Assembly: GCA_012719135.1 (NCBI GenBank)
Contig: JAAYAW010000063.1
Span: 1 to 64,000 of the forward strand
Source of the DNA: Chloroflexota bacterium
GTDB taxonomy: Bacteria > Chloroflexota > Anaerolineae > UBA1429
Direction: 5' to 3'
DNA length: 64,000 nt
Under the pieces are notes generated by a model. The model was not told the DNA's origin. It searched no databases and saw only the letters and a list, made by a program, of their open reading frames with translations. Both the position numbers and the translations under genes were made by a program. This document shows, in pieces, positions 1-64,000 of the stretch. Within the stretch, counting starts at the first letter, position 1. Every line of letters begins with the position of its first letter.

Positions 1-651
1 ACGCCCGCCGGCTTTGGGGAGCCGATCCCCCTGGATATCGTCTGGTCCGATCCCGTGCTGGACGTTGAGACGCGGGGGCAGGACTCTGCCGGCCAGGCAA
101 TCGACGAGTGGGTGCGTCTGGAGGTGACGACTGTCGCACAGGCGGATCACGTGACGGTCTATACCCGTGGGCAACCCACCTATCGCACAAGGCACAACGA
201 TTCCTACTGGGATGAGGCCTGCCTGCAGGTGGCGTCGGCCTCCCCGGAGACGTCTGCAGCGACATTCCAGCCGGTGAACAGCGCTAGCATCGCGGTCCTT
301 GGTTCCAGTACGGCGCTTCCCCCCACGCCGCGGCCGACGGCAACGCCTTCCCCGGCGGTGCTGCAGGCCCCTTCGACCACGCCCAGGCCGCCGATCACGC
401 CGCTCGTCCCCGCCAGAGCTACCACTGGGGCGTACCCTGGCCCGCTGCTCCCCACCGGTACGCCCACGAGCCGGGTTGTCCCGACGCTGCGGACAGCAGA
501 GGCTGCGCCGGCGCTGCGCGTCTCTACGCCCGTGGCCACTCAGCCAGAGGTGCGGAGGCGCTCCAAGGTGGGTCTGGCGCTCCTGTATGCGCTTAACATT
601 GGCGCAATAGCGGCGGTGCTGTGGTGGATCTGGCGGAGGCCCAGGATCTAG
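1..651 (+). CDS. C-terminal part of a surface protein with Pro/Thr-rich linker and C-terminal membrane anchor (partial)
   Basis: The frame is open from base 1, so the N-terminus lies outside the window. The visible 216 residues begin with a beta-rich-looking stretch, continue as a long Pro/Thr/Ala-rich segment (PRPTATPSP and similar), and end in one hydrophobic helix (VGLALLYALNIGAIAAVLWW) followed by the basic tail IWRRPRI. This order suggests an exported protein held in the membrane by its C-terminus with the linker spanning the wall or outer layer. No catalytic domain can be recognised in the part seen. The TAG stop overlaps the stop of the convergent protease gene (shared CTAG). Confidence 0.7.
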   Translation, partial: TPAGFGEPIPLDIVWSDPVLDVETRGQDSAGQAIDEWVRLEVTTVAQADHVTVYTRGQPTYRTRHNDSYWDEACLQVASASPETSAATFQPVNSASIAVLGSSTALPPTPRPTATPSPAVLQAPSTTPRPPITPLVPARATTGAYPGPLLPTGTPTSRVVPTLRTAEAAPALRVSTPVATQPEVRRRSKVGLALLYALNIGAIAAVLWWIWRRPRI

Positions 652-3341
652 CCCTCTGCCTTTGCCCCCAAGCTCCCCGCCGCGGTGATGACGGCGCGCC
701 CTTCGGGCCAGTAGCGCTGCATGACCCTCTGCACGTCCTCCGGCGTGACGGTGCCGATCAACTCCGGGTAACGGAGCAGATGGTCCGGACCCAGCCCGTA
801 GATCTCTGTGCTAAGAAGGTAGCTGGCGATCCCATCGTTCGTCTCCAGATACAGGGGCAGAGAGCCGATCAGAAGGCTCTTGGCGTCCGCAAGTTCCTCG
901 GCAGAGACCGGACTCTGCGCCATGAGCCCGAGTTCGTGTTCGATGGCGTCCACCGTCTGATCCAGCGACTCTGCAGCGGCCCCGGCGCTGATGGACCAGT
1001 AGCGCTGGGCGTGGTTGGCATACAGTGAGCTCTCGATGTCGTACACCAGGCCGCGCTCGTCACGGATTGTGGCCCCGAGCCGTCCCATCATACCCAACTC
1101 CCCCAGGATGGCGTTGGCCACGACGGCTGCGTAATAGTCCTCAGAATGACGGGGCATGCTCAGGACGCCGTACATCAGGCTGATCTGAGGTTTGGCAGGA
1201 ATCTCAACACGGTGGCAGAGGCGCGTCTCGGGCAGGGCCAGAACCCCGCTTGCCCATGAGGGTGCGTTGCATGCGGGCTTCCAGGAGCCGAGCCGGGCGT
1301 TGAGCGCGGCGTAGGCGGCGTCCGGATCGAGGCTGCCGACGAGGGCGAGCACCATACCGCTGGGGTGCATGTGCCCCAGGTACTGCGCCAGCAGATTCGC
1401 TCGAGTGAAGGCTCGCACCGTCTCGGCTGTGCCGCTGATTGGCCGCCCGTAGGGATGTCCTGTCGGATACAGGCGCTCGATGAAGGCTATATGGGCCCGG
1501 TAGCCGGTATCGCGATCGGACTCGGCGAGACTCGTCAGGAGCTGGCCCTGAAGCACGGCCACCTCGCGCTCCGGAAAGACCGGCTCGGCAAGCATCTCGG
1601 AGAGAAGGCTGATGACCAGGTCCAGATCGTCGCTCAGGCAACGGCCTCCTACCGATAATTCGTCGTGGCCCGTGCTGAAGGTCAACGAGGCCCCCACGCT
1701 GTCCAGCGTGCGGTTTAGCTCCTGAAAGGTATGTGCCCGGGTGCCACGGCGCAGGCTGGAGGACGTCAGGCTGGTGAGGCCAGCAGTGTCGTCGGTATCG
1801 AGGTAGGCGCCGAAGGGCACCCGGCCGGCAAGCGCAACGGCCGGGCTGGTGTGCCTCGGCCTCATAAGCACCGTGATGCCGTTATCCAGTTCGGCGCGAA
1901 TCACGCCGGCGGGCAGCGGCTCGCTGGGCTCTCCGGTGAATGCCCAGACCCGGCGCCGCGATCGATGCTGCGCTGGCGCGCTGCCCGACTGGGCGCAGCC
2001 GTTTTCTTCGGGAATGAACCAGCCGACGGTGCGCCGGTCTTCACTCAAGTACGCGCGGGAGACGCGCATCACCTCCTCCGGTGTGACCCGGCTGACTTGG
2101 TCCATAATAGTCTCGACGCGTGCGACGCGATCCACCATCTCCGCAAAGCCCAGGGTGAGTGCCTGGCTGGTGACGCTCTCGCAGCTGTAGGCCAGCCGCG
2201 CTTGAGTCTGGCGGATGGCGGCAGCAAGTTCGTCCTGCGGCGCCGGCGTGGTCTGCAGGCGTTCGATCTCGCGGAGCAAAGCCTCTTCGACCTTCTCGGG
2301 CCGTACATCCTGCCGTACTGTGGCTCCGAGGGAAAAGAGGTAGGGATCCAGCGTGGGGTGGTACATGCAATCAGCCGATGAGGCCAGTTCGCCCTCGACG
2401 AGGGCCTGGTATAGGCGCGCGCTACGGCTCTGCCCTGACGAGAAGGAGTAGACGGCCCGTCCACCGGTGAGCAGCGCCGCGGCAACGGTTAATGGCACAA
2501 AGTCCGGGTGCGCCGCCTCCGGTGCGTGGTATCCCACCTCCAGGAGCGAGGCCGCACCGGGGAGCCGCAGCCTTAGCCTGCGCTCTCCAGCCTGCTGAGG
2601 CTCCTCGGGGACCGCCGGGGCTGCCGCTCGCGCATCGGGCAGTGGCCCGAACAGTTCGCGCACCCTGGCCGTTGTGACGTCGGTATCGACGTCGCCCACG
2701 ATGACAAGGACGGCGTTGGAGGGCCGGTAGAAGGACCGGTAGTAGGCGTACAGATCTTCCCGAGAGATGCGTAGGAGATCGTCTCTCCAGCCGATCGGCT
2801 GGTTGCGGTACGGATGCCGGTGGAACGCGGTGGCGGCGACCTCTTCGCTCAGCACGAGCCCGGGTTCGTTCTCGCCGCCTTCGCGTTCAGATAGGATCAC
2901 CGAGCGTTCTGACTCGACTTCGCCGGGGTCAAAGGCGGCCCCCGTCATGCGATCCGCTTCGTAATCCAACACGAGGTCGAGATGCTCGGAGGCGATGGTG
3001 GCATAGTACGCGGTAAAGTCCTGGCCCGTCATGGCGTTCACATATCCGCCACGCTGGCTGACCATCCGCATGATGGCGCCCTTGGGATAGCGTTCGGTCC
3101 CCTTGAATAGCATGTGCTCGACCCAGTGCGAGAGACCGGTGGGGACTCTGTGCTCGTTTCGGCTTCCGACCCGATACCAGATCCATGCGCTCACGACCGG
3201 AGAGGTGTGTGCCTCGGCGATGATGAGCTGAAGGCCATTCTCCAGGAAAACTTGGTTATGTTTCACCAGATGACTCGCGTATCCTTCCATAGGTTTTGCG
3301 CGGCCTGAGTGGGCAGAACCGGAAGGGATCGCGCGATACAT
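648..3341 (-). CDS. M16 (insulinase-family) zinc protease, two M16 units in one chain
   Basis: 897 residues. The first M16 half has the inverted zinc motif HxxEH (HWVEH, residues 72-76) and the downstream acidic helix (DYEADRM...VESERSVILSE) that supplies the third ligand. The second half, from about residue 470, has the M16 fold signature but reads SLTSSSLRRGT where HxxEH would stand, so it should be catalytically dead, as in other tandem or paired M16 peptidases. It probably degrades peptides, in the cytoplasm or cell envelope; no signal peptide is visible. The start at 3341 has GAGGGG eight bases upstream; an internal Met at residue 18 (3290) lacks a good ribosome site. Confidence 0.92.
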   Translation of the reverse strand: MYRAIPSGSAHSGRAKPMEGYASHLVKHNQVFLENGLQLIIAEAHTSPVVSAWIWYRVGSRNEHRVPTGLSHWVEHMLFKGTERYPKGAIMRMVSQRGGYVNAMTGQDFTAYYATIASEHLDLVLDYEADRMTGAAFDPGEVESERSVILSEREGGENEPGLVLSEEVAATAFHRHPYRNQPIGWRDDLLRISREDLYAYYRSFYRPSNAVLVIVGDVDTDVTTARVRELFGPLPDARAAAPAVPEEPQQAGERRLRLRLPGAASLLEVGYHAPEAAHPDFVPLTVAAALLTGGRAVYSFSSGQSRSARLYQALVEGELASSADCMYHPTLDPYLFSLGATVRQDVRPEKVEEALLREIERLQTTPAPQDELAAAIRQTQARLAYSCESVTSQALTLGFAEMVDRVARVETIMDQVSRVTPEEVMRVSRAYLSEDRRTVGWFIPEENGCAQSGSAPAQHRSRRRVWAFTGEPSEPLPAGVIRAELDNGITVLMRPRHTSPAVALAGRVPFGAYLDTDDTAGLTSLTSSSLRRGTRAHTFQELNRTLDSVGASLTFSTGHDELSVGGRCLSDDLDLVISLLSEMLAEPVFPEREVAVLQGQLLTSLAESDRDTGYRAHIAFIERLYPTGHPYGRPISGTAETVRAFTRANLLAQYLGHMHPSGMVLALVGSLDPDAAYAALNARLGSWKPACNAPSWASGVLALPETRLCHRVEIPAKPQISLMYGVLSMPRHSEDYYAAVVANAILGELGMMGRLGATIRDERGLVYDIESSLYANHAQRYWSISAGAAAESLDQTVDAIEHELGLMAQSPVSAEELADAKSLLIGSLPLYLETNDGIASYLLSTEIYGLGPDHLLRYPELIGTVTPEDVQRVMQRYWPEGRAVITAAGSLGAKAEG

Positions 3342-3419
3342 GGCGGGGACCCCTCATCGGGCCACAGGGCAGCGACTCTGCTCAGGCCCGCCGGCTGCGC
3401 CGGGCCCTGATCTGGCACC

Positions 3420-3425
3420 ATTGTA
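3420..3425 (-). promoter_or_regulatory. Extended -10-like box upstream of the M16 protease gene
   Basis: On the minus strand TGGTGTACAAT places a TACAAT box about 80 bases upstream of the protease start. No good -35 is seen, so it would depend on the TG extension. The surrounding 3342-3587 stretch holds no other gene. Confidence 0.35.
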
Positions 3426-3587
3426 CACCAGGTTGGTCTGGGGGGCGGATGCGGCGCTCGATCAAACCGAGCCAGCCGCCTGGTGAGCGCTCTGCGCCAG
3501 ACGAGAGTCGCACCTGGATGCTCGTGTGCGTAGCGCTCCGCCTCCTGCCGACGGAAACCATGGCTCGGTGGAGGTTCCCGCAGGGCG

Positions 3588-4472
3588 CTAGAGCAGCGCG
3601 ATCAGGAGCACCAGCCCGGCCACCAGGACTCCAACGTACTCACCCACAACGCGACTTGTGAGGCGACCCCAGAGCAACTGCTGCACCAGGCCCGTGAGCG
3701 CGTAAAAGGCCAGAAGCAACACGCCGGAGGCGAGTTGCGTGCTATAGGCGGTATAGTTCAGGGCCCAGGTGAGTTCGCCCATCAGCAGAGCGGTCAGCCC
3801 GGCATAGAGCCAGATGCGCCAGGCCGATGTCTCGCTGTTCCGGTATAGCTCCAGTGAGATTAAGCCACTCGCCGTCAGAATGCCGGTGGCAGAGAGCAGG
3901 CTTCTGAGCCGCGCGCCAAAGATCAGCGCAAACAGGGCCAGCGCCAGGGCGTAGGCAAGAGCGTTGAGAGCGAGCCGGAGGGTTCGTCGCGCGCGGGTGT
4001 CCAGGTCGTGAGTGGCCAGTTGCATCGAGATGACGGCCGTCAGTAGCAGCCCGAGGAACAGCGTGGTAGCGATCCGATAGCCCCACCACTGAACGCTGTG
4101 AACGAGCACGAGGCCGATCGCCGTCAACATGGTCGGCAGCGAGTAGTAGGCCGCGCGGTACGGAAGAGGCGCCCTCTCAGCAAGAGCCCCGGGACGGTTC
4201 ACGGTGCTGCCTGGCACGGCCCGAGGCCAACGTTGGCGGACGAGTGCGTCCACGCCGGCACAGACCAGCACAGCCACCAGAACGAGTATCTGTACCGGCC
4301 CTGTGAAGCGCAGGGTGAGCTCTGAGCCAAAAAGATCCAGGACGAACTCGGTGGAAGGCAAGGCGATGATGGCCGATAGCAGCACGGCGAGCATAACCAT
4401 GCTGACCAGAATGCCCAGCCGTTCATCTCTCTGCCACAGTGGCTGTGATCCAGCCAAGCGACTCTCCTTCAC
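3588..4472 (-). CDS. Polytopic membrane protein of unknown function
   Basis: 294 residues with about eight hydrophobic helices and short loops (for example LGILVSMVMLAVLLSAIIAL near the N-terminus and VGVLVAGLVLLIALL at the very C-terminus). I recognise no transporter, enzyme or sensor motif, and no charged residues in the membrane segments that would suggest ion coupling. It lies between the protease and the homocysteine methyltransferase genes in the same direction, but 107 bases with a large inverted repeat separate it from the latter. Function unknown. Confidence 0.8.
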   Translation of the reverse strand: MKESRLAGSQPLWQRDERLGILVSMVMLAVLLSAIIALPSTEFVLDLFGSELTLRFTGPVQILVLVAVLVCAGVDALVRQRWPRAVPGSTVNRPGALAERAPLPYRAAYYSLPTMLTAIGLVLVHSVQWWGYRIATTLFLGLLLTAVISMQLATHDLDTRARRTLRLALNALAYALALALFALIFGARLRSLLSATGILTASGLISLELYRNSETSAWRIWLYAGLTALLMGELTWALNYTAYSTQLASGVLLLAFYALTGLVQQLLWGRLTSRVVGEYVGVLVAGLVLLIALL

Positions 4473-4494
4473 TCAGTACGCCGAACGAAAGCGC

Positions 4495-4570
4495 CGCGCG
4501 AGCGAGCGGTGAGCCGGTTGCCGCCGCGCCGCTGCGGGCGGCTGGGCGCCTTCTCTTCCTCGCTCGCGCG
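4495..4570. repeat. Large nested inverted repeat between two minus-strand genes
   Basis: CGCGCGAGCGAG (4495-4506) is the exact reverse complement of CTCGCTCGCGCG (4559-4570), and the 52-base loop contains a smaller GCCGCC/GGCGGC-type stem. It sits just downstream of the homocysteine methyltransferase stop and upstream of the membrane-protein start, so in RNA it could terminate the first transcript or protect its 3' end. There is no T-run on the minus-strand side. Confidence 0.5.
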
Positions 4571-4579
4571 GGAAGCCGT

Positions 4580-5449
4580 TCAGGATAGCGTGGCCTTGAT
4601 AGCGGAAACGTGCACGGGGCTGGTGCCACAACACCCGCCGACGATCCGAGCGCCCAACGCCACAAAGCGCCGGGCCTGTTCGGCCATGGCATCGGCTTCG
4701 ATATCCCAGATCGTGGCCTCTCCGGCGCCGATCTGAGGAATGCCGGCGTTCGATCGTGCGAGGAGTGGCAGCGACGTCGCGGAGCTCATCTGCTCCAGCG
4801 CCGTGGCAATCGAATCGGGGCCGTCTCCGCAGTTGGCGCCAACGGCGCTGGCCCCAAGACTCTCCATCTGCCGGGCCGCATCCGCAGCCTTCAGCCCCAT
4901 CATCGTGCGACCCTTGGGGTTAAAGGCAAAGCTGCAAAACACTGGTAGGCTGGCCAACTGCAGGGCCATGCGAACGGCTGCGCTGGCCTCCTCCAGAGTG
5001 TGCTGCGTCTCCACCACCAGCAGATCCACGCCGGCCGAAACCAGCGCCTCAATCTGCTCGGCGAAGACGTCCTCAGCCTCCGCAGGCGAGAGGTCGCCAT
5101 AGGGCTGCATAAGCTTCCCTGTGGGGCCGATGGATCCAGCCACCCAGGCTTGATCTTCAGCCGCCTGGCGTGCCAGTTCCACCGCCCGGAGATTGTAGTC
5201 GGCGGCACGCGCCCCCAGCCCTCCTTCGGTGAGACGGATGCGGTTCGCCCCGAAGGTGTTGGTTGTCAGATAGCATGCGCCGGCTTCTCGATAGGCCGCA
5301 TGGACAGCAAGCACCTCTGCGGCGCAGGTCTCGCTCCAGGCTTCCGGCATGGTTCCTGCGGGCAGGCCACGGGCCTGAAGCATCGTGCCAATGGCTCCAT
5401 CACCGATGATGAGGCCCTTATTGGCCAGGATGGCTTGCAGATCCTTCAT
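4580..5449 (-). CDS. Homocysteine S-methyltransferase family protein (MetH N-terminal type)
   Basis: 289 residues covering one homocysteine-binding barrel. The N-terminus IGDGAIGTMLQARGL and the zinc-binding elements VGANCGDG and GGCCGTSPVHV (C-terminal Cys pair) are typical of the MetH N-terminal/BHMT family, in which three cysteines bind zinc that activates homocysteine thiol. It should transfer a methyl group to homocysteine to give methionine; the donor (S-methylmethionine, betaine or methyl-corrinoid) cannot be told from sequence. The cobalamin- and folate-binding domains of full MetH are absent, so it either acts alone or with partners encoded elsewhere. Confidence 0.9.
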   Translation of the reverse strand: MKDLQAILANKGLIIGDGAIGTMLQARGLPAGTMPEAWSETCAAEVLAVHAAYREAGACYLTTNTFGANRIRLTEGGLGARAADYNLRAVELARQAAEDQAWVAGSIGPTGKLMQPYGDLSPAEAEDVFAEQIEALVSAGVDLLVVETQHTLEEASAAVRMALQLASLPVFCSFAFNPKGRTMMGLKAADAARQMESLGASAVGANCGDGPDSIATALEQMSSATSLPLLARSNAGIPQIGAGEATIWDIEADAMAEQARRFVALGARIVGGCCGTSPVHVSAIKATLS

Positions 5450-5502
5450 CGAGGCGATCTCCTTGAGTGAGCGACCACTTGCCCAACGCCGAGCACCCGG
5501 AC

Positions 5503-5531
5503 ATATTAGTGCAGCAACGGACTCCGAGCAA
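5503..5531 (-). promoter_or_regulatory. Possible promoter of the homocysteine methyltransferase gene
   Basis: Minus strand TTGCTC (-35), 17-base spacer, TAATAT (-10), about 55 bases before the start codon. The -10 is only a moderate match. No SAM or cobalamin riboswitch element is recognisable in the short leader. Confidence 0.4.
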
Positions 5532-5596
5532 GTCCCCGGCAGCCAGACGCCGGCAGGTGGAGCGGCATACCCGCACTAGGTACTGAGATCGACACA

Positions 5597-5605
5597 TGGT
5601 ATAAT
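5597..5605 (+). promoter_or_regulatory. Extended -10 promoter of the FKBP gene
   Basis: TGGTATAAT gives a perfect TATAAT (5600-5605) with the TGn extension. The -35 position (near 5577-5582) is poor, as expected for an extended -10 promoter. The start codon follows 28 bases downstream with an AAAGGAGC ribosome site. Confidence 0.6.
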
Positions 5606-5632
5606 CAAGCGATCGAACTCAAAAGGAGCTAC

Positions 5633-6160
5633 ATGGCTACCGTTCAGGATGGCATGCGCGTTTGTTTTCTGTATACGTTGACCCTCGACAGTGGCGAGAT
5701 CCTGGATACCACCGATGGGGGAGAGGCGCTTTGTTACGTTCACGGCACCGGCAGCATCATCCCCGGGCTGGAGCAGGCTCTGGAGGGCATGTCGGCCGGC
5801 GACAAAAAGAACGTGCTGGTGCCGGCGGCCCTCGCCTACGGCGAGAGCGAGCCGGACACGATTGAGCGGATGCCCCGCAGCCTCTTTCCGCCGGATGTCG
5901 AGGTAGGAATGGGCTTTCGCATGCGGGATGATGCCGGGCGGGTGGTAACCGTCTATGCCGAGCGCATCGGGGATGACTGGGTGGAGGTCAACTTTGCCCA
6001 CCCGCTCGCCGGTCAGGATCTCCACTTTGCGGTCGAGATCACCGAAGTGCGCGAGGCTATGCCCGAGGATTATGTGACCTGTCAGGGGGGCTGCGATAGC
6101 TGCGGTGGCGGGTGTGAAGATGGCTGCGACGATGACTGCGAGTGTGGCGGCTGCCATTAG
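5633..6160 (+). CDS. SlyD-like FKBP-type peptidyl-prolyl isomerase with Cys-rich tail
   Basis: 175 residues. The first 140 follow the FKBP/SlyD plan: GEILDTTDGGEALCYVHGTG, then IIPGLEQALEGM and a flap (insert-in-flap) region. Such enzymes isomerise peptidyl-proline bonds and act as chaperones in the cytoplasm. The last 26 residues (150-175) hold eight cysteines with many Gly and Asp residues and a final CGGCH, comparable in place to the His/Cys-rich nickel-binding tail of SlyD but made almost wholly of Cys and acidic residues. It has its own extended -10 promoter, a strong ribosome site and a strong terminator, so it is a single-gene unit. Confidence 0.92.
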   Translation: MATVQDGMRVCFLYTLTLDSGEILDTTDGGEALCYVHGTGSIIPGLEQALEGMSAGDKKNVLVPAALAYGESEPDTIERMPRSLFPPDVEVGMGFRMRDDAGRVVTVYAERIGDDWVEVNFAHPLAGQDLHFAVEITEVREAMPEDYVTCQGGCDSCGGGCEDGCDDDCECGGCH

Positions 6161-6171
6161 TCGGCGTTGTG

Positions 6172-6212
6172 AACGGGCGGGAGCTGATCAGAACGGCTCC
6201 CGCCCGTTTTCT
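6172..6212 (+). terminator. Intrinsic terminator after the FKBP gene
   Basis: A perfect 13-base stem (AACGGGCGGGAGC with GCTCCCGCCCGTT) and 11-base loop, followed by TTTTCTTTT. Confidence 0.9.
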
Positions 6213-6353
6213 TTTCCGTGGCTGGGCGACGCAGTTGCCCCCTCCGCTGGTGCGGTCCGGACGGCGGATCTCTGACGCTTGCTCGGTGGACGGCCGATCC
6301 TTGTCTGGCGTGGTGTGGGCGGTGGCGCGCAGGCCGCGCCACACGGGGAACCG

Positions 6354-6635
6354 CTAGAACCCGCGATAGAGCCTGCCGATGTCGTCGGGATGATCTTGCT
6401 TGGACAACTGCCGGCCGACGATAATACAGGGCACCCCGCCCAGCAACGCCGGACCGAGGCAGAAAACCAGACCGAACTGGGTGTTCTGTGTGGTAGTAGA
6501 GGTGTCGGGATCGGTCGGAGTCAACGCGACGGCCGCTGCGGCGATGACGCCGAGGAGCACGACGACAATGCCGACCCGGAGCAGGGCCCGGCCGATCTTG
6601 AGCCTGCTCGCGGGATCCAGGTCAGTGGGCAACAT
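6354..6635 (-). CDS. Small two-helix membrane protein, unknown
   Basis: 93 residues with two hydrophobic segments (VGIVVVLLGVIAAAAVAL and LVFCLGPALLGGVPCIIV) separated by a short Thr-rich loop, then a charged tail. No family is recognised. It is convergent with the FKBP gene and divergent from the MalY gene. Its size and helix pattern argue for a real small membrane protein, but nothing else supports it. Confidence 0.55.
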   Translation of the reverse strand: MLPTDLDPASRLKIGRALLRVGIVVVLLGVIAAAAVALTPTDPDTSTTTQNTQFGLVFCLGPALLGGVPCIIVGRQLSKQDHPDDIGRLYRGF

Positions 6636-6750
6636 GTAGGCCTCGTTCTTGGTTCATTTGGCGCAAGTGTACCATCCATGCGGAGCAAATGCACGTGCAG
6701 CCGAGTGAGCACCCGTGGCATCGCGGCGGCTAATCCAGGCGCCGAGACGG

Positions 6751-6778
6751 TTGCGCACTTCCCCCGGTGCGGTAGAAT
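6751..6778 (+). promoter_or_regulatory. Promoter of the MalY-type lyase gene
   Basis: TTGCGC, 16-base spacer, TAGAAT; predicted start of transcription is about 60 bases before the ATG at 6845. Confidence 0.5.
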
Positions 6779-6844
6779 CTCCCCGAAAGCCATGCTCGTC
6801 CGCTGGGCGGGCTTGGCTGACGCCTTATTCGTGATGGGGGGTAC

Positions 6845-7996
6845 ATGGGGAGCGTGTTTGACTGCTATATCGATCGAGCCGGCACCGATAGCGCCAAGTG
6901 GCATGTCTACGGAGACGGCGTCATTCCTCTCTGGGTAGCGGACATGGACTTTCGCTCACCCGAGTCGGTTATCGATGCGCTGCGATCTCGCGTGGAGCAT
7001 GGCATATTCGGCTACGGTATCGAACCTCCTTCTCTGCGGGATGTGCTCACTTCCCGCCTCAAGGCGCGCTACGGATGGCAGGTCGCCGCAGAGGATCTGG
7101 TCTTTATCCCCGGCGTAGTGGTCGGGTTCAACCTGGCGGCGCAAGCCGTCTGCCAGCCTGGCGAGTCGCTTCTCCTGCAGACTCCGATCTACTATCCGAT
7201 GCTTTCTGTGGCGGAGCGCGCGGGTCTGACGATGGATCAGATGGAACTCACACGCGAGAGCGACGGCCGGTACACGGTCGATCTCGATCGGATGGAGCAC
7301 GCCGTCCAACGCACCACCCGCATGTTCTTGATGTGCAATCCGCACAATCCGGTGGGCCGTGCCTTTTCGCGGCAGGAACTGGAGGGGATGGCGGATCTCG
7401 CGCTGAGGCACCGCCTGGTCATCTGCTCGGACGAGATCCACTGCGAGTTGGTGTTGCCAGAGTATGAGCATATTCCGATCGCTTCTCTGGACGCCGAGGT
7501 CGCGGCGCGAACGATCACCCTCATGGCTCCGAGCAAGACCTACAACATCGCCGGGCTAAAGTTCTCAGTCGCGATCATCCAGAATCCGGCCCTGCGCGAT
7601 GCCTTTGTGGCCGCCTATCGAGGAGTGGTCGCCGGCATCAGCGTTCTCTCCTATGCCGCGGCTTTGGCGGCCTATGAGCACGGCGATCCCTGGCTCTCCG
7701 AGCTGCTCTCCTACCTGGAGGGCAACCGCGCTTTCCTCGCGGCGTTTGTGCGGGACCATCTCCCCGGGGTTCGGATGACGCCGATGGAGGCGACCTATCT
7801 GGCCTGGCTGGACTGCCGCGACGCCCAACTGCCCGCCCGCCCTGCCGAGTTCTTTCTGGACAAGGCTCGCGTCGCGCTGAATGCGGGTGAGTCTTTCGGT
7901 CCAGGAGGGGAGGGTTACGTCCGGCTGAACTATGGATGTTGCCGCGAGTTGCTGGCGACCGCCGCGGAGCGGATGGCAGACGCGCTTCAACGGTGA
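6845..7996 (+). CDS. MalY/PatB-type PLP-dependent cystathionine beta-lyase or aminotransferase
   Basis: 383 residues, normal length for the MalY/PatB branch of fold-type I aminotransferases. Family marks are the N-terminal WVADMDFRSP, the turn GYGI, CNPHNPVGR, CSDEIHCELV and the PLP lysine in APSKTYNIAGLKFS (about residue 230). Such enzymes cleave the C-S bond of cystathionine or cysteine, giving homocysteine or H2S plus pyruvate, and some also transaminate. The next gene (ManA-type) follows after 62 bases in the same direction and may be co-transcribed, though the two reactions are unrelated. Confidence 0.9.
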   Translation: MGSVFDCYIDRAGTDSAKWHVYGDGVIPLWVADMDFRSPESVIDALRSRVEHGIFGYGIEPPSLRDVLTSRLKARYGWQVAAEDLVFIPGVVVGFNLAAQAVCQPGESLLLQTPIYYPMLSVAERAGLTMDQMELTRESDGRYTVDLDRMEHAVQRTTRMFLMCNPHNPVGRAFSRQELEGMADLALRHRLVICSDEIHCELVLPEYEHIPIASLDAEVAARTITLMAPSKTYNIAGLKFSVAIIQNPALRDAFVAAYRGVVAGISVLSYAAALAAYEHGDPWLSELLSYLEGNRAFLAAFVRDHLPGVRMTPMEATYLAWLDCRDAQLPARPAEFFLDKARVALNAGESFGPGGEGYVRLNYGCCRELLATAAERMADALQR

Positions 7997-8058
7997 TGAC
8001 GCCGGCCAACTCGGCGCAAACGTGATGTCGGTCTAGTTGTTCAGTAGAAAGGACCAAC

Positions 8059-9171
8059 ATGTCGAACGAACGGCCAGCCCTGTATCCTCTTCGATTCCGT
8101 GAGATTCTGCGCAACTACGAGTTCGGCGGCCGCTGGATTGCCGAATCCTTCGAAAAACAAGGCCTACCGGAGGATCATCGGCTCGCCGAGACGTGGGAGG
8201 TGGTGGACCGGCAGGGCGAGAGCAGCCAGGTGATCAATGGCCCCCTGGCTGGCAGCACGCTCCATGATCTCATCGAGGCCTATGGCCCGGCGCTGTTGGG
8301 GACTGATGTGGTCGCCAAGGGGGGGCTGCGCTTTCCCCTGCTGATCAAGTTCCTGGATGCCTCCAACCCGCTGGGAGAACAGATACACCCTACTAACGAA
8401 CAGGCGGCAGGCTTTCGGCGCGGAGATGACCCCGGCAAGACCGAGGCCTGGTACATGCTCCGCACGCGGCCGGGGGCCACGATCCACTGTGGCTGCGAGC
8501 CCGGACTGGATCGGGATGCTCTGGTGGACGCGCTGCAGCGCAAGGCCTCGCGCGACTGCATGGTCGAGTACGAGGTCCGGCCAGGTGACAGCTTTCTGCT
8601 CTATGCCAACACCATGCACTACTCACGGGGCGGAGTGATCTTTTACGAGATCATGCAGAACTCGGACATCACCGTAGGCCTGAACTGGCTCAAGGGGGAG
8701 GGACCAAGGGGCGGCGGTATGGCGCCGGAGGAGATGGCGGACTATGTCCACCTGGAGACGCCGTTTGACTGCCGCACGCGCCACGTGACAGTGGCTCAGG
8801 GAGATAACTCTCAGACGTACACCTTTGCCTGTCGCTACTTTGCCCTGGAGCGCTGGGACCTCTCCGCTCCCCTGCCGGTGGAGCTTACCGGTGAGCGCTT
8901 CTACGTATACTCGGTGATCGAGGGGCACGCGACGCTCCACGCCGGGGAGCATTCCGAGGAGCTCGTGTCGGGGAACTCTTTCCTGATCCCCGCCAACATG
9001 GAACCGGCGCGCATCGTTCCAGAAGGGCAGGCATCGCTCCTGCGGGCCTATGTGCCTGACCTGGCCTCCGACGTCATCGAGCCGTTGCGGGCGCGCGGCG
9101 TGTCTGACGATGATATCGCCGGTCTGGGGGGCACCACCCGCCTGAACCATCTCGTTCCCCTGCTGAGCTAG
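8059..9171 (+). CDS. Class I mannose-6-phosphate isomerase family (ManA-like)
   Basis: 370 residues. The zinc site element EQIHPTNEQA and the metal-binding cupin strand LYANTMHYSRGG are those of ManA-type phosphomannose isomerases; the second half is a further cupin-like domain (HAGEHSEELVSGNSFLIPA). It probably interconverts mannose-6-phosphate and fructose-6-phosphate, though members of this family from non-model bacteria may use other sugars. A good AGAAAGGA ribosome site precedes the ATG. A 16-base-pair hairpin directly follows the gene. Confidence 0.88.
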   Translation: MSNERPALYPLRFREILRNYEFGGRWIAESFEKQGLPEDHRLAETWEVVDRQGESSQVINGPLAGSTLHDLIEAYGPALLGTDVVAKGGLRFPLLIKFLDASNPLGEQIHPTNEQAAGFRRGDDPGKTEAWYMLRTRPGATIHCGCEPGLDRDALVDALQRKASRDCMVEYEVRPGDSFLLYANTMHYSRGGVIFYEIMQNSDITVGLNWLKGEGPRGGGMAPEEMADYVHLETPFDCRTRHVTVAQGDNSQTYTFACRYFALERWDLSAPLPVELTGERFYVYSVIEGHATLHAGEHSEELVSGNSFLIPANMEPARIVPEGQASLLRAYVPDLASDVIEPLRARGVSDDDIAGLGGTTRLNHLVPLLS

Positions 9172-9181
9172 AGCCATATGG

Positions 9182-9218
9182 CGCGAGGGCCAGGGAAGTC
9201 CGTTCCCTGGCCCTCGCG
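9182..9218. terminator. Strong hairpin between convergent genes
   Basis: CGCGAGGGCCAGGGAA and TTCCCTGGCCCTCGCG form a perfect 16-base stem with a 5-base loop between the ManA-type gene and dhaL. There is little T-run on either side; it can serve both strands. Confidence 0.75.
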
Positions 9219-9232
9219 TTCACATCGCGGCC

Positions 9233-9877
9233 CTAGGCCATCCGCTCCGCGTAGGCAGCGAGCGATTCCAGCATCATCTGGATCGCCGTGGCGCCGGGAT
9301 CCTGCGTGCCAACCGAGCGATCGGCGAACCAGCTGGACCTCCCGGACTTGGACCGGAGATCGATGGTGGCCGTGACGCCATCGGCAGCCACCAGGCTTGC
9401 CTGGCGCAGAGCTGGTGCCAGCGCCTCTCCGGACTCCGCCGAGGCCTGCAGCGCCTGAGCGGCAGGCACCAGAGCGTCCAGGAGCGTCTTGTCGCCGAGC
9501 TGGGCTTTCCCGCGCTCCATGACGCCTTCCGCGGCTGCCTGTGCCATTCGCGCGATGTCCGCAAGCCCCAGGGTCTCCAAGCCTCGCGCCTCTCTGGCGG
9601 CACGCATCATCATTGTGGCAAAAAGGACCCCAAAGGTTGAGGCGGCCTTCCGGTTAAAGGCCATCCCGCTGCGCTGCAGGATCGTGGCGATATCCTGATC
9701 GGCTAGGTCATCCAACGCTTCACACATGGCGCCGAATCCAATCGTCACCGTGATGCCCAAGTCACCATCGCCGATGGCCGCATCCAACTCGCGCAGCCGG
9801 TCCGCGCCGGCCGTGAGGTCCGCTGCCAGCTGGCGCAGAGCCGCGAGGACATCTTCACGGGACAAGACATCAGCCAT
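9233..9877 (-). CDS. dhaL: Dihydroxyacetone kinase subunit DhaL
   Basis: 214 residues of the Dak2/DhaL ADP-binding family: an all-helical barrel with the metal-nucleotide aspartates in ELDAAIGDGDLGITVTIGF and the later GDKTLLDAL. DhaL carries the nucleotide that phosphorylates the sugar bound to DhaK. In PTS-linked enzymes DhaL keeps ADP as a cofactor recharged by DhaM; in others the two domains use ATP directly. No DhaM or other PTS gene is in the window, so the phosphate donor is open. It follows dhaK by nine bases, so both are one operon. Confidence 0.92.
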   Translation of the reverse strand: MADVLSREDVLAALRQLAADLTAGADRLRELDAAIGDGDLGITVTIGFGAMCEALDDLADQDIATILQRSGMAFNRKAASTFGVLFATMMMRAAREARGLETLGLADIARMAQAAAEGVMERGKAQLGDKTLLDALVPAAQALQASAESGEALAPALRQASLVAADGVTATIDLRSKSGRSSWFADRSVGTQDPGATAIQMMLESLAAYAERMA

Positions 9878-9886
9878 GGTGGCCTC

Positions 9887-10888
9887 CTATGACTGCTGGA
9901 AGAACGGCGAACGGGCTGGCGCATCCAACAACCTCGTAAGCTCGTCATCGAGCCTCAACAGGCTGACGCTGGCCCCAGCCATCTCCAGCGAGGTGGCATA
10001 CTCGCCCACGTAGCTGCGGTAGGTCACCAGCCCCGCCTCGTCGAGCAGATGGCGCACACGCCGGTACAGGATGTAGAGCTCCTCCGGCGGGGTGGCGCCA
10101 AGGCCATTCACCAACACGGCGACACGGTCGCCACGCTCAAACGGCAGGTCGTTGACCACCGCGTCCACCAGGCGGGTCGCGATCGAATCCGCCGTCTCCA
10201 GGGGGCCCCGGTGGACTCCGGCCTCGCCGTGGATGCCCATGCCGATCTCCATCTCAGCGTCGCCGATCGTAAAGGTCGGCACTCCCGCGGCGGGAACCGT
10301 GCAGGGGGAGAGGGCCACCCCCATGGAGCGAACGCTCTGGCTCGCTGCACGGGCGACGCGCGCGACATTATCCAGATCCATGCCTTCTGCGGCCGCGGCT
10401 CCAGCGATCTTGTACACAAAGAACAGCCCGCCGACACCGCGGCGGCGCTGCCACTGATCGGGTGGCGCGCTGGCGACGTCATCCGAGACGAGCACCGTCT
10501 CGACACGGATGTCATCCATGGCCGCCATCTCGGCGGCCATGTCAAAGTTCATAGTGTCGCCCGAGTAGTGACCATACAGGTACAGGCAGCCCGCTCCGCC
10601 ATGGGTTGCCAGCGTCGCCTCGTACATCGTCTCGGCGCTCGGCGAAGAAAAGACGTTGCCTACGGAGCAGCCGTCGGCTAACCCTTCCCCCACATAGCCC
10701 AGGAATACGGGGAGATGGCCAGAGCCACCGCCGGTCAGGATCGCCACCTTTCCGCTCACGGGGGCATCGGCGCGGATGATGGCGCGAGGATCGCTCTCTG
10801 CTGCCTTGAGCTGACCGCCGTGCGCGAGCAGGAGCCCCTCCAGCATCTCATCCACAAAATCCATCGGCTCGTTGATGATCTTTTTCAC
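9887..10888 (-). CDS. dhaK: Dihydroxyacetone kinase subunit DhaK (DHA or tetrulose kinase)
   Basis: 333 residues from a GTG start (MKKIINEP) with GGAGGGG five bases upstream; an upstream ATG at 10939 lacks a site. The Dak1 fold is shown by GGGSGH (53-58), VSDDVAS (near 135-141) and GMGIHGEAG, whose His220 should bind the substrate carbonyl covalently. After GGGSGH the usual Glu is Leu59, a change in the substrate pocket. Related stand-alone kinases in actinobacteria phosphorylate erythrulose, so the substrate may be dihydroxyacetone or a ketotetrose. dhaL follows directly. Confidence 0.92.
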   Translation of the reverse strand: MKKIINEPMDFVDEMLEGLLLAHGGQLKAAESDPRAIIRADAPVSGKVAILTGGGSGHLPVFLGYVGEGLADGCSVGNVFSSPSAETMYEATLATHGGAGCLYLYGHYSGDTMNFDMAAEMAAMDDIRVETVLVSDDVASAPPDQWQRRRGVGGLFFVYKIAGAAAAEGMDLDNVARVARAASQSVRSMGVALSPCTVPAAGVPTFTIGDAEMEIGMGIHGEAGVHRGPLETADSIATRLVDAVVNDLPFERGDRVAVLVNGLGATPPEELYILYRRVRHLLDEAGLVTYRSYVGEYATSLEMAGASVSLLRLDDELTRLLDAPARSPFFQQS

Positions 10889-10959
10889 GGCACCCCTCCA
10901 TTTGGCTCTCCACAGGGCTCTTCTGGCCGACGATAGCACGTCCCTGGAGGGTATGTCAA

Positions 10960-10991
10960 CGTTGCCTGAGTGCTCGCCACATCAGGCAACG
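10960..10991. terminator. Hairpin at the end of the chimaeric pseudogene
   Basis: CGTTGCCTGA and TCAGGCAACG form a perfect 10-base stem with a 12-base loop, spanning the stop codon of the AbrB-like segment just before dhaK. No T-run. Confidence 0.5.
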
Positions 10992-12109
10992 GTGGGTATC
11001 GTGAGCCGTCGGGCAGCCCCTCGGATGAGAAAGGGCAGCAGGATCATGAGGATCAACAGACGGGTGACGTGCATCGCCGCGACAAGCTGGGCGTCCGCGC
11101 CCAACTCGCCGGAGAGCGCAATCATGGCCGTGGCCCCTCCAGGAGCGCAGCCGAGCAGCGCCGTGAGGAGATCGATGTCGGTGATGGCTGACAGCAGCCA
11201 GCCCAGAGCAAAGCCTCTCACAATGAGAAAGGCCGTCATCAGCGCGCCCGCGACGGCAAAGGGACGAAACCGCCGCAGAGTGGACAGGTCAATGGAGGCC
11301 CCCACACCGAGGCGGATGATCCAGTTCGCATATTGCCTCAACGCCTCGGGATAGGTGGCGACATGGAGCCAGATCGGGTTCACCACAGCAGCCAACACCA
11401 TCGGGGCGAGGATCTCGGCGGCCGGCATCTTGAGGCGTGTGCCGATCGTCGCGCCGGCCATACCGAGCACGACGAGTATCGCAAGCGTGGCTGGCGCCGA
11501 ATAGGGCATGCCCGCCTGCGCGGATGCCAGGGCGACCGTTGGTTCAACGCTCCCTGAAGGAAAGGCCACTACGGCCAGCATGGGGACGATGAGCAGGATG
11601 CTCACCAGCCGGATCAGGTGCATGGTGGCGACGACTGGAGGTTCCCCATCGAGTTCGTCGGAGAGCGTGACCACCGCCACCGACTCGTCCAGCTCCTGCG
11701 CCGCGCGACGCACGGCCACCTGCGTCTGGTTGGCGAGCGACCACCAGGGCGCCTCATCCCAGCTCGCCTCGGCGGACAGAGGGAGCAGGCGCTCGGCCGT
11801 CACCGTCAGGTACTGCTGGTGCGGCGCCGAGATCGCCACCCGGTCACCCTCGCGGACACCCTCGACCTCCGCGCCGACCTCGACCACCGTGGCCGCCATG
11901 CTGTACCCGGGCCGGAAGGGGTACTGCACCCAGTTGGCCCAGTTGGTGCCGGGGTCAAAGATGCCCCGCAGGCAGTACAGCTCGGTGCCGATGCTGATCA
12001 TCGACCGCTCGGCGCGGCACAGCACCTCGTTGGGCTACAGGGGTGCGACCTCCTCCTGGCACACCTCGACGGTGCCGGGCTGAGGAAAGTTGATATAGAG
12101 CGACTTGAT
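10982..12109 (-). pseudogene. Chimaera: 5' part of an MDR dehydrogenase fused to 3' part of an AbrB-type membrane protein, with start and stop lesions
   Basis: Read on the minus strand, GGAGGG is followed five bases later by ATC (12109-12107) where ATG is expected; the frame then encodes the start of a zinc-independent medium-chain dehydrogenase (KSLYINFPQPGTVEV, then MISIGTELYCLRGIFDPGTNW) interrupted by an in-frame TAG at 12037-12035. Near 11680, in ELDESVAVV, the frame changes family: the rest (SDELDGEPPVVATMHLIRLV onward, about ten helices) is the C-terminal two thirds of an AbrB-family membrane protein. Both partners are incomplete. A deletion that joined two decaying genes explains it; misassembly is the alternative. 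Confidence 0.7.
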
Positions 12110-12292
12110 GGTAACCCTCCTGGTGATTCTGCGGCGGGCGACGCCACAGACACCCTGTGCTTATGGCTCAAGACCGCGCCTTCGTCCACGGGCGCGAGGA
12201 GATCGGGGATATCTGCCGCCGCAGGCGTGAGGTGACAACGCGCTGCGGCGGCGCGGTAGACCCTCAGGCGCGCGGAGCCATTGTGGTAGCCG

Positions 12293-13036
12293 CTACTCCC
12301 AACGGAAGGTGAGCGCCGAGATCGCCAGGCCGGCCACCAACAGCACCGAGAGCACCACGACATTCGTCGTGTGCTGGCCCCAGCTCTCGCCCACCCACAG
12401 CCCGCGCAGCAGGTTCACCACATAGGTCAAGGGTAGAAAGGCGGACACTTTCTGAATGGTCGCGGGCAACAGCTCACGCGGAAAGCCCGCTCCCGAAAGG
12501 AACAGCATGGGGTACAGCAGGACCATTCCGACGATCTGGGCGCTGCGGGCCGTGCGCATGACCCCCGCCAGCATGAATCCGAGCGAGAGCATGCTGAGCG
12601 ACCCGAGCATGAGCCCGGCGAGCACGCTGAGCAATTGTCCCTCAAAGCGCATCTGATATACGAGCCTGCCTGCCAGCACCAGCAGCGCCATGCCGACCAG
12701 CGTCATGCCAAAGAGGACTGCGGTCACGGCGACCAGGATGGCGAGCGGGCTGACCGGGGTCGTCTGCAGCCGGCGCAACACGCCCTGCTCGCGGTAGGCA
12801 GCCATGGTGATGCCCAGCCCCATCAGGCTGGTGGTGGCGATGATCATCGCGGTATAGGCCGGCACGGAGATATCGATGGTGCCGCGGCCACCCAGCAGCT
12901 CTGACGGCTCATTCCCGTAGATGCTGCCGAAAAGGAACAGCAGCCCGACCGGAAAGACCAGTGTAAAGAACGCACCAAAGGGCTCGCGCAGAAACAACTT
13001 GGCCTCTACCCAGGTCATTTTCAGCAGGCTCTTCAT
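12293..13036 (-). CDS. ABC-2 type exporter permease
   Basis: 247 residues with six hydrophobic helices: an N-terminal helix after KMTWVEAKLFLREPFGA, four in the middle and one near the C-terminus. The stretch LYPMLFLSGAGFPRELLPATI with the following FLPLTYVVNLLRG is the ABC-2 family signature. It should form the membrane pore of an exporter for a lipid, polysaccharide or drug. Its start overlaps the stop of the ATPase gene by four bases, so the two are translationally coupled. The 183 bases downstream, up to the ATC codon of the chimaeric pseudogene, hold no gene. Confidence 0.9.
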   Translation of the reverse strand: MKSLLKMTWVEAKLFLREPFGAFFTLVFPVGLLFLFGSIYGNEPSELLGGRGTIDISVPAYTAMIIATTSLMGLGITMAAYREQGVLRRLQTTPVSPLAILVAVTAVLFGMTLVGMALLVLAGRLVYQMRFEGQLLSVLAGLMLGSLSMLSLGFMLAGVMRTARSAQIVGMVLLYPMLFLSGAGFPRELLPATIQKVSAFLPLTYVVNLLRGLWVGESWGQHTTNVVVLSVLLVAGLAISALTFRWE

Positions 13037-13968
13037 GGCTCGTCCCCCCGTTCCGACCGGCTACCGGTCAGCTTGAGGAATACGTCCTCCAGTGTCGGCT
13101 GAGCCGTGCGCAGGTCGCGGTACTGTACAACCGACCGGGCCAGCAGGCTGACGACATCGACCAGCAGCTGCGACGCATCGCTGGCCTGGCCCTGCACGCT
13201 GACGCGATCCCCGTCTATCTGGACCTGACCGATCCGCTCCAGGGCATCGCGGAGCTCCGGCGGCGCCGGACCATCCACCGCGAACACAACCCGGGCTCCG
13301 CGCCCCAGGCTTGCGATGAGGGCCTCAGGGGTGTCGAGAGCGACAAGGTGCCCCCGATCGAGGATGGCCACCCGATCGCACAGACGCTCGGCCTCCTCCA
13401 TAAAGTGCGTGGTGAGCATGATGGTCTTGCCCTCATCGCGGACGCCGCGAATCAGGTCCCAGGTGTCGCGCCGCGCCTGCGGGTCCAGACCGGTGGTGAG
13501 TTCGTCGAGAAAGACCAGTCGCGGATCCGGCAACAGCGCCAGCGCCACAAAGAGCCGTTGTCGCTGGCCGCCCGATAGCGCCGCAAAGGGGGCTCCCCGG
13601 CGATCCTCCAGACCCAGATGAGCCAGCAGGCGCTCCCAGTTGGCCGGGTGCTCGTAGAAGGAACTGTACAGATCCAGCGCCTCCCAGACCTTGAGCCTCT
13701 CCGGGAGCGTCGAATGCTGCAGTTGCACGCCGCAGAGGCCGCGGAGGGCACGGCGGTCACGCTGGGGGTCGAGACCGAGCACAAGCATCGAGCCGGCGTC
13801 GGGCTTGCGCAACCCCTCCAGACACTCGATGGTCGTGGTCTTGCCGGCACCGTTGGGGCCCACGATACCGAATATCTCGCCCTCGTGCACATCGAACGAG
13901 ATATCGTCCACTGCGCGGACGTCGCCGTAGATCTTGAGCAGTCCGTCGACCACAACCGCCGTGTTCAT
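13033..13968 (-). CDS. ABC-2 exporter ATP-binding protein
   Basis: 311 residues. Walker A GPNGAGKTTT, signature LSGGQRQR, Walker B RLVFLDELTTGLDP and H-loop TTHFMEEAE are complete. After the ATPase domain (about 1-220) comes the C-terminal extension typical of DrrA/NodI-type exporters (VQYRDLRTAQPTLEDVFLKLTG). Walker B has DELTTG rather than the usual DEPTTG. Together with the permease it forms a daunorubicin-type two-gene exporter; the cargo cannot be read from sequence. Confidence 0.93.
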   Translation of the reverse strand: MNTAVVVDGLLKIYGDVRAVDDISFDVHEGEIFGIVGPNGAGKTTTIECLEGLRKPDAGSMLVLGLDPQRDRRALRGLCGVQLQHSTLPERLKVWEALDLYSSFYEHPANWERLLAHLGLEDRRGAPFAALSGGQRQRLFVALALLPDPRLVFLDELTTGLDPQARRDTWDLIRGVRDEGKTIMLTTHFMEEAERLCDRVAILDRGHLVALDTPEALIASLGRGARVVFAVDGPAPPELRDALERIGQVQIDGDRVSVQGQASDASQLLVDVVSLLARSVVQYRDLRTAQPTLEDVFLKLTGSRSERGDEP

Positions 13969-14299
13969 CGTCCCCTGCTTCCTGAAGAGGCCCGCAGGCG
14001 CCCACGAGCGCCATGCGAAACAATCGGTCCGCTTCTATCCTCCATTGTAGCAGGAGGCAGGGCCAGCGGACGATCATTTCCGCCAAGTCATCGCGCTGCG
14101 TGCCTGTGCTGCCTTGTGGAGGGTGCGCGCCGCGTGGGCTCCGCAGGCGCGAGGCGCGGGGGGGCGGCACCGCTGCGGGCGGTCCAGGGCGAGAGCCGGC
14201 TGCGATGGGACCATCGCCATTGCCGGCGGTCCGGGGAGGATGCCGGCGGTCCACCCGGCCATAGGGGTCTGCAACACGCGGGCGGCCCATCCAACGAAT

Positions 14300-14446
14300 C
14301 AGCGTCTTGCGATGCAACTGTGTCATCTCCTCCATTTCGTTGAGAAGCGCTCCTCGTCCTCCTCGTTCCGCTACTCGATATCGCTTCTGCATGCGGGTAA
14401 GGTAGGCCAACAGCTCACTAGTAGGCATTCTGTCTTCGTCGGGCAT
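14300..14446 (-). pseudogene. Remnant of an insertion-sequence transposase (N-terminal helix-turn-helix)
   Basis: The minus strand encodes a segment containing YLTRMQKRYRVAERGGRGAL and LLNEMEEMTQLHRKTLIRWM, which matches the usual start of integrase-type transposases (regular pattern YL..L..RYR.A.R..RG.LLDE...VTGLHRK..IRLL). After RWM the frame dissolves into low-complexity Pro/Arg sequence with no DDE domain, so only the DNA-binding head is left. Direct repeats at 14454-14511 just upstream look like the element's end. The rest of the 13969-14594 gap shows nothing else but a promoter. Confidence 0.5.
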
Positions 14447-14453
14447 CGACCCT

Positions 14454-14511
14454 CGGTGACGTTATCATTTGAGTGAACTGTAGCCCGTCGGTGACACTTC
14501 AGGTGAGTGAA
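14454..14511. repeat. Two imperfect direct repeats, likely end of the IS remnant
   Basis: CGGTGACGTTATC...TTTGAGTGAA (14454-14477) and CGGTGACACTTC...GTGAGTGAA (14489-14511) share the blocks CGGTGAC and TGAGTGAA with variable middle. Such repeated motifs are found as transposase-binding sites at IS ends. They stand directly upstream of the transposase remnant. Confidence 0.5.
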
Positions 14512-14520
14512 TACGTGCCC

Positions 14521-14549
14521 TTGCCTTATTGCCTCGCCGGGGCTACACT
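14521..14549 (+). promoter_or_regulatory. Promoter of the aldo/keto reductase gene
   Basis: TTGCCT, 17-base spacer, TACACT; the AAAGGAG ribosome site and ATG (14595) follow. Confidence 0.5.
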
Positions 14550-14594
14550 AGCAGCCATCTCTTGGACTAGGCTGGTTCACAAAGGAGTCGGACC

Positions 14595-15710
14595 ATGAAG
14601 ACGCGGATCCTGGGCAGGATGGGCGCCACGGTCAGCAGCATCTCACTCGGAACAGAGTACCTGATTCACAAGCCCCAGGAGCATGTGGATGCGGTTGTTC
14701 ATCGAGCCATCGAACGGGGCATCAACTACTTTGATGTGTTCTTCGGGCAGGGCTTTGTTCGAGATATCTACGGCAAGGCCTTTGCAGGCTATCGAGACCG
14801 TGTCATGCTCAGCGCCCATCTGGGGGCCATCGAGCAGGATGGTGAGTCGGGGCGGACCCGCGACCCGGAGCTCGCTGAGACGTATCTCGAGGACTACCTG
14901 AGGCGCTTTGCCACCGACTATGTCGATGTGCTGTTCTTGCACAACATCGATGCCCAGGATGATTACGATACCGTCATGGCTCCCGGCGGGCTTGCGGATC
15001 TCGCCCAGCGCCTGAGAGACCAGGGCAAGGCACGGGCGATCGGATACAGCGGGCACACGGTGTCCACGGCCCGGCAGGCGGTGGAAAGCGGCCTTATCGA
15101 CGTGCTCATGTTCCCGGTGAACCTGGGCGCTCATGGCGTGCCGGGGAGGCGCGAGCTGTACCAGAGCTGTGCCGCTCGCAACGTGGGGATCGTTGCCATG
15201 AAGCCCTTTGCAGGGGGAAGGTTGCTGCAGAAGGAGACGCAAGTCTCGCTGGAGTTCTGGCAGACTGGCGGTGGAGGATCCACGCTAGAAAAGAGGGATA
15301 GCATCACGCCCGTGCAGTGCCTGCACTATGTCCTGTCGCAGGTGGGGCTATCCACCACCGTCCCTGGCTGCGCCGACATCGACCAGTTGGATGCTGCGCT
15401 GGCCTACTACGATGCCACCGAAGAGGAGCGGGATTTCTCTGGGCTCCTGACGTCGTTTGAGCAGTACCAGCCGGGTGAGTGTGTCTACTGCAACCATTGC
15501 CTGCCCTGCCCGCAGGGGATCAACGTCGGCCAGGTGAACCGGCTCCTGGATATGGGGCGCTTCCAGATGACCGACGAGCTTTCCGCAATGTATCGTGGCC
15601 TTGCCGCAAACGCCTCCGATTGCATCCAGTGTGGGAGTTGTGAGGCAAACTGTCCCTTTGGCGTCGCCGTCATCGATCGTATGGTCGAGGCAGACGCGCT
15701 CTTTGGCTGA
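14595..15710 (+). CDS. Aldo/keto reductase with C-terminal iron-sulfur domain
   Basis: 371 residues. The first 280 form an aldo/keto reductase barrel (MKTRILGRMGATVSSISLG, catalytic Asp/Tyr region YFDVFFGQGF, YVDVLFLHNID, IGYSGHT). The C-terminus has two cysteine clusters: CVYCNHCLPC (about 296-305) and CIQCGSCEANCPFG (about 345-358), as in the bacterial 4Fe-4S-associated AKR group. These clusters probably carry electrons between ferredoxin-like partners and the reductase. Substrate unknown. It stands alone with its own promoter and a terminator hairpin. Confidence 0.9.
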   Translation: MKTRILGRMGATVSSISLGTEYLIHKPQEHVDAVVHRAIERGINYFDVFFGQGFVRDIYGKAFAGYRDRVMLSAHLGAIEQDGESGRTRDPELAETYLEDYLRRFATDYVDVLFLHNIDAQDDYDTVMAPGGLADLAQRLRDQGKARAIGYSGHTVSTARQAVESGLIDVLMFPVNLGAHGVPGRRELYQSCAARNVGIVAMKPFAGGRLLQKETQVSLEFWQTGGGGSTLEKRDSITPVQCLHYVLSQVGLSTTVPGCADIDQLDAALAYYDATEEERDFSGLLTSFEQYQPGECVYCNHCLPCPQGINVGQVNRLLDMGRFQMTDELSAMYRGLAANASDCIQCGSCEANCPFGVAVIDRMVEADALFG

Positions 15711-15726
15711 CGCGCGAGCCTGGTAG

Positions 15727-15760
15727 GAGTGGCATCCGGCCGGCCGGCCGGGTGCCACTC
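15727..15760 (+). terminator. Hairpin after the aldo/keto reductase gene
   Basis: GAGTGGCATCCGGCC and GGCCGGGTGCCACTC pair over 15 bases (one G-U) around a 4-base loop. Only a weak T-rich tail follows. Confidence 0.65.
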
Positions 15761-15922
15761 TGCAATTGGCCCACGGCCAAAGCGTGAGTGCAGTGGGCTA
15801 GTTGCCCAGACTGAACACCTTGCGGAACGATCACCGCCCCCCATAAGGGCGCTTACTTTGCGTTGGCTCTGGCTGGCGCCGTTGGGATGGCGTCCAACGC
15901 CATGACGGGAGAGGGTTCATAC

Positions 15923-16729
15923 ATGCTACCTTACGCAGGCTGGGCGTTCGATATCGACGGTACGCTGCTCGATTCGGCGGGGGTTCTGCGTCCGCGCACC
16001 ATCGCCGCGCTGCATGCTCTGCGTGCCCGTGGAGCGCTCCTGCTCACCGTCACGGCACTGCCGCGCCGCTATGCGCTTGTCAAGCTGGCAAACGTGCCCT
16101 ATCTGTGCGATCGGGGGGTCTTTCTTGGGGGTGGGCACCTGCTTGACGGCCCCGGAGGGTACTCGCACGAGGTGTCTGTCGATCTCGCGAGGGGGTGCGA
16201 GATCCTCAGTGCGCTGGAGCAGGTGGATCCCCGCCTGCAGATCCTCATCCAGTTCGGCGATTCGCACCACGCACTGCGTCATGAACTGGCCCCCGAACTG
16301 GTCGCGACCTGGGGCTATGATGAGCGGGCCCTGGTGCCTTACGGGGAGGCCTCCCATGAGCCCTACATCAAGATCGTAGCTTGGGACGACGAACTGGAAC
16401 TCGATGAGGCCTATCAGTCCCTGAGGCAGCGCTTTTCCGATTGCGCACGGTTCTACCTGACCGATGGCGGCCATTCTCTCCAGGTAACCGCGGTGAACGC
16501 CACAAAGGGGCTGGGGCTATTGCAGCTCCTGGCCCGCCTGGGGGTGGATCCGGCTGCCGTCATCGCCTTTGGCGATGGAGCACCGGATGCCGAGATGCTC
16601 GCGGTTGCGGGGACGGGCGTGGCCATGGGCAATGGCGTCGACGAGGTGCGCCGGGCGGCCAGCATCCTGGCGCCATCGAACGATGACGACGGGGTTGCCG
16701 TGGTGATCGAGCATCTGCTCTCGGCCTAG
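15923..16729 (+). CDS. HAD-superfamily phosphatase, Cof type
   Basis: 268 residues from the ATG at 15923, preceded by GGGAGAGGG; longer in-frame starts at 15863 and 15902 have no site. Motif I is FDIDGTLLDS (nucleophile Asp10, acid Asp12), motif III Lys is in VNATKGLGLLQLL and motif IV is FGDGAPDAEML (about 216), the Cof/YbiV order with a type IIB cap between. Such enzymes dephosphorylate sugar phosphates, flavin or pyridoxal phosphates; substrate not predictable. It is convergent with the Gfo/Idh/MocA gene. Confidence 0.9.
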   Translation: MLPYAGWAFDIDGTLLDSAGVLRPRTIAALHALRARGALLLTVTALPRRYALVKLANVPYLCDRGVFLGGGHLLDGPGGYSHEVSVDLARGCEILSALEQVDPRLQILIQFGDSHHALRHELAPELVATWGYDERALVPYGEASHEPYIKIVAWDDELELDEAYQSLRQRFSDCARFYLTDGGHSLQVTAVNATKGLGLLQLLARLGVDPAAVIAFGDGAPDAEMLAVAGTGVAMGNGVDEVRRAASILAPSNDDDGVAVVIEHLLSA

Positions 16730-16847
16730 CAGGACCGGCCATCGTCGCGGGCTAAGCGCTCCGCCGAGCGCTCTGGCCAGGGGAAGAGCGGAGTCACTGG
16801 CCCCGCATGGGTAACTGGGGCCCGATGGGCTCCGAGATAGTGCCCAA

Positions 16848-16870
16848 AGGGGGCCCGACGGGGGCCCCCT
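16848..16870 (-). terminator. Terminator of the Gfo/Idh/MocA oxidoreductase gene
   Basis: AGGGGGCCC and GGGCCCCCT form a 9-base stem with a 5-base loop, followed on the minus strand by TT. It lies 27 bases after the stop. Confidence 0.6.
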
Positions 16871-16896
16871 CTCCATCAGTTCTGGCCCCCCGTCGG

Positions 16897-18123
16897 CTAG
16901 ATCTTCCAGTGCTCGTTGATCGGTGCCTGGTAGGTATCGATCTTGCCGGAGAGAACGTCATCGACCTTGACAACCTGACCGCTTGTGGCGGATTCGTACA
17001 CGGCCTCGCACACAGCGAGAGATCTCATGCCATCCCAGGCGTCGACCTCTACGCGTTCCCTGTTGCCGCGCAGAACCTCCAGGAACTCCCAGATCTCGTA
17101 CCCAAAGCCGTTTTCGATGCCAGCGGGGAACAGGAACTCCCACTCCTGCTCGCTCAGGGCTTGTCTGTGGAGCACCTTGAGTTCATCGAAATCCAGCTGC
17201 TGCCCATCCAGGCGCATCATGGTCCCCGTCTCGATCCAGTCGCTGCCACGCCAGAACAGGTGGAAGATCGCGTGGCCTATATCCGTGCTGATCGATCCCT
17301 CAGAACCATAGAAGAGCACCTTCTGGAAGCTCTCCCCCGGCGCGTTAAAGCTCCACGACCAGGTGCCCGTGATCCCGTTCTTGAACGTAACCACGGCGAA
17401 CACCGTGTCCTCGCGCACGTCGGGCAGGCTTCGGATCTCGCCCTCGCCCTGCTCGATGGCGCGCGCGTAGATGGTATCCACTTCGCCCAACAGGAAGCGG
17501 ATGCCATCGCACCAGTGGAAGCCTCCGTCCATGGCGGGGCCACCGCCGGACATCAGCCTGTCGCGGCGCCACATGGAAGCATAGGGGATCGGGCCAGCGG
17601 GAGCGCGCCGTGGCCCGCCACGCGCCATGGTGTTAAAGAAAGAGAGCGGCTTGCCGATCAACCCGGAGTCGTTCAGTGCCCAGCGCACCAGTCGCATTCC
17701 AGGGAGCCGCCGGTATGGCACGGCGACCGAGAGCAGTCTGCCCGTGCGATCGGCGGCCTCAGCCATCATCCGGCTGGCCTTGATAGTGATGCCGAGCGGT
17801 TTCTCGCACAGCACATTGACGCCGGCTTCCATGCAGTCGATGGAGACAGAGTGGTGCAGGCCGTGCGGCAGGCACAGGTCTGCGCCATCCAGCTTTTCCT
17901 TCTCCAACATTTCGCGGTAGTCGTTGTAGATCGCCGGCCGGTATCCCAGCAACTCCTCGCACATGCCGGCAGCTTCAGCCGAGTTGTCCGCATTCATGTC
18001 GCATACGGCCGATAGCAGGAAGCCACCAAGGCCGTGCTGCTTGAGCTCGGCCATCGCCAGGATGTGTGTCTTGGCGATCCCACCGGTCCCCACCAATCCC
18101 AAACGGAGATCGTCCTGTGCCAT
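16897..18123 (-). CDS. Gfo/Idh/MocA family NAD(P)-dependent oxidoreductase
   Basis: 408 residues from the ATG at 18123, which has AAGGAGGG five bases upstream. N-terminal Rossmann fold: LRLGLVGTGGIAKTHI; then CEKPLGITIKASRMM with the catalytic Lys of the EKP motif (here CEKPL), and a C-terminal alpha/beta domain with GGPAMDGGFHWCDGIRFLLG, where Asp/His act on the substrate hydroxyl. Such enzymes oxidise inositols or sugars. No sugar transporter is adjacent; neighbours do not reveal the substrate. Confidence 0.92.
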   Translation of the reverse strand: MAQDDLRLGLVGTGGIAKTHILAMAELKQHGLGGFLLSAVCDMNADNSAEAAGMCEELLGYRPAIYNDYREMLEKEKLDGADLCLPHGLHHSVSIDCMEAGVNVLCEKPLGITIKASRMMAEAADRTGRLLSVAVPYRRLPGMRLVRWALNDSGLIGKPLSFFNTMARGGPRRAPAGPIPYASMWRRDRLMSGGGPAMDGGFHWCDGIRFLLGEVDTIYARAIEQGEGEIRSLPDVREDTVFAVVTFKNGITGTWSWSFNAPGESFQKVLFYGSEGSISTDIGHAIFHLFWRGSDWIETGTMMRLDGQQLDFDELKVLHRQALSEQEWEFLFPAGIENGFGYEIWEFLEVLRGNRERVEVDAWDGMRSLAVCEAVYESATSGQVVKVDDVLSGKIDTYQAPINEHWKI

Positions 18124-18289
18124 ATTCCCTCCTTGGTTGTGCACCTGCGCCGGCACGGCTACCTCGGGCTGGCTGCCGGCACTCCCACTCTCCCTTGAGC
18201 GCTTGACGGGCGCGAGTATAGCACCGGCATATGCGCTGTCAAGGGGTGCCGGCAGCGACCGGCTTGCTGTTTATCGCTCCCGGCGCTCC

Positions 18290-18318
18290 TTGACCGCAGG
18301 ATCATGTGGGCCTACGAT
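18290..18318 (+). promoter_or_regulatory. Promoter of the tautomerase gene
   Basis: TTGACC, 17-base spacer, TACGAT: a near-consensus promoter about 30 bases before the AGGAGG ribosome site. Confidence 0.6.
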
Positions 18319-18350
18319 GAGTGTCATTCTATCGTACAGTAGGAGGCCAT

Positions 18351-18899
18351 ATGCCCATCGTTCAGGTACAGGTGTGGCAGGGGTTCGGCGAAGATCGTGC
18401 CCGGCGACTGATCGGGGGCATCACGGCGAGCTTTGTGGCCGTCGGCGTACCGGCCGGTGCCGTTCAGGTTGTGATCCAGGAGATACCTCGCTCGCACTGG
18501 GGCGTCGCCGGACAGACCTCGCAGGATCGCTACCAATCAGCCGGGGAGCCCTATGAGCGTTCCGGTCGCCCAGGGGGATATCGCGGGGCGCGGGAGGACG
18601 ATGGCGAGGGCGCGGCCGATCGGCGAGAGCGTGGTGACCGCGGGCACGGCCGCGCCGACGCCTACCGCCCCGAGCGGGATTCCAGAGCCCCATACGGCGA
18701 GAGAAGCGGACGCGGCCCTGGCGACGCCGAGCGCCGGCCGATGCGCCATTCCCGCACAGAGCGTCCCGGCAACGCCCGCCCCACTCGGGCCGGGCAGCCG
18801 GATCGCCGCTCGCGATCGGACTCGCGCCCGGGCAACAAGCCACGGCGCGGCGCGAGCGGTGGGTCGAGCGGCGAAGGCTCTAGAGGGAGTGCTCGCTGA
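18351..18899 (+). CDS. 4-oxalocrotonate tautomerase-like protein with long Arg/Gly-rich tail
   Basis: 182 residues from the ATG at 18351 (AGGAGG seven bases upstream). Residues 1-60 are a 4-OT subunit: MPIVQVQVWQGF with the catalytic Pro exposed after Met removal, VGVPAGAVQVVIQEIP and HWGVAGQTS. Ordinary 4-OT proteins end here. This one continues about 120 residues of highly basic, Gly/Arg/Ser/Asp/Glu-rich sequence (RSGRPGGYRGAR, RSRSDSRPGNKPRRGASGG) without hydrophobic residues, so disordered and possibly nucleic-acid binding. The last 20 bases overlap the convergent hydrolase gene. The tail could be a readthrough of non-coding DNA after a lost stop; comparison is needed. Confidence 0.75.
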   Translation: MPIVQVQVWQGFGEDRARRLIGGITASFVAVGVPAGAVQVVIQEIPRSHWGVAGQTSQDRYQSAGEPYERSGRPGGYRGAREDDGEGAADRRERGDRGHGRADAYRPERDSRAPYGERSGRGPGDAERRPMRHSRTERPGNARPTRAGQPDRRSRSDSRPGNKPRRGASGGSSGEGSRGSAR

Positions 18900-19758
18900 G
18901 AAAGCGCTGGACGCGCCCGGCAAAGAGCTCGGGATAGAGCAAGTGCGTCCAGTGGCCCCCCGCATCAAAGGCGCTGGCCTCGAGCCGGGGATAGCGTTCA
19001 CGGTAGATGCTCAGGCTGTCACCTGCGAAGGGATCGTCTCGCGCTGTGACGTAAAGCACGCTGCCGCGCCAGCTATCCAGAGTCCCGGGATCGGGCCGGT
19101 AGAGGGTCCGCATGAGCTTTTCTGCTGCCAGGGTACGGCCGAGTTGGTCGCGGTCCACCGCCAGCAGGCACAATTCCAGGTATGCCTCAGCAAAGGCGCT
19201 CCATTCGCCCTCAGCTGGCAGTCGCGGGAAGAGTCCTCGGGCGGTGTGATGGTTCAGGGGCTGAGTGCGGAACAGGCGCAATGCCCGGTCGCGACCCGCA
19301 TAGGTCAGGGGGACCTCAGGGGCCAGTGCCGGGCTGTGGCAAAGCAGCAGGTGCTGGACGCGATGTGGCCAGCGCTGCAGGAGCAGCTGCGCGGGACTGC
19401 CCCCCGCGCTGTGTGCGATCACCGTCGCCGAGTAGGCCCCCTCGGCTTCCAGCATCTGGATCACGGATTCGCAGATGCGTAGTGGCTCGTAGATCGATTG
19501 GAGTGCGTATCCATCCGGGATCAGCAGCCGGTAGTGCCCTTCCAGCACCAGGGCCAGCGAAAGCCAGCTATCTGCCGGAAGCAGCGCATGGGGCAGCAGC
19601 ACGATAGTGCGTCGCCCGCCTCCCATGACGATGTAGCGCCAGGGGGTGCCGGCCAGGGTGCGCGGCGTATAGGTGTGATCGAGCCAGAAACGCTCCAGCA
19701 ACCCTCGTTGCTCCGCGGGTACGCTTTCAAACAGCTCATCATAAGTCGGCCGGGGCAT
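18880..19758 (-). CDS. Alpha/beta-fold hydrolase
   Basis: 292 residues. The nucleophile elbow is VIAHSAGGS (Ser117), where the first Gly of GxSxG is Ala; the oxyanion strand is IVLLPHALLPADSW, the acid probably lies in YVTARDDPFAGDS, and the His in AFDAGGHWTHLL. The family includes esterases, lipases and lactonases; no substrate hint. The gene is followed on the same strand by a methyltransferase gene running into it, 65 bases away, and its 3' end overlaps the tautomerase tail. Confidence 0.87.
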   Translation of the reverse strand: MPRPTYDELFESVPAEQRGLLERFWLDHTYTPRTLAGTPWRYIVMGGGRRTIVLLPHALLPADSWLSLALVLEGHYRLLIPDGYALQSIYEPLRICESVIQMLEAEGAYSATVIAHSAGGSPAQLLLQRWPHRVQHLLLCHSPALAPEVPLTYAGRDRALRLFRTQPLNHHTARGLFPRLPAEGEWSAFAEAYLELCLLAVDRDQLGRTLAAEKLMRTLYRPDPGTLDSWRGSVLYVTARDDPFAGDSLSIYRERYPRLEASAFDAGGHWTHLLYPELFAGRVQRFLSEHSL

Positions 19759-19823
19759 TGTGCTCCCCTATCTCCACACTGTGCGCGCCGCCCGTTACCG
19801 GGCGTTCGAATCGTGGCGAAGCG

Positions 19824-20675
19824 TTAGGCTGTGGAAGCGACAAGGGCGAACAGGCTTGGCTGTTCCGTCTCTGCGCTTCCGGTTAGGGATCCGTACCTTC
19901 TGGGCTCAGAAAAGCCCGCACTCTGCAGCATGGCGGCGTAGTCCTCTTTCGTGTAGGCCTGCATGCTGCTGGCGTAGCGCGTAACCTCGCCGTTGGCCGC
20001 ATCCACCACATAGTACCGCTCGATGGCCACGGCCGCCTCGGCATCCCAGTGATTCTCTGTGAGCAAGAGATACGGGCCCTCAGAGAAGAGGCCTGATGGC
20101 GATGAGTGCCATGCCGCCGGCGCCTCCCCGACCTGGCGCACCAGCTCGAACGTGTGCGGTTCGAGCAGCAACTGGCCGCCCGGGCGAAGCAGCCGCCGCG
20201 CCGAAGCCAGGATTTGCTCCGCATCCTCTCTCCGGAAGACGTTGAACTCGCCATAGACGAGCATCACGAGGTCCACGGGCTCCAGAGGTAGATTGGCCAG
20301 ATTTCGTATGTCCGCCTCGTGGTAGGTACAACGGAGCCCTTCCGCTGCCGCACGTTCGCGGGCATAGGCGATCGAGGCCGGACCAAAGTCCACGCCGGTA
20401 CAACGGTGTCCCTTGAGGGCGAGGCGCTGCACATACAGGCCTGGCCCGCATCCCAGGTCGAGCACATCGGAGGTTCGCCCGCCCAGCACCGATCGGTGGA
20501 TCCAATCGACGTGCGCGTCGATGATTTGGGGGCGCCGGCTGGCGGCATCGTGCTCCTGAGCGAGATGCTCCCGAAGCATGCGCTGGCTAAAGCCCGGTTC
20601 GTTCCACGGGATCTTGTCCCCTTCCTCCCACGGGCGCGGCGTTGGTCTGCGGTGGACAACGTCGATGAGTCTCAT
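19824..20675 (-). CDS. Class I SAM-dependent methyltransferase
   Basis: 283 residues starting at MRLIDVVHRR (20675; GGAGGTGC seven bases upstream). SAM-binding motif I is VLDLGCGPGLYVQRLA and motif II/acidic loop is CTGVDFGPASIAYA, then LVMLVYGEFNVF and LLRPGGQLLLEPHTFE. The acceptor is unknown. It starts 62 bases after the end of the broken NUDIX gene on the same strand. Confidence 0.88.
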   Translation of the reverse strand: MRLIDVVHRRPTPRPWEEGDKIPWNEPGFSQRMLREHLAQEHDAASRRPQIIDAHVDWIHRSVLGGRTSDVLDLGCGPGLYVQRLALKGHRCTGVDFGPASIAYARERAAAEGLRCTYHEADIRNLANLPLEPVDLVMLVYGEFNVFRREDAEQILASARRLLRPGGQLLLEPHTFELVRQVGEAPAAWHSSPSGLFSEGPYLLLTENHWDAEAAVAIERYYVVDAANGEVTRYASSMQAYTKEDYAAMLQSAGFSEPRRYGSLTGSAETEQPSLFALVASTA

Positions 20676-20737
20676 TCCTGCACCTCCATGGCAGCGGGCG
20701 CAACGCTCGGCTATCATACCCACAGAGCCGGCGTTCC

Positions 20738-21232
20738 TCAACCAGCAGACCGCGGTTCCTGTGGGCGGCCGCTCTCCTGCGCGCCCATCTCCGCCAGCAG
20801 ATCCCCCATGGTCGGAGCCAGCGGCGGCACGGCCGCCAGCGGAGCCCAGTAATGCTCAAGGGCGATCGGCGCCGTGCTGCCGTCCGATGGCGTTCACTCC
20901 CAGGCGACCCAGCTCTGCGGCGTCCCCTGCTCGCAGATCAGGTGGCAATAGTGCCGCTCGATGATGCGAGTGGGAACCGGCGCATCAAAGGCGTAGCGCC
21001 GCGAGCCGAGATACGCCGCAATCTTGAGGCGCTCCAGGCCGGTCTCTTCGCCCGCCTCGCGCAGGGCGCGGGCAGCGGGCTGCTCCAACGGCTCCAGCGT
21101 CCCACCAGGGACCTATATCCCGGCCTCCGGTGACTCCACATTTCTGAACACCATCAGGTGGATGCCGCGCGAGGCACAGGCCAGCACCTTCCGGATGGGC
21201 AGTCTCGTCGCGTTCGGCCTATCTGCCGACAT
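20738..21232 (-). pseudogene. NUDIX hydrolase gene with two in-frame stops
   Basis: A single minus-strand frame of 165 codons encodes a NUDIX protein: start MSADRPNATRLPIRKVLACA (ribosome site GAGGG), then VPGGTLEP and the Nudix box RALREAGEETGLE, and a C-terminal part IALEHYWAPLAAVPPLAP. The frame is broken by TAG at 21115-21113 (between GI and VPGG, probably a former CAG Gln) and TGA at 20896-20894 (between WVAWE and TPSDGS). No frameshift is seen. Two stops in one conserved frame point to decay, unless both are sequence errors. Confidence 0.75.
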
Positions 21233-21234
21233 CG

Positions 21235-21263
21235 TTTGATCCCTCGCCTGTGCAAGCTACAAT
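21235..21263 (+). promoter_or_regulatory. Promoter very close to the sortase-like gene start
   Basis: TTTGAT, 17-base spacer, TACAAT (21258-21263). The ATG is at 21270, so transcription would begin at or next to the start codon: a leaderless message. No ribosome site precedes this ATG, in agreement. Confidence 0.5.
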
Positions 21264-21269
21264 CACCGC

Positions 21270-22334
21270 ATGAAGCTTATGATACCCGGATCCGATCCTC
21301 CTCGCATCCCGCAGTATGTGCCGTCCGTGCTGCTTGCCGTGCTGGCTCTACTGGTGATGGCCAGCCGGAGCAACCCCAGCCTGCCGTGCGCTGGCGCGCG
21401 CACCGCGGGAGAGGTGCAGGTGCGTGGGACGAGCCCTTGGGCGGTGGGCGTAGCGCAAGAGGTGGCCCGGCCGGCCGGCCGCACGGCCGTGCCCGGCGGG
21501 CAGCCCACGCCGACCGGATCGCCGGAGCGGTCCGCTCCGGCGCCCGCCCGCCCAACCTTCAGGCCGACGGCTATCCCTCTGCCGACGCCCGGACCGACCC
21601 GGACGCCCAGGCCCAGTCCGGAGCCCACGCCGCTACCGACTGCGTTGCCTCAAGGGGCGGCAGCCCCTCAGAACGCCGTCGCTAGCGACCCGCGGGCTGG
21701 CCTGCCGCCCTATGTGATGGGCCCGACCGTCGAGCCTCAGGCGCGTTACCTTGTGGGAGGGCTCAACTTGGGAGATGCGTCCGCTTCCATCAGCATCGCC
21801 TATCCGGCGGCCTTGGAAGGACCCGAGATGGCGCGCTTTGATGACTTGGCCATCCTGCCCGTGGACATGGACGGCACCAACTATGCGCGGTTCGTCAGCG
21901 AGTACGGCGGCAAAGTGTTTGTGTACCCCGACGGCTTGAGTGGCAGTGTTGTGCTGAACGTGCATGACGGAACACTCCGTGGCTCCGGACGGATCCTCGA
22001 GGCGGAGCCTCTGCGACGCCTGATCGAAGGCGACCTGTACGCTCCCTACTCGCTGGATGTGATCGAGGCGAATCTGCAGCGGCTGCTGGGACGGGAGTGG
22101 CTGGTGGAGCAGAACGGCGTGCAGGGCCGCTTTCGTCTCGTGCGGGCCAGCCGCATGAACGCGCAGGAGGTCGCCTTTTTCCGCGAGAGGGCCGCGCTGA
22201 TCAGTGCCTTTGTCGGTGGCATCCCAGATCCCACGCGGTCGATCATCTGGCTCATGTGCAGCGGGCGGCAGCCGGGCGAACCGTCAGGTGCCTTTGTTGG
22301 GCGCTATGTTCTGCTCCTCGAACTGGCCGAATGA
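21270..22334 (+). CDS. Exported sortase-like protein with Pro/Thr-rich stalk
   Basis: 354 residues. An N-terminal hydrophobic segment (YVPSVLLAVLALLVMA) acts as signal anchor; residues 70-135 are Pro/Thr-rich (RPTAIPLPTPGPTRTPRP). The C-terminal domain resembles class E/F sortases: SVVLNVHDGT (His232), LRRLIEGD, IIWLMCSGR (Cys329) and GRYVLLLEL (Arg345) give the His-Cys-Arg order. Between His and Cys there is about 95 residues, more than the usual 60-70. A sortase would join or anchor surface proteins; no LPxTG substrate is evident here. The match is by motif order only. Its end overlaps the EamA gene by 51 bases. Confidence 0.6.
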   Translation: MKLMIPGSDPPRIPQYVPSVLLAVLALLVMASRSNPSLPCAGARTAGEVQVRGTSPWAVGVAQEVARPAGRTAVPGGQPTPTGSPERSAPAPARPTFRPTAIPLPTPGPTRTPRPSPEPTPLPTALPQGAAAPQNAVASDPRAGLPPYVMGPTVEPQARYLVGGLNLGDASASISIAYPAALEGPEMARFDDLAILPVDMDGTNYARFVSEYGGKVFVYPDGLSGSVVLNVHDGTLRGSGRILEAEPLRRLIEGDLYAPYSLDVIEANLQRLLGREWLVEQNGVQGRFRLVRASRMNAQEVAFFRERAALISAFVGGIPDPTRSIIWLMCSGRQPGEPSGAFVGRYVLLLELAE

Positions 22335-23279
22335 GCGGCTGGTCCGCCTGCGGGAGCGGATTTGCAGCACGGAGACGGCAGCCAGGATACAGAGCGCGCC
22401 GATCACCTGAAGAAACTCCAATCGCTCGTTGAGCACCGACCTGCCCAACAGCATGGCCGTTAGGGGTTCGATCGTGGCCACGATGCTGGCGTTGCTGGCG
22501 GGCACGTGCTTCAACCCCGCGTTGAACGACAGGCCAGCGGCGAGGGTGACTACCCCAAGCGCGATCAGCCACGGAATCACGCCAGGCTGCCCAAAGACGA
22601 CGTTCAGGCTCTGCCGCGTCTGGAGAGGTGCGAGGCATAGCGTTCCGATACAGAGCCCGTAGAGCAGAATGGTGCCCGAGCCATAACCGCGGCCGCTGGC
22701 CATCTTGATCAACAACACGTACGCGGCATAGGTCAGGCTGGTGGCCAGGGCGGCGGCAATGCCCAGCAAGCTCAGATGTGTGCCCTGCAGGTCCCAGATG
22801 CGGCCCACCAGCGCCACGCCGGCAACCGCCAGCACCAGCGCCGCCATCCGCGTGGCCGCGATTCTCTCCCCCCAGAAGCAGACGCTGAACAGTGTAACCC
22901 ACACCGGCGCCACATACTGCAGCACGGCGGCCACGCCCATGCCGACGGCACGGATGGCATAGGCATAGATCCAGAATGTCGCTGCCACGCCCACGGCACC
23001 CAGCAGCGCCATGAGCCCAAGATCACGGCGAGCTACCCGGAGCGCCCCGGGATCTCGGCGCGCCAGGAGGAGGGCGAGGACGCCGGAGGCGATCAACGCG
23101 CGCCAGAACACCGTCTCCAGAGACGTCAGCCCGTACCGGCCGATCACCACCTGATAGAACAGCCCGAGCGAGCCCCACAGGGCGGCGCCCAGGGCGACTA
23201 GGCCGTAGCCTTGCAGGCGTGAGGCGATCGGATGCGAACGGCCCACTGTGGATCGCATTGGCGACAGACGTTCACCCAA
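22284..23279 (-). CDS. EamA (DMT) family transporter
   Basis: 331 residues with ten helices in two EamA repeats (GYGLVALGAALWGSLGLFYQ and LLGIAAALATSLTYAAYVLL starts). Second repeat ends with ATIEPLTAMLLGRSVLNERL, the conserved EP-helix. Such proteins export or import amino acids or other metabolites. The likely start is TTG at 23279 with AAGGAG five bases upstream; an ATG seven codons on (23258) lacks a site. The C-terminal tail is Arg/Ser-rich and its coding end overlaps the convergent sortase-like gene. Confidence 0.88.
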   Translation of the reverse strand: MGERLSPMRSTVGRSHPIASRLQGYGLVALGAALWGSLGLFYQVVIGRYGLTSLETVFWRALIASGVLALLLARRDPGALRVARRDLGLMALLGAVGVAATFWIYAYAIRAVGMGVAAVLQYVAPVWVTLFSVCFWGERIAATRMAALVLAVAGVALVGRIWDLQGTHLSLLGIAAALATSLTYAAYVLLIKMASGRGYGSGTILLYGLCIGTLCLAPLQTRQSLNVVFGQPGVIPWLIALGVVTLAAGLSFNAGLKHVPASNASIVATIEPLTAMLLGRSVLNERLEFLQVIGALCILAAVSVLQIRSRRRTSRSFGQFEEQNIAPNKGT

Positions 23280-23389
23280 GACGGCTCCTTGAGGCACCTG
23301 CGAATGGCCGCGAGTATAGCACTGGTGATCCGCGCCACCAACGGGCGGCTGGAGCCGTAATCCGCGTTGGCCATCGCAACTAGCCGGTG

Positions 23390-24580
23390 CTACCGGATCG
23401 CGTGCGCCTCCAGCCACGCGATGTCCACATCGATACCAAAGCCAGGAGCATCGCTGGGGATCAGGTAGCCGTCCTTGATGACGGCCGTTCCCGGGAGGAA
23501 GGTCATCTCCTCGAGGGGGACTCCCGGAGCGGCTACGCCTTCCGATCGCTCGCCCCAGGGAATCGACGGCGTCGCATAGGCCAGGTGCTGCCCGTAGGGA
23601 AAGTTCATGCCGCCATGGGTGATAACCGAGAGGCCAAAGGCCTCGGCGACATGGCAGATACGCAGCGCCCCGGTGAGGCCTCCTACCCAGAGTACATCTG
23701 GCTGGAAGATGTCCACCGTGCCCTGGGCCGCGGCCTTGGCAAAGGGGTACGCTGTGTACCAGTGCTCTCCGGTGGCGATGCTCTGCGTGCTGTTGCGCTG
23801 CCGCAGGCGCACGTAACCTTCCTGGTCCTCGGGCAACAGGAGGTCCTCGACCCACCGGAGACGGTAGGGTTCCAGACGCTCGAGCAGACGCGCCGCATAG
23901 TCCACATCCAGAGACATCCAGCAGTCGAGCATCAGTTCGACGTCATCACCGACGATCTCTCTGGCGCGAGCCACGCGCTCTTCGGTTCGATTCAGGCCCG
24001 GAAGCCCATCTTCGGGGCCTGCGTCCATGAATATCTTGACGGCGCGAAAGCCAAGCTCGAGGAACCACTCCAGGCTCGCTTCCAGGCCGTAGGAGAGGAT
24101 TGTGTTGCTGCCGTAACAAAAGATCCTGTCCTTCTGAGGGCCGCCGAGCAACTCGTAGACCGGGCGCTCCAACAGCCGCCCCTTGAGATCCCATAAGGCC
24201 GTGTCGATCGCGCTGATGGCATAGCTGGCCAGCCCACCGGTCCCGTACGCGGCAGTCATGCGGTTCATGGCGTCCCAGACGCGCTCAATCGCCATGCAAT
24301 CCATGCCCAAGAGGGCGGGGGCAATCGAATCCTCGATGATGCGCTGCACCGGGCCGCTGTGAATACTGAGGCCAAGGCCCCAGGTGCCATCCTCCGCGGT
24401 GACCAGGCAGGCGAGTCGTTGCCACACGCTATGCGCAGCGGGGCGGCCTCCACGCCGGAACTCTGCATAGCGCCAGGTGGGCGAGGCAAAGGCGCCGCTC
24501 GCCAACGGCTCCGACCGCGGGCGGGTAACCGGATGGGGTGTGATGTCGATGGGAAACACGCGGATCGAACGGATCTTCAT
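23390..24580 (-). CDS. Mandelate racemase/enolase superfamily sugar-acid dehydratase
   Basis: 396 residues. Metal ligands of the enolase barrel are in LMLDCWMSLD (Asp), WVEDLLLPED (Glu) and ATGEHWYTAY (Glu); the catalytic base His is in ITHGGMNFPYG. The GEH/HGG pattern is nearest to L-rhamnonate dehydratase-like members. The enzyme would remove water from a sugar acid to give a 2-keto-3-deoxy acid. Its promoter region is shared with the divergent hcp gene. A second, distinct member of the superfamily is at 55827. Confidence 0.85.
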   Translation of the reverse strand: MKIRSIRVFPIDITPHPVTRPRSEPLASGAFASPTWRYAEFRRGGRPAAHSVWQRLACLVTAEDGTWGLGLSIHSGPVQRIIEDSIAPALLGMDCMAIERVWDAMNRMTAAYGTGGLASYAISAIDTALWDLKGRLLERPVYELLGGPQKDRIFCYGSNTILSYGLEASLEWFLELGFRAVKIFMDAGPEDGLPGLNRTEERVARAREIVGDDVELMLDCWMSLDVDYAARLLERLEPYRLRWVEDLLLPEDQEGYVRLRQRNSTQSIATGEHWYTAYPFAKAAAQGTVDIFQPDVLWVGGLTGALRICHVAEAFGLSVITHGGMNFPYGQHLAYATPSIPWGERSEGVAAPGVPLEEMTFLPGTAVIKDGYLIPSDAPGFGIDVDIAWLEAHAIR

Positions 24581-24684
24581 CGATCTCCTTTCCCGCGCAG
24601 GGCTATTGTGGCGCCATTATAGCTGCCTGACGCGTGCTGGGCTACGTTGGCCGCCGAAAGCTGCACGAGTGGTAACTCAGGTCA

Positions 24685-24713
24685 CTGACAGGTGGCCGGC
24701 GATGGGTTATACT
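24685..24713 (+). promoter_or_regulatory. Promoter of the hybrid cluster protein gene
   Basis: CTGACA, exactly 17 bases, TATACT: near-consensus -35 and -10. No clear FNR or NorR-type inverted repeat is recognisable next to it. Confidence 0.6.
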
Positions 24714-24767
24714 CCCGGCTGTTAACGATATCCTCGAGATAGCTAGATGACGCCAGGAGGTGGTCTG

Positions 24768-26447
24768 ATGTCCATGTTCTGTTTTCAGTGCGAGGAGACG
24801 GCCCGGGGGACGGGATGTACGGTTCGGGGCGTGTGCGGCAAGACGGCCGAAGTGGCCGCGCTCCAGGATCTACTGATCTACTTGCTAAAGGGTATCTCCG
24901 TGTATGGCCAGGCGGCCCGCTCTCTGGGTGTGGAGGATTCCGAGACCGGCGACTTTATTCCCAAAGCTCTCTTTACCACGATCACCAACGTGTCCTTCGA
25001 CACTGATTCGCTCTATGCGCTGTCCGAGGAGGCTTTGCGGCGACGGGATGCGCTCGCTGCGCGCTGGGCGGCCGCCTACCAGGCGGAGCACGGCAAGGCT
25101 TACCAGGGTGCGCTGCCTGATGTGGCCACGTGGGCCCCGGCAGACCACAGCGTGGATGCCTGGATCGGGTACGGTGCCATGGCCGGCATCATGAGTGACT
25201 CGGAACTGGACGAAGACCGGCGGTCGCTCCGCGAACTGCTGGTGATCGGTCTCAAGGGTATGGCAGCTTACTACGAGCACGCCAGCGTGCTCGGCAGAAC
25301 GGATCCAGAGATCGTGATCTTTATGCAGGAGGCGTTGGCGGCGGCGGCCGAGGCCGATCCTGATGGCGATCGGTTGCTGGATCTTGTCATGCGCGCCGGC
25401 CAGATGGGCGTTCGGACGATGGCGCTCCTGGATGAGGCCAATACGATGACCTACGGGCACCCGGAGCCGACTCAGGTCAACCTGGGCGTCGAGGACGGCC
25501 CCGCGATTCTCATCAGCGGGCACGACCTGCTCGATCTGCACGAGCTGCTGGAGCAGACCAAGGGAACGGGTGTCAAAGTCTACACGCATGGTGAGATGCT
25601 GCCTGCCAACGCCTACCCGACGTTCAAAAAGTACGATAACCTGGTGGGCAACTACGGCGGTTCCTGGTGGCGCCAGGCCACAGAGTTCGAGAGCTTTGGC
25701 GGCGCCATCCTGATGACGACCAACTGTCTGGTTCCCCCACGTGATAGCTATGTTGATCGCCTGTTCACCACGGGAGTGGTGGCCTGGCCCGGTGTTGTGC
25801 ACATCGCCGACCGCGAGGAGGGCAAGCCCAAAGATTTCGGGCCCGTCATCGCGCGCGCTCTCGAGTGCAAGAGCCCCGAGCCGCTTGAGGAAGGATCCAT
25901 CACGATCGGGTTTGCCCATGAATCGGTTCTGGGCGTGGCGGGGAAGGTCATTGAGGCCATCCAGGCGGGAGATATCAAGCGCTTTGTGGTGATGGCTGGC
26001 TGTGATGGCAGGCACACCTCTCGCTCGTACTATACGGATGTGGCCGAAGGGTTGCCTGAGGATAGCATCATCCTGACGGCGGGCTGCGCCAAGTACCGGT
26101 ACAACAAGCTCGACCTCGGGGATATCGGCGGCATTCCGCGGGTCCTTGACGCCGGCCAGTGCAACGATTCCTATTCGTTGGTGGTGATAGCGCTCAAACT
26201 CGCCGAGGCCCTGGGCATCGACGATGTCAACGAACTGCCCATCGAGTACGATATCGCCTGGTACGAGCAAAAGGCCGTCATCGTGCTGCTTGCGCTGCTT
26301 TCGCTGGGCGTCAAGCGGATCCGCCTTGGCCCCGTACTGCCCGCGTTCGTCTCGCCGAACGTTCTCAAGGTCCTGGTGGAAAAGTTCGACCTTCGTCCCA
26401 TCAGCACAGTGGAGCAGGATCTGGCTTCCATCGTGGCCGGAAACTGA
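24768..26447 (+). CDS. hcp: Hybrid cluster protein (hydroxylamine reductase)
   Basis: 559 residues from the ATG at 24768 (GGAGGTGG upstream); an ATG seven codons earlier has no site. N-terminal cluster ligands C5, C8, C17, C23 (CFQC, GTGC, GVCGK) have the Cx2Cx8Cx5C spacing of the anaerobe type. Hybrid-cluster ligands follow: ISGHDLLDLHELLE, HGEMLPANAYP, TTNCLVPP, TAGCAKYR (persulfide Cys) and DAGQCNDSY. Hcp reduces nitric oxide or hydroxylamine and protects against nitrosative stress in anaerobes. No hcr reductase gene is adjacent. A terminator follows. Confidence 0.96.
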   Translation: MSMFCFQCEETARGTGCTVRGVCGKTAEVAALQDLLIYLLKGISVYGQAARSLGVEDSETGDFIPKALFTTITNVSFDTDSLYALSEEALRRRDALAARWAAAYQAEHGKAYQGALPDVATWAPADHSVDAWIGYGAMAGIMSDSELDEDRRSLRELLVIGLKGMAAYYEHASVLGRTDPEIVIFMQEALAAAAEADPDGDRLLDLVMRAGQMGVRTMALLDEANTMTYGHPEPTQVNLGVEDGPAILISGHDLLDLHELLEQTKGTGVKVYTHGEMLPANAYPTFKKYDNLVGNYGGSWWRQATEFESFGGAILMTTNCLVPPRDSYVDRLFTTGVVAWPGVVHIADREEGKPKDFGPVIARALECKSPEPLEEGSITIGFAHESVLGVAGKVIEAIQAGDIKRFVVMAGCDGRHTSRSYYTDVAEGLPEDSIILTAGCAKYRYNKLDLGDIGGIPRVLDAGQCNDSYSLVVIALKLAEALGIDDVNELPIEYDIAWYEQKAVIVLLALLSLGVKRIRLGPVLPAFVSPNVLKVLVEKFDLRPISTVEQDLASIVAGN

Positions 26448-26465
26448 CCCGTGCCGTATTTCTGG

Positions 26466-26501
26466 GGGGGGCGCCGAGAACCGGCGCTCCCCTCTTTTGT
26501 T
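26466..26501 (+). terminator. Intrinsic terminator after hcp
   Basis: GGGGGGCGCCG pairs with CGGCGCTCCCC (one G-U) around 5 bases, followed by TCTTTTGTT. Confidence 0.8.
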
Positions 26502-26510
26502 GCCCGAGCC

Positions 26511-26539
26511 TTGACGCGGCCCGGTGCGCATTGTAGGCT
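26511..26539 (+). promoter_or_regulatory. Weak promoter candidate before the 26594 gene
   Basis: TTGACG, 17-base spacer, TAGGCT. The -10 is poor. Confidence 0.35.
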
Positions 26540-26593
26540 AGATGCCAACTGGCTAGGATGGGCTCCGGACGCTGAGCGCGGCGGAGGAGAGGG

Positions 26594-26866
26594 ATGGGGA
26601 TCGTCGTCAGAGGGTTGCCAGTGCTTGTGGAGACCGGCGGAGACTCCCGTCCGGTGGCGTTCTGGTGGCTCGGGCACCGCTACGTCATCGAGGACTATGT
26701 CTGCCTCTGGGACGATGGCTGTGACAGCACCGCCCACTGGCTCGTTCAGGCCGATGGCGGGCGCCCGGTCAGCCTGATCTATGACCGTGGGCCGGATGCC
26801 TGGTTGATGGAATGGATAGAAGAGCAACCATCGATCGCGGCATCGGATGGCAGAGGGAGCGAGTAA
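26594..26866 (+). CDS. Small conserved-looking protein, unknown
   Basis: 90 residues, no membrane segments. The pattern RPVAFWWLGHRYVIEDYVCLW recalls small soluble DUF6504-like proteins (PxxFxWxGRxYxV...W), but I cannot confirm this. It is followed immediately by the methyltransferase gene (TAA then GTG with no gap), so the two are co-transcribed and likely coupled. Confidence 0.6.
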   Translation: MGIVVRGLPVLVETGGDSRPVAFWWLGHRYVIEDYVCLWDDGCDSTAHWLVQADGGRPVSLIYDRGPDAWLMEWIEEQPSIAASDGRGSE

Positions 26867-27655
26867 GTGACGGAGGATACCTCGAGTCAGGGGAGGCCAC
26901 GAGCATCGGCTAGGGAGGTGTTCGGAGAGCGTGCGGCGTATTATGTGACGAGCACGGCCCACACCGATGCACAGGTGCTTGGCCGGCTGGTGGATCTGAG
27001 CGGGCTGTCGCCGGATATGTCCGTCCTCGATATTGGAACGGGCACCGGTCACACGGCGCTGGCCCTGGCTCCTCACGCCGGAACAGTCATCGGGCTGGAT
27101 CCGACTCCCGAGATGCTGGCGGAGGCGGAGGCCCTGCGGCGTGAGCGCGGGTACGACAACGTCTCCTGGATGCTTGGCGACGTCGCTGACCTGCCCTGGG
27201 CGGCCAACTCCTTTCATGTGGTAGCCTGTCGTCGTGCCGCGCACCACTTTCTCGATATCGAACGGGCGTTGGGAGAGATGTGCCGAGTGCTCCGGCGGGG
27301 CGGCCGCCTGATGATAGACGACCGTACTGTGCCCAATGATCCGGATCTGGACGTCCTCCTTAACCAGCTGGATTGGCTCCACGATCACTCGCATGTGCGC
27401 GATTACAGCGCGGACGAGTGGCGCGCGCTCTGTGAACGAGCGGGGCTGCACGTGGAGCGCGTGGAGGGCTACACGAGGCACAGACACCTTTCCTCACTGA
27501 CCGAGGGTGTATCGACGGAAGACGTCGCCGAGATTCGCCGGCTGCTCGCGGCGCTGTCACCGGAGCAGGAGGGGCAACTGGGGCTGGAGCGGCGGGCGGA
27601 CGGGCTCTGGTTTGACCACTACTACCTGATTCTCTCGGCTCGCCGGATCTCCTAG
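26867..27655 (+). CDS. SAM-dependent methyltransferase, UbiE/COQ5-like
   Basis: 262 residues from a GTG start directly after the stop of the preceding gene. Motif I VLDIGTGTGHTALALAPHA, then VIGLDPTPEMLAEA, motif II around GDVADLPWAANSF and motif III LRRGGRLMIDD. The motif order fits C- or O-methyltransferases of small molecules; the gene is not next to quinone biosynthesis genes. The N-terminal 30 residues are hydrophilic. Confidence 0.87.
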   Translation: MTEDTSSQGRPRASAREVFGERAAYYVTSTAHTDAQVLGRLVDLSGLSPDMSVLDIGTGTGHTALALAPHAGTVIGLDPTPEMLAEAEALRRERGYDNVSWMLGDVADLPWAANSFHVVACRRAAHHFLDIERALGEMCRVLRRGGRLMIDDRTVPNDPDLDVLLNQLDWLHDHSHVRDYSADEWRALCERAGLHVERVEGYTRHRHLSSLTEGVSTEDVAEIRRLLAALSPEQEGQLGLERRADGLWFDHYYLILSARRIS

Positions 27656-27694
27656 ATAGCGGCTGATGATTCGCGATTTGGTTCGCCGGGCCTA

Positions 27695-27723
27695 TTGACA
27701 ACGGCGCGCGCGTGTGCTACTGT
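27695..27723 (+). promoter_or_regulatory. Promoter of the exporter leader
   Basis: Consensus TTGACA, 17-base spacer, TACTGT. It would start a leader transcript near 27730, about 245 bases upstream of the first ABC gene. Confidence 0.6.
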
Positions 27724-27756
27724 GGCATTTGTTCAGTTGTTCTGGAGGTATTCTGC

Positions 27757-27843
27757 ATGGTCTTCCACTGTGATCGCATCCGAATCCTGGGCTTGGGCGC
27801 CGCGCGTGTGGTGGCGCTGACCTTGGGTGGAGTGCGCCTATAG
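27757..27843 (+). CDS. 28-residue leader peptide upstream of the ABC exporter
   Basis: ATG at 27757 with GGAGG eight bases upstream, 28 codons, TAG at 27841. The peptide begins MVFHCDRIRILGLGAARV and ends LTLGGVRL. It has no known homologue I can name. It lies between a strong promoter and an intrinsic terminator (27870-27906) that precede the ABC exporter genes, the arrangement of a translated attenuator leader. It may be a regulatory, not a functional, peptide. Confidence 0.6.
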   Translation: MVFHCDRIRILGLGAARVVALTLGGVRL

Positions 27844-27844
27844 C

Positions 27845-27896
27845 GCGGAGTACCCTTCATAGGGACCACAGCGACGGGCCGCCCACCGGACTCCGT
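27845..27896 (+). promoter_or_regulatory. Possible antiterminator pairing in the leader
   Basis: GCGGAGT (27845-27851) can pair with ACTCCGT (27890-27896): six Watson-Crick pairs plus one G-U. The second strand overlaps the 3' arm of the terminator, so the two structures exclude each other. A second upstream copy, GTGGAGT (27827-27833), inside the last leader codons, can pair with the same bases. The pairing is short and needs a folding check. Confidence 0.4.
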
Positions 27897-27907
27897 CGCT
27901 TTTTTTG
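27870..27907 (+). terminator. Leader terminator of the ABC exporter operon
   Basis: AGCGACGG (27870-27877) and CCGTCGCT (27893-27900) form an 8-base stem with a 15-base loop, ending in a run of seven T (27900-27906). It stands 26 bases after the leader stop and 67 bases before the exporter start, so transcription of the exporter must pass it. Confidence 0.8.
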
Positions 27908-27918
27908 CGCCTCTGCGC

Positions 27919-27950
27919 GGCCACGGGGTCACCCTGGCCGCTTTGTCTTT
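27919..27950 (+). terminator. Second hairpin in the exporter leader
   Basis: GGCCA (27919-27923) with TGGCC (27935-27939) and an inner GGGT/ACCC pair, followed by CTTTGTCTTT. It may be a back-up terminator or shield the start region of the exporter. Confidence 0.45.
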
Positions 27951-27973
27951 CTCAGCATCATTAGGGGTGCGTT

Positions 27974-29725
27974 ATGAACAGCCAATCTCGTCTGCGGGCG
28001 CAGGCCCGCTTACTCGCCCGATACGTTGCTCCTCGGTGGCCCGTCGCCGCGGTCCTGTCCTTTGTGCTGCTGGCCTCAATCGCGCTACAGCTGGTGAGCC
28101 CGCAGATCATCAAGCGGTTCATCGACGCGGCGCAGAGCCAGGCGGACCCCGGGCAGCTCGTCAATGCGGCCGTGCTCTTTCTGGGAGTCGGTCTGGTCGT
28201 TCAACTACTGCGGCTGGTGACCACCTACCTCTCCACCGATCTGGGATTCCGGACGACGAACGATCTGCGCGCCGACCTAGCGCGTCATCTGCTTGGGCTG
28301 GATATGACCTTTCACAAGGAGCGGACCCCTGGGGAGTTGATCGAGCGGATCGATGGGGACGTGACGGCCCTCTCGAACTTTTTCACCCAGTTCGTTGTGC
28401 GCGTGTTGGGCAGCATGGTCCTGATCGTTGGCGTGCTCGCGATGCTGATCCGTGAGGAGTGGCATATGGGCCTGGCGATGGCGGGCTTTGCGGTCGCGGC
28501 CCTGGCGCTCTTGGTGAGATACGGGGGCGTGGCGGTGGCCGATTCGGCGGCAGAGCGCGAAGCGAACGCCGAGCTCTATGGCTTTGTCGAGGAGAGACTC
28601 GCGGGCATCGATGATATCCGCTCGAATGGTGGCGTAGGGTACACGCTGCGCCGGTACTATGAGGCGCTTCGCCGGCTTTACTGGGCCGCCATAACGGCAT
28701 GGAAGAAACGGCTGATCGTGATCCGGATCGCAGTGGCCATGTGGGGCGTGGGCTTTACCCTCGCGCTGGCGTTGGGAATGACCTCTTTCCTGCGCGGCCT
28801 TCTGACGATCGGGGGCGTGTATGTGCTGCTGCACTACACGGAGATGCTGCTGGACCCGATCGAGCGCATATCGGATCAACTCCAGGATCTTCAGCGGGCC
28901 GCGGCGGGCGTTCAGCGCATCACAGAGTTGTTCGAGCTGGCTCCAGGGATCCGAGGCGAGGGGCGAGATGCCCTGGCCGAGGGGCCACTGCCCATCGGCT
29001 TTGACAGCGTGAGCTTTGCCTATGAGGACGGAGAGCCTGTGCTGGACGGCGTGTCCTTTACGCTCAAGGCCGGACGCACGCTGGGTCTGCTGGGGCGTAC
29101 CGGGAGCGGGAAAACAACACTCACACGGTTGCTCTTTAGGCTGTATGACCCGTCAAGCGGTACCATCCGGCTTGGTGATACCGATCTCACGACGATGGAG
29201 CCAGAGTACCTTCGCCGCCGCGTGGCCATGGTCACGCAGGATGTACAGCTCTTTCGGGCTTCGGTGCGAGATAACCTGACCTTCTTTGACGCACAGCGAT
29301 CCGATGAGGAGATCATACAGGTGATTCGCGAGATCGGCCTGGATGATTGGTACGACTCCCTGCCCAACGGACTGGATACGGAGCTGGCGCCCGGCGGCGG
29401 CGACCTGTCAGCTGGCCAGGCCCAGTTGCTGGCTTTTGCCCGGGTGTTTCTCTCGGCGCCTTCCGTCGTTGTTCTGGACGAGCCGTCATCGCGCCTGGAT
29501 CCCGCCACGGAGAGGTTGCTGGAGCGCGCCATGACGCGCCTGCTCCAAGGTAGAACAGGCATCATCATTGCCCATCGCCTGGACACCGTTCAGCGGGTGG
29601 ACGACATCATGATCATCGAAGAGGGACGCGTGGCCGAGTACGGGCCCAGGCCCGAACTGGTCCGCGATCCGAACTCCCGGTTCTCCTCATTGTTGAGGAC
29701 TGGCCTCCAGGAGGCGTTTGCGTGA
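27974..29725 (+). CDS. ABC exporter half-transporter, subunit with complete Walker B
   Basis: 583 residues: six-helix exporter domain (about 1-320) then ATPase domain. Walker A LLGRTGSGKTTL (near 372), signature LSAGQ (near 477, non-canonical second Gly to Ala), Walker B VVVLDEPSSRLD with catalytic Glu, and IIIAHR H-loop. With the next gene it forms a heterodimer: this Walker A/Glu works with the partner's LSGGQ as the competent ATP site. Weak ribosome site (AGGGG). Likely exports drugs, peptides or lipids; cargo unknown. A promoter, leader ORF and terminator precede it. Confidence 0.93.
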   Translation: MNSQSRLRAQARLLARYVAPRWPVAAVLSFVLLASIALQLVSPQIIKRFIDAAQSQADPGQLVNAAVLFLGVGLVVQLLRLVTTYLSTDLGFRTTNDLRADLARHLLGLDMTFHKERTPGELIERIDGDVTALSNFFTQFVVRVLGSMVLIVGVLAMLIREEWHMGLAMAGFAVAALALLVRYGGVAVADSAAEREANAELYGFVEERLAGIDDIRSNGGVGYTLRRYYEALRRLYWAAITAWKKRLIVIRIAVAMWGVGFTLALALGMTSFLRGLLTIGGVYVLLHYTEMLLDPIERISDQLQDLQRAAAGVQRITELFELAPGIRGEGRDALAEGPLPIGFDSVSFAYEDGEPVLDGVSFTLKAGRTLGLLGRTGSGKTTLTRLLFRLYDPSSGTIRLGDTDLTTMEPEYLRRRVAMVTQDVQLFRASVRDNLTFFDAQRSDEEIIQVIREIGLDDWYDSLPNGLDTELAPGGGDLSAGQAQLLAFARVFLSAPSVVVLDEPSSRLDPATERLLERAMTRLLQGRTGIIIAHRLDTVQRVDDIMIIEEGRVAEYGPRPELVRDPNSRFSSLLRTGLQEAFA

Positions 29726-31566
29726 ACAAGCTGACCAAATACACACTCTCTTTGATTCGATACAGGCCCTGGTTGTTCCTGTCCAACATCGTGCTCTGGG
29801 GGGGCTTTCACCTCATGCCCGTGGCGGGTGGTGTGGTGATTCGGGCCATCCTGGACCAACTCGCGGGGCCGGTTCCGGCAGGGGCCAACTTGTGGATTCT
29901 TGTGGCCGTCTATGCCGGAATAGAGCTGGGGCGGTTTCTCTGCTTTTCCCGTGGCTTTGATATCTTTATCGAGTTCTGGTTCATACTTGAGACGCTCCTG
30001 CGCAAGAACTTGCTCGAGTGGGTGCTGACGGCGAAGGGACCTCGGGTCTTTGACGAGTCCTCGGGTGCGGCCGTAACCCGTTTCCGCGATGACGTGGGCG
30101 AGGTGACGCACTGGTTTGAGGTGCTGGAGGATATGCTGGGCATCGTCGTTTTTGCGATTGTTGCGCTGGCGATCATGTTCAGCATACATGCCAAGATGAC
30201 CCTCGTGGTTCTGGCGCCGCTGGTGGCGATGGTATACGGCGGTATGCGCATGAGTGAGGTGATTCGCCGGTACCGGCGAGCCAATCGAGAGGCCACCAGC
30301 CGTGTTACGGGCTTTATCGGCGAAGTCTTTGGCGCCGCTCAAGCCGTCAAAGTGGCCTCGGCCGAGGATGCGGTGACCCGGCACTTTCGCGACCTGAACG
30401 AGGTTCGCCGCAAGGCGGCCGTGAAGGACTCGATGATCACCGAGCTATACTATGCCCTGACGGGTAACCTGATCGATATCACGATCAGCATCGTGCTCTT
30501 TCTGGGAGCCAGCGCGATGACCGTCGGCGAGTTCACGGTTGGTGATTTTGCGCTGTTCGTCACCTATCTTTCGCGGATGACCTGGTATCTGCGTTACTTT
30601 GGCAACATGATCGCCCAACACCGGCGTGTGGGAGTCTCCTTCGATCGGCTGGACACCTTCCTGCGCGACGCACCAGAAGGGCAGATCGTCAAGCATGGGC
30701 CCATCTATGTGCAAGAGGATATGCCTCCGGTGCCCGATCCGCGCTTTGCCTCTCGAGCCGTGCTGGATCGGCTTGAGGTCAGGGGGCTTACCTGCCGTTA
30801 CCCCGGCACGGATAGAGGCGTCGAGGACGTGACCTTTGACGTGGCCAAGGGAGAACTGGTGGTCATCACCGGTCGCATTGGGGCAGGCAAGACTACCCTT
30901 CTCAGGGGCATGTTGGGCCTCTTGCCCGTAGATGGTGGCGCCGTGGTGTGGAACGGGCAGCCTGTGGAGGATCCGGCCACGTTCTTTGTGCCACCGGTGA
31001 GTGCCTACACGGCTCAGGTGCCGCGGCTGTTCTCCGAGACCCTTCGAGATAACATCCTTTCTGGGGTGCAGGCCACTGAAGAAGAGCTGGCGGCTGCCAT
31101 AAGGCGGGCTGTGCTGGAGCCTGATATCGCCGAACTGGACCACGGGCTGGCCACGCCGGTGGGCAACAGGGGCGTCAAGCTGTCCGGTGGCCAGGTGCAG
31201 CGCGCCGCGGCCGCACGGATGTTTGTGCGCGAGCCGCAGTTGATGGTGTTTGATGACCTCTCCAGCGCTCTGGACGTGGAGACAGAGCGGCTTCTGTGGG
31301 AGCGCATGGAGGAGGTGCAGGGGGCCACCTGTCTGGTGGTGAGCCACCGTCGCGAGGTGCTGCGGCGGGCACACAAGATCATCGTGCTGAAGGACGGCCA
31401 TGTGGATGGCGTCGGCACACTGGAGGAGTTGCTGGCCAACAACGAAGAGATGGGTGCCCTGTACCATGCCTACGACACCGTGTCTGAGGAGGGGCTGAGC
31501 GCGTACACGGCCAGCCAGGCGGATGTGCCTCTGGCCGAGCCGGCACCGGTGGCCGGCAACCGATAG
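29722..31566 (+). CDS. ABC exporter half-transporter, subunit with degenerate ATP site
   Basis: 614 residues, starting GTG within the previous stop (GTGA). Six-helix domain (about 1-330), then ATPase: Walker A ITGRIGAGKTTL (near 383), signature LSGGQVQRAAAAR, Walker B MVFDDLSSALD where Asp replaces the catalytic Glu, H-loop VSHRRE. Asp at this place plus the partner's LSAGQ make the second ATP site degenerate, as in BmrCD and TM287/288 heterodimers. The ATPase is followed by a 40-residue hydrophilic tail. A strong terminator ends the operon. Confidence 0.93.
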   Translation: MNKLTKYTLSLIRYRPWLFLSNIVLWGGFHLMPVAGGVVIRAILDQLAGPVPAGANLWILVAVYAGIELGRFLCFSRGFDIFIEFWFILETLLRKNLLEWVLTAKGPRVFDESSGAAVTRFRDDVGEVTHWFEVLEDMLGIVVFAIVALAIMFSIHAKMTLVVLAPLVAMVYGGMRMSEVIRRYRRANREATSRVTGFIGEVFGAAQAVKVASAEDAVTRHFRDLNEVRRKAAVKDSMITELYYALTGNLIDITISIVLFLGASAMTVGEFTVGDFALFVTYLSRMTWYLRYFGNMIAQHRRVGVSFDRLDTFLRDAPEGQIVKHGPIYVQEDMPPVPDPRFASRAVLDRLEVRGLTCRYPGTDRGVEDVTFDVAKGELVVITGRIGAGKTTLLRGMLGLLPVDGGAVVWNGQPVEDPATFFVPPVSAYTAQVPRLFSETLRDNILSGVQATEEELAAAIRRAVLEPDIAELDHGLATPVGNRGVKLSGGQVQRAAAARMFVREPQLMVFDDLSSALDVETERLLWERMEEVQGATCLVVSHRREVLRRAHKIIVLKDGHVDGVGTLEELLANNEEMGALYHAYDTVSEEGLSAYTASQADVPLAEPAPVAGNR

Positions 31567-31567
31567 G

Positions 31568-31608
31568 GGCAAGGGCCCGGCGGGTGATCCCGCCGGGCCC
31601 TTGCCTTT
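31568..31608 (+). terminator. Strong terminator of the ABC exporter operon
   Basis: A perfect 17-base stem (GGCAAGGGCCCGGCGGG with its complement at 31589-31605), a four-base loop, then TTT. Confidence 0.9.
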
Positions 31609-31629
31609 GCACGCGGGAGAGGAAGAGCC

Positions 31630-32433
31630 GTGCCTGATGACGAGAGCGTGTTCTCCAGACTGCAATATGAGACCAGCGCAAACCTCCGCATCCGCGCGCG
31701 GATGCATCAACACTACAGTACCAACCCCCAGGGGTGGGCGGGCTGGGTCTGGGAGAGGATGGCCATCCGGCCGCGGATGGCCATCCTGGAGATAGGCTGC
31801 GGTGATGGTGCCCTCTGGCGCGCACACGCTCAAGGCCTACCCGCAGGCTGCTCTATCCTGCTCACCGATCTATCGGCCGGGATGGCCTCTGCCGCGTTCG
31901 GGACGCTGGCGGGCGAGCTGCTATCCGTGGCCGTCGCAGATGCCGTGGCACTGCCCTGCTCCAGCGAGAGCCTGGACCTAGTCATCGCCAATCATATGCT
32001 CTATCATGTGCCCGATCGTGCAGCGGCGCTCCGCGAGATCCAGCGGGTGCTCAGGCCAGGCGGGAGGCTCTGCGCTACCACCGTCGGGGTCGAGCACATG
32101 CGGGAGATGCATCACTGGCTGATTGCAGCCTGCGGGCGCCCTCTGACGCCGGCGATGCTCCATCTCCCGAGCTTTACGCTCCAGTCGGGGGCAGCAGAGC
32201 TCTCGCGCTGTTTCGCTGACGTTACCAGAGAGGACTATCCCGATAGTCTGTGTGTGCCCGATGTGGACCCGGTGCTCGACTATATGCGATCGATGTGGTC
32301 CGCGCTGATGGGGCAGGAAGAGACTCGGCGTCTCAAAGAGACGCTGCGTCGTGAACTGGCCGAGCAAGGGGCCATTCGGATTCACAAGGAGAGCGGCATG
32401 CTCGTGGCGTTCAAGGGTGGACGTGGCGCCTAG
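31630..32433 (+). CDS. SAM-dependent methyltransferase
   Basis: 267 residues, GTG start with GAGAGGAAG upstream. Motif I MAILEIGCGDGALWR, acidic loop LLTDLSAGMASAAFG, then VADAVALPCSSESLDLVIAN and VLRPGGRLCATT. About 45 N-terminal residues with HQHYSTNPQGWAGWVWERM precede the fold, as in several Chloroflexota-type small-molecule methyltransferases. Substrate unknown. It lies behind the exporter terminator and may have its own weak promoter. Confidence 0.87.
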   Translation: MPDDESVFSRLQYETSANLRIRARMHQHYSTNPQGWAGWVWERMAIRPRMAILEIGCGDGALWRAHAQGLPAGCSILLTDLSAGMASAAFGTLAGELLSVAVADAVALPCSSESLDLVIANHMLYHVPDRAAALREIQRVLRPGGRLCATTVGVEHMREMHHWLIAACGRPLTPAMLHLPSFTLQSGAAELSRCFADVTREDYPDSLCVPDVDPVLDYMRSMWSALMGQEETRRLKETLRRELAEQGAIRIHKESGMLVAFKGGRGA

Positions 32434-32498
32434 ATGCACCCTATTGTCGATTGCAGCGTAGAGTACGTAGGATCAAGTGACCGCGTACAGGGGGGAGC

Positions 32499-33059
32499 AT
32501 GAACACCAAAGGACAGGTTGTGGTCGGGATCGTACTCGTCGTGGCTGGGCTGTTGGCCTTTCTGGATACCCTCTTGGGCATCAGCCTTTGGGCGTTTGCT
32601 TTTCCGTTGGCTCTGATCGCGCTCGGCGCCTGGGTTATCTTGCGCCCCAGCAGGGTTGCGGCGGGCACGCGTATCTCGCAGCAGATCTTTGGCGATGTGG
32701 TTCGCAAGGGTCCGGTCGCGGATGAGGACGTCTTTGTGTTGCTGGGCGATGTCAAGATCGATTGGCGGGGGGCACCCTGGCCTGCTGAGCCCGTTCATCT
32801 GAATGTCACGGGCCTTCTGGGTGATGTCCGCATCCGGGTGCCGTCCGATGTGGCCGTGTCTCTGGAATCCCGCGCCGCGATCAGCTCCTTGCGCCTGGAT
32901 GGCCAGAAACAGGATGCGTTCTTTGCACCGGTGGAGCTGTGCAGCGCCGGCTTTGCGGAATCGGATCAGCGCCTGTATGTGACGGTGGCTCACCTCCTGG
33001 GTGACGTGCGCATCGAGCGCGATGCTGCGAGCCAGGAATCTGCACGGCCCTGGGATTGA
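32499..33059 (+). CDS. LiaF-like membrane protein
   Basis: 186 residues. Two N-terminal helices (VVVGIVLVVAGLLAFLDTLL and SLWAFAFPLALIALGAWVIL) precede a beta-repeat domain with the recurring motif (L)LGDV+I (LLGDVKIDWRG, GLLGDVRIRVP, LLGDVRIERD), the mark of the LiaF/YvqF C-terminal domain. LiaF inhibits the LiaRS cell-envelope stress system in Bacillus; no LiaR or LiaS is adjacent here, so the partner is elsewhere or the role differs. ATG has GGGGAG upstream. Confidence 0.82.
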   Translation: MNTKGQVVVGIVLVVAGLLAFLDTLLGISLWAFAFPLALIALGAWVILRPSRVAAGTRISQQIFGDVVRKGPVADEDVFVLLGDVKIDWRGAPWPAEPVHLNVTGLLGDVRIRVPSDVAVSLESRAAISSLRLDGQKQDAFFAPVELCSAGFAESDQRLYVTVAHLLGDVRIERDAASQESARPWD

Positions 33060-33074
33060 GAATCCGGAACCTGT

Positions 33075-33102
33075 TTGCAAACGCGCGCATCGTTGGTACA
33101 AT
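33075..33102 (+). promoter_or_regulatory. Promoter of the TPR/LysM gene
   Basis: TTGCAA, 16-base spacer, TACAAT with TGG just upstream (extended -10). Confidence 0.55.
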
Positions 33103-33155
33103 GGCGCAGCTTGGCCTGTATCTAGCGAACCGCGCGTAACACACAGGAGGCGGGC

Positions 33156-34661
33156 GTGCAGTCTCGGCCCCGGCTGTTCCATATTCTACTGCTGATCGCG
33201 GCCGTAGCCGCCCCCGTGATGTACCTTCTGGCGCTGGCCCGGTATGGCAGTGCGCTCCTCTATCTCGCGATACCGCGACTGGTGGTCACTTACGTCGCTC
33301 TGGGCGTTGGTGCCGCGGCCTCCACCTACTTGCTTCTCAGTGTTCAGCGGCCGCTCTTTCGCCTGGCTGCCGGCGTGGCCCTTGCTGCGACGCTTGGAAG
33401 CATCCTGTATGCGGAGCTCATCTGGCGCCCGGACATGGAGCGAGCGATCGCCGAGGTCGAGCGGCGTCTGTTCTCTGAGAAGCAAACCGGCATCCTGGTG
33501 GCGGCGTCCGGGGACGCACCGGAGGATGTCGAGGTCGCGCGAGCGATCGAGCGGGCGATCAAGGGCGTGTTTGAGCAATCTGGCATCGGCGATGAACTGG
33601 AAGTGCGGCCCAGCCAGCCAATCAACACAGAGAGCCAGGCACGCACCGTGGGAGAAGAGCTTGGAGCCAGTGTCGTGGTATGGAGCTCAGCGCGGACGGT
33701 TGGCACCCGGACGGACAGCGAGATCCATATCACCGTTCTCGGGGCCAGCAACCGCGAGATGGTGCTGGATCCGCTCCCGCTTCTGGTCGCCGGCTTTACC
33801 CAGGATACGCTCACTGTGGCGCGGCCGCGCACTGCAGACGGAAAGATGTCTTCCGAAGTGGTGAGCGCTGTCGTGGTCCCTGTGGTGACGGGCTTTGGCT
33901 TCCTGGCAGTGGATCAGCCGCTGCTGGCGGGAACTCAGTTCCAGGCGGCGACAGAGTACGCGAGGTTGAGCACCGAAGCGCAGGCGCAGATCCAGAACTA
34001 CCTCGGCGCGGCCCTGGTCCTTCATGGCCGGTATGATCTGGCCGCGGCGCCCTTTGAAGAATCCAACAAGATACAACCCAACGCAGGAGCCTGGATGGGC
34101 CTCGGGGCCGTGGCTGCAGCCGGGCATCTTTGGGATGAGGCGGAGCGGTGCTATAGCCAGGCGATTGCGCTGGATCCCTATTCACCGGGGGCCTATTGCG
34201 GCCTTGGCTATGTGTACGCTACGCGGCGGGACATCCACAACGCCTATCTCGCCTATCAGCAGTCGATCGCGCTGGACCCGGACTATGGCGTGCCGTACGC
34301 CTTTATGGGAATGCTGTATGAACTGCGCGCGGATGTGACCTCCGCCCAACAGGCCTACCAGCAGGCCGCTGCGCTCGTTCGGTTCGACAGGGGCATGCAC
34401 AGCGCCATTGCTCGGCGCTCTGAAGAGATCCGTCAGAACCCGCCCACACCGGTTCCGACGGCGACGCCCAAGCCGTTGCCCACGGCGTCGCCGATACCGA
34501 CATCGGCTCTGCACACTGTCGAACAGGGAGATAATCTCAAGGCCATTGCAGACACGTACGGCGTCTCCATCAGTGAGATCGTAGAGATCAACGATCTGGA
34601 GAATCCGGACGAGCTGTACATCGGCCAGATCCTGTTGATTCCGCCTCCAGCGGACGACTAG
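33156..34661 (+). CDS. Membrane protein with TPR repeats and C-terminal LysM domain
   Basis: 501 residues, GTG start with AGGAGG five bases upstream. Three N-terminal helices (first LLLIAAVAAPVMYLLALA) anchor it; residues 110-260 form an unrecognised soluble region; residues about 280-415 contain TPR units (ALVLHGRYDLAAAPFEES, DEAERCYSQAIALDPYSPGA, AYLAYQQSIALDPDYGVPYA); a Pro/Thr linker (TPVPTATPKPLPTASPIPT) leads to a LysM domain starting HTVEQGDNLKAIADTYGVSI. LysM binds peptidoglycan or glycans, so the protein bridges membrane and wall. The large repeat gene follows. Confidence 0.88.
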   Translation: MQSRPRLFHILLLIAAVAAPVMYLLALARYGSALLYLAIPRLVVTYVALGVGAAASTYLLLSVQRPLFRLAAGVALAATLGSILYAELIWRPDMERAIAEVERRLFSEKQTGILVAASGDAPEDVEVARAIERAIKGVFEQSGIGDELEVRPSQPINTESQARTVGEELGASVVVWSSARTVGTRTDSEIHITVLGASNREMVLDPLPLLVAGFTQDTLTVARPRTADGKMSSEVVSAVVVPVVTGFGFLAVDQPLLAGTQFQAATEYARLSTEAQAQIQNYLGAALVLHGRYDLAAAPFEESNKIQPNAGAWMGLGAVAAAGHLWDEAERCYSQAIALDPYSPGAYCGLGYVYATRRDIHNAYLAYQQSIALDPDYGVPYAFMGMLYELRADVTSAQQAYQQAAALVRFDRGMHSAIARRSEEIRQNPPTPVPTATPKPLPTASPIPTSALHTVEQGDNLKAIADTYGVSISEIVEINDLENPDELYIGQILLIPPPADD

Positions 34662-34737
34662 GAGCTTTATCACAGAAGGGGCTGCACGGGCACCAGCGCC
34701 GGCAGGCAGCTTCCTCCTCAACAGGTTGTGGGGCCAT

Positions 34738-37700
34738 ATGTTGCCGTGGGTCGATCATCGCGACGCACAGCATCTCTGTGCGGCTAATGCGGGAGTGCTG
34801 CGCGCTTGCGCGTGCCTCTGGTTGGGTGTTTTGTGTCTCACCCTGATGGCTCTTCTGATGCCCTGCCCCACCTCTGCCTCCGGCGCCGACCTGGACGGGG
34901 ACGTTACCCAAGTCGTTGCCCCCGTAGATCCCAGAGTGCCCCCGGCACTGGCGATCGACGCCTCAGATCGCCTGTTCCTCGCCTGGCAGGAGCTCGGCAC
35001 GCAGCCTGATCGTGCTCGCATCGTAGTCGCCACACGGCCCTTTACTACCCCCGTTTTGCTCGGTACCCTGGGCATCTCCCCCGCGGACATGGCCACGTCC
35101 GCCCTATGGCAGCCGCCTGTGATCGCCCCCGCCGACACTCCGGGCGTCGCCTGGTCAGACGGCGCTGGCCTCGAGAGTGCTGTGCACGCCCGCACGGACC
35201 AGGAGTTGGTGGCGTGGGAACCGGGCCCAGCGGAGCTATGGACGTATGGCTTCACGGGGGGAGGGGCGCTCTCGGTGGCCTGGTATGTGCCTGGGATGCT
35301 GGTTGTGGAGCAGCCAGCAGAGGGCAGTGTTATTTCCATCGCCTTGCCTGCCGAACTGAACGTGACAGCCCTACATCTGACATACGGCTCTGGAAGAACA
35401 GGCTACCTCGCTTGGTCTGCCACGGATTCATCTGGTGCTTCAGCCGGAGTCTGGTATGCCTACCTGGGCGGCGTTGGCACCGCTGGCACCGCGGTGCTGG
35501 CGGCTCCCGAGGGTCTCTTGCGCGCGGCCACCGTCGATCCGGACGACAATCTGCACCTGGCCTGGAGCGCGTCCGGTGGCCTCTGGTACGGCCGGCCGAG
35601 CCGAGATGCGGCTCTCGTGCGTTCGGATCTGCGGGCAGGGGGGGGCGTGGCGCTGGCCGCCGGACCCGCCGGCGAGGCGCATCTGATCTGGCTGGAGGGG
35701 CAGTCCCTCCGCTACGCGCGGTCCTCGGATTGGGTCCGTTCGCTTGCCACACTGCCGGCCTCCGGCGTCCTCTCAGCCGCACTTGCCGTGGATAGTTGCA
35801 ACCACCCGCGCATCGCCTGGATCGAACAGGCCGGTGGCGAGGACGCCCGCTTGATGCTCTATGAGCCTCGTGGCCCCTCGCCGATGGTATCGATCAGCTG
35901 GCCCACTGGCGGCGAGTTGGTTCGGGCGGGAAGCCGATCGCGCGTGGAGACCAACCTCCCGAAAGATGCCTGGGTTCGCATGGCTTTCTATGTGCAGCCG
36001 GTGGATGAGCGCGGCGCGCAGGCCCCGCTCTACTGGATCGGAGAAGACAAGGAGGGCGCCGACGACGGATGGGGCATCGCGCTGAACGATATCGACGAGG
36101 AGGGGCCGGTGCGCCTCGTCGTGATCGCGCAGGATCGCTTCGGTCGCGGCGCCCGCGCGGAGAGCGCGCCCTTCACCTTCCTGCCCGAGGGCCGGGCCGC
36201 CTTGTGGCATCCCCTGGAGGGCGGTGCCGACAGTTCGGGAATCGTGACCGTTTCAATGGATGCACAGGCCTGGCCACTCATCCCGGAATCGGCGGACGTG
36301 TATCTGGCACCGGGGGATTCCGGCGTCGCCGGTGCAAAGGGCGACGTCGAGATGACCTACCTGGGGCATCTCGCGGTGGAGAGGGCGGGGGCTGCGTTGC
36401 AGTTGGATCTTGACACGCGCCGGATCTCGGATGGCTGCTACGTGATGATGGTGCGCCAGGCGGATCAGGAGGGCGGGCTCCTGGAGGCTCGCAGTGCGGG
36501 TACGATCACCGTGGATAACACCCGGGCGCCGCGGGTCGACGCAGTGCTGTGGGACCGGACCCTGCCCGCGGGGCAGGTGGGGTTGGTGGCCCAAATGGAC
36601 CGGGAACATCGTACCCCCCAGCGCGTGGACTTTTACCTTCAGGCAACCTCAACGGAACAGCGGGGCGAACGGCCCATCCCCGACGCACCGCTCACATACC
36701 TGGGCAGCGATGACGATGCTTCTGACGGATGGAGCCTTCGGGCAGAGGTGAACCCCCGCTGGGCGGACAAGGCTTGGAGGGCGTGGGCGCTGGCCTGTGA
36801 CGGGCGCGGGTTGTGCGGGGCAGGCGCTACCGAGCCTAGGCTGCTGCAAGGCCACGACTCGCCAGCCCTTTGGCTGGCCTCTCCAGGGGCGACCGACGTG
36901 CTCTCCGGGAGTGCTCAGATCGTCCTACAAGGAGATATCGCGTTGTACCAGGTGGCCCGTGCGGACGCCTTTCTGGCGCACGCGGACGGGTCACTCTCAG
37001 CGCTCGGGCGACTTCGCTGGAATGGGCGGGCGTGGGCTGCGAACTGGGATACCGCGGCCTTTAGCGACGGATCGTACCAAGTGGTCGCACACGTCGCCCT
37101 GGTAGCCGGCGGCAGGCTGGAGTTGCAGAGTGTCGAGTTTGAGATTGCCAACCAGAGCGGATGGCGCCTGGGGCCTCTGCCGGATTCCATCGAGGGAGAC
37201 GTGCGGATCGATCTGAGCGCGGAGCGCTCTGATCGATCCGCCACCGTGGATATCCACCTGGTGGATCAAGACGGGGGGATCCATCCCGTGGGCAGTGCCG
37301 CTCCCGGCAGTGTCAACTGGAGTGTGCTATGGAACACCTATGATGTTCTTAACGGCACCTATACGCTGGTTGCCTCGGTGCGCGGCGGCGAGGGTCAACT
37401 CGCTCGGCTGGAGCGTAGAGTGCGCGTTGAGAACCTTCCTCTGGAGATCGCCTTCCTGCGGGCTCCCGGCGTTCGGGCAGTGAGTGGTTTGACGACCATC
37501 GTGTGGAGAACCTCTGGCGATGCCACCCGTACGGCGGTTCGGCTCGAGTACAGCCCCGATGGCGGGCAGACCTGGATCGGTCAGGCCGGTGGGCTGGGCG
37601 GCAATGGATCGATGCGCTGGGATAGTCGCGCGGTGCCCGACAGCCGCCAGGGCATGCTACGGCTGATCGCCGATGACGGGGAGAGGACCGCGACCGGTCT

Positions 37701-40131
37701 GGCGGGGCCGTTCACGGTAGATAACGAGCCGGAGCCTCCTCAGATCACCGTGCTCTGGCCGCTGGCGGGTGAGGTGCTCTCCGGGCAGGCCTCTGTGGGG
37801 TGGGTTGTCACCGATCCCGACGGCGATGACCTGGAGGTCGATCTGATGTACCGCAGTGAACCCACCGCGGATTGGGTTGCCCTGGAGAGTAACTTGCCAC
37901 CTCGAGGCGAGCACACCTGGGACGCGTCTCACCAGAGCCCCAGCGATCAGGCTGCCCTGCGGATTGTGGCTACTGATTCCCGTGGCGCGACGGCGCTCGA
38001 GACCGTCGAGCCTCTCTCTGTCGTAAATAACCTCGCGCCGCAGGTCGCGTTGCTGTGGCCGCGCGAGGACGTGGCTCTGTCCGCGAGCACGGCCATCCTG
38101 TGGCAGGCCAGCGATCCCGATGGGGACCTGCTCACTATCGACCTCTACTATTCCGACGATGATGGCGTTACTTGGATGACTCTGGCCAGAGGGCTGGAGA
38201 ACTCGGGCTACTATCTTTGGGAGCTGACCTTCCTGCCCCCTGGGGAGACCTACCGGTTGAGGGTCACGGCGAGTGATCGCTACCACACCGTGGTAGACCA
38301 GAGCCAGGGTGTGGTCACCACCGGTGAGCAGGGGCTTCCCGCGGTGTATCTGGTTGAGCCCTGGGCCGGGTCGGTCGTACACGGGGTCGCGCCCATCCGT
38401 TGGCAGACGAGCTACGCGTTCGATGCTGGCGCCAAAGTCGATCTCGTCATTCGCTCGACGGGGAGCGGAGAATGGGCCAGCCTGGCGTTTGGATTGGATG
38501 GCGTGGGATCCTATATGTGGGATACGTCGCGGTATCCGGATGGCTCCTACGACCTCGCTGTGCGGCTGCGCCGAGGGAACGAGAGAAGCCTATCGAACGT
38601 CATCGCACAGGTTCGAGTCCTGAACGGTTCCAGCGCGCAGGGCTTGCTGCTGGAGACCCCTGGCGGCGGGGAGCCTCTCCAGGGCCTTGTCCCGGTGCGT
38701 TGGAGCCACGCGGATGCTGACCCATTGGCACGGGCGCTCATCGAGGCCAGCGTGGACGGCGGGTCAAACTGGTTGGCGCTAGGCTCGGCGTTCGTCGCGG
38801 ATGGGGAGTATCTCTGGGACACCGCCAGCTGGCCCGCCGTGGCCGACTGTCGCCTCCGCCTCACGATTCCCGCTGCCGGGGTGACAGCGACGAGCGCCTC
38901 TTTTGCATTGGGAGGGGCCGGCTCCTGGCCGCCGAGAGTTGACGTGGGCCTGTACGCAAGCTCCGTGGAGGGCTCCGGGCGCCTGTCGTGGGAGGTGACC
39001 GATGCCGATGGTGGTCCTCTGGATCTGGATCTCTCGATCTGTCGCGAGGGCGGGGAGTGCCTGAACGAAACGCGGCTGGAGGGCCTGCAGGGGGACTATG
39101 ACTTGGCTCTCCCGGCCGGTGTTGGTCGGCTGACGGTGCGCCTCTCAGCGAGCGATGGGTTCAACACCGTGGAGGCCGTCGCCCACTGGCAGGATCCAGC
39201 AAGTGCGTCGCCCGAGCTTGGGCTGGAACTGCTGGAGCCGGTTGCGCGGCAGGTCTACTCCGGCGGTATCCCCATCGTCTGGGAGGCGCGAGGTCCCGAC
39301 GGCGCTCCGGTCGCGATGGACCTCGAGTACTCGGCCGATGGCGGGCAGAACTGGCACGCGATAATCGTCGATCTGGAGAACGTAGGGAGATACCTGTGGC
39401 AGACCAGCCTGCTGGCTAACGGCACATACCGTGTGAGGCTCACGGCAGAGAGCAACGGCGGTACGACGCGCGCCGAGAGTGGCTCATTTGTGCTCAACAC
39501 GCCTGGGCGCACCTACCCGATGGTCTCGCTGGCGGTAGACGGCATGGCCCTGTCCACGACGGGGAGCCGAGCGATCCACTGGCGGGCGGAAGCTGAAGAA
39601 CGCTCGCCAAAGGTGCGGCTGGAGTACGCGTTGGGGCGCGATGGTCCCTGGAAGGTACTAGCGGACGGTCTGCGCTACCAGGGGGAAGGGTGGAGCGCAG
39701 AGTCGCTGCCTAATGGACCGGTGTGGGTCAGGCTGGTGGCGAACGAGGGTATTCGAGTGACGATCTCACCACCTGTCGGCCCTCTCAACGTGGTTCGCGC
39801 CGCCGCCCCACGGGTACAGCTGGTCGCTTGTGAGGGACGGCTCGACTCGCAACGAGGCGATGGTATCGCGTGGGCGGCCATGGGGGGCAGCGGCGTGGTC
39901 CGGGTCGACATCGAGAGTTCGCGGGATGCGGGCAGTACCTGGGCGGCTCTGGCCACAGGGCTCCCCGCCGTTGGGAGCCTGAGCTGGGAGCAGGCGGGTC
40001 TCTCGGAGGGCGTGGCGTGGCTCCGAGCGGTGGCGCGTGCCGGCGATCGCCTGGGGATGTCCGACACGTGCTACGTGACTGTGCCCAGGGAAACGGCGGA
40101 CGCCGGCGCGACAGCGGATGTCTCGCCGTGA
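34738..40131 (+). CDS. Giant exported repeat protein with Ig-like/Kre9-type domains
   Basis: About 1797 residues from the ATG at 34738 (a TTG four codons earlier is also in frame; both ribosome sites are weak). A signal peptide (LGVLCLTLMALLMPCPTSASG) is followed by a 330-residue beta-propeller-like part (recurring LHLAWS, AHLIWLEG, PRIAWIEQ) and then about 11-14 repeats of about 95 residues of the type VLWPLAGEVLSG...W...DPDGD...YS.DGG.TW...L...G.Y.WDT...PDG.Y.LR, close to the Kre9/Knh1-type bacterial repeats. No C-terminal anchor or catalytic motif. Probably an extracellular scaffold or adhesin. Its stop overlaps the MFS start (GTGA). Confidence 0.82.
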   Translation: MLPWVDHRDAQHLCAANAGVLRACACLWLGVLCLTLMALLMPCPTSASGADLDGDVTQVVAPVDPRVPPALAIDASDRLFLAWQELGTQPDRARIVVATRPFTTPVLLGTLGISPADMATSALWQPPVIAPADTPGVAWSDGAGLESAVHARTDQELVAWEPGPAELWTYGFTGGGALSVAWYVPGMLVVEQPAEGSVISIALPAELNVTALHLTYGSGRTGYLAWSATDSSGASAGVWYAYLGGVGTAGTAVLAAPEGLLRAATVDPDDNLHLAWSASGGLWYGRPSRDAALVRSDLRAGGGVALAAGPAGEAHLIWLEGQSLRYARSSDWVRSLATLPASGVLSAALAVDSCNHPRIAWIEQAGGEDARLMLYEPRGPSPMVSISWPTGGELVRAGSRSRVETNLPKDAWVRMAFYVQPVDERGAQAPLYWIGEDKEGADDGWGIALNDIDEEGPVRLVVIAQDRFGRGARAESAPFTFLPEGRAALWHPLEGGADSSGIVTVSMDAQAWPLIPESADVYLAPGDSGVAGAKGDVEMTYLGHLAVERAGAALQLDLDTRRISDGCYVMMVRQADQEGGLLEARSAGTITVDNTRAPRVDAVLWDRTLPAGQVGLVAQMDREHRTPQRVDFYLQATSTEQRGERPIPDAPLTYLGSDDDASDGWSLRAEVNPRWADKAWRAWALACDGRGLCGAGATEPRLLQGHDSPALWLASPGATDVLSGSAQIVLQGDIALYQVARADAFLAHADGSLSALGRLRWNGRAWAANWDTAAFSDGSYQVVAHVALVAGGRLELQSVEFEIANQSGWRLGPLPDSIEGDVRIDLSAERSDRSATVDIHLVDQDGGIHPVGSAAPGSVNWSVLWNTYDVLNGTYTLVASVRGGEGQLARLERRVRVENLPLEIAFLRAPGVRAVSGLTTIVWRTSGDATRTAVRLEYSPDGGQTWIGQAGGLGGNGSMRWDSRAVPDSRQGMLRLIADDGERTATGLAGPFTVDNEPEPPQITVLWPLAGEVLSGQASVGWVVTDPDGDDLEVDLMYRSEPTADWVALESNLPPRGEHTWDASHQSPSDQAALRIVATDSRGATALETVEPLSVVNNLAPQVALLWPREDVALSASTAILWQASDPDGDLLTIDLYYSDDDGVTWMTLARGLENSGYYLWELTFLPPGETYRLRVTASDRYHTVVDQSQGVVTTGEQGLPAVYLVEPWAGSVVHGVAPIRWQTSYAFDAGAKVDLVIRSTGSGEWASLAFGLDGVGSYMWDTSRYPDGSYDLAVRLRRGNERSLSNVIAQVRVLNGSSAQGLLLETPGGGEPLQGLVPVRWSHADADPLARALIEASVDGGSNWLALGSAFVADGEYLWDTASWPAVADCRLRLTIPAAGVTATSASFALGGAGSWPPRVDVGLYASSVEGSGRLSWEVTDADGGPLDLDLSICREGGECLNETRLEGLQGDYDLALPAGVGRLTVRLSASDGFNTVEAVAHWQDPASASPELGLELLEPVARQVYSGGIPIVWEARGPDGAPVAMDLEYSADGGQNWHAIIVDLENVGRYLWQTSLLANGTYRVRLTAESNGGTTRAESGSFVLNTPGRTYPMVSLAVDGMALSTTGSRAIHWRAEAEERSPKVRLEYALGRDGPWKVLADGLRYQGEGWSAESLPNGPVWVRLVANEGIRVTISPPVGPLNVVRAAAPRVQLVACEGRLDSQRGDGIAWAAMGGSGVVRVDIESSRDAGSTWAALATGLPAVGSLSWEQAGLSEGVAWLRAVARAGDRLGMSDTCYVTVPRETADAGATADVSP

Positions 40132-41381
40132 GATGGCTGGGCCTGAACGCGTACTGGTTCGGCGTCTCGTTCATGTGGGGCGCGGTGCACTCCTTCATGT
40201 TGCCCCAGATCGTGTCCGCACTGGGAGGGGCTGCCCGCAACACGCGGTACGGTCTGTTGACCTTTGCGGGCCTGGTCGTGGCGATGCTGATGACTCCAAT
40301 CAGCGGCGCCCTGAGCGATCGCACTCGCGGCCGGTGGGGGCGCCGGCGGCCGTGGATGGTGTTGGGGGCGTTCCTCAGTGGCGGTAGCCTCTTGCTGTTG
40401 GCCTCCGCCAAGAGCTACCTGGCCGTTGCGGCGGCCTACCTCGCGCTCCAGTTCTGCTCCAATCTGGCCCACGGAGCCGGGCAGGGGCTGATCCCGGATT
40501 GCGTCCCCGAGAATGAGCGCGGAATCGCCTCTGGAGCCAAGTCCTTTCTCGACATGCTCGCGGTCGTTGCAGTTGCGGTGGCGATCAGCCGCGTGCTGGC
40601 GGGCGATTCCGGCAGGTACGGGCAGGCTGCTGCGATTGTCGCTGGCGTGTTGCTGGCCTCTCTTATCCTCACGCTTATCGTCGCCCGGGAGAGGCCACTT
40701 CCGCAAGGAGACGGCGCCAGAGCAGCTGGATTCCTGGCCGTACTGCGGGCCGTGTACGCGATGGATCTGCGGTTGCACGGTGACTATGGGCGTCTGCTGG
40801 TCTGTCGCTTCCTGGTGCTTCTGGCCATCTATCTGGTGCAGGCCTTTGCTTACTACTTTGTGGCGGATGCCCTGGCTGTTGGCGATGCCGCCACTGAAGT
40901 GGGCCACTTAATGGCGATCATCGGAGTCAGCGTCATGCTGGCGTCGCTTCCGGCGGGGTATCTATCCGAGAGATGGGGCCGGCGTACCCTGAGTCTGGCT
41001 TCATGTGGCGCGCTGGCGCTCGGCATGGCTGTGATGAGCCAGGCGAGGGACGTCACCTCCATTGGCATCCTGGGCGCCCTGATCGGTGCGGCGATGGGGG
41101 TCTTTAACGCGGTGAACTGGGCCTGGGCTACCGACCTCGTACCCGCCGATCAAGCCGGGCGGTACCTGGGCCTCTCGAACCTGGCCACCGCGGGCAGCGG
41201 AGCGACGGCGCGCCTGTTCGGGCCGGTGATCGACCTCGCGAACGGGTGGCTGCCGCAGTTCGGCTACACACTCATGTTCGTGGTAGCGGCAGGGAGCGCT
41301 CTGGCGGCGCTCATCGTAACCCGCAGGCTGGTTGAGCCAAGAGGGTGCGAGCAGGGCCCCGCCTCCGGGGGCGGGCTGTAG
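40128..41381 (+). CDS. MFS transporter, SLC45/GPH sugar-carrier-like
   Basis: 417 residues starting at the GTG that overlaps the TGA of the repeat gene. Twelve hydrophobic helices; the loop between helices 2 and 3 reads GALSDRTRGRWGRRRPWMVLG, typical of the GPH/SLC45-like sugar carriers, and the second half has GYLSERWGRRTLSLASCG. Substrate probably a sugar or glycoside, but only by family. Coupling to a large exported protein gene is unusual. A 14-base hairpin spans its stop codon. Confidence 0.87.
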   Translation: MRWLGLNAYWFGVSFMWGAVHSFMLPQIVSALGGAARNTRYGLLTFAGLVVAMLMTPISGALSDRTRGRWGRRRPWMVLGAFLSGGSLLLLASAKSYLAVAAAYLALQFCSNLAHGAGQGLIPDCVPENERGIASGAKSFLDMLAVVAVAVAISRVLAGDSGRYGQAAAIVAGVLLASLILTLIVARERPLPQGDGARAAGFLAVLRAVYAMDLRLHGDYGRLLVCRFLVLLAIYLVQAFAYYFVADALAVGDAATEVGHLMAIIGVSVMLASLPAGYLSERWGRRTLSLASCGALALGMAVMSQARDVTSIGILGALIGAAMGVFNAVNWAWATDLVPADQAGRYLGLSNLATAGSGATARLFGPVIDLANGWLPQFGYTLMFVVAAGSALAALIVTRRLVEPRGCEQGPASGGGL

Positions 41382-41399
41382 AGCGCCGCCCCCGGAGGC
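41361..41399 (+). terminator. Hairpin over the MFS stop codon
   Basis: GCCTCCGGGGGCGG and CCGCCCCCGGAGGC pair perfectly (14 bases) around an 11-base loop that contains the TAG stop. No T-run. Confidence 0.55.
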
Positions 41400-41432
41400 C
41401 CGTTGCGCTCCAGCAGGCCGGGTAGCCGCGTC

Positions 41433-41461
41433 TTTGCCCATTATGGTCACCATGGTATAAT
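41433..41461 (+). promoter_or_regulatory. Extended -10 promoter of the EF-G-like gene
   Basis: TTTGCC, about 17 bases, TGGTATAAT (TATAAT at 41456-41461). AGGAGGGG and ATG (41506) follow. Confidence 0.6.
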
Positions 41462-41505
41462 GCTGTGGCTCGCGTGATGGCATATTCCAGGAGGGGTCTC
41501 TGTTT

Positions 41506-43587
41506 ATGGCAACATACAGTGCAAAGGATATCCGCAACGTCGTTCTGCTGGGACATGGGAGCAGCGGGAAGACGACCCTCAGCGAGGCGTTGCTGTTCGG
41601 ATCGGGCGCCATCTCGCGTTTGGGCCGGATCGAAGACAAGAACACCGTTTCCGACTCTGATGAAGAGGAGCAGACCCGCGGTTTCTCAGTGAACAACGCG
41701 GTCCTCCCCACACAGTGGAACAACACCAAGGTGAACATCGTCGACGCCCCCGGATACATGGATTTTCTGGGGGAGGTCAAGTCCGCGATCGGCGTGGCTG
41801 ACGGTGCCGTGCTGGTGGTGTGCGCGGCCTCCGGCGTCGAAGTGGGGGCCGAGGTGCAGTGGGGTTATCTGGATGAGCGCCCGGAGCCTCGCATCGTCTT
41901 CATTAACAAGATGGATCGCGAGAATGCCAGTTTTCCGGGCACTCTCGAGAACCTGAACACAAAGTTCGATGCCACGTTTGTCCCCATCTGTATCCCGATC
42001 GGCGAGGCGGCTGGCTTTAAGGGCGTCGTCGACATCGTGGAGATGAAGGCGTACCTGGGGGCTGACGGGAAAGCGACTGACATCCCGGCGGAGGCTCAGG
42101 ACGCGGCCGACGAGGCGCGTATGGCCATGATGGAATACGCGGCGGAAGTCGATGATGAGTTGATGCTCAAGTATCTGGATGGTGAGGAGCTGACGGATGA
42201 CGAGATTCGCACCGCTCTGATGACCGGCTCCCTGGAGGGGCGGTTTGTGCTGGTGCTCGCGGGCTCGGGCCTCACGAATCAGGGCTTGATTCCGCTCCTC
42301 AACGCCATGACCAACTACCTGCCGTCTCCGGTGCAGGCGCCGCGCACGGTGGTCAACGTGGCCACGGGCGAGGACGTCGTGCTGGAAGCCAGCAGCAGCG
42401 GTCCACTTGTGGCTCAGGTATTCAAGACCATGGCTGACCCCTTTGTGGGCCGGTTGAGCTACTTTCGGGTGTACAGCGGCAAGCTGAACGGCGATAGCCG
42501 CGTGTACAACGTGAACCGCGAAGAAGAGGAGCGGGTCGGCCAGGTCTACTCCGTACGGGGGCGCGAGCAGAAGCCGATCGAATCCGTCGAGGCGGGCGAT
42601 ATCGGCGTGGTCACCAAGCTGAGCATCACGACCACAAACGATACCCTGTGTGATCGCGGCCAGCCCTATCGCGTGCCGGCCGTGGAGTATCCCGAGCCGC
42701 TGTTCTCCGTGGCGATCTTCCCGAGCACCAAGGCCGATCTGGACAAGCTGGGCAGCAGCTTGAGCCGCCTGGTGGAGGAAGACCCGACCTTGAGGGTGGA
42801 GCGCAATACGGAGACGAACGAGACGATCCTCTCCGGTATGGGTGAATCCCATATCCAGATCGCCACACGCCGCCTGGCCAACAAGTTCAGCGTGCAGGTC
42901 GATATCGATCTCCCCAAGATCGCCTATCGTGAGACGATCACCAAACCCGCTTCCGCGCAGGGACGGCACAAGAAGCAGACCGGTGGGCGCGGCCAGTTTG
43001 GCGACGTCTACTGTCGCTTTGAGCCGCTGGATCGTGGCGAAGGCTTTGTCTTTGACAATGAGGTGTTTGGTGGCTCGGTGCCTCGCTCCTTCTTCCCCGC
43101 CGTGGAGAAGGGCATCCGCGAGATCATGACCGAGGGCGTCCTCGCCGGCTACCCCACCGTGGACTTTAAGTGCGTGCTGTATGACGGCTCCTACCACCCG
43201 GTGGACTCTTCTGAAATCGCGTTCAAGCTTGCTGCGCACCTGTCGTTCCGCGCGGCGGTCCCCGATGCGGGGCCGGTGCTGCTGGAGCCCGTCTATCGCG
43301 TGGTTGTCACTGTGCCAGAGGAGTTCATGGGGGACATCCTGGGCGATCTCAATACCCGCCGTGCTCAGGTGCAGGGCATGGAGCAATCGCGGGGCAGTGG
43401 TATCGTCACGGCGGAGGTGCCTCTGGCTGAGATTCAGCGATACGCTACGGATCTTCGCTCGATGACTCAGGGGCGCGGCATGTACTCCATGGAGTTTGTA
43501 CGGTACGACATCGTCCCGGCGCATCTGCTGGATCAGATCCGTGCGGACGCTCAGCGCCGCCTGGAGAAGGAGAAGGAACGCGGGTAG
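41506..43587 (+). CDS. EF-G-like translational GTPase (EF-G-2 type)
   Basis: 693 residues with the full EF-G domain order (GTPase, II, III-V). G1 is GHGSSGKTTL (16-25), switch I region TRGFSVNN, G3 DAPGYMDF (80-87) and G4 NKMD. In canonical EF-G the third motif is DTPGHVDF; here the catalytic His is Tyr84, as in the EF-G-2/FusA2 paralogues. The family translocates tRNAs poorly and its cellular role is unsettled. It is not in a str operon and has its own promoter, ribosome site and terminator, so canonical fusA is likely elsewhere. Confidence 0.9.
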   Translation: MATYSAKDIRNVVLLGHGSSGKTTLSEALLFGSGAISRLGRIEDKNTVSDSDEEEQTRGFSVNNAVLPTQWNNTKVNIVDAPGYMDFLGEVKSAIGVADGAVLVVCAASGVEVGAEVQWGYLDERPEPRIVFINKMDRENASFPGTLENLNTKFDATFVPICIPIGEAAGFKGVVDIVEMKAYLGADGKATDIPAEAQDAADEARMAMMEYAAEVDDELMLKYLDGEELTDDEIRTALMTGSLEGRFVLVLAGSGLTNQGLIPLLNAMTNYLPSPVQAPRTVVNVATGEDVVLEASSSGPLVAQVFKTMADPFVGRLSYFRVYSGKLNGDSRVYNVNREEEERVGQVYSVRGREQKPIESVEAGDIGVVTKLSITTTNDTLCDRGQPYRVPAVEYPEPLFSVAIFPSTKADLDKLGSSLSRLVEEDPTLRVERNTETNETILSGMGESHIQIATRRLANKFSVQVDIDLPKIAYRETITKPASAQGRHKKQTGGRGQFGDVYCRFEPLDRGEGFVFDNEVFGGSVPRSFFPAVEKGIREIMTEGVLAGYPTVDFKCVLYDGSYHPVDSSEIAFKLAAHLSFRAAVPDAGPVLLEPVYRVVVTVPEEFMGDILGDLNTRRAQVQGMEQSRGSGIVTAEVPLAEIQRYATDLRSMTQGRGMYSMEFVRYDIVPAHLLDQIRADAQRRLEKEKERG

Positions 43588-43601
43588 TCATCGCGTTTCG
43601 G

Positions 43602-43638
43602 AGCCGGGCAACCCACTGGGTTGCCCGGCTTTGTGTTT
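43602..43638 (+). terminator. Intrinsic terminator after the EF-G-like gene
   Basis: AGCCGGGCAACCC with GGGTTGCCCGGCT (13-base stem, 3-base loop), followed by TTGTGTTT. Confidence 0.85.
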
Positions 43639-43754
43639 GGGCGTGTGGAGCCGGTGGCCCAGCGCTCCACGGCGCGCTGCCCATCCGCTGGCCGCTGCAT
43701 CGGCGCGGCGCGCGGGCGGGCCCCAAGAGAGCGCTTGGGTGTGTCCAGGAGCCG

Positions 43755-43783
43755 TGGCACGAAGCGAACGTTTGGTGTACAAT
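43755..43783 (+). promoter_or_regulatory. Promoter of the NIPSNAP gene
   Basis: TACAAT (43778-43783) preceded by TGG and TG bases; the -35 region TGGCAC at 17 bases is poor. The gap 43639-43754 shows nothing else. Confidence 0.4.
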
Positions 43784-43837
43784 ACCCGCCAGGCGAGCCG
43801 TCAGTGAAGGGCTCGGCACGGTAATAGAGGAGGAAGC

Positions 43838-44161
43838 ATGGCCTTTTTCGAGCTACGTGAGTATCGTATGCGTCCCGGGCAGCGGGAGAACTGGATCAAG
43901 TACATGGATGAGGTAATCATCCCCTTCTTGGTCTCGAAGGGAATGGTCGTCGTCGGGAGCTTTGCCGGCGAAACCGAGGAGGACCTTTGGGTCTGGATTC
44001 GGCGGTTCGAGGATGAGGAGGAGCGAGAGCGCCTCTACGCGGCGGTCTTTGAGAGCGAGGAGTGGAAGACCCGCGTCGCGCCACCTATCGGTGCCATGGT
44101 CGATGGTGAGCGGATGGTCGTCCGGCGCCTGGTGGCTTCGCCTCGTTCCATTATCCGCTAG
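43838..44161 (+). CDS. NIPSNAP family protein
   Basis: 107 residues. FELREYRMRPGQRENWIKYM and the later WVWIRRFEDEEERERLYAAV are the NIPSNAP pattern, a small dimeric ferredoxin-like fold. Role unknown in bacteria; it often stands next to oxidoreductases but here is alone. GAGGAGG ribosome site. A terminator-like hairpin follows. Confidence 0.88.
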   Translation: MAFFELREYRMRPGQRENWIKYMDEVIIPFLVSKGMVVVGSFAGETEEDLWVWIRRFEDEEERERLYAAVFESEEWKTRVAPPIGAMVDGERMVVRRLVASPRSIIR

Positions 44162-44174
44162 GTCAGCTGCAACC

Positions 44175-44210
44175 AGGAGGGGGGCGCCGGAACCGATGCG
44201 CTCCCCTCCT
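44175..44210 (+). terminator. Hairpin after the NIPSNAP gene
   Basis: AGGAGGGGGGCGC with GCGCTCCCCTCCT (one G-T mismatch), 10-base loop, then GTCTTATT. Confidence 0.7.
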
Positions 44211-44369
44211 GTCTTATTGGTCTCTGTGTGAGTGCGTGATCTGGAGCGTGCCGGCTCTGGCACCTAATCGTCCGCTCTCCGGGCCATGCGGACGCTGTTT
44301 CTCGCTTGCCCACGCTTCTGGCCACTCTCCGGATCTCTGGACCTCTTCGATGGTTGCGGGGAGCCCGAC

Positions 44370-44843
44370 ATGATGCCCGAACACAGCCTACCTCGTCTCG
44401 CCTGGTGCTCTGCTACGGAAGCGGACTTGCCGCTCCTGGCGCGTATGAACCGCGACCTGATTCGAGATGAGGGGCATCGCAACGCCATGTCGCTGGCAGA
44501 TCTCGAGGAGCGCATGCGCGGCTGGTTGCGTGGGGAGTACAACGCCGTTGTTTTCCGGCAGGCCGATCGAATCGTCGCGTATCTGCTCTACCGTACTGAT
44601 GGGGCGGGAGTGTATGTGCGCCAGCTCTTTGTCGCGCGCGAGGTGCGCCGCCGTGGCATCGGCGCCGCGGCACTGGGGCTGATGGCTCGGGAGGTCTGGC
44701 CTGCCGATGCGCGCATCTCGCTGGAGGTTCTGGCGCACAACAGTGCCGCGCTTGATTTCTACCGTGCCTTGGGTTTTGTGCCCTATGCCATCTCGCTGGA
44801 GATCCAGGGCCGCGTGCTCGCCGGTGGGACTCGGCCGGATTGA
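44370..44843 (+). CDS. GNAT-family N-acetyltransferase
   Basis: 157 residues from the ATG at 44370 (a longer frame to 44286 has no ribosome site). The acetyl-CoA binding loop is VRQLFVAREVRRRGIGAAAL (motif A, RxxGIG), followed by motif B LEVLAHNSAALDFYRALGFV. The acceptor (amine, peptide N-terminus or antibiotic) cannot be told. TGA overlaps the ATG of the following acetyltransferase gene (TGATG), so the two form an operon. Confidence 0.85.
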   Translation: MMPEHSLPRLAWCSATEADLPLLARMNRDLIRDEGHRNAMSLADLEERMRGWLRGEYNAVVFRQADRIVAYLLYRTDGAGVYVRQLFVAREVRRRGIGAAALGLMAREVWPADARISLEVLAHNSAALDFYRALGFVPYAISLEIQGRVLAGGTRPD

Positions 44844-45751
44844 TGGAAGGGAGTGCCTTGCGAATCTCACGGTTCCACGTGGGTGAGCTGCAGGATCTGG
44901 CGGATGCATTGAACGACTTGATGGCGGGCACCCCGCACTGTCCCCGAGCTTCGGCTTCTGAGGTGGCGTCCGCGCTCGATGGCCCGGGCAGCTGCAAAGC
45001 GGCTGAGCGCCTGTCCGAATCGACGATCTGGCTCGCTCGAGAGGGGTCCGACATCGTCGGGGTGGCGCACGCGGCCATCGAGCAGGCCACAGAACAGAGC
45101 CCGCTGCGGGCGGTGCTGCGCTTTTTCGCTTACAGACCCGGCTACCGCCGCGTTGGCCAGGCTCTGGTGGAACGTGCGGAGGAACTGGCTCACGCTCATG
45201 GCGCCGGAGAGGTGGTTGCCTGGCATTATGATCACAAGTACCCCTGGTGCCATGCCGAACATGCCCTTTTGAGCGGGCGCCTGGGGCATGTGCAGGCCCT
45301 TTTGTCGCTCAACGGGTACGCGGCCGATTGGGGGCAGCTTGTCCTGGACTGGCAGGACTATGCGGTCAGCGCCGAGCCGTTGCCTGTGGATGCAGAGCTG
45401 GAGTGGGAGTGGGCCGAGGCCACACCGGGCGCAACTGAACTGGTGTTGCACGCCTATCAGGAAGGCCGCAGCGTGGGGCTCTGCGTGTGCATCGGGCAGG
45501 GGGCGCTCCAGCGTGCGCCGGAGGCTCAGGATTGGGTCTATGTGCGGTGGCTGTGGGTGGAGGACGGTCTGCGCGGGCGCGGCCTTGGGCGCTGTCTGGT
45601 GACCCAGGCGCTGGCCGCGTACCGGCAGCGAGGCTACCGCCACGTGACCATCGGCGCCATGGAGAGCAACCTCCCCGCGCGCCTGCTCTACACCAACATG
45701 GGATTCCAGACGACCGATTGGACCCGGGCCTACCGGAAGGTTCTGGCCTAG
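44843..45751 (+). CDS. Tandem GNAT acetyltransferase
   Basis: 302 residues with two GNAT folds. The first (10-150) has a degenerate acetyl-CoA loop (RFFAYRPGYRRVGQALVERA); the second (150-302) has the full loop WLWVEDGLRGRGLGRCLVTQ and the motif B part NLPARLLYTNMGF. Two GNAT folds in one chain are typical of mycothiol synthase-like and some other acetyltransferases. The ATG lies in the stop of the previous gene; a TTG at 44858 with GAAGGGAG is an alternative start. Substrate unknown. Confidence 0.84.
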   Translation: MEGSALRISRFHVGELQDLADALNDLMAGTPHCPRASASEVASALDGPGSCKAAERLSESTIWLAREGSDIVGVAHAAIEQATEQSPLRAVLRFFAYRPGYRRVGQALVERAEELAHAHGAGEVVAWHYDHKYPWCHAEHALLSGRLGHVQALLSLNGYAADWGQLVLDWQDYAVSAEPLPVDAELEWEWAEATPGATELVLHAYQEGRSVGLCVCIGQGALQRAPEAQDWVYVRWLWVEDGLRGRGLGRCLVTQALAAYRQRGYRHVTIGAMESNLPARLLYTNMGFQTTDWTRAYRKVLA

Positions 45752-45760
45752 GCCTATCGG

Positions 45761-47902
45761 CTACCGTTCAAGATCTATCGCCAGCACCTGATGTATCTCG
45801 ATGCTGGAGATCGTGGCACTGAGTGTGCCGCCCTCCACGTGGACCTGCCCAAGCTCCTCACCTCCGCCAAGCAGGCTGACGTTGGCCGGCCGCATGCCCT
45901 CAGGGAGCACCACGCGCACATGCTGTTCTCCCACCGGATAGATCTCTCGCACCGGCCCCTTTTGGGCACGCGGGTTGGTCAGGTTTACCAGATGCACCGT
46001 CATCGAAGCTTTCTGCCGCCAGACGGTGACATCGAGCATGCCCGGTCCGGACACCTCTACGGGTAACTCGCCCGCCAGCCAGCGGGCCGCGTTGCGGAGC
46101 AGGATGCCGTGGTCTTCGTTCACCACCTCCCAGTAGGTGCGGTCGATATCCCACGGAAAGTAGACGAACCGGCCGGCGCCGCGCTCGCCGACGTAGACCT
46201 CAGGAGTGTCGGTGCGCTCCACGCGCGGATATACCTGTTCCATCGGAAGGTCCGGGTACGAGGGCACCAGCGTCAGGAGCGGCGGCCGCGCCGGCGCGGC
46301 CGCCGTTGTGGGAAGCCGGTGTACGCCATGGATCAGACGCTGAGCGTCCTCCAGGCCGGCGAGCAGCGGATGCCTGACCGCTCCCCCGGTGGCGACGTGC
46401 AGATAGGCGTTTTGCATGGGGCCCTCGAGAGCGCCGGCGAGTTGAGCGCCGAAGAGGGGACCCAGCCCCAGTTGGGAACGCGGCGTGCCGTCTACGTCAT
46501 ACCGAGAGGTCTCATGAGTGGCCAGCAGCCTTCCTCCACGGCGGACGAACACCTGAATCGCCTCGCACGCCTCGTCGGATAGCACCGCGATGTTGGGCAG
46601 CACCAGCGCATGGTACGGCGCCAGGTGCTCGGCATCCAGGTGGTCCTCATGCAGCATATCAAAGGGAATGCGGGCCTCCACCAGCGCCTGGTACAGGCCC
46701 AGTGCGTGATCCTCCAGTCGCTCCTGTGCCTGGGGTTCGTACAGGCGGGCGGACCGCTGGGAATAGACCAAGGCGACGCTCGCCAGCGATGCCTGGTTGC
46801 GCAGGTAGCGTTCGTGCTGCCCATGCCAGCGGTAGATGCCTGCCACCGTCGCGAGCCAGCGCCGGTCGTGATGGACTCCCCCGAACTTTGTGAACCAGGG
46901 CCGAAGGCCGTTGGCCGTCGCTTCCGCTACCCAGAGCGATACCTCGGGAGCGCTCTGGACAGAGTCCTTCCATCGGTAGCGCTCCTCCACCCCTACCGAA
47001 AAGATGCCCCCCGCCGGCTTCTGGCCAAGCACGGCGCGGTACTCCTTGGCGTTCTTGGCCGCCATCCACAGAGGGGCAAACCCGCTCCGTGCCTGTCTAT
47101 CTGCAAACAGGATGTCGGCTCGACTTCCCATGCGGGACATGGTCAGGCCGCTCAGAGCGCCACCCCCGGCGTTCGGGATGTAGCGAGCCTGCGGGCTGAT
47201 CTCCTGGATCGCAGAATCCCAGAGATTCCAGAGCTCAAAGAGGCGATCCTCGCGCCAGCGGAGCCAGAGCGCATAGGCCGGATCCGCCGGATCGCCACGC
47301 TGGGGAAGCTCGCAGCCTGCATACTCGCGGTAGTGCTCGCGGCAGTAGCCACAGTAGCAGATGCCATGGCCTGACCACCGGTTGCCAAAGATGCCCTCCA
47401 CGTGGTACCGCGCCATGATCTCGCGATGCACATCCGTCATGAACAACTCGGCGTGCGGGCCAAGAGCACAGGTCACCCATTGGTCGGGAGCGGCCCAGTG
47501 ACGGCGAGGCTGCCCATCGGCGCTAACGGCCACCCACTCCGGGTGGGCGTGAGCAGCCCCGTCTCCGATGGCGTGTGGATCCGTGCGCGCCAGGGCGATC
47601 ATGCCCATCTCCCGGCAACCGGCCAGCAACTCGCCGAAGGGGTCATCGCCTGGCCGCATCCAGGCGCTGCGATGGTGCCACGGTACCTCAGTCGGGTAGT
47701 AAGCCACGCAGCCCCCCGCGCTGAGGCACACCCCATCCGCCCCGATGCGGCTCAGGTAGGCCAACCACTCGCTCGGGCTGTAGCGCCCAGGGTCGTTCTC
47801 GACCAGGGTGAGCTGTGCCCAGCGCATGGGCCGATCGAACCAGGGCTTGTCGCCCACGATTCGTGACGCCTGTGAACGGTAGTACTCTGAATCTCGTTGC
47901 AT
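45761..47902 (-). CDS. Glycoside-hydrolase-like protein with barrel and GATase-like domain
   Basis: 713 residues without signal peptide. Residues 20-380 form a barrel reminiscent of GH29/GH42-like or family-10-like proteins (PMRWAQLTLVENDPGRY, VEGIFGNRWSGHGICYCGYC). Residues 400-600 resemble the beta-galactosidase trimerisation (GATase-1-like) domain (LYQALVEARIPFDMLHEDHL, YHALVLPNIAVLSDEACEAI). The final 90 residues form a beta domain. Catalytic acids are not assignable from sequence, so activity is unproven; a role in plant- or glycan-derived oligosaccharide breakdown is inferred. It follows the C45 gene by 18 bases in one operon. Confidence 0.7.
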   Translation of the reverse strand: MQRDSEYYRSQASRIVGDKPWFDRPMRWAQLTLVENDPGRYSPSEWLAYLSRIGADGVCLSAGGCVAYYPTEVPWHHRSAWMRPGDDPFGELLAGCREMGMIALARTDPHAIGDGAAHAHPEWVAVSADGQPRRHWAAPDQWVTCALGPHAELFMTDVHREIMARYHVEGIFGNRWSGHGICYCGYCREHYREYAGCELPQRGDPADPAYALWLRWREDRLFELWNLWDSAIQEISPQARYIPNAGGGALSGLTMSRMGSRADILFADRQARSGFAPLWMAAKNAKEYRAVLGQKPAGGIFSVGVEERYRWKDSVQSAPEVSLWVAEATANGLRPWFTKFGGVHHDRRWLATVAGIYRWHGQHERYLRNQASLASVALVYSQRSARLYEPQAQERLEDHALGLYQALVEARIPFDMLHEDHLDAEHLAPYHALVLPNIAVLSDEACEAIQVFVRRGGRLLATHETSRYDVDGTPRSQLGLGPLFGAQLAGALEGPMQNAYLHVATGGAVRHPLLAGLEDAQRLIHGVHRLPTTAAAPARPPLLTLVPSYPDLPMEQVYPRVERTDTPEVYVGERGAGRFVYFPWDIDRTYWEVVNEDHGILLRNAARWLAGELPVEVSGPGMLDVTVWRQKASMTVHLVNLTNPRAQKGPVREIYPVGEQHVRVVLPEGMRPANVSLLGGGEELGQVHVEGGTLSATISSIEIHQVLAIDLER

Positions 47903-47920
47903 CGGATTCCCTCTGCGGCC

Positions 47921-48952
47921 CTACCAGGGCCAGCAGAGCCTGTGCCACTCGCCGCGGCTGGCGGCGGGATGCCCGCCGAAGGTGTACCACAATTCCCCCG
48001 TGGAGGGGCAGGCTACGTTCGCATACACCGTGCACTCGTCATCGTCTCGGCGCTCGATCCCGGGATCCCCCAGAATGGAGATCAGATCCTCGGCCGCAGA
48101 TCGTGGCGCGGGCGATCTGACGAGCGATTCTACCCGATTCGTCAGTCTGGCGTAGCGGTTTGCGCTGCTGAGCGGGCTGGCGTCCCGCTCGCTGGGGATG
48201 GCCGGGCTGTGATTCGTGCCCACCCGCCAGGCTGTTCCCTGTTCCCATGGGCGATGCCAGGTGTTCCCGCATTCGTACAGCGCATGGCGACACGCCTCGC
48301 CATCCACGGCAAAGAGGAGCATGGGGGCGCTGCGGGGGAGGCGTTCCAGCAGCGCCTCCACCTCGGCCAGAGAGCGGCAGGTCTCCAGGGCCTCCACGAG
48401 AAAGAGATAGCATGGAAGGTAGGCTGCCGTTACCGGCTCGGCTGCCGGCGGCGGCAGGTAATGATAATGTAGCCACAGGTGCTCCCGATTGACCCCCGTG
48501 CCGGTGAAGACATCGCCTTCCATGCCGAAGGTGATCGTGGGAATCCGCCCGGGCACCTCCTTGATCGCCGTGTAGCCCCATAGATCGGGCGCGCGAAAGT
48601 CGTTGTTGCGGGCCACCCAGATCCGAGATTCGAGCGTGACGATGGCGCTGCTGCAGGCCCCCGATAGCAGGATCTCCAGATATCCCCATTGGGCGACGCG
48701 TTCCAGTTCAAGCCCGGCGCCCTGCGCCAGGCCCTCGAACTCTTCCTGGTAACGTTCGGGCAGGCTCCGCAGCCAGTGCAGGGCTCCCCTTCGCCAGGCC
48801 CCCTCATGGGCGTCAGGGACCGCCGGCGCGCGCTCAAGGGCGTATCTTGCGATGTTCGCGTCCAGCCTTGACCCAAGGCGAGCGCCCATCTGCACGCCGA
48901 TTTCGCGGGGCGTGCCACAGAGACGGACGACGCGTTCGGCGTGTGTTCTCAT
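47921..48952 (-). CDS. C45-family acyltransferase/amidohydrolase (Ntn hydrolase-like)
   Basis: 343 residues. GTPREIGVQMGARLG at the start, the catalytic-type SGACSSAIV (Cys100) followed by WVARNNDFRAPDLWGY, and GTNHSPAI near residue 240 are the layout of acyl-CoA:6-aminopenicillanate acyltransferase-like (C45) enzymes, in which autoproteolysis before Cys makes the N-terminal nucleophile. It probably hydrolyses or transfers amide-bound acyl groups; true substrate unknown. The glycoside-hydrolase-like gene follows on the same strand. The gap 48953-49105 shows nothing. Confidence 0.82.
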   Translation of the reverse strand: MRTHAERVVRLCGTPREIGVQMGARLGSRLDANIARYALERAPAVPDAHEGAWRRGALHWLRSLPERYQEEFEGLAQGAGLELERVAQWGYLEILLSGACSSAIVTLESRIWVARNNDFRAPDLWGYTAIKEVPGRIPTITFGMEGDVFTGTGVNREHLWLHYHYLPPPAAEPVTAAYLPCYLFLVEALETCRSLAEVEALLERLPRSAPMLLFAVDGEACRHALYECGNTWHRPWEQGTAWRVGTNHSPAIPSERDASPLSSANRYARLTNRVESLVRSPAPRSAAEDLISILGDPGIERRDDDECTVYANVACPSTGELWYTFGGHPAASRGEWHRLCWPW

Positions 48953-49105
48953 GGCATAGGCACTCTGGGGGTGTTGGTGAGGGCAGCGTACGGGGACTGT
49001 ACCCCTTTTCCCGCTGCATCCTATCTGCGGGCGAGCCTGAGGGCAAGCGCAGATCGTAGAGGGCCCGGGCTGAGGCGTCGGGCCCAGGGTAAGAGAACCG
49101 TTCAG

Positions 49106-49357
49106 TTAGCGCCGCTTGCGGCCGAAGAGTGCCAGCAACAACACGGCGCCAATGACAGCGATGCCAAAGCTTCGCCAACTCCAGTCAAAGAGCACGGCCT
49201 GGCCAAAGACTCTATTGGAGATAAAGCCTCCGACGAAGGCTCCCGCTACACCAACGATGATGTTGGTGATACAACCCTGCCGGTTGTTGGTGCCCGCGAT
49301 GATGCTGGCTACCCACCCAGCCAGAGCTCCGAATACGATCCATGAAAGCAACCCCAT
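49106..49357 (-). CDS. GlsB/YeaQ/YmgE family small membrane protein
   Basis: 83 residues from the ATG at 49357 (AAGGAGT eight bases upstream). Three helices: LLSWIVFGALAGWVASIIAG, NIIVGVAGAFVGGFI and FGIAVIGAVLLLALFGRKRR. The pattern belongs to the GlsB/YeaQ (transglycosylase-associated) stress proteins. In other bacteria they are induced in envelope stress; the biochemical role is unknown. Confidence 0.88.
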   Translation of the reverse strand: MGLLSWIVFGALAGWVASIIAGTNNRQGCITNIIVGVAGAFVGGFISNRVFGQAVLFDWSWRSFGIAVIGAVLLLALFGRKRR

Positions 49358-49487
49358 TTTGTACTCCTTCCTCTCGCGGTCCCAGCACGCCCGTTCCTCT
49401 CCGCCCTTGCGCACGCGCCGGGGACTGTTGGCTGACGGGCGGCCACAGACTGTGGCCCTCTGGCCCGTGCGACGGCCTCGCGCTGGC

Positions 49488-49853
49488 CTACTCCAGGTGC
49501 TGGTTAAAGGGGAACAGGGCCACCGGTATCAACTTGAGGTGCTGTTTGGCAAAGGGCAATCCGACGATCGTGATCGCCAGGATGGCGGCAGACGTGAGGT
49601 GCGCGATGGCGATCTCCCAGCCGAACACGAGAATCCAGATGACATCAAACAGGATCTTGAGCGAAGACTGATGGCTGGAGGCTACGACCTCTTTGCCGAA
49701 TGGAGCCAGCACGGCCACGCCCATGTTGATGGATTGGAGCCCGAAGGGAATGCCCACGATGGTGACGCAGAGTATGATGCCCCCCAGTACATACGCGAGG
49801 CTCGTGATCAGCCCGCCAAAGATCAGCCAGATCAGGTTGCCCAGGAAACTCAT
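49488..49853 (-). CDS. YccF domain membrane protein
   Basis: 121 residues from the ATG at 49853 (GGGAGGG upstream). Two repeated units, LGNLIWLIFGGLITSLAYVL and LFDVIWILVFGWEIAIAHL, each followed by the paired turns CVTIVGIPFG / AITIVGLPFA, are the YccF signature. Inner-membrane protein of unknown function. It sits upstream of the GlsB-like gene on the same strand but 131 bases away. Confidence 0.88.
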   Translation of the reverse strand: MSFLGNLIWLIFGGLITSLAYVLGGIILCVTIVGIPFGLQSINMGVAVLAPFGKEVVASSHQSSLKILFDVIWILVFGWEIAIAHLTSAAILAITIVGLPFAKQHLKLIPVALFPFNQHLE

Positions 49854-49955
49854 GGCTACCCTCCCGATGTCGGTGTGTCGATGCGGTTCACTGTGCTCTA
49901 CGCAGGGTGGGTAGCCTGGTTGCGCCGGGGCCACCCGCCGGTCGCAACGCTCAGC

Positions 49956-51386
49956 CTACAGAGTCTCATCCAGTGACAGGACCCGAATCATGTTGGTGGG
50001 GCCTCCGGTGGTAACCGGATGCCCTCCGGTGATCACCACCTTATCCGTGCTGCTGGCATAGCCTCGCTCGAGGACGAGAGTGCGTACCTGCTCAAAGAAA
50101 CCCTCTTCGGTGTGTGCATACTCTGTCTGTATCGGTTCCACACCCCAGAGCAGGCTGAGACGCCGGTAGGTGCTCTCGAGCGGGGTGAAGGCGAGAATGG
50201 GCAGATGGGGCCGGTAACGCGCCACCAGCCGCGCTGTGATACCTGTGCGCGTTACCACGCAGACGGCGTTGAGCGGCAGGGTGCGCACCAGCGCGCTAAC
50301 CGCCGCGGCGATCCCCTGCGGAATCGTCGAGAACTGATCCAGCGGATAACGGACGGACTCCTCCGCCTGCCGGATCGCGTCGGCCTCGACCGACTCGGCG
50401 ATTCTGGCCATCATTTCGATCGCCGCGATGGGGTGTTCTCCGATGGCCGTCTCCCCGCTGAGCATGACGGCGTCGCTCCCATCCAGGATGGCGTTGGCCA
50501 CATCGCTCACCTCGGCGCGGGTGGGTTGCTGGGCATGGATCATGGATTCGAGCATCTGCGTGGCGGTGATCACAGGCTTGCCGGCGCGGTTGGCCGCGCG
50601 GATGATCTCCTTCTGCAGGGCCGGGACGCGCTCCGGCGCGATCTCCACGCCGAGATCTCCCCGAGCCACCATCAGGCCATCGGCCTCAGCCAGAATCGAC
50701 TCCAGGTTGTCCAGCGCTTCCGGACGCTCCAGTTTGGCGATCACCGGGGTCACCGAGCCGGCGCGGGCCAGGGCCTGGCGGACAGTCTGCACGTCGCTCG
50801 CGCGGCGTACAAAAGAGATGGCGACATAGTCCACGCCGAGGGACGCTCCAAAGGCGAGATCGCAGAGATCTTTCTCAGTGACGCTGGGGCTCGACACGTT
50901 GATGCCGGGCAAGTTGATGCCCTGGCGTGCGCGCAGCGAACCTCCTCGGATGATCTCAGTGCGTACTTCGGTGTCGTCCGTTTCCCTCACCGCAAGCTCG
51001 ATCAGGCCATCGGAAAGGAGGATGCGATCGCCCGGCGATACGTCTCCCGGAAGATAGGCATAGTCCGTGCTGATCCGCTCGCGAGAGCCTGGCACATCCA
51101 GGGTCGTGATCGTGAGAGGATCGCCGGGGCGCAGCACAACAGGCTCGTCGCTCGCCAGCGGCCCGGTACGCATCTTGGGGCCTTGCAGGTCCTGCAGGAT
51201 CGCCACGGGCACGCCCGCACGGCGCGCTGCGGCACGCACCGCCTCTGCGTTGGCCCCGTGCTCGGCTTGCGAGCCATGCGAAAAGTTCAGCCGGGCGACG
51301 TTCATCCCGGCGGCGATCATCTCGGCGATGCGCTCGGGTGTGCGTGTCGCCGGACCGATGGTGGAGACGATTTTTGTGCGTCGCAC
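49956..51386 (-). CDS. pyk: Pyruvate kinase
   Basis: 476 residues from a GTG at 51386 (GAGGG eight bases upstream), giving the normal start VRRTKIVSTIGPATRTP. Substrate loop ARLNFSHGS, MVARGDLGVEI, MLESMIHAQQPTRAEVSDVA and DAVMLSGETAIGEHP are complete; the C-terminal allosteric domain ends at NMIRVLSL. No PEP-utiliser extension. It converts phosphoenolpyruvate and ADP to pyruvate and ATP. It is divergent from the CapA lipoprotein gene. Confidence 0.97.
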   Translation of the reverse strand: MRRTKIVSTIGPATRTPERIAEMIAAGMNVARLNFSHGSQAEHGANAEAVRAAARRAGVPVAILQDLQGPKMRTGPLASDEPVVLRPGDPLTITTLDVPGSRERISTDYAYLPGDVSPGDRILLSDGLIELAVRETDDTEVRTEIIRGGSLRARQGINLPGINVSSPSVTEKDLCDLAFGASLGVDYVAISFVRRASDVQTVRQALARAGSVTPVIAKLERPEALDNLESILAEADGLMVARGDLGVEIAPERVPALQKEIIRAANRAGKPVITATQMLESMIHAQQPTRAEVSDVANAILDGSDAVMLSGETAIGEHPIAAIEMMARIAESVEADAIRQAEESVRYPLDQFSTIPQGIAAAVSALVRTLPLNAVCVVTRTGITARLVARYRPHLPILAFTPLESTYRRLSLLWGVEPIQTEYAHTEEGFFEQVRTLVLERGYASSTDKVVITGGHPVTTGGPTNMIRVLSLDETL

Positions 51387-51476
51387 GGCTAATGCCCTCG
51401 TCCATGAGATTCGACGGGCAAAGGATAGCATGGCTGGGCGATCCTCGCCAGGCGCCGGACTGTGGCTGCCCCCGCT

Positions 51477-51504
51477 TTGACCACCTCTGCCCCCGTTCTA
51501 TAAT
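51477..51504 (+). promoter_or_regulatory. Promoter of the CapA lipoprotein gene
   Basis: TTGACC, 16-base spacer, perfect TATAAT; about 30 bases before the ATG at 51537. Confidence 0.65.
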
Positions 51505-51536
51505 GGCACTTATCCCGTCCGCGTGATGAGGTGCTA

Positions 51537-53279
51537 ATGCGCGTACTGTGCAGTCTTTTGGTCATGATACTGGCGTTGGCTCTGTGTGGCTGCGCCGTGG
51601 CTCCCTCGGGAGGTGTGACCCAGGAACCGCAGGCGACCGTGACTGTGGAGCCGACGATGACGGCTCCGCCGCCTACTATGACGGCGACGCCCCGGCCCTC
51701 CGCGACGCCCGAGCCTACGCTCACCCCCACGGCTTCCTTGGAGGCGCTAAAGCTCTCCCTTCCCGAAGGCATCTCCCTGGAGGGTGTGGCCGTTGGGTCA
51801 GCGCTCGAGAGCCTGGACCTGGCTTCGGCCGGGTACGCCCTGGAGTTTGTGCCCGCAAGCGAGGCCAACCTGACCTTGTCTCTTCGGGATGGCACCGAGG
51901 CCATTCCCCCGGATGCCCAACTGTTCGGCTGGCGATACTATGCGGCGGTGGTTCCGTTTGACACCGTTGATGACCTCGGCTCAATGGCCGATGTCTATGA
52001 GCGCTGGACCAAGGCAGCGCCCGGTGCGCTCCTGGTGGATTCCGACACGGCCCAGGTGCTCGAGGCGCTCTGGGGCCCGGGCCAGCCGCGGGTTGTGGCT
52101 TCCGAGGAACTGGCGCAGGCCCTGGAGGAGGACCGGACTGCTCTCGGAGTCGTGCCCTTTGAGGCGCTGGATCCGACCCTTAAGGTGCTTTCGATCGGCG
52201 CTCGGTCGCTGTTCGATGCCGCCCTACAGCCGGCGGATTACCCCCTGGCACTGGCGCTCATCCTGGAAGGACCGGGCGCTCAGTCGGTCGGCTCGCTCCT
52301 GGCGGACGCCGTCCGTGGCTGGGAGAATCGAGACCCGAGCCGGATGACAAGCCTGGTGATGACCGGTGTGACGGCGATGTCCCGGCTCACGGCACGCCAG
52401 ATGGAGACCTACGGCTACGAGTATCCCGCGCTGGTGATCGGCGAGGAACTCAGCCAGGCGGATATCACCCATGTCAGCAATGAGGTGCCCTTTATCGACG
52501 GTTGCCCTGTGGACACCTCAGAGGACAACCTCACGTTCTGCAGCGACTACGAGTACTGGGCCGCCCTCGAGGCAATCGGCACCGACATCGTTGGGTTGTC
52601 CGGAAACCATGTGAACGATTTCGGGTATGACGGCGCCCGCGAGTCCATCTCCTTCTACCGTGAGCGCGGTATTCCGATCTACGGCAGTGGCATGAACGTC
52701 AGCGAAGCCTGCGCGCCGATGTTCTACGAACACAATGGCAACCGGTTGGCCTTTGTCGGTGCTCTGGCCTACGAACCCTCCTGGGCCTGGGCCACAGACG
52801 AACTGCCAGGCGCCTGCCATTATTACGATCACAAAGAGGCTTTGCTCCAGCGCGTCTCGGAGCTGAGCGCTGATCCCGAGGTCGATATGGTGCTAGTGGA
52901 GCTGCAGTATCTGGAGACTTATCAGCCTTACCCGACCGATCAGCAGGTCGCCGAGTTCCGTGAGCTTCGCGCAGCCGGTGCGGACGTCGTCACTGGCGTC
53001 CAGAGCCATGTCCCTCAGGCCTGGGAGCCTTATGGAGAGGACGATGATAACGGCTCCGGGATCATCGTCTACGGGCTGGGGAATCTGTTCTTTGACCAGA
53101 TGTGGAGCTGGGAGACGCGCACAGCCCTGATGGCGCGCCACACGATCTACCAGGGCCGCCTCATCAATAGCCAGGTGCTGACGACCGTGCTGGAGGACTA
53201 TGCTCAGCCACGCTGGGCGGGAGCCGATGAACGAGCCGAGATCCTCGGCCGCATATTCGGGGCCGCGCCGGCGCGCTAG
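51537..53279 (+). CDS. CapA-family metallophosphatase-like lipoprotein
   Basis: 580 residues. A lipobox LCGC (Cys19) follows the signal helix; residues 25-55 are Pro/Thr-rich; residues 60-310 form a domain I do not recognise with periplasmic-binding-like segments. The C-terminal part (320-570) is a CapA/PgsA fold: SNEVPFIDGCP, GLSGNHVNDFGYDGA and VTGVQSHVPQ carry the metal-binding Asp/His/Asn residues. CapA-like proteins take part in poly-gamma-glutamate or capsule assembly in some bacteria and have other roles in others. Single-gene unit with a strong promoter and terminator. Confidence 0.87.
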   Translation: MRVLCSLLVMILALALCGCAVAPSGGVTQEPQATVTVEPTMTAPPPTMTATPRPSATPEPTLTPTASLEALKLSLPEGISLEGVAVGSALESLDLASAGYALEFVPASEANLTLSLRDGTEAIPPDAQLFGWRYYAAVVPFDTVDDLGSMADVYERWTKAAPGALLVDSDTAQVLEALWGPGQPRVVASEELAQALEEDRTALGVVPFEALDPTLKVLSIGARSLFDAALQPADYPLALALILEGPGAQSVGSLLADAVRGWENRDPSRMTSLVMTGVTAMSRLTARQMETYGYEYPALVIGEELSQADITHVSNEVPFIDGCPVDTSEDNLTFCSDYEYWAALEAIGTDIVGLSGNHVNDFGYDGARESISFYRERGIPIYGSGMNVSEACAPMFYEHNGNRLAFVGALAYEPSWAWATDELPGACHYYDHKEALLQRVSELSADPEVDMVLVELQYLETYQPYPTDQQVAEFRELRAAGADVVTGVQSHVPQAWEPYGEDDDNGSGIIVYGLGNLFFDQMWSWETRTALMARHTIYQGRLINSQVLTTVLEDYAQPRWAGADERAEILGRIFGAAPAR

Positions 53280-53302
53280 AGCCTCCCGGATCGTCTCCAG
53301 GG

Positions 53303-53337
53303 GCCAGCCTGAGCCATGCTCAGGCTGGCTTTCTCTT
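53303..53337 (+). terminator. Intrinsic terminator after the CapA gene
   Basis: GCCAGCCTGAG with CTCAGGCTGGC (11-base stem, 5-base loop), followed by TTTCTCTT. Confidence 0.8.
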
Positions 53338-53365
53338 AGGGAATCCGCCGTGCTGGCGCGTTCCG

Positions 53366-53393
53366 TTGACGCTCTTGATCCTCGCCGTATAAT
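53366..53393 (+). promoter_or_regulatory. Promoter of the alpha/beta hydrolase gene
   Basis: TTGACG, 16-base spacer, perfect TATAAT. Confidence 0.6.
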
Positions 53394-53433
53394 GCGCGCG
53401 CTTCCCTCCGTCCCTGAACGGAAAGGATCTGAG

Positions 53434-54255
53434 ATGGACACAACGATGTGGCTGGAAGGGGATCTCCTCGCCAACGGCATCCGGCTGCACTTTACCCGAA
53501 ACGCTTGTTCCACCCTCCCTCCGCTTGTTCTGCTGCACGGCTCCAGCGATAGCGGCGCCTGCTGGGTATCCGTGGCTCGCGCTCTCGCGAACGACTATGA
53601 TCTGATCATGCCGGATGCGCGCGGCCACGGTCTCTCGGAGGCTCCCCAATGGGGGTATGAGGCGGATACGATGGCCGAGGACGTCGCCGGCCTGATTCGG
53701 ACGCTGGGCCTAGTGCGACCCTATCTCATGGGCCACTCCATGGGGGCGGCGACGGCGGCCGCCTGCGCGGCGGCACACCCGGATCTGGTTTCGGCTCTGG
53801 TGCTGTGCGACCCTCCCTGGTGGGACGAGGAGCCCCCCGCGCCAACGGAGGAGCAGTACCGGGAACGGGCGCGCCAGGTCGAGCAGATGCGGGCCATGTC
53901 GATCGAAGAGCTCAAGGCCATGGCGCGGGCTGAGCATCCCGACTGGCCCGAGGTTGAGCTGGGACCCTGGGCAGAATCCAAGCAACAGCACAGTCCGTAC
54001 CACATGGTGCCTCCGCGTTGGCCGAGGCCCTCGTTCCGCGAGCTCGTGATAAAGATCCAGTGCCCCGTCCTGCTTATCACGGCGGACCCCGAAAGAGGGG
54101 CGCTCGTCACTCCCGAGGTGGCCGCCGAGGCCGCCAGCCTCTGGCGGGAGGGTCGAGTGGTGCACATCCCGGGAGCGGGCCACAGTATACGCCGGGAGCA
54201 GTTTGCGCCATACATCGAGGCAGTGCGCGCGTTCCTCGGCGAGATGGATGCATGA
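53434..54255 (+). CDS. Alpha/beta hydrolase
   Basis: 273 residues from the ATG at 53434 (AAAGGA upstream). Oxyanion region LVLLHGSSDSGACW, nucleophile GHSMG (Ser102), MPDARGHGLSEAPQ, acid in LLITADPERGALV and His in GAGHSIR give a complete Ser-Asp-His set. It may hydrolyse a lactone, ester or epoxide; it lies upstream of the sugar/polyol operon but has its own promoter. A decayed relative follows in 54276-54462. Confidence 0.88.
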   Translation: MDTTMWLEGDLLANGIRLHFTRNACSTLPPLVLLHGSSDSGACWVSVARALANDYDLIMPDARGHGLSEAPQWGYEADTMAEDVAGLIRTLGLVRPYLMGHSMGAATAAACAAAHPDLVSALVLCDPPWWDEEPPAPTEEQYRERARQVEQMRAMSIEELKAMARAEHPDWPEVELGPWAESKQQHSPYHMVPPRWPRPSFRELVIKIQCPVLLITADPERGALVTPEVAAEAASLWREGRVVHIPGAGHSIRREQFAPYIEAVRAFLGEMDA

Positions 54256-54275
54256 CGCAACGAGAAGGCAGGCAG

Positions 54276-54462
54276 ATGGCAGAGTGCCCACGGGGCGCTG
54301 TGCTTGCGAACGGGATCCGGATCCGCGAACGCCGGGCAGGTGCCCGGCTGCGGCGGCCTGGGGGATCAACGAGAGATGTCGCTGGCCGGGATTCTCGCGC
54401 TCGGCCGCCGGCTGGATCCCCTTTGGTTCGAGGAGGAGGCGTCTGCTTTGGCAGCCGCGTAG
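54276..54462 (+). pseudogene. Remnant of a second alpha/beta hydrolase
   Basis: ATG at 54276 opens MAECPRGAVLANGIRIRERR, which parallels the intact hydrolase start (LEGDLLANGIRLHF). After about 100 bases another frame continues with EMSLAGILALGRRLDPLWFE, parallel to the intact protein's MSIEELKAMARAEHPDW, and ends at TAG 54460. The core with the catalytic Ser is missing. The rest of the 54256-54688 gap shows only fragments and the ribosome site of the next gene. Confidence 0.4.
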
Positions 54463-54688
54463 AAGCCACTCTGCTTCAGTCTGATCCGCTTGGGCGCGTC
54501 GCCTCTCCGCTGCCGGCCAGGCCGTGCGACGAGAGCGCCACAGGCGACGCATGGTGGTGGGGAGGCCAGTCCTCGCCCAGCCTGGGGCCTGAAAGGGGTT
54601 TATTCGCCCGTCGCATCGCATCTCGATGGACTGAACACGTTGAACAACGCGTGCGCGCCGCTCGCGGCGAATGAGAGGAGGTCAGAGA

Positions 54689-55768
54689 ATGACGATACCG
54701 GAGATGATGCGCGCGGTGCGGGTGTACGGCATCGAGGACTATCGCCTGGAGACCGTACCGGTTCCGCGAGTCGGCCCCGGAGAAGTCCTCGTGCGTGTGC
54801 TGGCATCGGGTATCTGCGCCAGCGATGTCAAGACCTTTGGTGGGGCGCGGGTGTGGGGTTCGGCCGAGATCGATCCGTATATTGTCACGCCCGTGACGCC
54901 GGGCCATGAGTTCGTGGGAGAGGTCGTGGCCCTGGGTGAGGGGGCCGCCGAGCGGATCGGCCTTCAGCTGGGTGATCGCGCTATCTCCGAGCAGATCGTT
55001 CCCTGCGGTCAGTGCCGCTTCTGCCTTCGTGGCCAGTACTGGATGTGCCAACGGCACGACATCTATGGCTTTATCAAGGATCGCGCCGAGGGCTCCTGGG
55101 CAGAGTACATGAAGTTCCCCGCGGGAGCTTTAGTGCACAAGGTCCCCCGGGAGATCCCGGCCAACCAGGCGGCTCTCATCGAGCCAATGGCCTGCGCGAT
55201 TCACGCCGTCCAGCGCGGAGAGATCGAACTCGGGGACGTGGTGGTGATCGCCGGCATGGGCCCGATCGGTCTCGGGATGGTCAGCGTGGCGCGCCTCAAG
55301 AGCCCTGGTCTGCTGATCGCTCTGGACATGAAGCCCCATCGCCTCGAGCTCGCGCGCCGGTTCGGCGCCGACCTGGCCATCGATGTGAGCCAGGGGGGAG
55401 CGATCGAGCAGGTGATGGAGCTGACCGATGGCTACGGCTGCGATGTCTATATCGAGGCGACGGGCGCGGGCCCGGCCGTCAGCCAGGGACTGCAGATGCT
55501 GCGAAAGCTCGGCACTATGGTCGAGTTCAGCGTGCACGCCGGACCTGTGGCGGTGGATTGGTCGATCATCGGCGACCAGAAGGAACTGAACATCCATGGG
55601 GCGCATCTGAGCCCCTACTGCTATCCCCTGGCGATCCAGTACCTGGCGGACGGACGGATCGACGGCGCTTCACTCGTCAGCCACGTGCTTCCACTGGAGA
55701 GGTATCTCGAGGGAATCGAGATCGCGCACACGGGAGAAGAGTCGGTCAAGGTGGTTCTCAAGCCCTGA
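54689..55768 (+). CDS. Zinc-dependent polyol dehydrogenase, erythritol/threitol dehydrogenase-like
   Basis: 359 residues (AGGAGG seven bases upstream). Catalytic zinc ligands Cys43 (GICASD), His73, Glu74 (GHEFVG); structural zinc cysteines 106, 109, 112, 120 (CGQCRFCLRGQYWMC); NAD-binding VIAGMGPIGLGMV with IALDMKPHR. The overall pattern (SEQIVPC, ALVHKVPREIPA, VDWSIIGDQKEL, GAHLSPYCYP) resembles erythritol/L-threitol dehydrogenase of mycobacteria. It should oxidise a C4 or related polyol or sugar to a ketose. First gene of an operon with rhamnonate-dehydratase-like, isomerase and transketolase genes. Confidence 0.9.
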   Translation: MTIPEMMRAVRVYGIEDYRLETVPVPRVGPGEVLVRVLASGICASDVKTFGGARVWGSAEIDPYIVTPVTPGHEFVGEVVALGEGAAERIGLQLGDRAISEQIVPCGQCRFCLRGQYWMCQRHDIYGFIKDRAEGSWAEYMKFPAGALVHKVPREIPANQAALIEPMACAIHAVQRGEIELGDVVVIAGMGPIGLGMVSVARLKSPGLLIALDMKPHRLELARRFGADLAIDVSQGGAIEQVMELTDGYGCDVYIEATGAGPAVSQGLQMLRKLGTMVEFSVHAGPVAVDWSIIGDQKELNIHGAHLSPYCYPLAIQYLADGRIDGASLVSHVLPLERYLEGIEIAHTGEESVKVVLKP

Positions 55769-55826
55769 ATCTGGCAGTTCCGGGCCAGCTTCTGCTGGAG
55801 CAATCCAGTGGGCAGGAGGAGGACGG

Positions 55827-57020
55827 GTGCATATCACGTACGTCCGCTGCGAGCGGCTGGAGGGACTCTATGAGTCCGCCGCCGGCCACTCGGTGGCGCG
55901 CCAGGTTGCTGCGCTGGACATCTACCCCGAATACCGGGGGAAGCAGCCCTTTGGCGGCGAGGTGTATCAGGACATCGGGACGCGGCCGATTTCGGAAGTG
56001 TATGTCTTTATCGATACCGATGAAGGGATCACCGGCCTGTTCGGCCCGATCTACATCGATCAGGCCTTCCAGATCGAGACCCGCCTGCGCCCCTATTTGC
56101 TGGGGCAGGATCCCTGCGCTTCCGAGCGGATCTGGGACATTCTGTCGAGACAGGATCGCCATGCCCGACGGGGATACATGATGATGGCCATCAGCGCCAT
56201 CGATATGTGTCTGTGGGATATCCGCGGCAAGGCCCTCGGACTGCCCGTGTACCGTTTGCTGGGCGGCCCCACCCGAGAGGCGATCCCCGTGTACGTCAGT
56301 ACCCTGGGATACCCCACGGATCCCGAACGGGTCTACGCACAGGCACAGGCTTTTCTGGAGGAGGGCTACACGGCGCAAAAGTGGTTCTTTCCCTGTGGCC
56401 CGGGAGACGGCCGGGCCGGGATGGAGGCCAATCTGGAGATGGTGCGGGCGGCCAGAGAGGCGGTTGGCGATCGTTCGGCCCTGATGTTTGACGCCTGGCT
56501 GGGATGGGATGTGCCCTATGCCATCGAGATGGGACGGCGCATGGCGCCCTACAACCCTGCCTGGCTGGAGGAGCCGGTGCCGCCCGACCGGATCGGCGCC
56601 TACGCAGAGATCCGGCGGTCCACGGGCATTCCCATCGCTGGCGGCGAGCACGAGTACACCCGGTGGGGCTTTAAGGTGCTGCTGGACGCCGAAGGTGTGG
56701 ACGTGGTTCAAGCCGATCCCGATTGGGCGGGCGGGATTACCGAGATGATCAAGATCTGTGGGCTCGCGTCGGCCTATGACAAGCCCGTGGTGCCGCACGG
56801 TCACTCGACCCTCCCGGCGCTGCACCTCATCGCGGCGCAGTCTCCCGGCACCTGCCCTATGCTCGAGTTCCTGATCGTCCACAATCCGAGCAAGCAGTGG
56901 TTCCATCGGGATCAATACTTTCCGGAGCATGGGATGATGCGTCTGCCAGAGACGCCGGGGCTGGGCATCATCCTCGATGAGAAGCGTATCCTCCAACGTA
57001 CCCGGCTGAGCTGGAACTAG
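55827..57020 (+). CDS. Enolase-superfamily dehydratase, rhamnonate-type
   Basis: 397 residues, GTG start with GGAGGAGG upstream. Metal ligands in LMFDAWLGWD (Asp), WLEEPVP (Glu) and AGGEHEYTRWGF (Glu); base in VVPHGHS. The GGEHEYTxxGF and PHG motifs are nearest to L-rhamnonate/fuconate-type dehydratases. It would dehydrate a sugar acid to a 2-keto-3-deoxy acid. Spaced 58 bases after the dehydrogenase, part of one operon. It differs clearly from the other member at 23390. Confidence 0.86.
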   Translation: MHITYVRCERLEGLYESAAGHSVARQVAALDIYPEYRGKQPFGGEVYQDIGTRPISEVYVFIDTDEGITGLFGPIYIDQAFQIETRLRPYLLGQDPCASERIWDILSRQDRHARRGYMMMAISAIDMCLWDIRGKALGLPVYRLLGGPTREAIPVYVSTLGYPTDPERVYAQAQAFLEEGYTAQKWFFPCGPGDGRAGMEANLEMVRAAREAVGDRSALMFDAWLGWDVPYAIEMGRRMAPYNPAWLEEPVPPDRIGAYAEIRRSTGIPIAGGEHEYTRWGFKVLLDAEGVDVVQADPDWAGGITEMIKICGLASAYDKPVVPHGHSTLPALHLIAAQSPGTCPMLEFLIVHNPSKQWFHRDQYFPEHGMMRLPETPGLGIILDEKRILQRTRLSWN

Positions 57021-57037
57021 CGGAAGGGGGCCCGGCG

Positions 57038-58000
57038 ATGAACCTCAGGCATGCCGTAATGGTGGGATTGATGGGGAGGCACGCAGACCGGTTCCATGAG
57101 TATCACCCGGCCAGGAGTCTGGCAGAGCGGCTGGATGCCGTACGTCGGGTGCCCAGTGCGCAGGGGATCGAAGTGGTCTATCCGCAGGACTATGGCGATA
57201 GCCTGGAGCGGGCCTCCCGCGACATTCGTGCGAGTGGTTTGCCCGTCTCCGCGATCAATTTGAACGTCAAGACCGAAAAGATCTGGCAGGAGGGCTCCTT
57301 TACCGCTGCCGATGCGGCTGTACGCGCACGGGCCGTGGCGAACCTAAAGGTCGCCATGGATCTTGCGGCCGAATTCGATGCCTGGATGGTCACGTGTTGC
57401 CCACTGATTGACGGCCACAACTACTCCTTCCAGGTCGACTATCTCCAGCAATGGGGTTGGCTGGAGGCCTCCATCGCCGAAGCGGCCGGCTACCGCGCTG
57501 ATGTTCGTATCAGCCTGGAGTACAAGCTCAACGAGTCGCGCAACTACTGCGTGCTGGGCGATATGGGGCGTGCGCTCTATCTTTGCGAGCACCTGAATAT
57601 GCCCAACGTCGGAGTGACGATGGATTTCGGCCATGCCCTCATTGCCAAGGAGACGCCGGCTGAAGCTCTGGCCCTGGCTCATCAGGCCGGCCGGCTCTTG
57701 TACGTTCATCTCAACGACAACGCCCGCGAGTGGGATTGGGATATGATCCCGGGCTCCGTCTGCTTCTGGGATCTCATCGAGATGCTGTACTACATGGACC
57801 GCATTGGCTGGGACGGCTGGGTGGCCTATGACGTGAATTCGCGGCAGAGCAATCCGGAGGAGAGCATGTCTGCGACCATCGCCACCGTACAGGCGGCCGA
57901 ACGGCTGTTGGATCGCTTCGGCAGAGAGCGCATCGCCGCCTTTATCGCCGAGGGGAATCCCGCGGTGTCCTTCACGCAGCTGTTTCAGGCGTTGCTCTAG
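57038..58000 (+). CDS. Sugar isomerase/epimerase, xylose-isomerase-like TIM barrel
   Basis: 320 residues, 17 bases after the previous gene. The barrel strands RISLEYKLNESR (Glu ligand), GVTMDFGHAL (Asp/His), LLYVHLNDNAREWDWD (His/Asp) are the metal site of AP-endonuclease-family-2/xylose isomerase-like sugar isomerases. It probably interconverts aldose and ketose or epimerises a ketose in the operon's pathway; L-rhamnose isomerase-like proteins and L-ribulose epimerases are related. Exact substrate unknown. Confidence 0.87.
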   Translation: MNLRHAVMVGLMGRHADRFHEYHPARSLAERLDAVRRVPSAQGIEVVYPQDYGDSLERASRDIRASGLPVSAINLNVKTEKIWQEGSFTAADAAVRARAVANLKVAMDLAAEFDAWMVTCCPLIDGHNYSFQVDYLQQWGWLEASIAEAAGYRADVRISLEYKLNESRNYCVLGDMGRALYLCEHLNMPNVGVTMDFGHALIAKETPAEALALAHQAGRLLYVHLNDNAREWDWDMIPGSVCFWDLIEMLYYMDRIGWDGWVAYDVNSRQSNPEESMSATIATVQAAERLLDRFGRERIAAFIAEGNPAVSFTQLFQALL

Positions 58001-58018
58001 CCGGCAGGGAGGAGATCG

Positions 58019-58891
58019 ATGGCAGCTGACACGGGCGGACGAAACGATGACGTCGCAGCGCATCAGCGCCGCCTGGCGCTCCAGCGCTGCGACGTCGTTC
58101 AGACGATCCAGCGCTCCGGGCAGGGACATCCTGGCGGGTCGCTCTCTGCCGTGGATATTCTGGCGGCGCTCTACTTTCGCGTGATGCGTGTCGACCCGGC
58201 CCGGCCGGATTGGCCCGACCGCGACCGCTTTGTGCTCTCCAAGGGGCATGCCTGCCCGGCCCTGTACGCTGCTCTGATGCGCCGCGGCTATCTGGGCGCA
58301 GATTGCCTCGGCTCGTAGCGCTGCCTGGATAGCCTGCTCCAGGGGCATCCGGACATGACCAAGACGCCGGGCGTGGATATGACTGCCGGGTCGCTCGGCC
58401 ACGGCCTCTCGGCCGGCCTGGGGATGGCCCTCGCCGCGCGGGTCACCGGCAGGGCGTATCACACCTGGGTGATGATCGGCGATGGCGAGACGCAAGAAGG
58501 ATCCATCTGGGAGGCGGCTTTGGTCGCCCCGAACCTCCATCTCGGGAATCTGACAGCAATCCTGGACTGCAACGGCATTCAGAACGACGACTTTGTGGAG
58601 AGGATCATGCCCCTGGATCCCGTGGTGACCAAGTGGCAGGCCTTTGGCTGGCGCGTCGTCGAGATCGATGGCCATGATATGGGACAGATCGCGGCCGCGC
58701 TGGAGGACAGCCGAGACGCTGCCAATGAACCGGTCCTTATCGTCGCCCACACCGTCAAGGGGAAGGGCGTCAGCTTTCTGGAAGGGAACCCGTTCTGGCA
58801 TGGGAACGCGCCGGATGCGACACAAGCCCAGGTTGCTTGTGCAGAAATCCGCGCCGCAGCGGGTATCCGGGAGGACACCGATGGCTGCTGA
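58019..58891 (+). pseudogene. Transketolase N-terminal subunit interrupted by an in-frame TAG
   Basis: The frame of 290 codons has a normal start (GGGAGGAGATCG-ATG) and encodes a TPP-binding transketolase half: SGQGHPGGSLSAVDILAAL, LSKGHACPALYAAL, LQGHPDMTKTPGVDMTAG, MIGDGETQEGSIWEAA (TPP metal loop), AHTVKGKGVSF. At 58316-58318 a TAG falls after LGADCLGS, where homologues have an unbroken helix (usual ...LLTFRQLGSRLQGHPDM). A restart at ATG 58355 is in frame. The partner and upstream genes look intact, so loss of function, restart, readthrough or sequence error are all possible. Its stop overlaps the next start by 11 bases. Confidence 0.8.
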
Positions 58892-59894
58892 GCGGTACGC
58901 ATACCTCAGGCCAGGAGTGATCGACCTTCTGAAGCAGGGCACGCTGTTCGCCGGCGAGCGACGAACCACTCGGTTCAGCTTTGCCGACGCTCTGCTGGAA
59001 CTGGGCGGCAGCCGAAGCGATGTGGTGGTGCTGAATGCCGACGTATCCAAGGGTATGGGGACATACACCTTTGCGGAGCGATACCCGGAGCGGGCCTTTA
59101 ACCTGGGGATCGCGGAGCAGAACATGATCGCGGCCGCCGCGGGCATGGCCCAAAGCGGGTTGTTGCCCTTTGTGGCGACGTACGCGGTGTTCGCCACCCT
59201 GCGCGGGCTGGACATGATCCGCAACAGCGTGTGCTACACCCGCACCAACGTCAAGTTCGGCTGTGGCCACGCGGGCATCACCTCCGCTGAGGATGGCGCC
59301 ACGCATCAGGGCCAGGAGGACCTCTCCATCATGCGGGCAATGCCCAACATGGTGGTGATTGCACCCGCAGACGATGTGAGCACAAAAAAGGCGGTGCGGG
59401 CAGTTGCCGCGCACCTCGGGCCGGCCTACCTGAGCCTGACAAAGGAACCGCTGCCTCTTCTCTACGATGATACCTTTCCATTCGCCATCGGTGCGGCGGT
59501 GACGGTGCGCGCCGGTGTGGATGCGACCATCGTGGCCAACCGCGATATGGTGGCGCAGGCGCTTCTCGCTGCGGAGGCGGCGGACCGCGAAGGGCTGGAC
59601 GTCCGCGTGATCGATTGCCACACGGTCAAGCCGTTGGATGAGGAGGCCATTCTGCGCGCCGCAAAAGAGACCGGCGCCATCGTTACGGCCGAGGACAACG
59701 TGCTGGCCGGCGGGTTGGGCAGCGCCGTGGCAGAGCTCTTGATCGAGCGCGGCCCCGTGCCTATGCGGCGGATCGGTGTGCCGGATACCTTTTGCGAATC
59801 CGGCCCGTATCTGGATCTGCTTGAGCGATACGGGCTCTCGGCGGGCCATATACTGCGAGCCGTGCGCACCGTGGTCGCACTCAAGAGCCGCTAG
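58881..59894 (+). CDS. Transketolase C-terminal subunit
   Basis: 337 residues from the ATG at 58881 (GGGAGGAC upstream), overlapping the end of the N-terminal subunit gene. Motifs: LNADVSKGMGT, FNLGIAEQNMIAAAAGMA with the catalytic Glu, FGCGHAGITSAEDGATHQG and the C-terminal transketolase domain DATIVANRDMVAQALLA. Together the two subunits make one split transketolase that moves two-carbon units between pentoses and other sugars; split enzymes are common in bacteria. It ends the operon. Confidence 0.93.
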   Translation: MAAERYAYLRPGVIDLLKQGTLFAGERRTTRFSFADALLELGGSRSDVVVLNADVSKGMGTYTFAERYPERAFNLGIAEQNMIAAAAGMAQSGLLPFVATYAVFATLRGLDMIRNSVCYTRTNVKFGCGHAGITSAEDGATHQGQEDLSIMRAMPNMVVIAPADDVSTKKAVRAVAAHLGPAYLSLTKEPLPLLYDDTFPFAIGAAVTVRAGVDATIVANRDMVAQALLAAEAADREGLDVRVIDCHTVKPLDEEAILRAAKETGAIVTAEDNVLAGGLGSAVAELLIERGPVPMRRIGVPDTFCESGPYLDLLERYGLSAGHILRAVRTVVALKSR

Positions 59895-59978
59895 CAGAGG
59901 CGTGGGCCAAGCTCAGCACACGAGCAGCGCGCGAGCGCTAGGGCTGAGGCAGGCATAGCCTTTCGTGAACCAGCTAGT

Positions 59979-60575
59979 TCAGCGGCGGATCTCGGGTTCT
60001 CCGCTCAGCCACCGCGTCAGCTCCTGCCAGGAGCGGCGCGGCCTGGGTCCGGGGGATTCGGCGGGATGCCCGAGGGAGACGGCGGCCACGAGTCTGTCGC
60101 CGGCGCGACCGAACCGGGCACTGATCGGTTCCGTGCAGTACAGCACGTCACAGATCCACAACGAGCCCAGTCCATGGTCGTGAGCGGCGAGCAACATCGT
60201 CTGGATGGCGCCGCCGACGGATTGCAGCATGACAAAGTGATAGTCCTCATGGGCGTGCAGAGGGATCTCCTCCGGAGGCGCCGCCTCGTAGACCAGTATG
60301 GTGACAGGCGCCTGCCGCACCACCGCGGCCGTCCAGGAAAGGCTGCCGATGTCGTCTCCCCGGGCGCTGAGATCGTCGGCGGTCTGCTGCATGATGTCTG
60401 CGAGCTGGCGGGCCGGATCTCCCTCCAGCACGACGAACCGCCAGGGCTGCGCGTTCTTGGCCGATGGGGCCCGGATGGTGGCGGCGAGGATGGCCTCCAC
60501 GGTATCGCGAGGCACGGGCTCCGCCGTATAACGACGGATGCTCCGGCGACCATAGATGGCTTGCTGCGTCTCCAT
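59979..60575 (-). CDS. Nitroreductase-family FMN oxidoreductase
   Basis: 198 residues from METQQ (60575). FMN-binding RRSIRRYTAEPVP and RAPSAKNAQPWRFVV, then GAIQTMLLAAHDHGLGSLWI and a C-terminal SLGHPAESPGPRPRRS are the nitroreductase layout. Such flavoproteins reduce nitro groups, quinones or, in some members, iodinated tyrosines and folate-type substrates. Last gene of a minus-strand set with the ICMT-like gene. Confidence 0.9.
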   Translation of the reverse strand: METQQAIYGRRSIRRYTAEPVPRDTVEAILAATIRAPSAKNAQPWRFVVLEGDPARQLADIMQQTADDLSARGDDIGSLSWTAAVVRQAPVTILVYEAAPPEEIPLHAHEDYHFVMLQSVGGAIQTMLLAAHDHGLGSLWICDVLYCTEPISARFGRAGDRLVAAVSLGHPAESPGPRPRRSWQELTRWLSGEPEIRR

Positions 60576-60672
60576 CTTTACCCCGCCTCCTGGCATTCAG
60601 CCTCATATGATGTGCGATGCGTCCCGCGGACTGGCGCGCTCTCGAGCGACGTGCGCAACGGTGCCTGCCCGG

Positions 60673-61344
60673 TTACCAGAGGCTCGGCAACAGCCGGCGA
60701 GTGCGCTGAGCATAAGCGGCGTAGGCCGGCATGCGCTGAATCAGGATCCTCTCCTCAAAACGCAAGCGCTGGATGAACAGCACGACGAGCACCACGCTGA
60801 GCGACAGCGAGAGATAGGCGTTCAGCACCAACGGAAGGCCGATCACCACCAGCATGGAGCTGAGATAGGCCGGGTGGCGTATGTAGGCGTAGGGGCCCTG
60901 GTCCACGACCCGCATCGCCGCCCAGGTGTCCACGCGTTTCCCCAGCGATTTGGCCATCACGCCGGTGGCCCAATAGCCCAGCGCCAAACCAAGGAGCGAG
61001 ATCACAGCACCGATGATCGTCACCGTGCTTTGGCTGCGCAGCGTGAGAGCATGCTCCAGCAGGCTCCCCAGAACCAGGAACCACCACGCATAGGTGAGGA
61101 GATACCGCACCCAGATGCGCTCCGTGTAGGCGTCCTCATCCGGCCCCCGGAAGGTGCGCCGCTCGATCAGGACATAGCCCACAAAGATCGCCATGTACAG
61201 GTAGACGCGTGGGATATCCAGATCGGCCCACAGGTTCATCAGTATGACCCACGTGCCGACAAAGGCAAGGAACAGCAGCACCGCTATCACGCGCATGGCG
61301 ATGCGGAGCGGCTTGTGATAGGCCTTGGTACCGAACTCGTTCAC
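60673..61344 (-). CDS. Isoprenylcysteine carboxyl methyltransferase-like membrane protein
   Basis: 223 residues with five to six helices. The C-terminal half carries the ICMT/phospholipid methyltransferase signature DQGPYAYIRHPAYLSSML, then LRFEERILIQRMPAYAAYA and RTRRLLPSLW. It methylates a membrane-bound carboxyl or lipid group using SAM. Upstream is the PH-domain gene; downstream the nitroreductase. The substrate is unknown in bacteria lacking prenylated proteins. Confidence 0.88.
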   Translation of the reverse strand: MNEFGTKAYHKPLRIAMRVIAVLLFLAFVGTWVILMNLWADLDIPRVYLYMAIFVGYVLIERRTFRGPDEDAYTERIWVRYLLTYAWWFLVLGSLLEHALTLRSQSTVTIIGAVISLLGLALGYWATGVMAKSLGKRVDTWAAMRVVDQGPYAYIRHPAYLSSMLVVIGLPLVLNAYLSLSLSVVLVVLFIQRLRFEERILIQRMPAYAAYAQRTRRLLPSLW

Positions 61345-61408
61345 ACGCAGCCTCCCTCAGCGATCGATCAGCCGGCCGGGATCCGGACTCGTGATCGTAG
61401 GATCGGTC

Positions 61409-61443
61409 CGAGCCTGCCGCCGGCAGTGCAGGTGGCAGGCTCG
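61409..61443 (-). terminator. Hairpin after the PH-domain gene
   Basis: CGAGCCTGCC with GGCAGGCTCG (10-base stem, 15-base loop), 45 bases after the stop on the minus strand. Confidence 0.5.
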
Positions 61444-61488
61444 AGTAGCGTACGCAACAACAAGGGCCGGTGCACCAGCGCCACGCGG

Positions 61489-62064
61489 TTAGCCGCGCCG
61501 CATTTGCCTGAGCTCGGCCAGGATGTCCGCAAGGAGCGTGCTCACGTCAGCCTCGTCCGCTGCGCCGGCCCCCTGTGGTCGTCCGCCGCCCTCGGATTGG
61601 TGCTCGTGGATCCGCGCCAGCAACTGCTCGCGCACCTCTGCCCAGTTGGCCAGCCCGGCCAGAGAGGCCTCCGCTTGGGATTGCTGGCTGTAGCCTGCCG
61701 TGTGCACCTTGAGAGTCCCGATCCCCAGGGCACGGGCGATCGGCCCTCTCTTCACCTCAACGTTGGTGATCATGCGATAGGGCACCATGCTCTCAGAGCG
61801 CGTGACGATGCCCCGCCGGACCAGCAGGTTCTCATCGCCAAACTGATACTCGATCGATCGGCAGTAGGCAGGCACAAGGAGCAGCGTGGGGATGATCCAC
61901 AAGGCGTTGCCGATCAGAAACACGAGCAGGTACACGAGCCCCAGCTCCGGGATCAGGGCGAGAAAGATGAACGGAAGGACGAATAGCGCGAATGAGAGAA
62001 TCACCCAGATGACGATGTGCATCTGGTACTTGGGGCTTGGCCGGAATGCCGATTGGTTGTCCAT
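61489..62064 (-). CDS. Bacterial PH-domain (DUF304-like) membrane protein
   Basis: 191 residues from the ATG at 62064 (GGAGG five bases upstream). Two helices (IVIWVILSFALFVLPFIFLA and LVYLLVFLIGNALWIIPTLL) precede a PH/bPH2 domain (FGDENLLVRRGIVTRSESMV, PYRMITNVEVKRGPIARALG, TLKVHTAGYS) and a coiled-coil-like tail (LLADILAELRQMRRG). Membrane protein of unknown role. Its promoter faces the HEAT gene promoter. Confidence 0.85.
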   Translation of the reverse strand: MDNQSAFRPSPKYQMHIVIWVILSFALFVLPFIFLALIPELGLVYLLVFLIGNALWIIPTLLLVPAYCRSIEYQFGDENLLVRRGIVTRSESMVPYRMITNVEVKRGPIARALGIGTLKVHTAGYSQQSQAEASLAGLANWAEVREQLLARIHEHQSEGGGRPQGAGAADEADVSTLLADILAELRQMRRG

Positions 62065-62180
62065 GTTGCCTCCAGTGGTCTTGTCCACGGCAGCGCACCG
62101 GGCGCTGCTGACGAGCCGGCGCCCGAGTGGGAGCGGGACCGTATTTGCCTGGGCGCTCGAACGGGGCGCGCCATACACTG

Positions 62181-62209
62181 TGTACATTATACCCACGGCA
62201 CGCTATGAT
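62181..62209 (+). promoter_or_regulatory. Divergent overlapping promoters between PH and HEAT genes
   Basis: Plus strand: TGTACA, 17 bases, TATGAT (62204-62209). On the minus strand TATAAT lies at 62191-62186 inside the same stretch. Binding of polymerase to one would block the other. Confidence 0.45.
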
Positions 62210-62244
62210 GCGATAGCCCCATAGCCTTGGCGGAGAACGATCGG

Positions 62245-62997
62245 ATGCCTTCAGTGTCCTGGTACCGCGGTGAGATCGCTCGCGTATCGGATCGTGCGGA
62301 GCTGGACGCGTTTGTGAAGCAGCACTCGGGTCTGCCTGGCCCCCGCGCCAACCTCGAGCTGGCGCAGGCCATGGCGGAGGAGGCCAGCGAGGCTGTCTTG
62401 CTGGAGTTCGCGAGCGCGCCCAGAGCAGGCTTGGATTCGAACGATCCGGCGGTCTTCCCACTCGTGTGTGGCATCGTGGGGCTGGGCAGGATGACTGCGG
62501 AGGGCTCTGAGGCCCACTGGGAGCGCCTTCGCGAGTGTGCCAACGATCCCTGTTGGCGGATCCGCGAGGCGGTCGCCATGGCGCTTCAGCGCGTGGGCCT
62601 GGCACGGTTTGCCGCTCTCATCCATCACACACGGTCGTGGCGCCAGGGGACGCCGCTCGAGCAGCGCGCCCTGGCCGCGGGCCTGTGCGAGCCGGCACTG
62701 CTGGAGCTCCCGGACCAGGCCCGCGAGGCACTGACCGCGCTGGATGAGATCACCCGGAGTCTCCTCGCTCGGGGAGATCGTCGCTCTGCGGATGTGCGCA
62801 TCTTGCGCCAGGGGCTGGGTTACTGCTGGAGCGTGGCGGTGGCTGCGCTGCCGTCGGAGGGCTGGGACCTCCTGGCGGGCTGGGCTCTCTGCACGGATCC
62901 TGACGTCCGCTGGATCATCATAGAGAATCTGAAGAAAAAGCGCTTGGAGCGGCTGGATACCTTACGGCTGGTAACCATCCGGGCATCTCTGGAATAG
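62245..62997 (+). CDS. HEAT-repeat-like protein
   Basis: 250 residues from the ATG at 62245 (a TTG at 62227 is in frame and would add six residues). All-helical repeats such as NDPCWRIREAVAMALQRVGL and the final TDPDVRWIIIENLKKKRLER are HEAT/PBS-lyase style, in which alpha-helical pairs stack as a solenoid. DNA alkylation repair protein (AlkD-like) is a possible family, but no catalytic residues are certain. Function probably protein or nucleic-acid binding. Confidence 0.75.
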   Translation: MPSVSWYRGEIARVSDRAELDAFVKQHSGLPGPRANLELAQAMAEEASEAVLLEFASAPRAGLDSNDPAVFPLVCGIVGLGRMTAEGSEAHWERLRECANDPCWRIREAVAMALQRVGLARFAALIHHTRSWRQGTPLEQRALAAGLCEPALLELPDQAREALTALDEITRSLLARGDRRSADVRILRQGLGYCWSVAVAALPSEGWDLLAGWALCTDPDVRWIIIENLKKKRLERLDTLRLVTIRASLE

Positions 62998-62998
62998 C

Positions 62999-63030
62999 AC
63001 AGGGCGGGCCTTGCATAAGGCCCGCCCTGT
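62999..63030. terminator. Terminator hairpin between convergent HEAT and ThuA genes
   Basis: ACAGGGCGGGCCTT with AAGGCCCGCCCTGT (14-base perfect stem, 4-base loop), serving both strands. Confidence 0.75.
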
Positions 63031-63051
63031 CATTTCCCCAGCGGAGGCCCG

Positions 63052-63693
63052 TCAGTCCGTTCCTTCCAGGGCGTGCGCGGCCCACAACATGCCGCGGGTC
63101 ATCAGCCTGAGGATATTCGGATCCTGGTCGAACACCGAGGCCAGATGGCCCATGGAGGAGTAAAAGACGCGTCCTTTGCCCCACATCTTGGTCCAGGCCA
63201 CCGGCATGGCTACGTCGTCAAAGGGCGTGGACGCCAGCACATGGACCGCCGGATCGACGTGCATGTAGTAGTGCTCGGATTTGGCATGAAAGCCCGATAC
63301 ACCCTGCGTGATCCAGTGGCCCTTGTCTACGATATAGACGTCATAGTCGATTCCATCGTTTCCCGGGTGGGCCACCCACTGTCCGCCGACCATATGCTGG
63401 AACGGAGTGGCCTCACGGAAGGCGTCTCCCATGCCGCCATGCAGGCCGGCGATTCCCACGCCGCTCTCAACGGCTTCTAGGAGAGGCTCCAACTGGTCAC
63501 GCTCGATCCGCCCCATGGTCCACTGCATGATGATCAGGTCCAGCGCCTTGAGATCACGCTCTTTAAGGACATCCAGCGTGTCCACGATTTCTACCTCGAC
63601 GCCATTCTCCCTCAAAGCCTTGGCTAGAATGTCCGAGACTTCCTTGGGCTCGTGGCCTTGCCAGCCCCCCTGGATAATTAACGCCTGTTTCAT
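63052..63693 (-). CDS. ThuA-like trehalose-utilisation family protein
   Basis: 213 residues from the ATG at 63693 (AAAGGGGAAGC upstream); a long N-terminal extension is in frame but lacks a site. The class-I-amidotransferase-like fold shows QALIIQGGWQGHEPKEV, MQWTMGRIERDQLEPL, AGLHGGMGDAF and AKSEHYYMHVDP, as in ThuA. The family is linked to sugar utilisation (trehalose, sucrose isomers) but the activity is unsettled. Alone in its unit. Confidence 0.9.
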   Translation of the reverse strand: MKQALIIQGGWQGHEPKEVSDILAKALRENGVEVEIVDTLDVLKERDLKALDLIIMQWTMGRIERDQLEPLLEAVESGVGIAGLHGGMGDAFREATPFQHMVGGQWVAHPGNDGIDYDVYIVDKGHWITQGVSGFHAKSEHYYMHVDPAVHVLASTPFDDVAMPVAWTKMWGKGRVFYSSMGHLASVFDQDPNILRLMTRGMLWAAHALEGTD

Positions 63694-63744
63694 GCTTCCC
63701 CTTTCACATTGGCGGTCACGCAGCCGCCGCGTCTTTGCCCGGCT

Positions 63745-63774
63745 GGTATAGCATACCCAGCCGGTGGGCGTCAA
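63745..63774 (-). promoter_or_regulatory. Possible promoter of the ThuA-like gene
   Basis: Minus strand TTGACG, 18 bases, TATACC, about 50 bases before the start. The -10 is a partial match. Confidence 0.4.
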
Positions 63775-63934
63775 TCGCTTCTGCGCACCGGACGGTTCGA
63801 TTCTGCGCAGGGTGGACTTGGTGGAGGCTGGCTGTGCGAGTATGCTGCCCGGCGGAGGGAACGCCCGGCACGCGGCCAGGTCAGGCGGCTGATGGTGATG
63901 TCGACCGCCCTGGGGGGAGCATTGTGGAGGTCCT

Positions 63935-64000
63935 GTGATAGCTGCACGAGTGGATCGCGCCACGGTTACCTACCTGTCTCAGCCCGTCCTGCGAGAGATC
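63935..64000 (+). CDS. Start of a gene running off the window (partial)
   Basis: GTG at 63935 with GGAGG four bases upstream opens 22 codons (MIAARVDRATVTYLSQPVLR...). Too short to identify. Confidence 0.35.
   Translation, partial: MIAARVDRATVTYLSQPVLREI

Follow-up and report, generated by a model that had tools for sequence, protein, structure and literature searches.

A probable ribosome-mediated transcription attenuator before an ABC exporter in Chloroflexota and its relatives across the class

The exporter locus and its leader

The window, the whole 64,000-nt stretch of DNA analysed here, belongs to a 2.6-Mb Chloroflexota genome. The locus of interest within it (L001) comprises a promoter, a Shine-Dalgarno sequence, a 28-codon leader open reading frame (ORF), an intrinsic terminator and the genes of a presumably heterodimeric ABC exporter, all read directly, base for base, at the coordinates listed below. 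A first-pass annotation had already placed the promoter, Shine-Dalgarno sequence, leader, terminator with seven T residues and exporter genes at these positions, and each was found there.

27695–27723, + strand: sigma-70-type promoter TTGACA-17-TACTGT with extended −10 (TGC), by direct reading; TTGACA at 27695–27700, 17-nt spacer ending in TGC, TACTGT at 27718–27723
27744–27748, + strand: leader Shine-Dalgarno sequence GGAGG, by direct reading
27747–27756, + strand: segment 1, GGTATTCTGC; can pair with 27845–27854, as in the minimum free energy fold of the untranslated leader, and weakly with the leader end
27757–27843, + strand: leader ORF, 28 codons and stop, ATG at 27757; a leader ORF lies in the same position in 8/8 family orthologs
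27775–27783, + strand: Arg-Ile-Arg, codons 7–9, resembling the +X+ macrolide-stall motif; R[ILMV]R starts at codons 6–10 in 4/6 family leaders
27824–27841, + strand: segment 2, conserved RNA element TGGGTGGAGTGCGCCTAT; identical in L002/L003; pairing with segment 3 predicted in the nascent transcript
27845–27854, + strand: GCGGAGTACC, containing the antiterminator strand proposed in the first-pass annotation; best partner of segment 1 in untranslated RNA, not conserved in relatives
27870–27906, + strand: intrinsic terminator (segments 3 and 4 and U-tract), by direct reading and folding; covariance-model match 27694–27905, 18 bits, local E 6.5e-5
27876–27887, + strand: segment 3, GGGCCGCCCACC, end of the terminator 5′ arm plus loop; partner of 27826–27839
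27917–27940, + strand: second, weaker terminator-like hairpin before the exporter; tandem hairpins also in L002–L005
27974–29725, + strand: ABC exporter subunit 1, 583 aa; Pfam ABC_membrane and ABC_tran; best solved relatives ABCB1 and TM287/288
29722–31566, + strand: ABC exporter subunit 2, 614 aa, its start overlapping the end of subunit 1; assigned by Pfam; structure matches include BmrC/YheI (PDB 8t1p)

The leader encodes the peptide MVFHCDRIRILGLGAARVVALTLGGVRL and ends in a TAG stop codon at 27841–27843. The arms of the terminator are AGCGACGG (27870–27877) and CCGTCGCT (27893–27900), with seven T residues at 27900–27906. Behind it, the two adjacent genes each encode a half transporter that joins an ABC transmembrane region to an ATPase, the arrangement of a heterodimeric exporter, and the two products presumably assemble as a heterodimer. 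A methyltransferase operon (26867–27655) lies upstream on the same strand; immediately downstream of the exporter, again on the same strand, are genes for a class I methyltransferase and a LiaF-like protein (31630–33059).

Taken by itself, the window leader folds with an energy within the range of chance (z = −1.3), and the terminator hairpin gives z = −1.2. A consensus scanner run on the window listed neither the promoter nor the terminator, owing to its cut-offs, and Rfam gave no match at gathering score for the window or for any of 16 related loci.

Recurrence of the leader and its conserved RNA element

Of 396 genomes in the class, 89 have an ortholog of the exporter, as do 53 of 152 genomes from another family (f28). 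A leader ORF with a Shine-Dalgarno sequence followed by a terminator precedes 28 of 90 ortholog upstream regions across the class, a few of which may be chance occurrences, and 8 of the 8 orthologs from the window's family that have upstream sequence; among paralogous ABC exporters, taken as controls, the count is 0 of 18. The promoter recurs as well, as TTGxxx-17-TxxxxT with TG before the −10 element, in L002–L005 and L007. The upstream sequence of L031 equals that of L004. Thus the exporter is preceded by an apparent leader ORF with a Shine-Dalgarno sequence, as in attenuators of the bmrB/hflXr type, and a conserved intrinsic terminator stands between this leader and the exporter gene, as it does in those systems. 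The recurrence of layout, leader ORF and terminator, together with an 18-nt block kept in relatives, argues that the unit is not a product of chance.

This 18-nt block, segment 2, is identical in the window and in L002/L003, which belong to a different genus (0/1000 shuffles), yet it is read there in another frame. The end of the leader accordingly appears as LGGVRL* in L001 and L004, where only synonymous changes separate the two, as GWSAPIC* in L002/L003 and as RSAPVDR* elsewhere. The RSAP frame is kept in 72 of about 89 leaders; VRL, MRL or a similar reading occurs in L001, L004, L094, L162, L165, L177, L234, L245, L250, L265, L282, L304 and L308, with the frame change falling within one genus for L162, L165 and L177, and in L252 and L259 the element lies 3′ of the stop codon. 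Because the block is identical but differently framed, it is the RNA, and not the C-terminal peptide, that is conserved.

The one peptide-level signal found in the window's family lies near the other end of the leader. Arg-Ile-Arg occupies codons 7–9 in the window and 6–8 in L004, Arg-Met-Arg codons 9–11 in L002 and L003, and Arg-Leu-Arg codons 9–11 in L005, so that R-[I/L/M]-R falls near codons 6–11. Under residue shuffling, four of six leaders with the motif arise in about 1/100000 trials, and three of five, leaving out L004, in 10/100000, for a motif that was picked after seeing the data. R-L-R has been described as the signature of leader peptides in macrolide resistance (PMC6310831), and an early in-frame Arg-X-Arg ahead of the pairing segment, as in macrolide R-X-R arrest leaders, is present here too, again with the motif chosen post hoc. 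In leaders outside the window's family the +X+ motif is not enriched. The motif may be a lead to drug sensing.

Other leaders precede related exporters. In most of the Paenibacillus orthologs (L032–L048, L060) the leader peptide is conserved but of another kind, M V N ... V I M Y D S S stop; inspection by eye showed no comparable terminator there, and the peptide is an arrest-peptide candidate. In L132, L137 and L141, from another Chloroflexota family, the exporter follows leaders of a third type, M.I..HIGTR..GG...TCVGVCS..., with the terminator GCCCCGCATGT...ACATG(C/T)GGGGC. Leaders of a second exporter type (L209, L213–L215, L217, L220, L222 and L223) share an inner stretch resembling TIF.TPDAVG.LPS over much of the peptide. 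Tandem terminator-like hairpins before the exporter were also seen in L071, L088 and L094.

Pairing segments, covariation and the RNA family

Four segments describe the leader RNA: segment 1 beside the leader Shine-Dalgarno sequence, segment 2 at the leader end, segment 3 comprising the terminator 5′ arm and loop, and segment 4, which pairs with segment 3 in the terminator. Common to the leaders from f28 are a start element, AAAGAAAGGAGCGCRCTTCAAATG, an end element, CGAAGTGCGCC, a small hairpin spanning the stop codon, and a terminator with ACGGTGCACTT as its 5′ arm and loop. The end element has two complementary partners, the leader start (1:2) and the 5′ arm and loop of the terminator (2:3). 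In an alignment of 29 of these leaders, standard pairs make up 95.8% of 1:2, which has 7 double-change cells (0/500 shuffles), and 92.0% of 2:3, which has 5 (18/500 shuffles); covariation in the terminator (3:4) is strong. Individual loci illustrate the pattern: the three segments of L172 carry the matching letters GAAGCGCGCC, GCGCGCTTC and GGCGCGCC, and L211 carries the matching pair GTAGCGCGCC and CGCGCTAC.

Across 98 homologs, segments pair better with their own partners than with swapped ones for both 1:2 and 2:3 (0/2000 permutations each); for 1:3, the control for relatedness, own partners were not better (1461/2000). For 2:3, the pairs of which played no part in the model used for aligning, these homologs hold 43 double-change cells. 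At its silent third position, the segment 2 Arg codon covaries with segment 1 (UA 22, CG 22, AU 6, GC 2), in an alignment that was fitted to 1:2. These comparisons indicate that the relatives carry a classical 1:2/2:3/3:4 attenuator, and the three structures presumably form in cells. Mutually exclusive antiterminator pairing with compensatory change is thus found across relatives, with the window alone giving p = 0.083.

In the window itself, folding of nascent RNA up to 27888 with the 3′ edge of a ribosome at about 27811–27823 predicts that GGTGG/GTG/GCCT (27826–27839) pairs with GGGCCGCCCACC (27876–27887), with a CGC:GCG helix added around a small inner hairpin (11.9 expected pairs). With the ribosome nearer Arg-Ile-Arg (3′ edge at 27793), another leader segment is predicted to capture this stretch of 5′ arm and loop instead; when the ribosome stands at the stop codon, only the terminator is left in the predicted fold. 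In untranslated RNA up to 27870, GGTATTCTGC (27747–27756) is predicted to pair with GCGGAGTACC (27845–27854), and in the complete untranslated transcript this pairing coexists with the terminator. Tested for strength, the window 2:3 pairing reaches p = 0.083 against shuffled segment 3, and alternative pairings in the window alone are within chance (p = 0.08–0.28), as are 1:2 pairings in L001, L002 and L004 (p = 0.14 for the window, where the position of segment 1 is backed by covariation in relatives). Combining six window-family members gives p = 0.10 for the alternative pairing.

At equilibrium, folding of the complete L001 transcript with ribosome footprints prefers the terminator at nearly all ribosome positions, and the terminator wins in most members. 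Among the members folded, only L002/L003 show a clean equilibrium switch, the terminator probability being mostly near 0 with the ribosome on codons 3–21 and 0.8–1.0 from codon 24 on. Folding with footprints, suggested in the first-pass annotation as a check, gave a nascent 2:3 fold and a lone terminator with the ribosome at the stop, but favoured the terminator at equilibrium for most positions, so that antitermination would have to be kinetic.

The pairing we propose differs from the one first suggested, in which GCGGAGT (27845–27851), with a second copy, GTGGAGT, in the last leader codons, is complementary, with one G–T pair, to ACTCCGT (27890–27896). L004, L002 and L003 contain nothing that corresponds to the 27845–27851 segment, which would pair with the loop and 3′ arm, whereas relatives use the 5′ arm and loop; such a pairing would need RNA that leaves the polymerase only after the U-tract. 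Both points make this antiterminator less likely, and in the folding models the window antiterminator is likely 27826–27839 paired with 27876–27887. The same annotation had made its proposal depend on conservation of leader codons and of terminator/antiterminator pairing; conservation was found for the terminator and the leader ORF and, among relatives, for the pairing, but not for the leader codons, the element being read in different frames.

A strict DNA pattern of the leader was found in only 5 genomes, in all of them before the exporter (control, 0), so that the family came into view only with a covariance model. The 9-mer GAGTGCGCC alone is not enriched in the genome (47 occurrences against 46 for the reversed control). 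A model built from 29 exporter leaders gave, at E up to 0.01, about 105 matches, where roughly four would be expected by chance; they are spread over 71 of the 396 genomes in the class, with at most four in any one genome. The first 39 matches precede second-type ABC exporter genes (26), acetyltransferases (7, five assigned by Pfam and two by gene layout), RsgA (2), a RIO1-like kinase (1) and a TetA(P)-like pump (1), with 2 at contig ends. Forty further matches comprise 19 before GNAT acetyltransferases, 6 before RsgA, 4 before RIO1, 2 before ABC-F-like genes, 2 before exporters, 5 before genes weakly similar to ABC ATPases, 1 before an ABC-2 permease and 1 at a contig end. Genes 3′ of the matches are thus mostly resistance or ribosome genes.

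A second model (68 sequences; 158 double-change cells, 0/500 shuffles) adds, in the window's family, RIO1, two ABC-F genes (L257 and L260), a Tet-like pump and exporters. It scores the orthologous exporter leaders L005, L007 and L008 at 41, 33 and 26 bits. The window leader is absent from the genome-wide scan results and matches only locally (18.0 bits, E 6.5e-5 in 701 nt), segment 2 and the terminator aligning and segment 1 not. On the basis of homology, not of score, the window copy appears to be a divergent family member. The window's own genome also holds a second candidate attenuator, a weak match (L256; G000 contig C88, 19103–19234, minus strand; E 0.026) ahead of the gene for a RIO1-like kinase, in which 2:3 can form 9 bp, GAATGCGCC:GGTGCATTC.

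Proposed mechanism, alternatives and known systems

We consider it very likely that 27695–27906 is a ribosome-mediated transcription attenuator that keeps the exporter off unless leader translation is disturbed, the window copy being divergent and the family widespread in the class. Conservation in relatives supports the mechanism class proposed in the first-pass annotation, an attenuator of the bmrBCD kind before a drug exporter. Without a ribosome, segment 1, on the Shine-Dalgarno side, would pair with the end of the leader region, blocking segment 2, and the terminator would form. During normal translation, the ribosome at the stop codon would cover segment 2 (27824–27841), again letting the terminator form. 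A drug that held the ribosome early, most simply at Arg-Ile-Arg (codons 7–9), would leave segment 2 and adjoining leader RNA free to capture the emerging terminator 5′ arm and loop (27876–27887), and with this antiterminator formed the polymerase would read through into the exporter. The data show the parts and their conservation, the covariation of 1:2, 2:3 and 3:4 among relatives and the types of gene that follow; where transcription starts, that it ends at the terminator, which drug induces and how the RNA folds in this strain are inferred.

The terminator could instead merely end the methyltransferase operon (26867–27655), with the exporter promoter further downstream and the short ORF as noise. 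It does sit between two same-strand genes, short ORFs with Shine-Dalgarno sequences are common and one GC-rich hairpin is unremarkable at z = −1.2; yet relatives, too, have promoter, leader, element and terminator together ahead of the exporter, the promoter lies between the methyltransferase and the terminator, and an operon end gives no reason for 1:2 and 2:3 covariation, so that we give this reading scarcely any weight. Slightly more can be said for a switch in which a selected C-terminal leader sequence, mostly RSAP and here GGVRL, stalls the ribosome alone or with a ligand, given the prevalence of the RSAP frame and the purely synonymous divergence of LGGVRL* between L001 and L004. A conserved arrest peptide at the leader end was not found, however: the same nucleotides stand in other frames in L001 and L004 (against L002 for L001) and, within one genus, in L162, L165 and L177, and they follow the stop in L259 and L252. 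The Ser of the motif is almost always AGT/AGC and its Ala GCG, as RNA pairing requires, and a stall on the element would hide segment 2 and thereby favour termination. We rejected RSAP/VRL arrest as the main driver on the frame changes, and regard such a switch as highly improbable. The 1:2/2:3/3:4 layout would equally suit a drug-independent metabolic attenuator of the trp and his kind, or a riboswitch, sensing an amino acid or other ligand; the leaders lack a run of one codon, the downstream genes are not biosynthetic but encode exporters, acetyltransferases, ABC-F proteins, Tet-like efflux pumps and ribosome factors, and no Rfam riboswitch matches, which leaves this reading a next to negligible chance.

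Under ribosome-mediated attenuation, a single cis-acting RNA module that reads only ribosome progress and needs no particular peptide would stand, across a class of Chloroflexota, before at least six unrelated kinds of gene (ABC exporters, GNAT acetyltransferases, ABC-F proteins, Tet-like efflux pumps, the ribosome GTPase RsgA and a RIO1-like kinase). It probably constitutes a translation-stress regulon without a transcription factor, in which leader codons such as R-X-R would set the drug sensed. In Chloroflexota, many resistance and ribosome-maintenance genes follow an RNA of this one architecture, whose three helices all show compensatory changes; it offers a sequence handle for drug-responsive genes in genomes without a known regulator, suggests that RsgA and RIO1-like kinases are part of the Chloroflexota drug response, and makes the separate evolution of pairing element and drug-sensing codons testable.

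To our knowledge, most examples of resistance genes under ribosome-mediated attenuation are single cases from Firmicutes, and a search of the openly licensed PMC literature found no paper on Chloroflexota leader attenuators. What appears to be new is an RNA family spread over several Chloroflexota gene classes with a frame-tolerant RNA element and, likely, a drug-sensing codon motif separate from the pairing element. In attenuators of the trp and his type, mutually exclusive 1:2, 2:3 and 3:4 pairing is read out by ribosome position; the window's family has the same pairing layout, without the regulatory codon run and without biosynthetic genes.

The mechanism class is also that of bmrBCD in Bacillus subtilis, for whose bmrB leader the proposed signal is slowed translation, not a particular peptide (Reilman 2014, PMC4191407). 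The bmrB leader has 162 nt, against 28 codons in the window, and its terminator lies inside the bmrB ORF, against about 26 nt 3′ of the leader stop here; the exporters are distant homologs, and bmrB is not described as a multi-gene family. Leaders of VmlR and MsrD are reported to attenuate ABC-F resistance factors in Bacillus and Streptococcus (PMC9226507, PMC10314930); ABC-F genes likewise stand behind family members L257 and L260, with leaders that differ from those portrayed there. Listeria rli80-hflXr (Duval 2018, PMC6310831) resembles the window in its short leader, in an R-L-R macrolide-stall motif (R-[I/L/M]-R at codons 6–11 in the window's family) and in mechanism class, with alternative RNA structures and transcription attenuation, there of a ribosome-rescue gene; it differs in its 14-codon leader and in the gene controlled, and no shared RNA element is known between the two.
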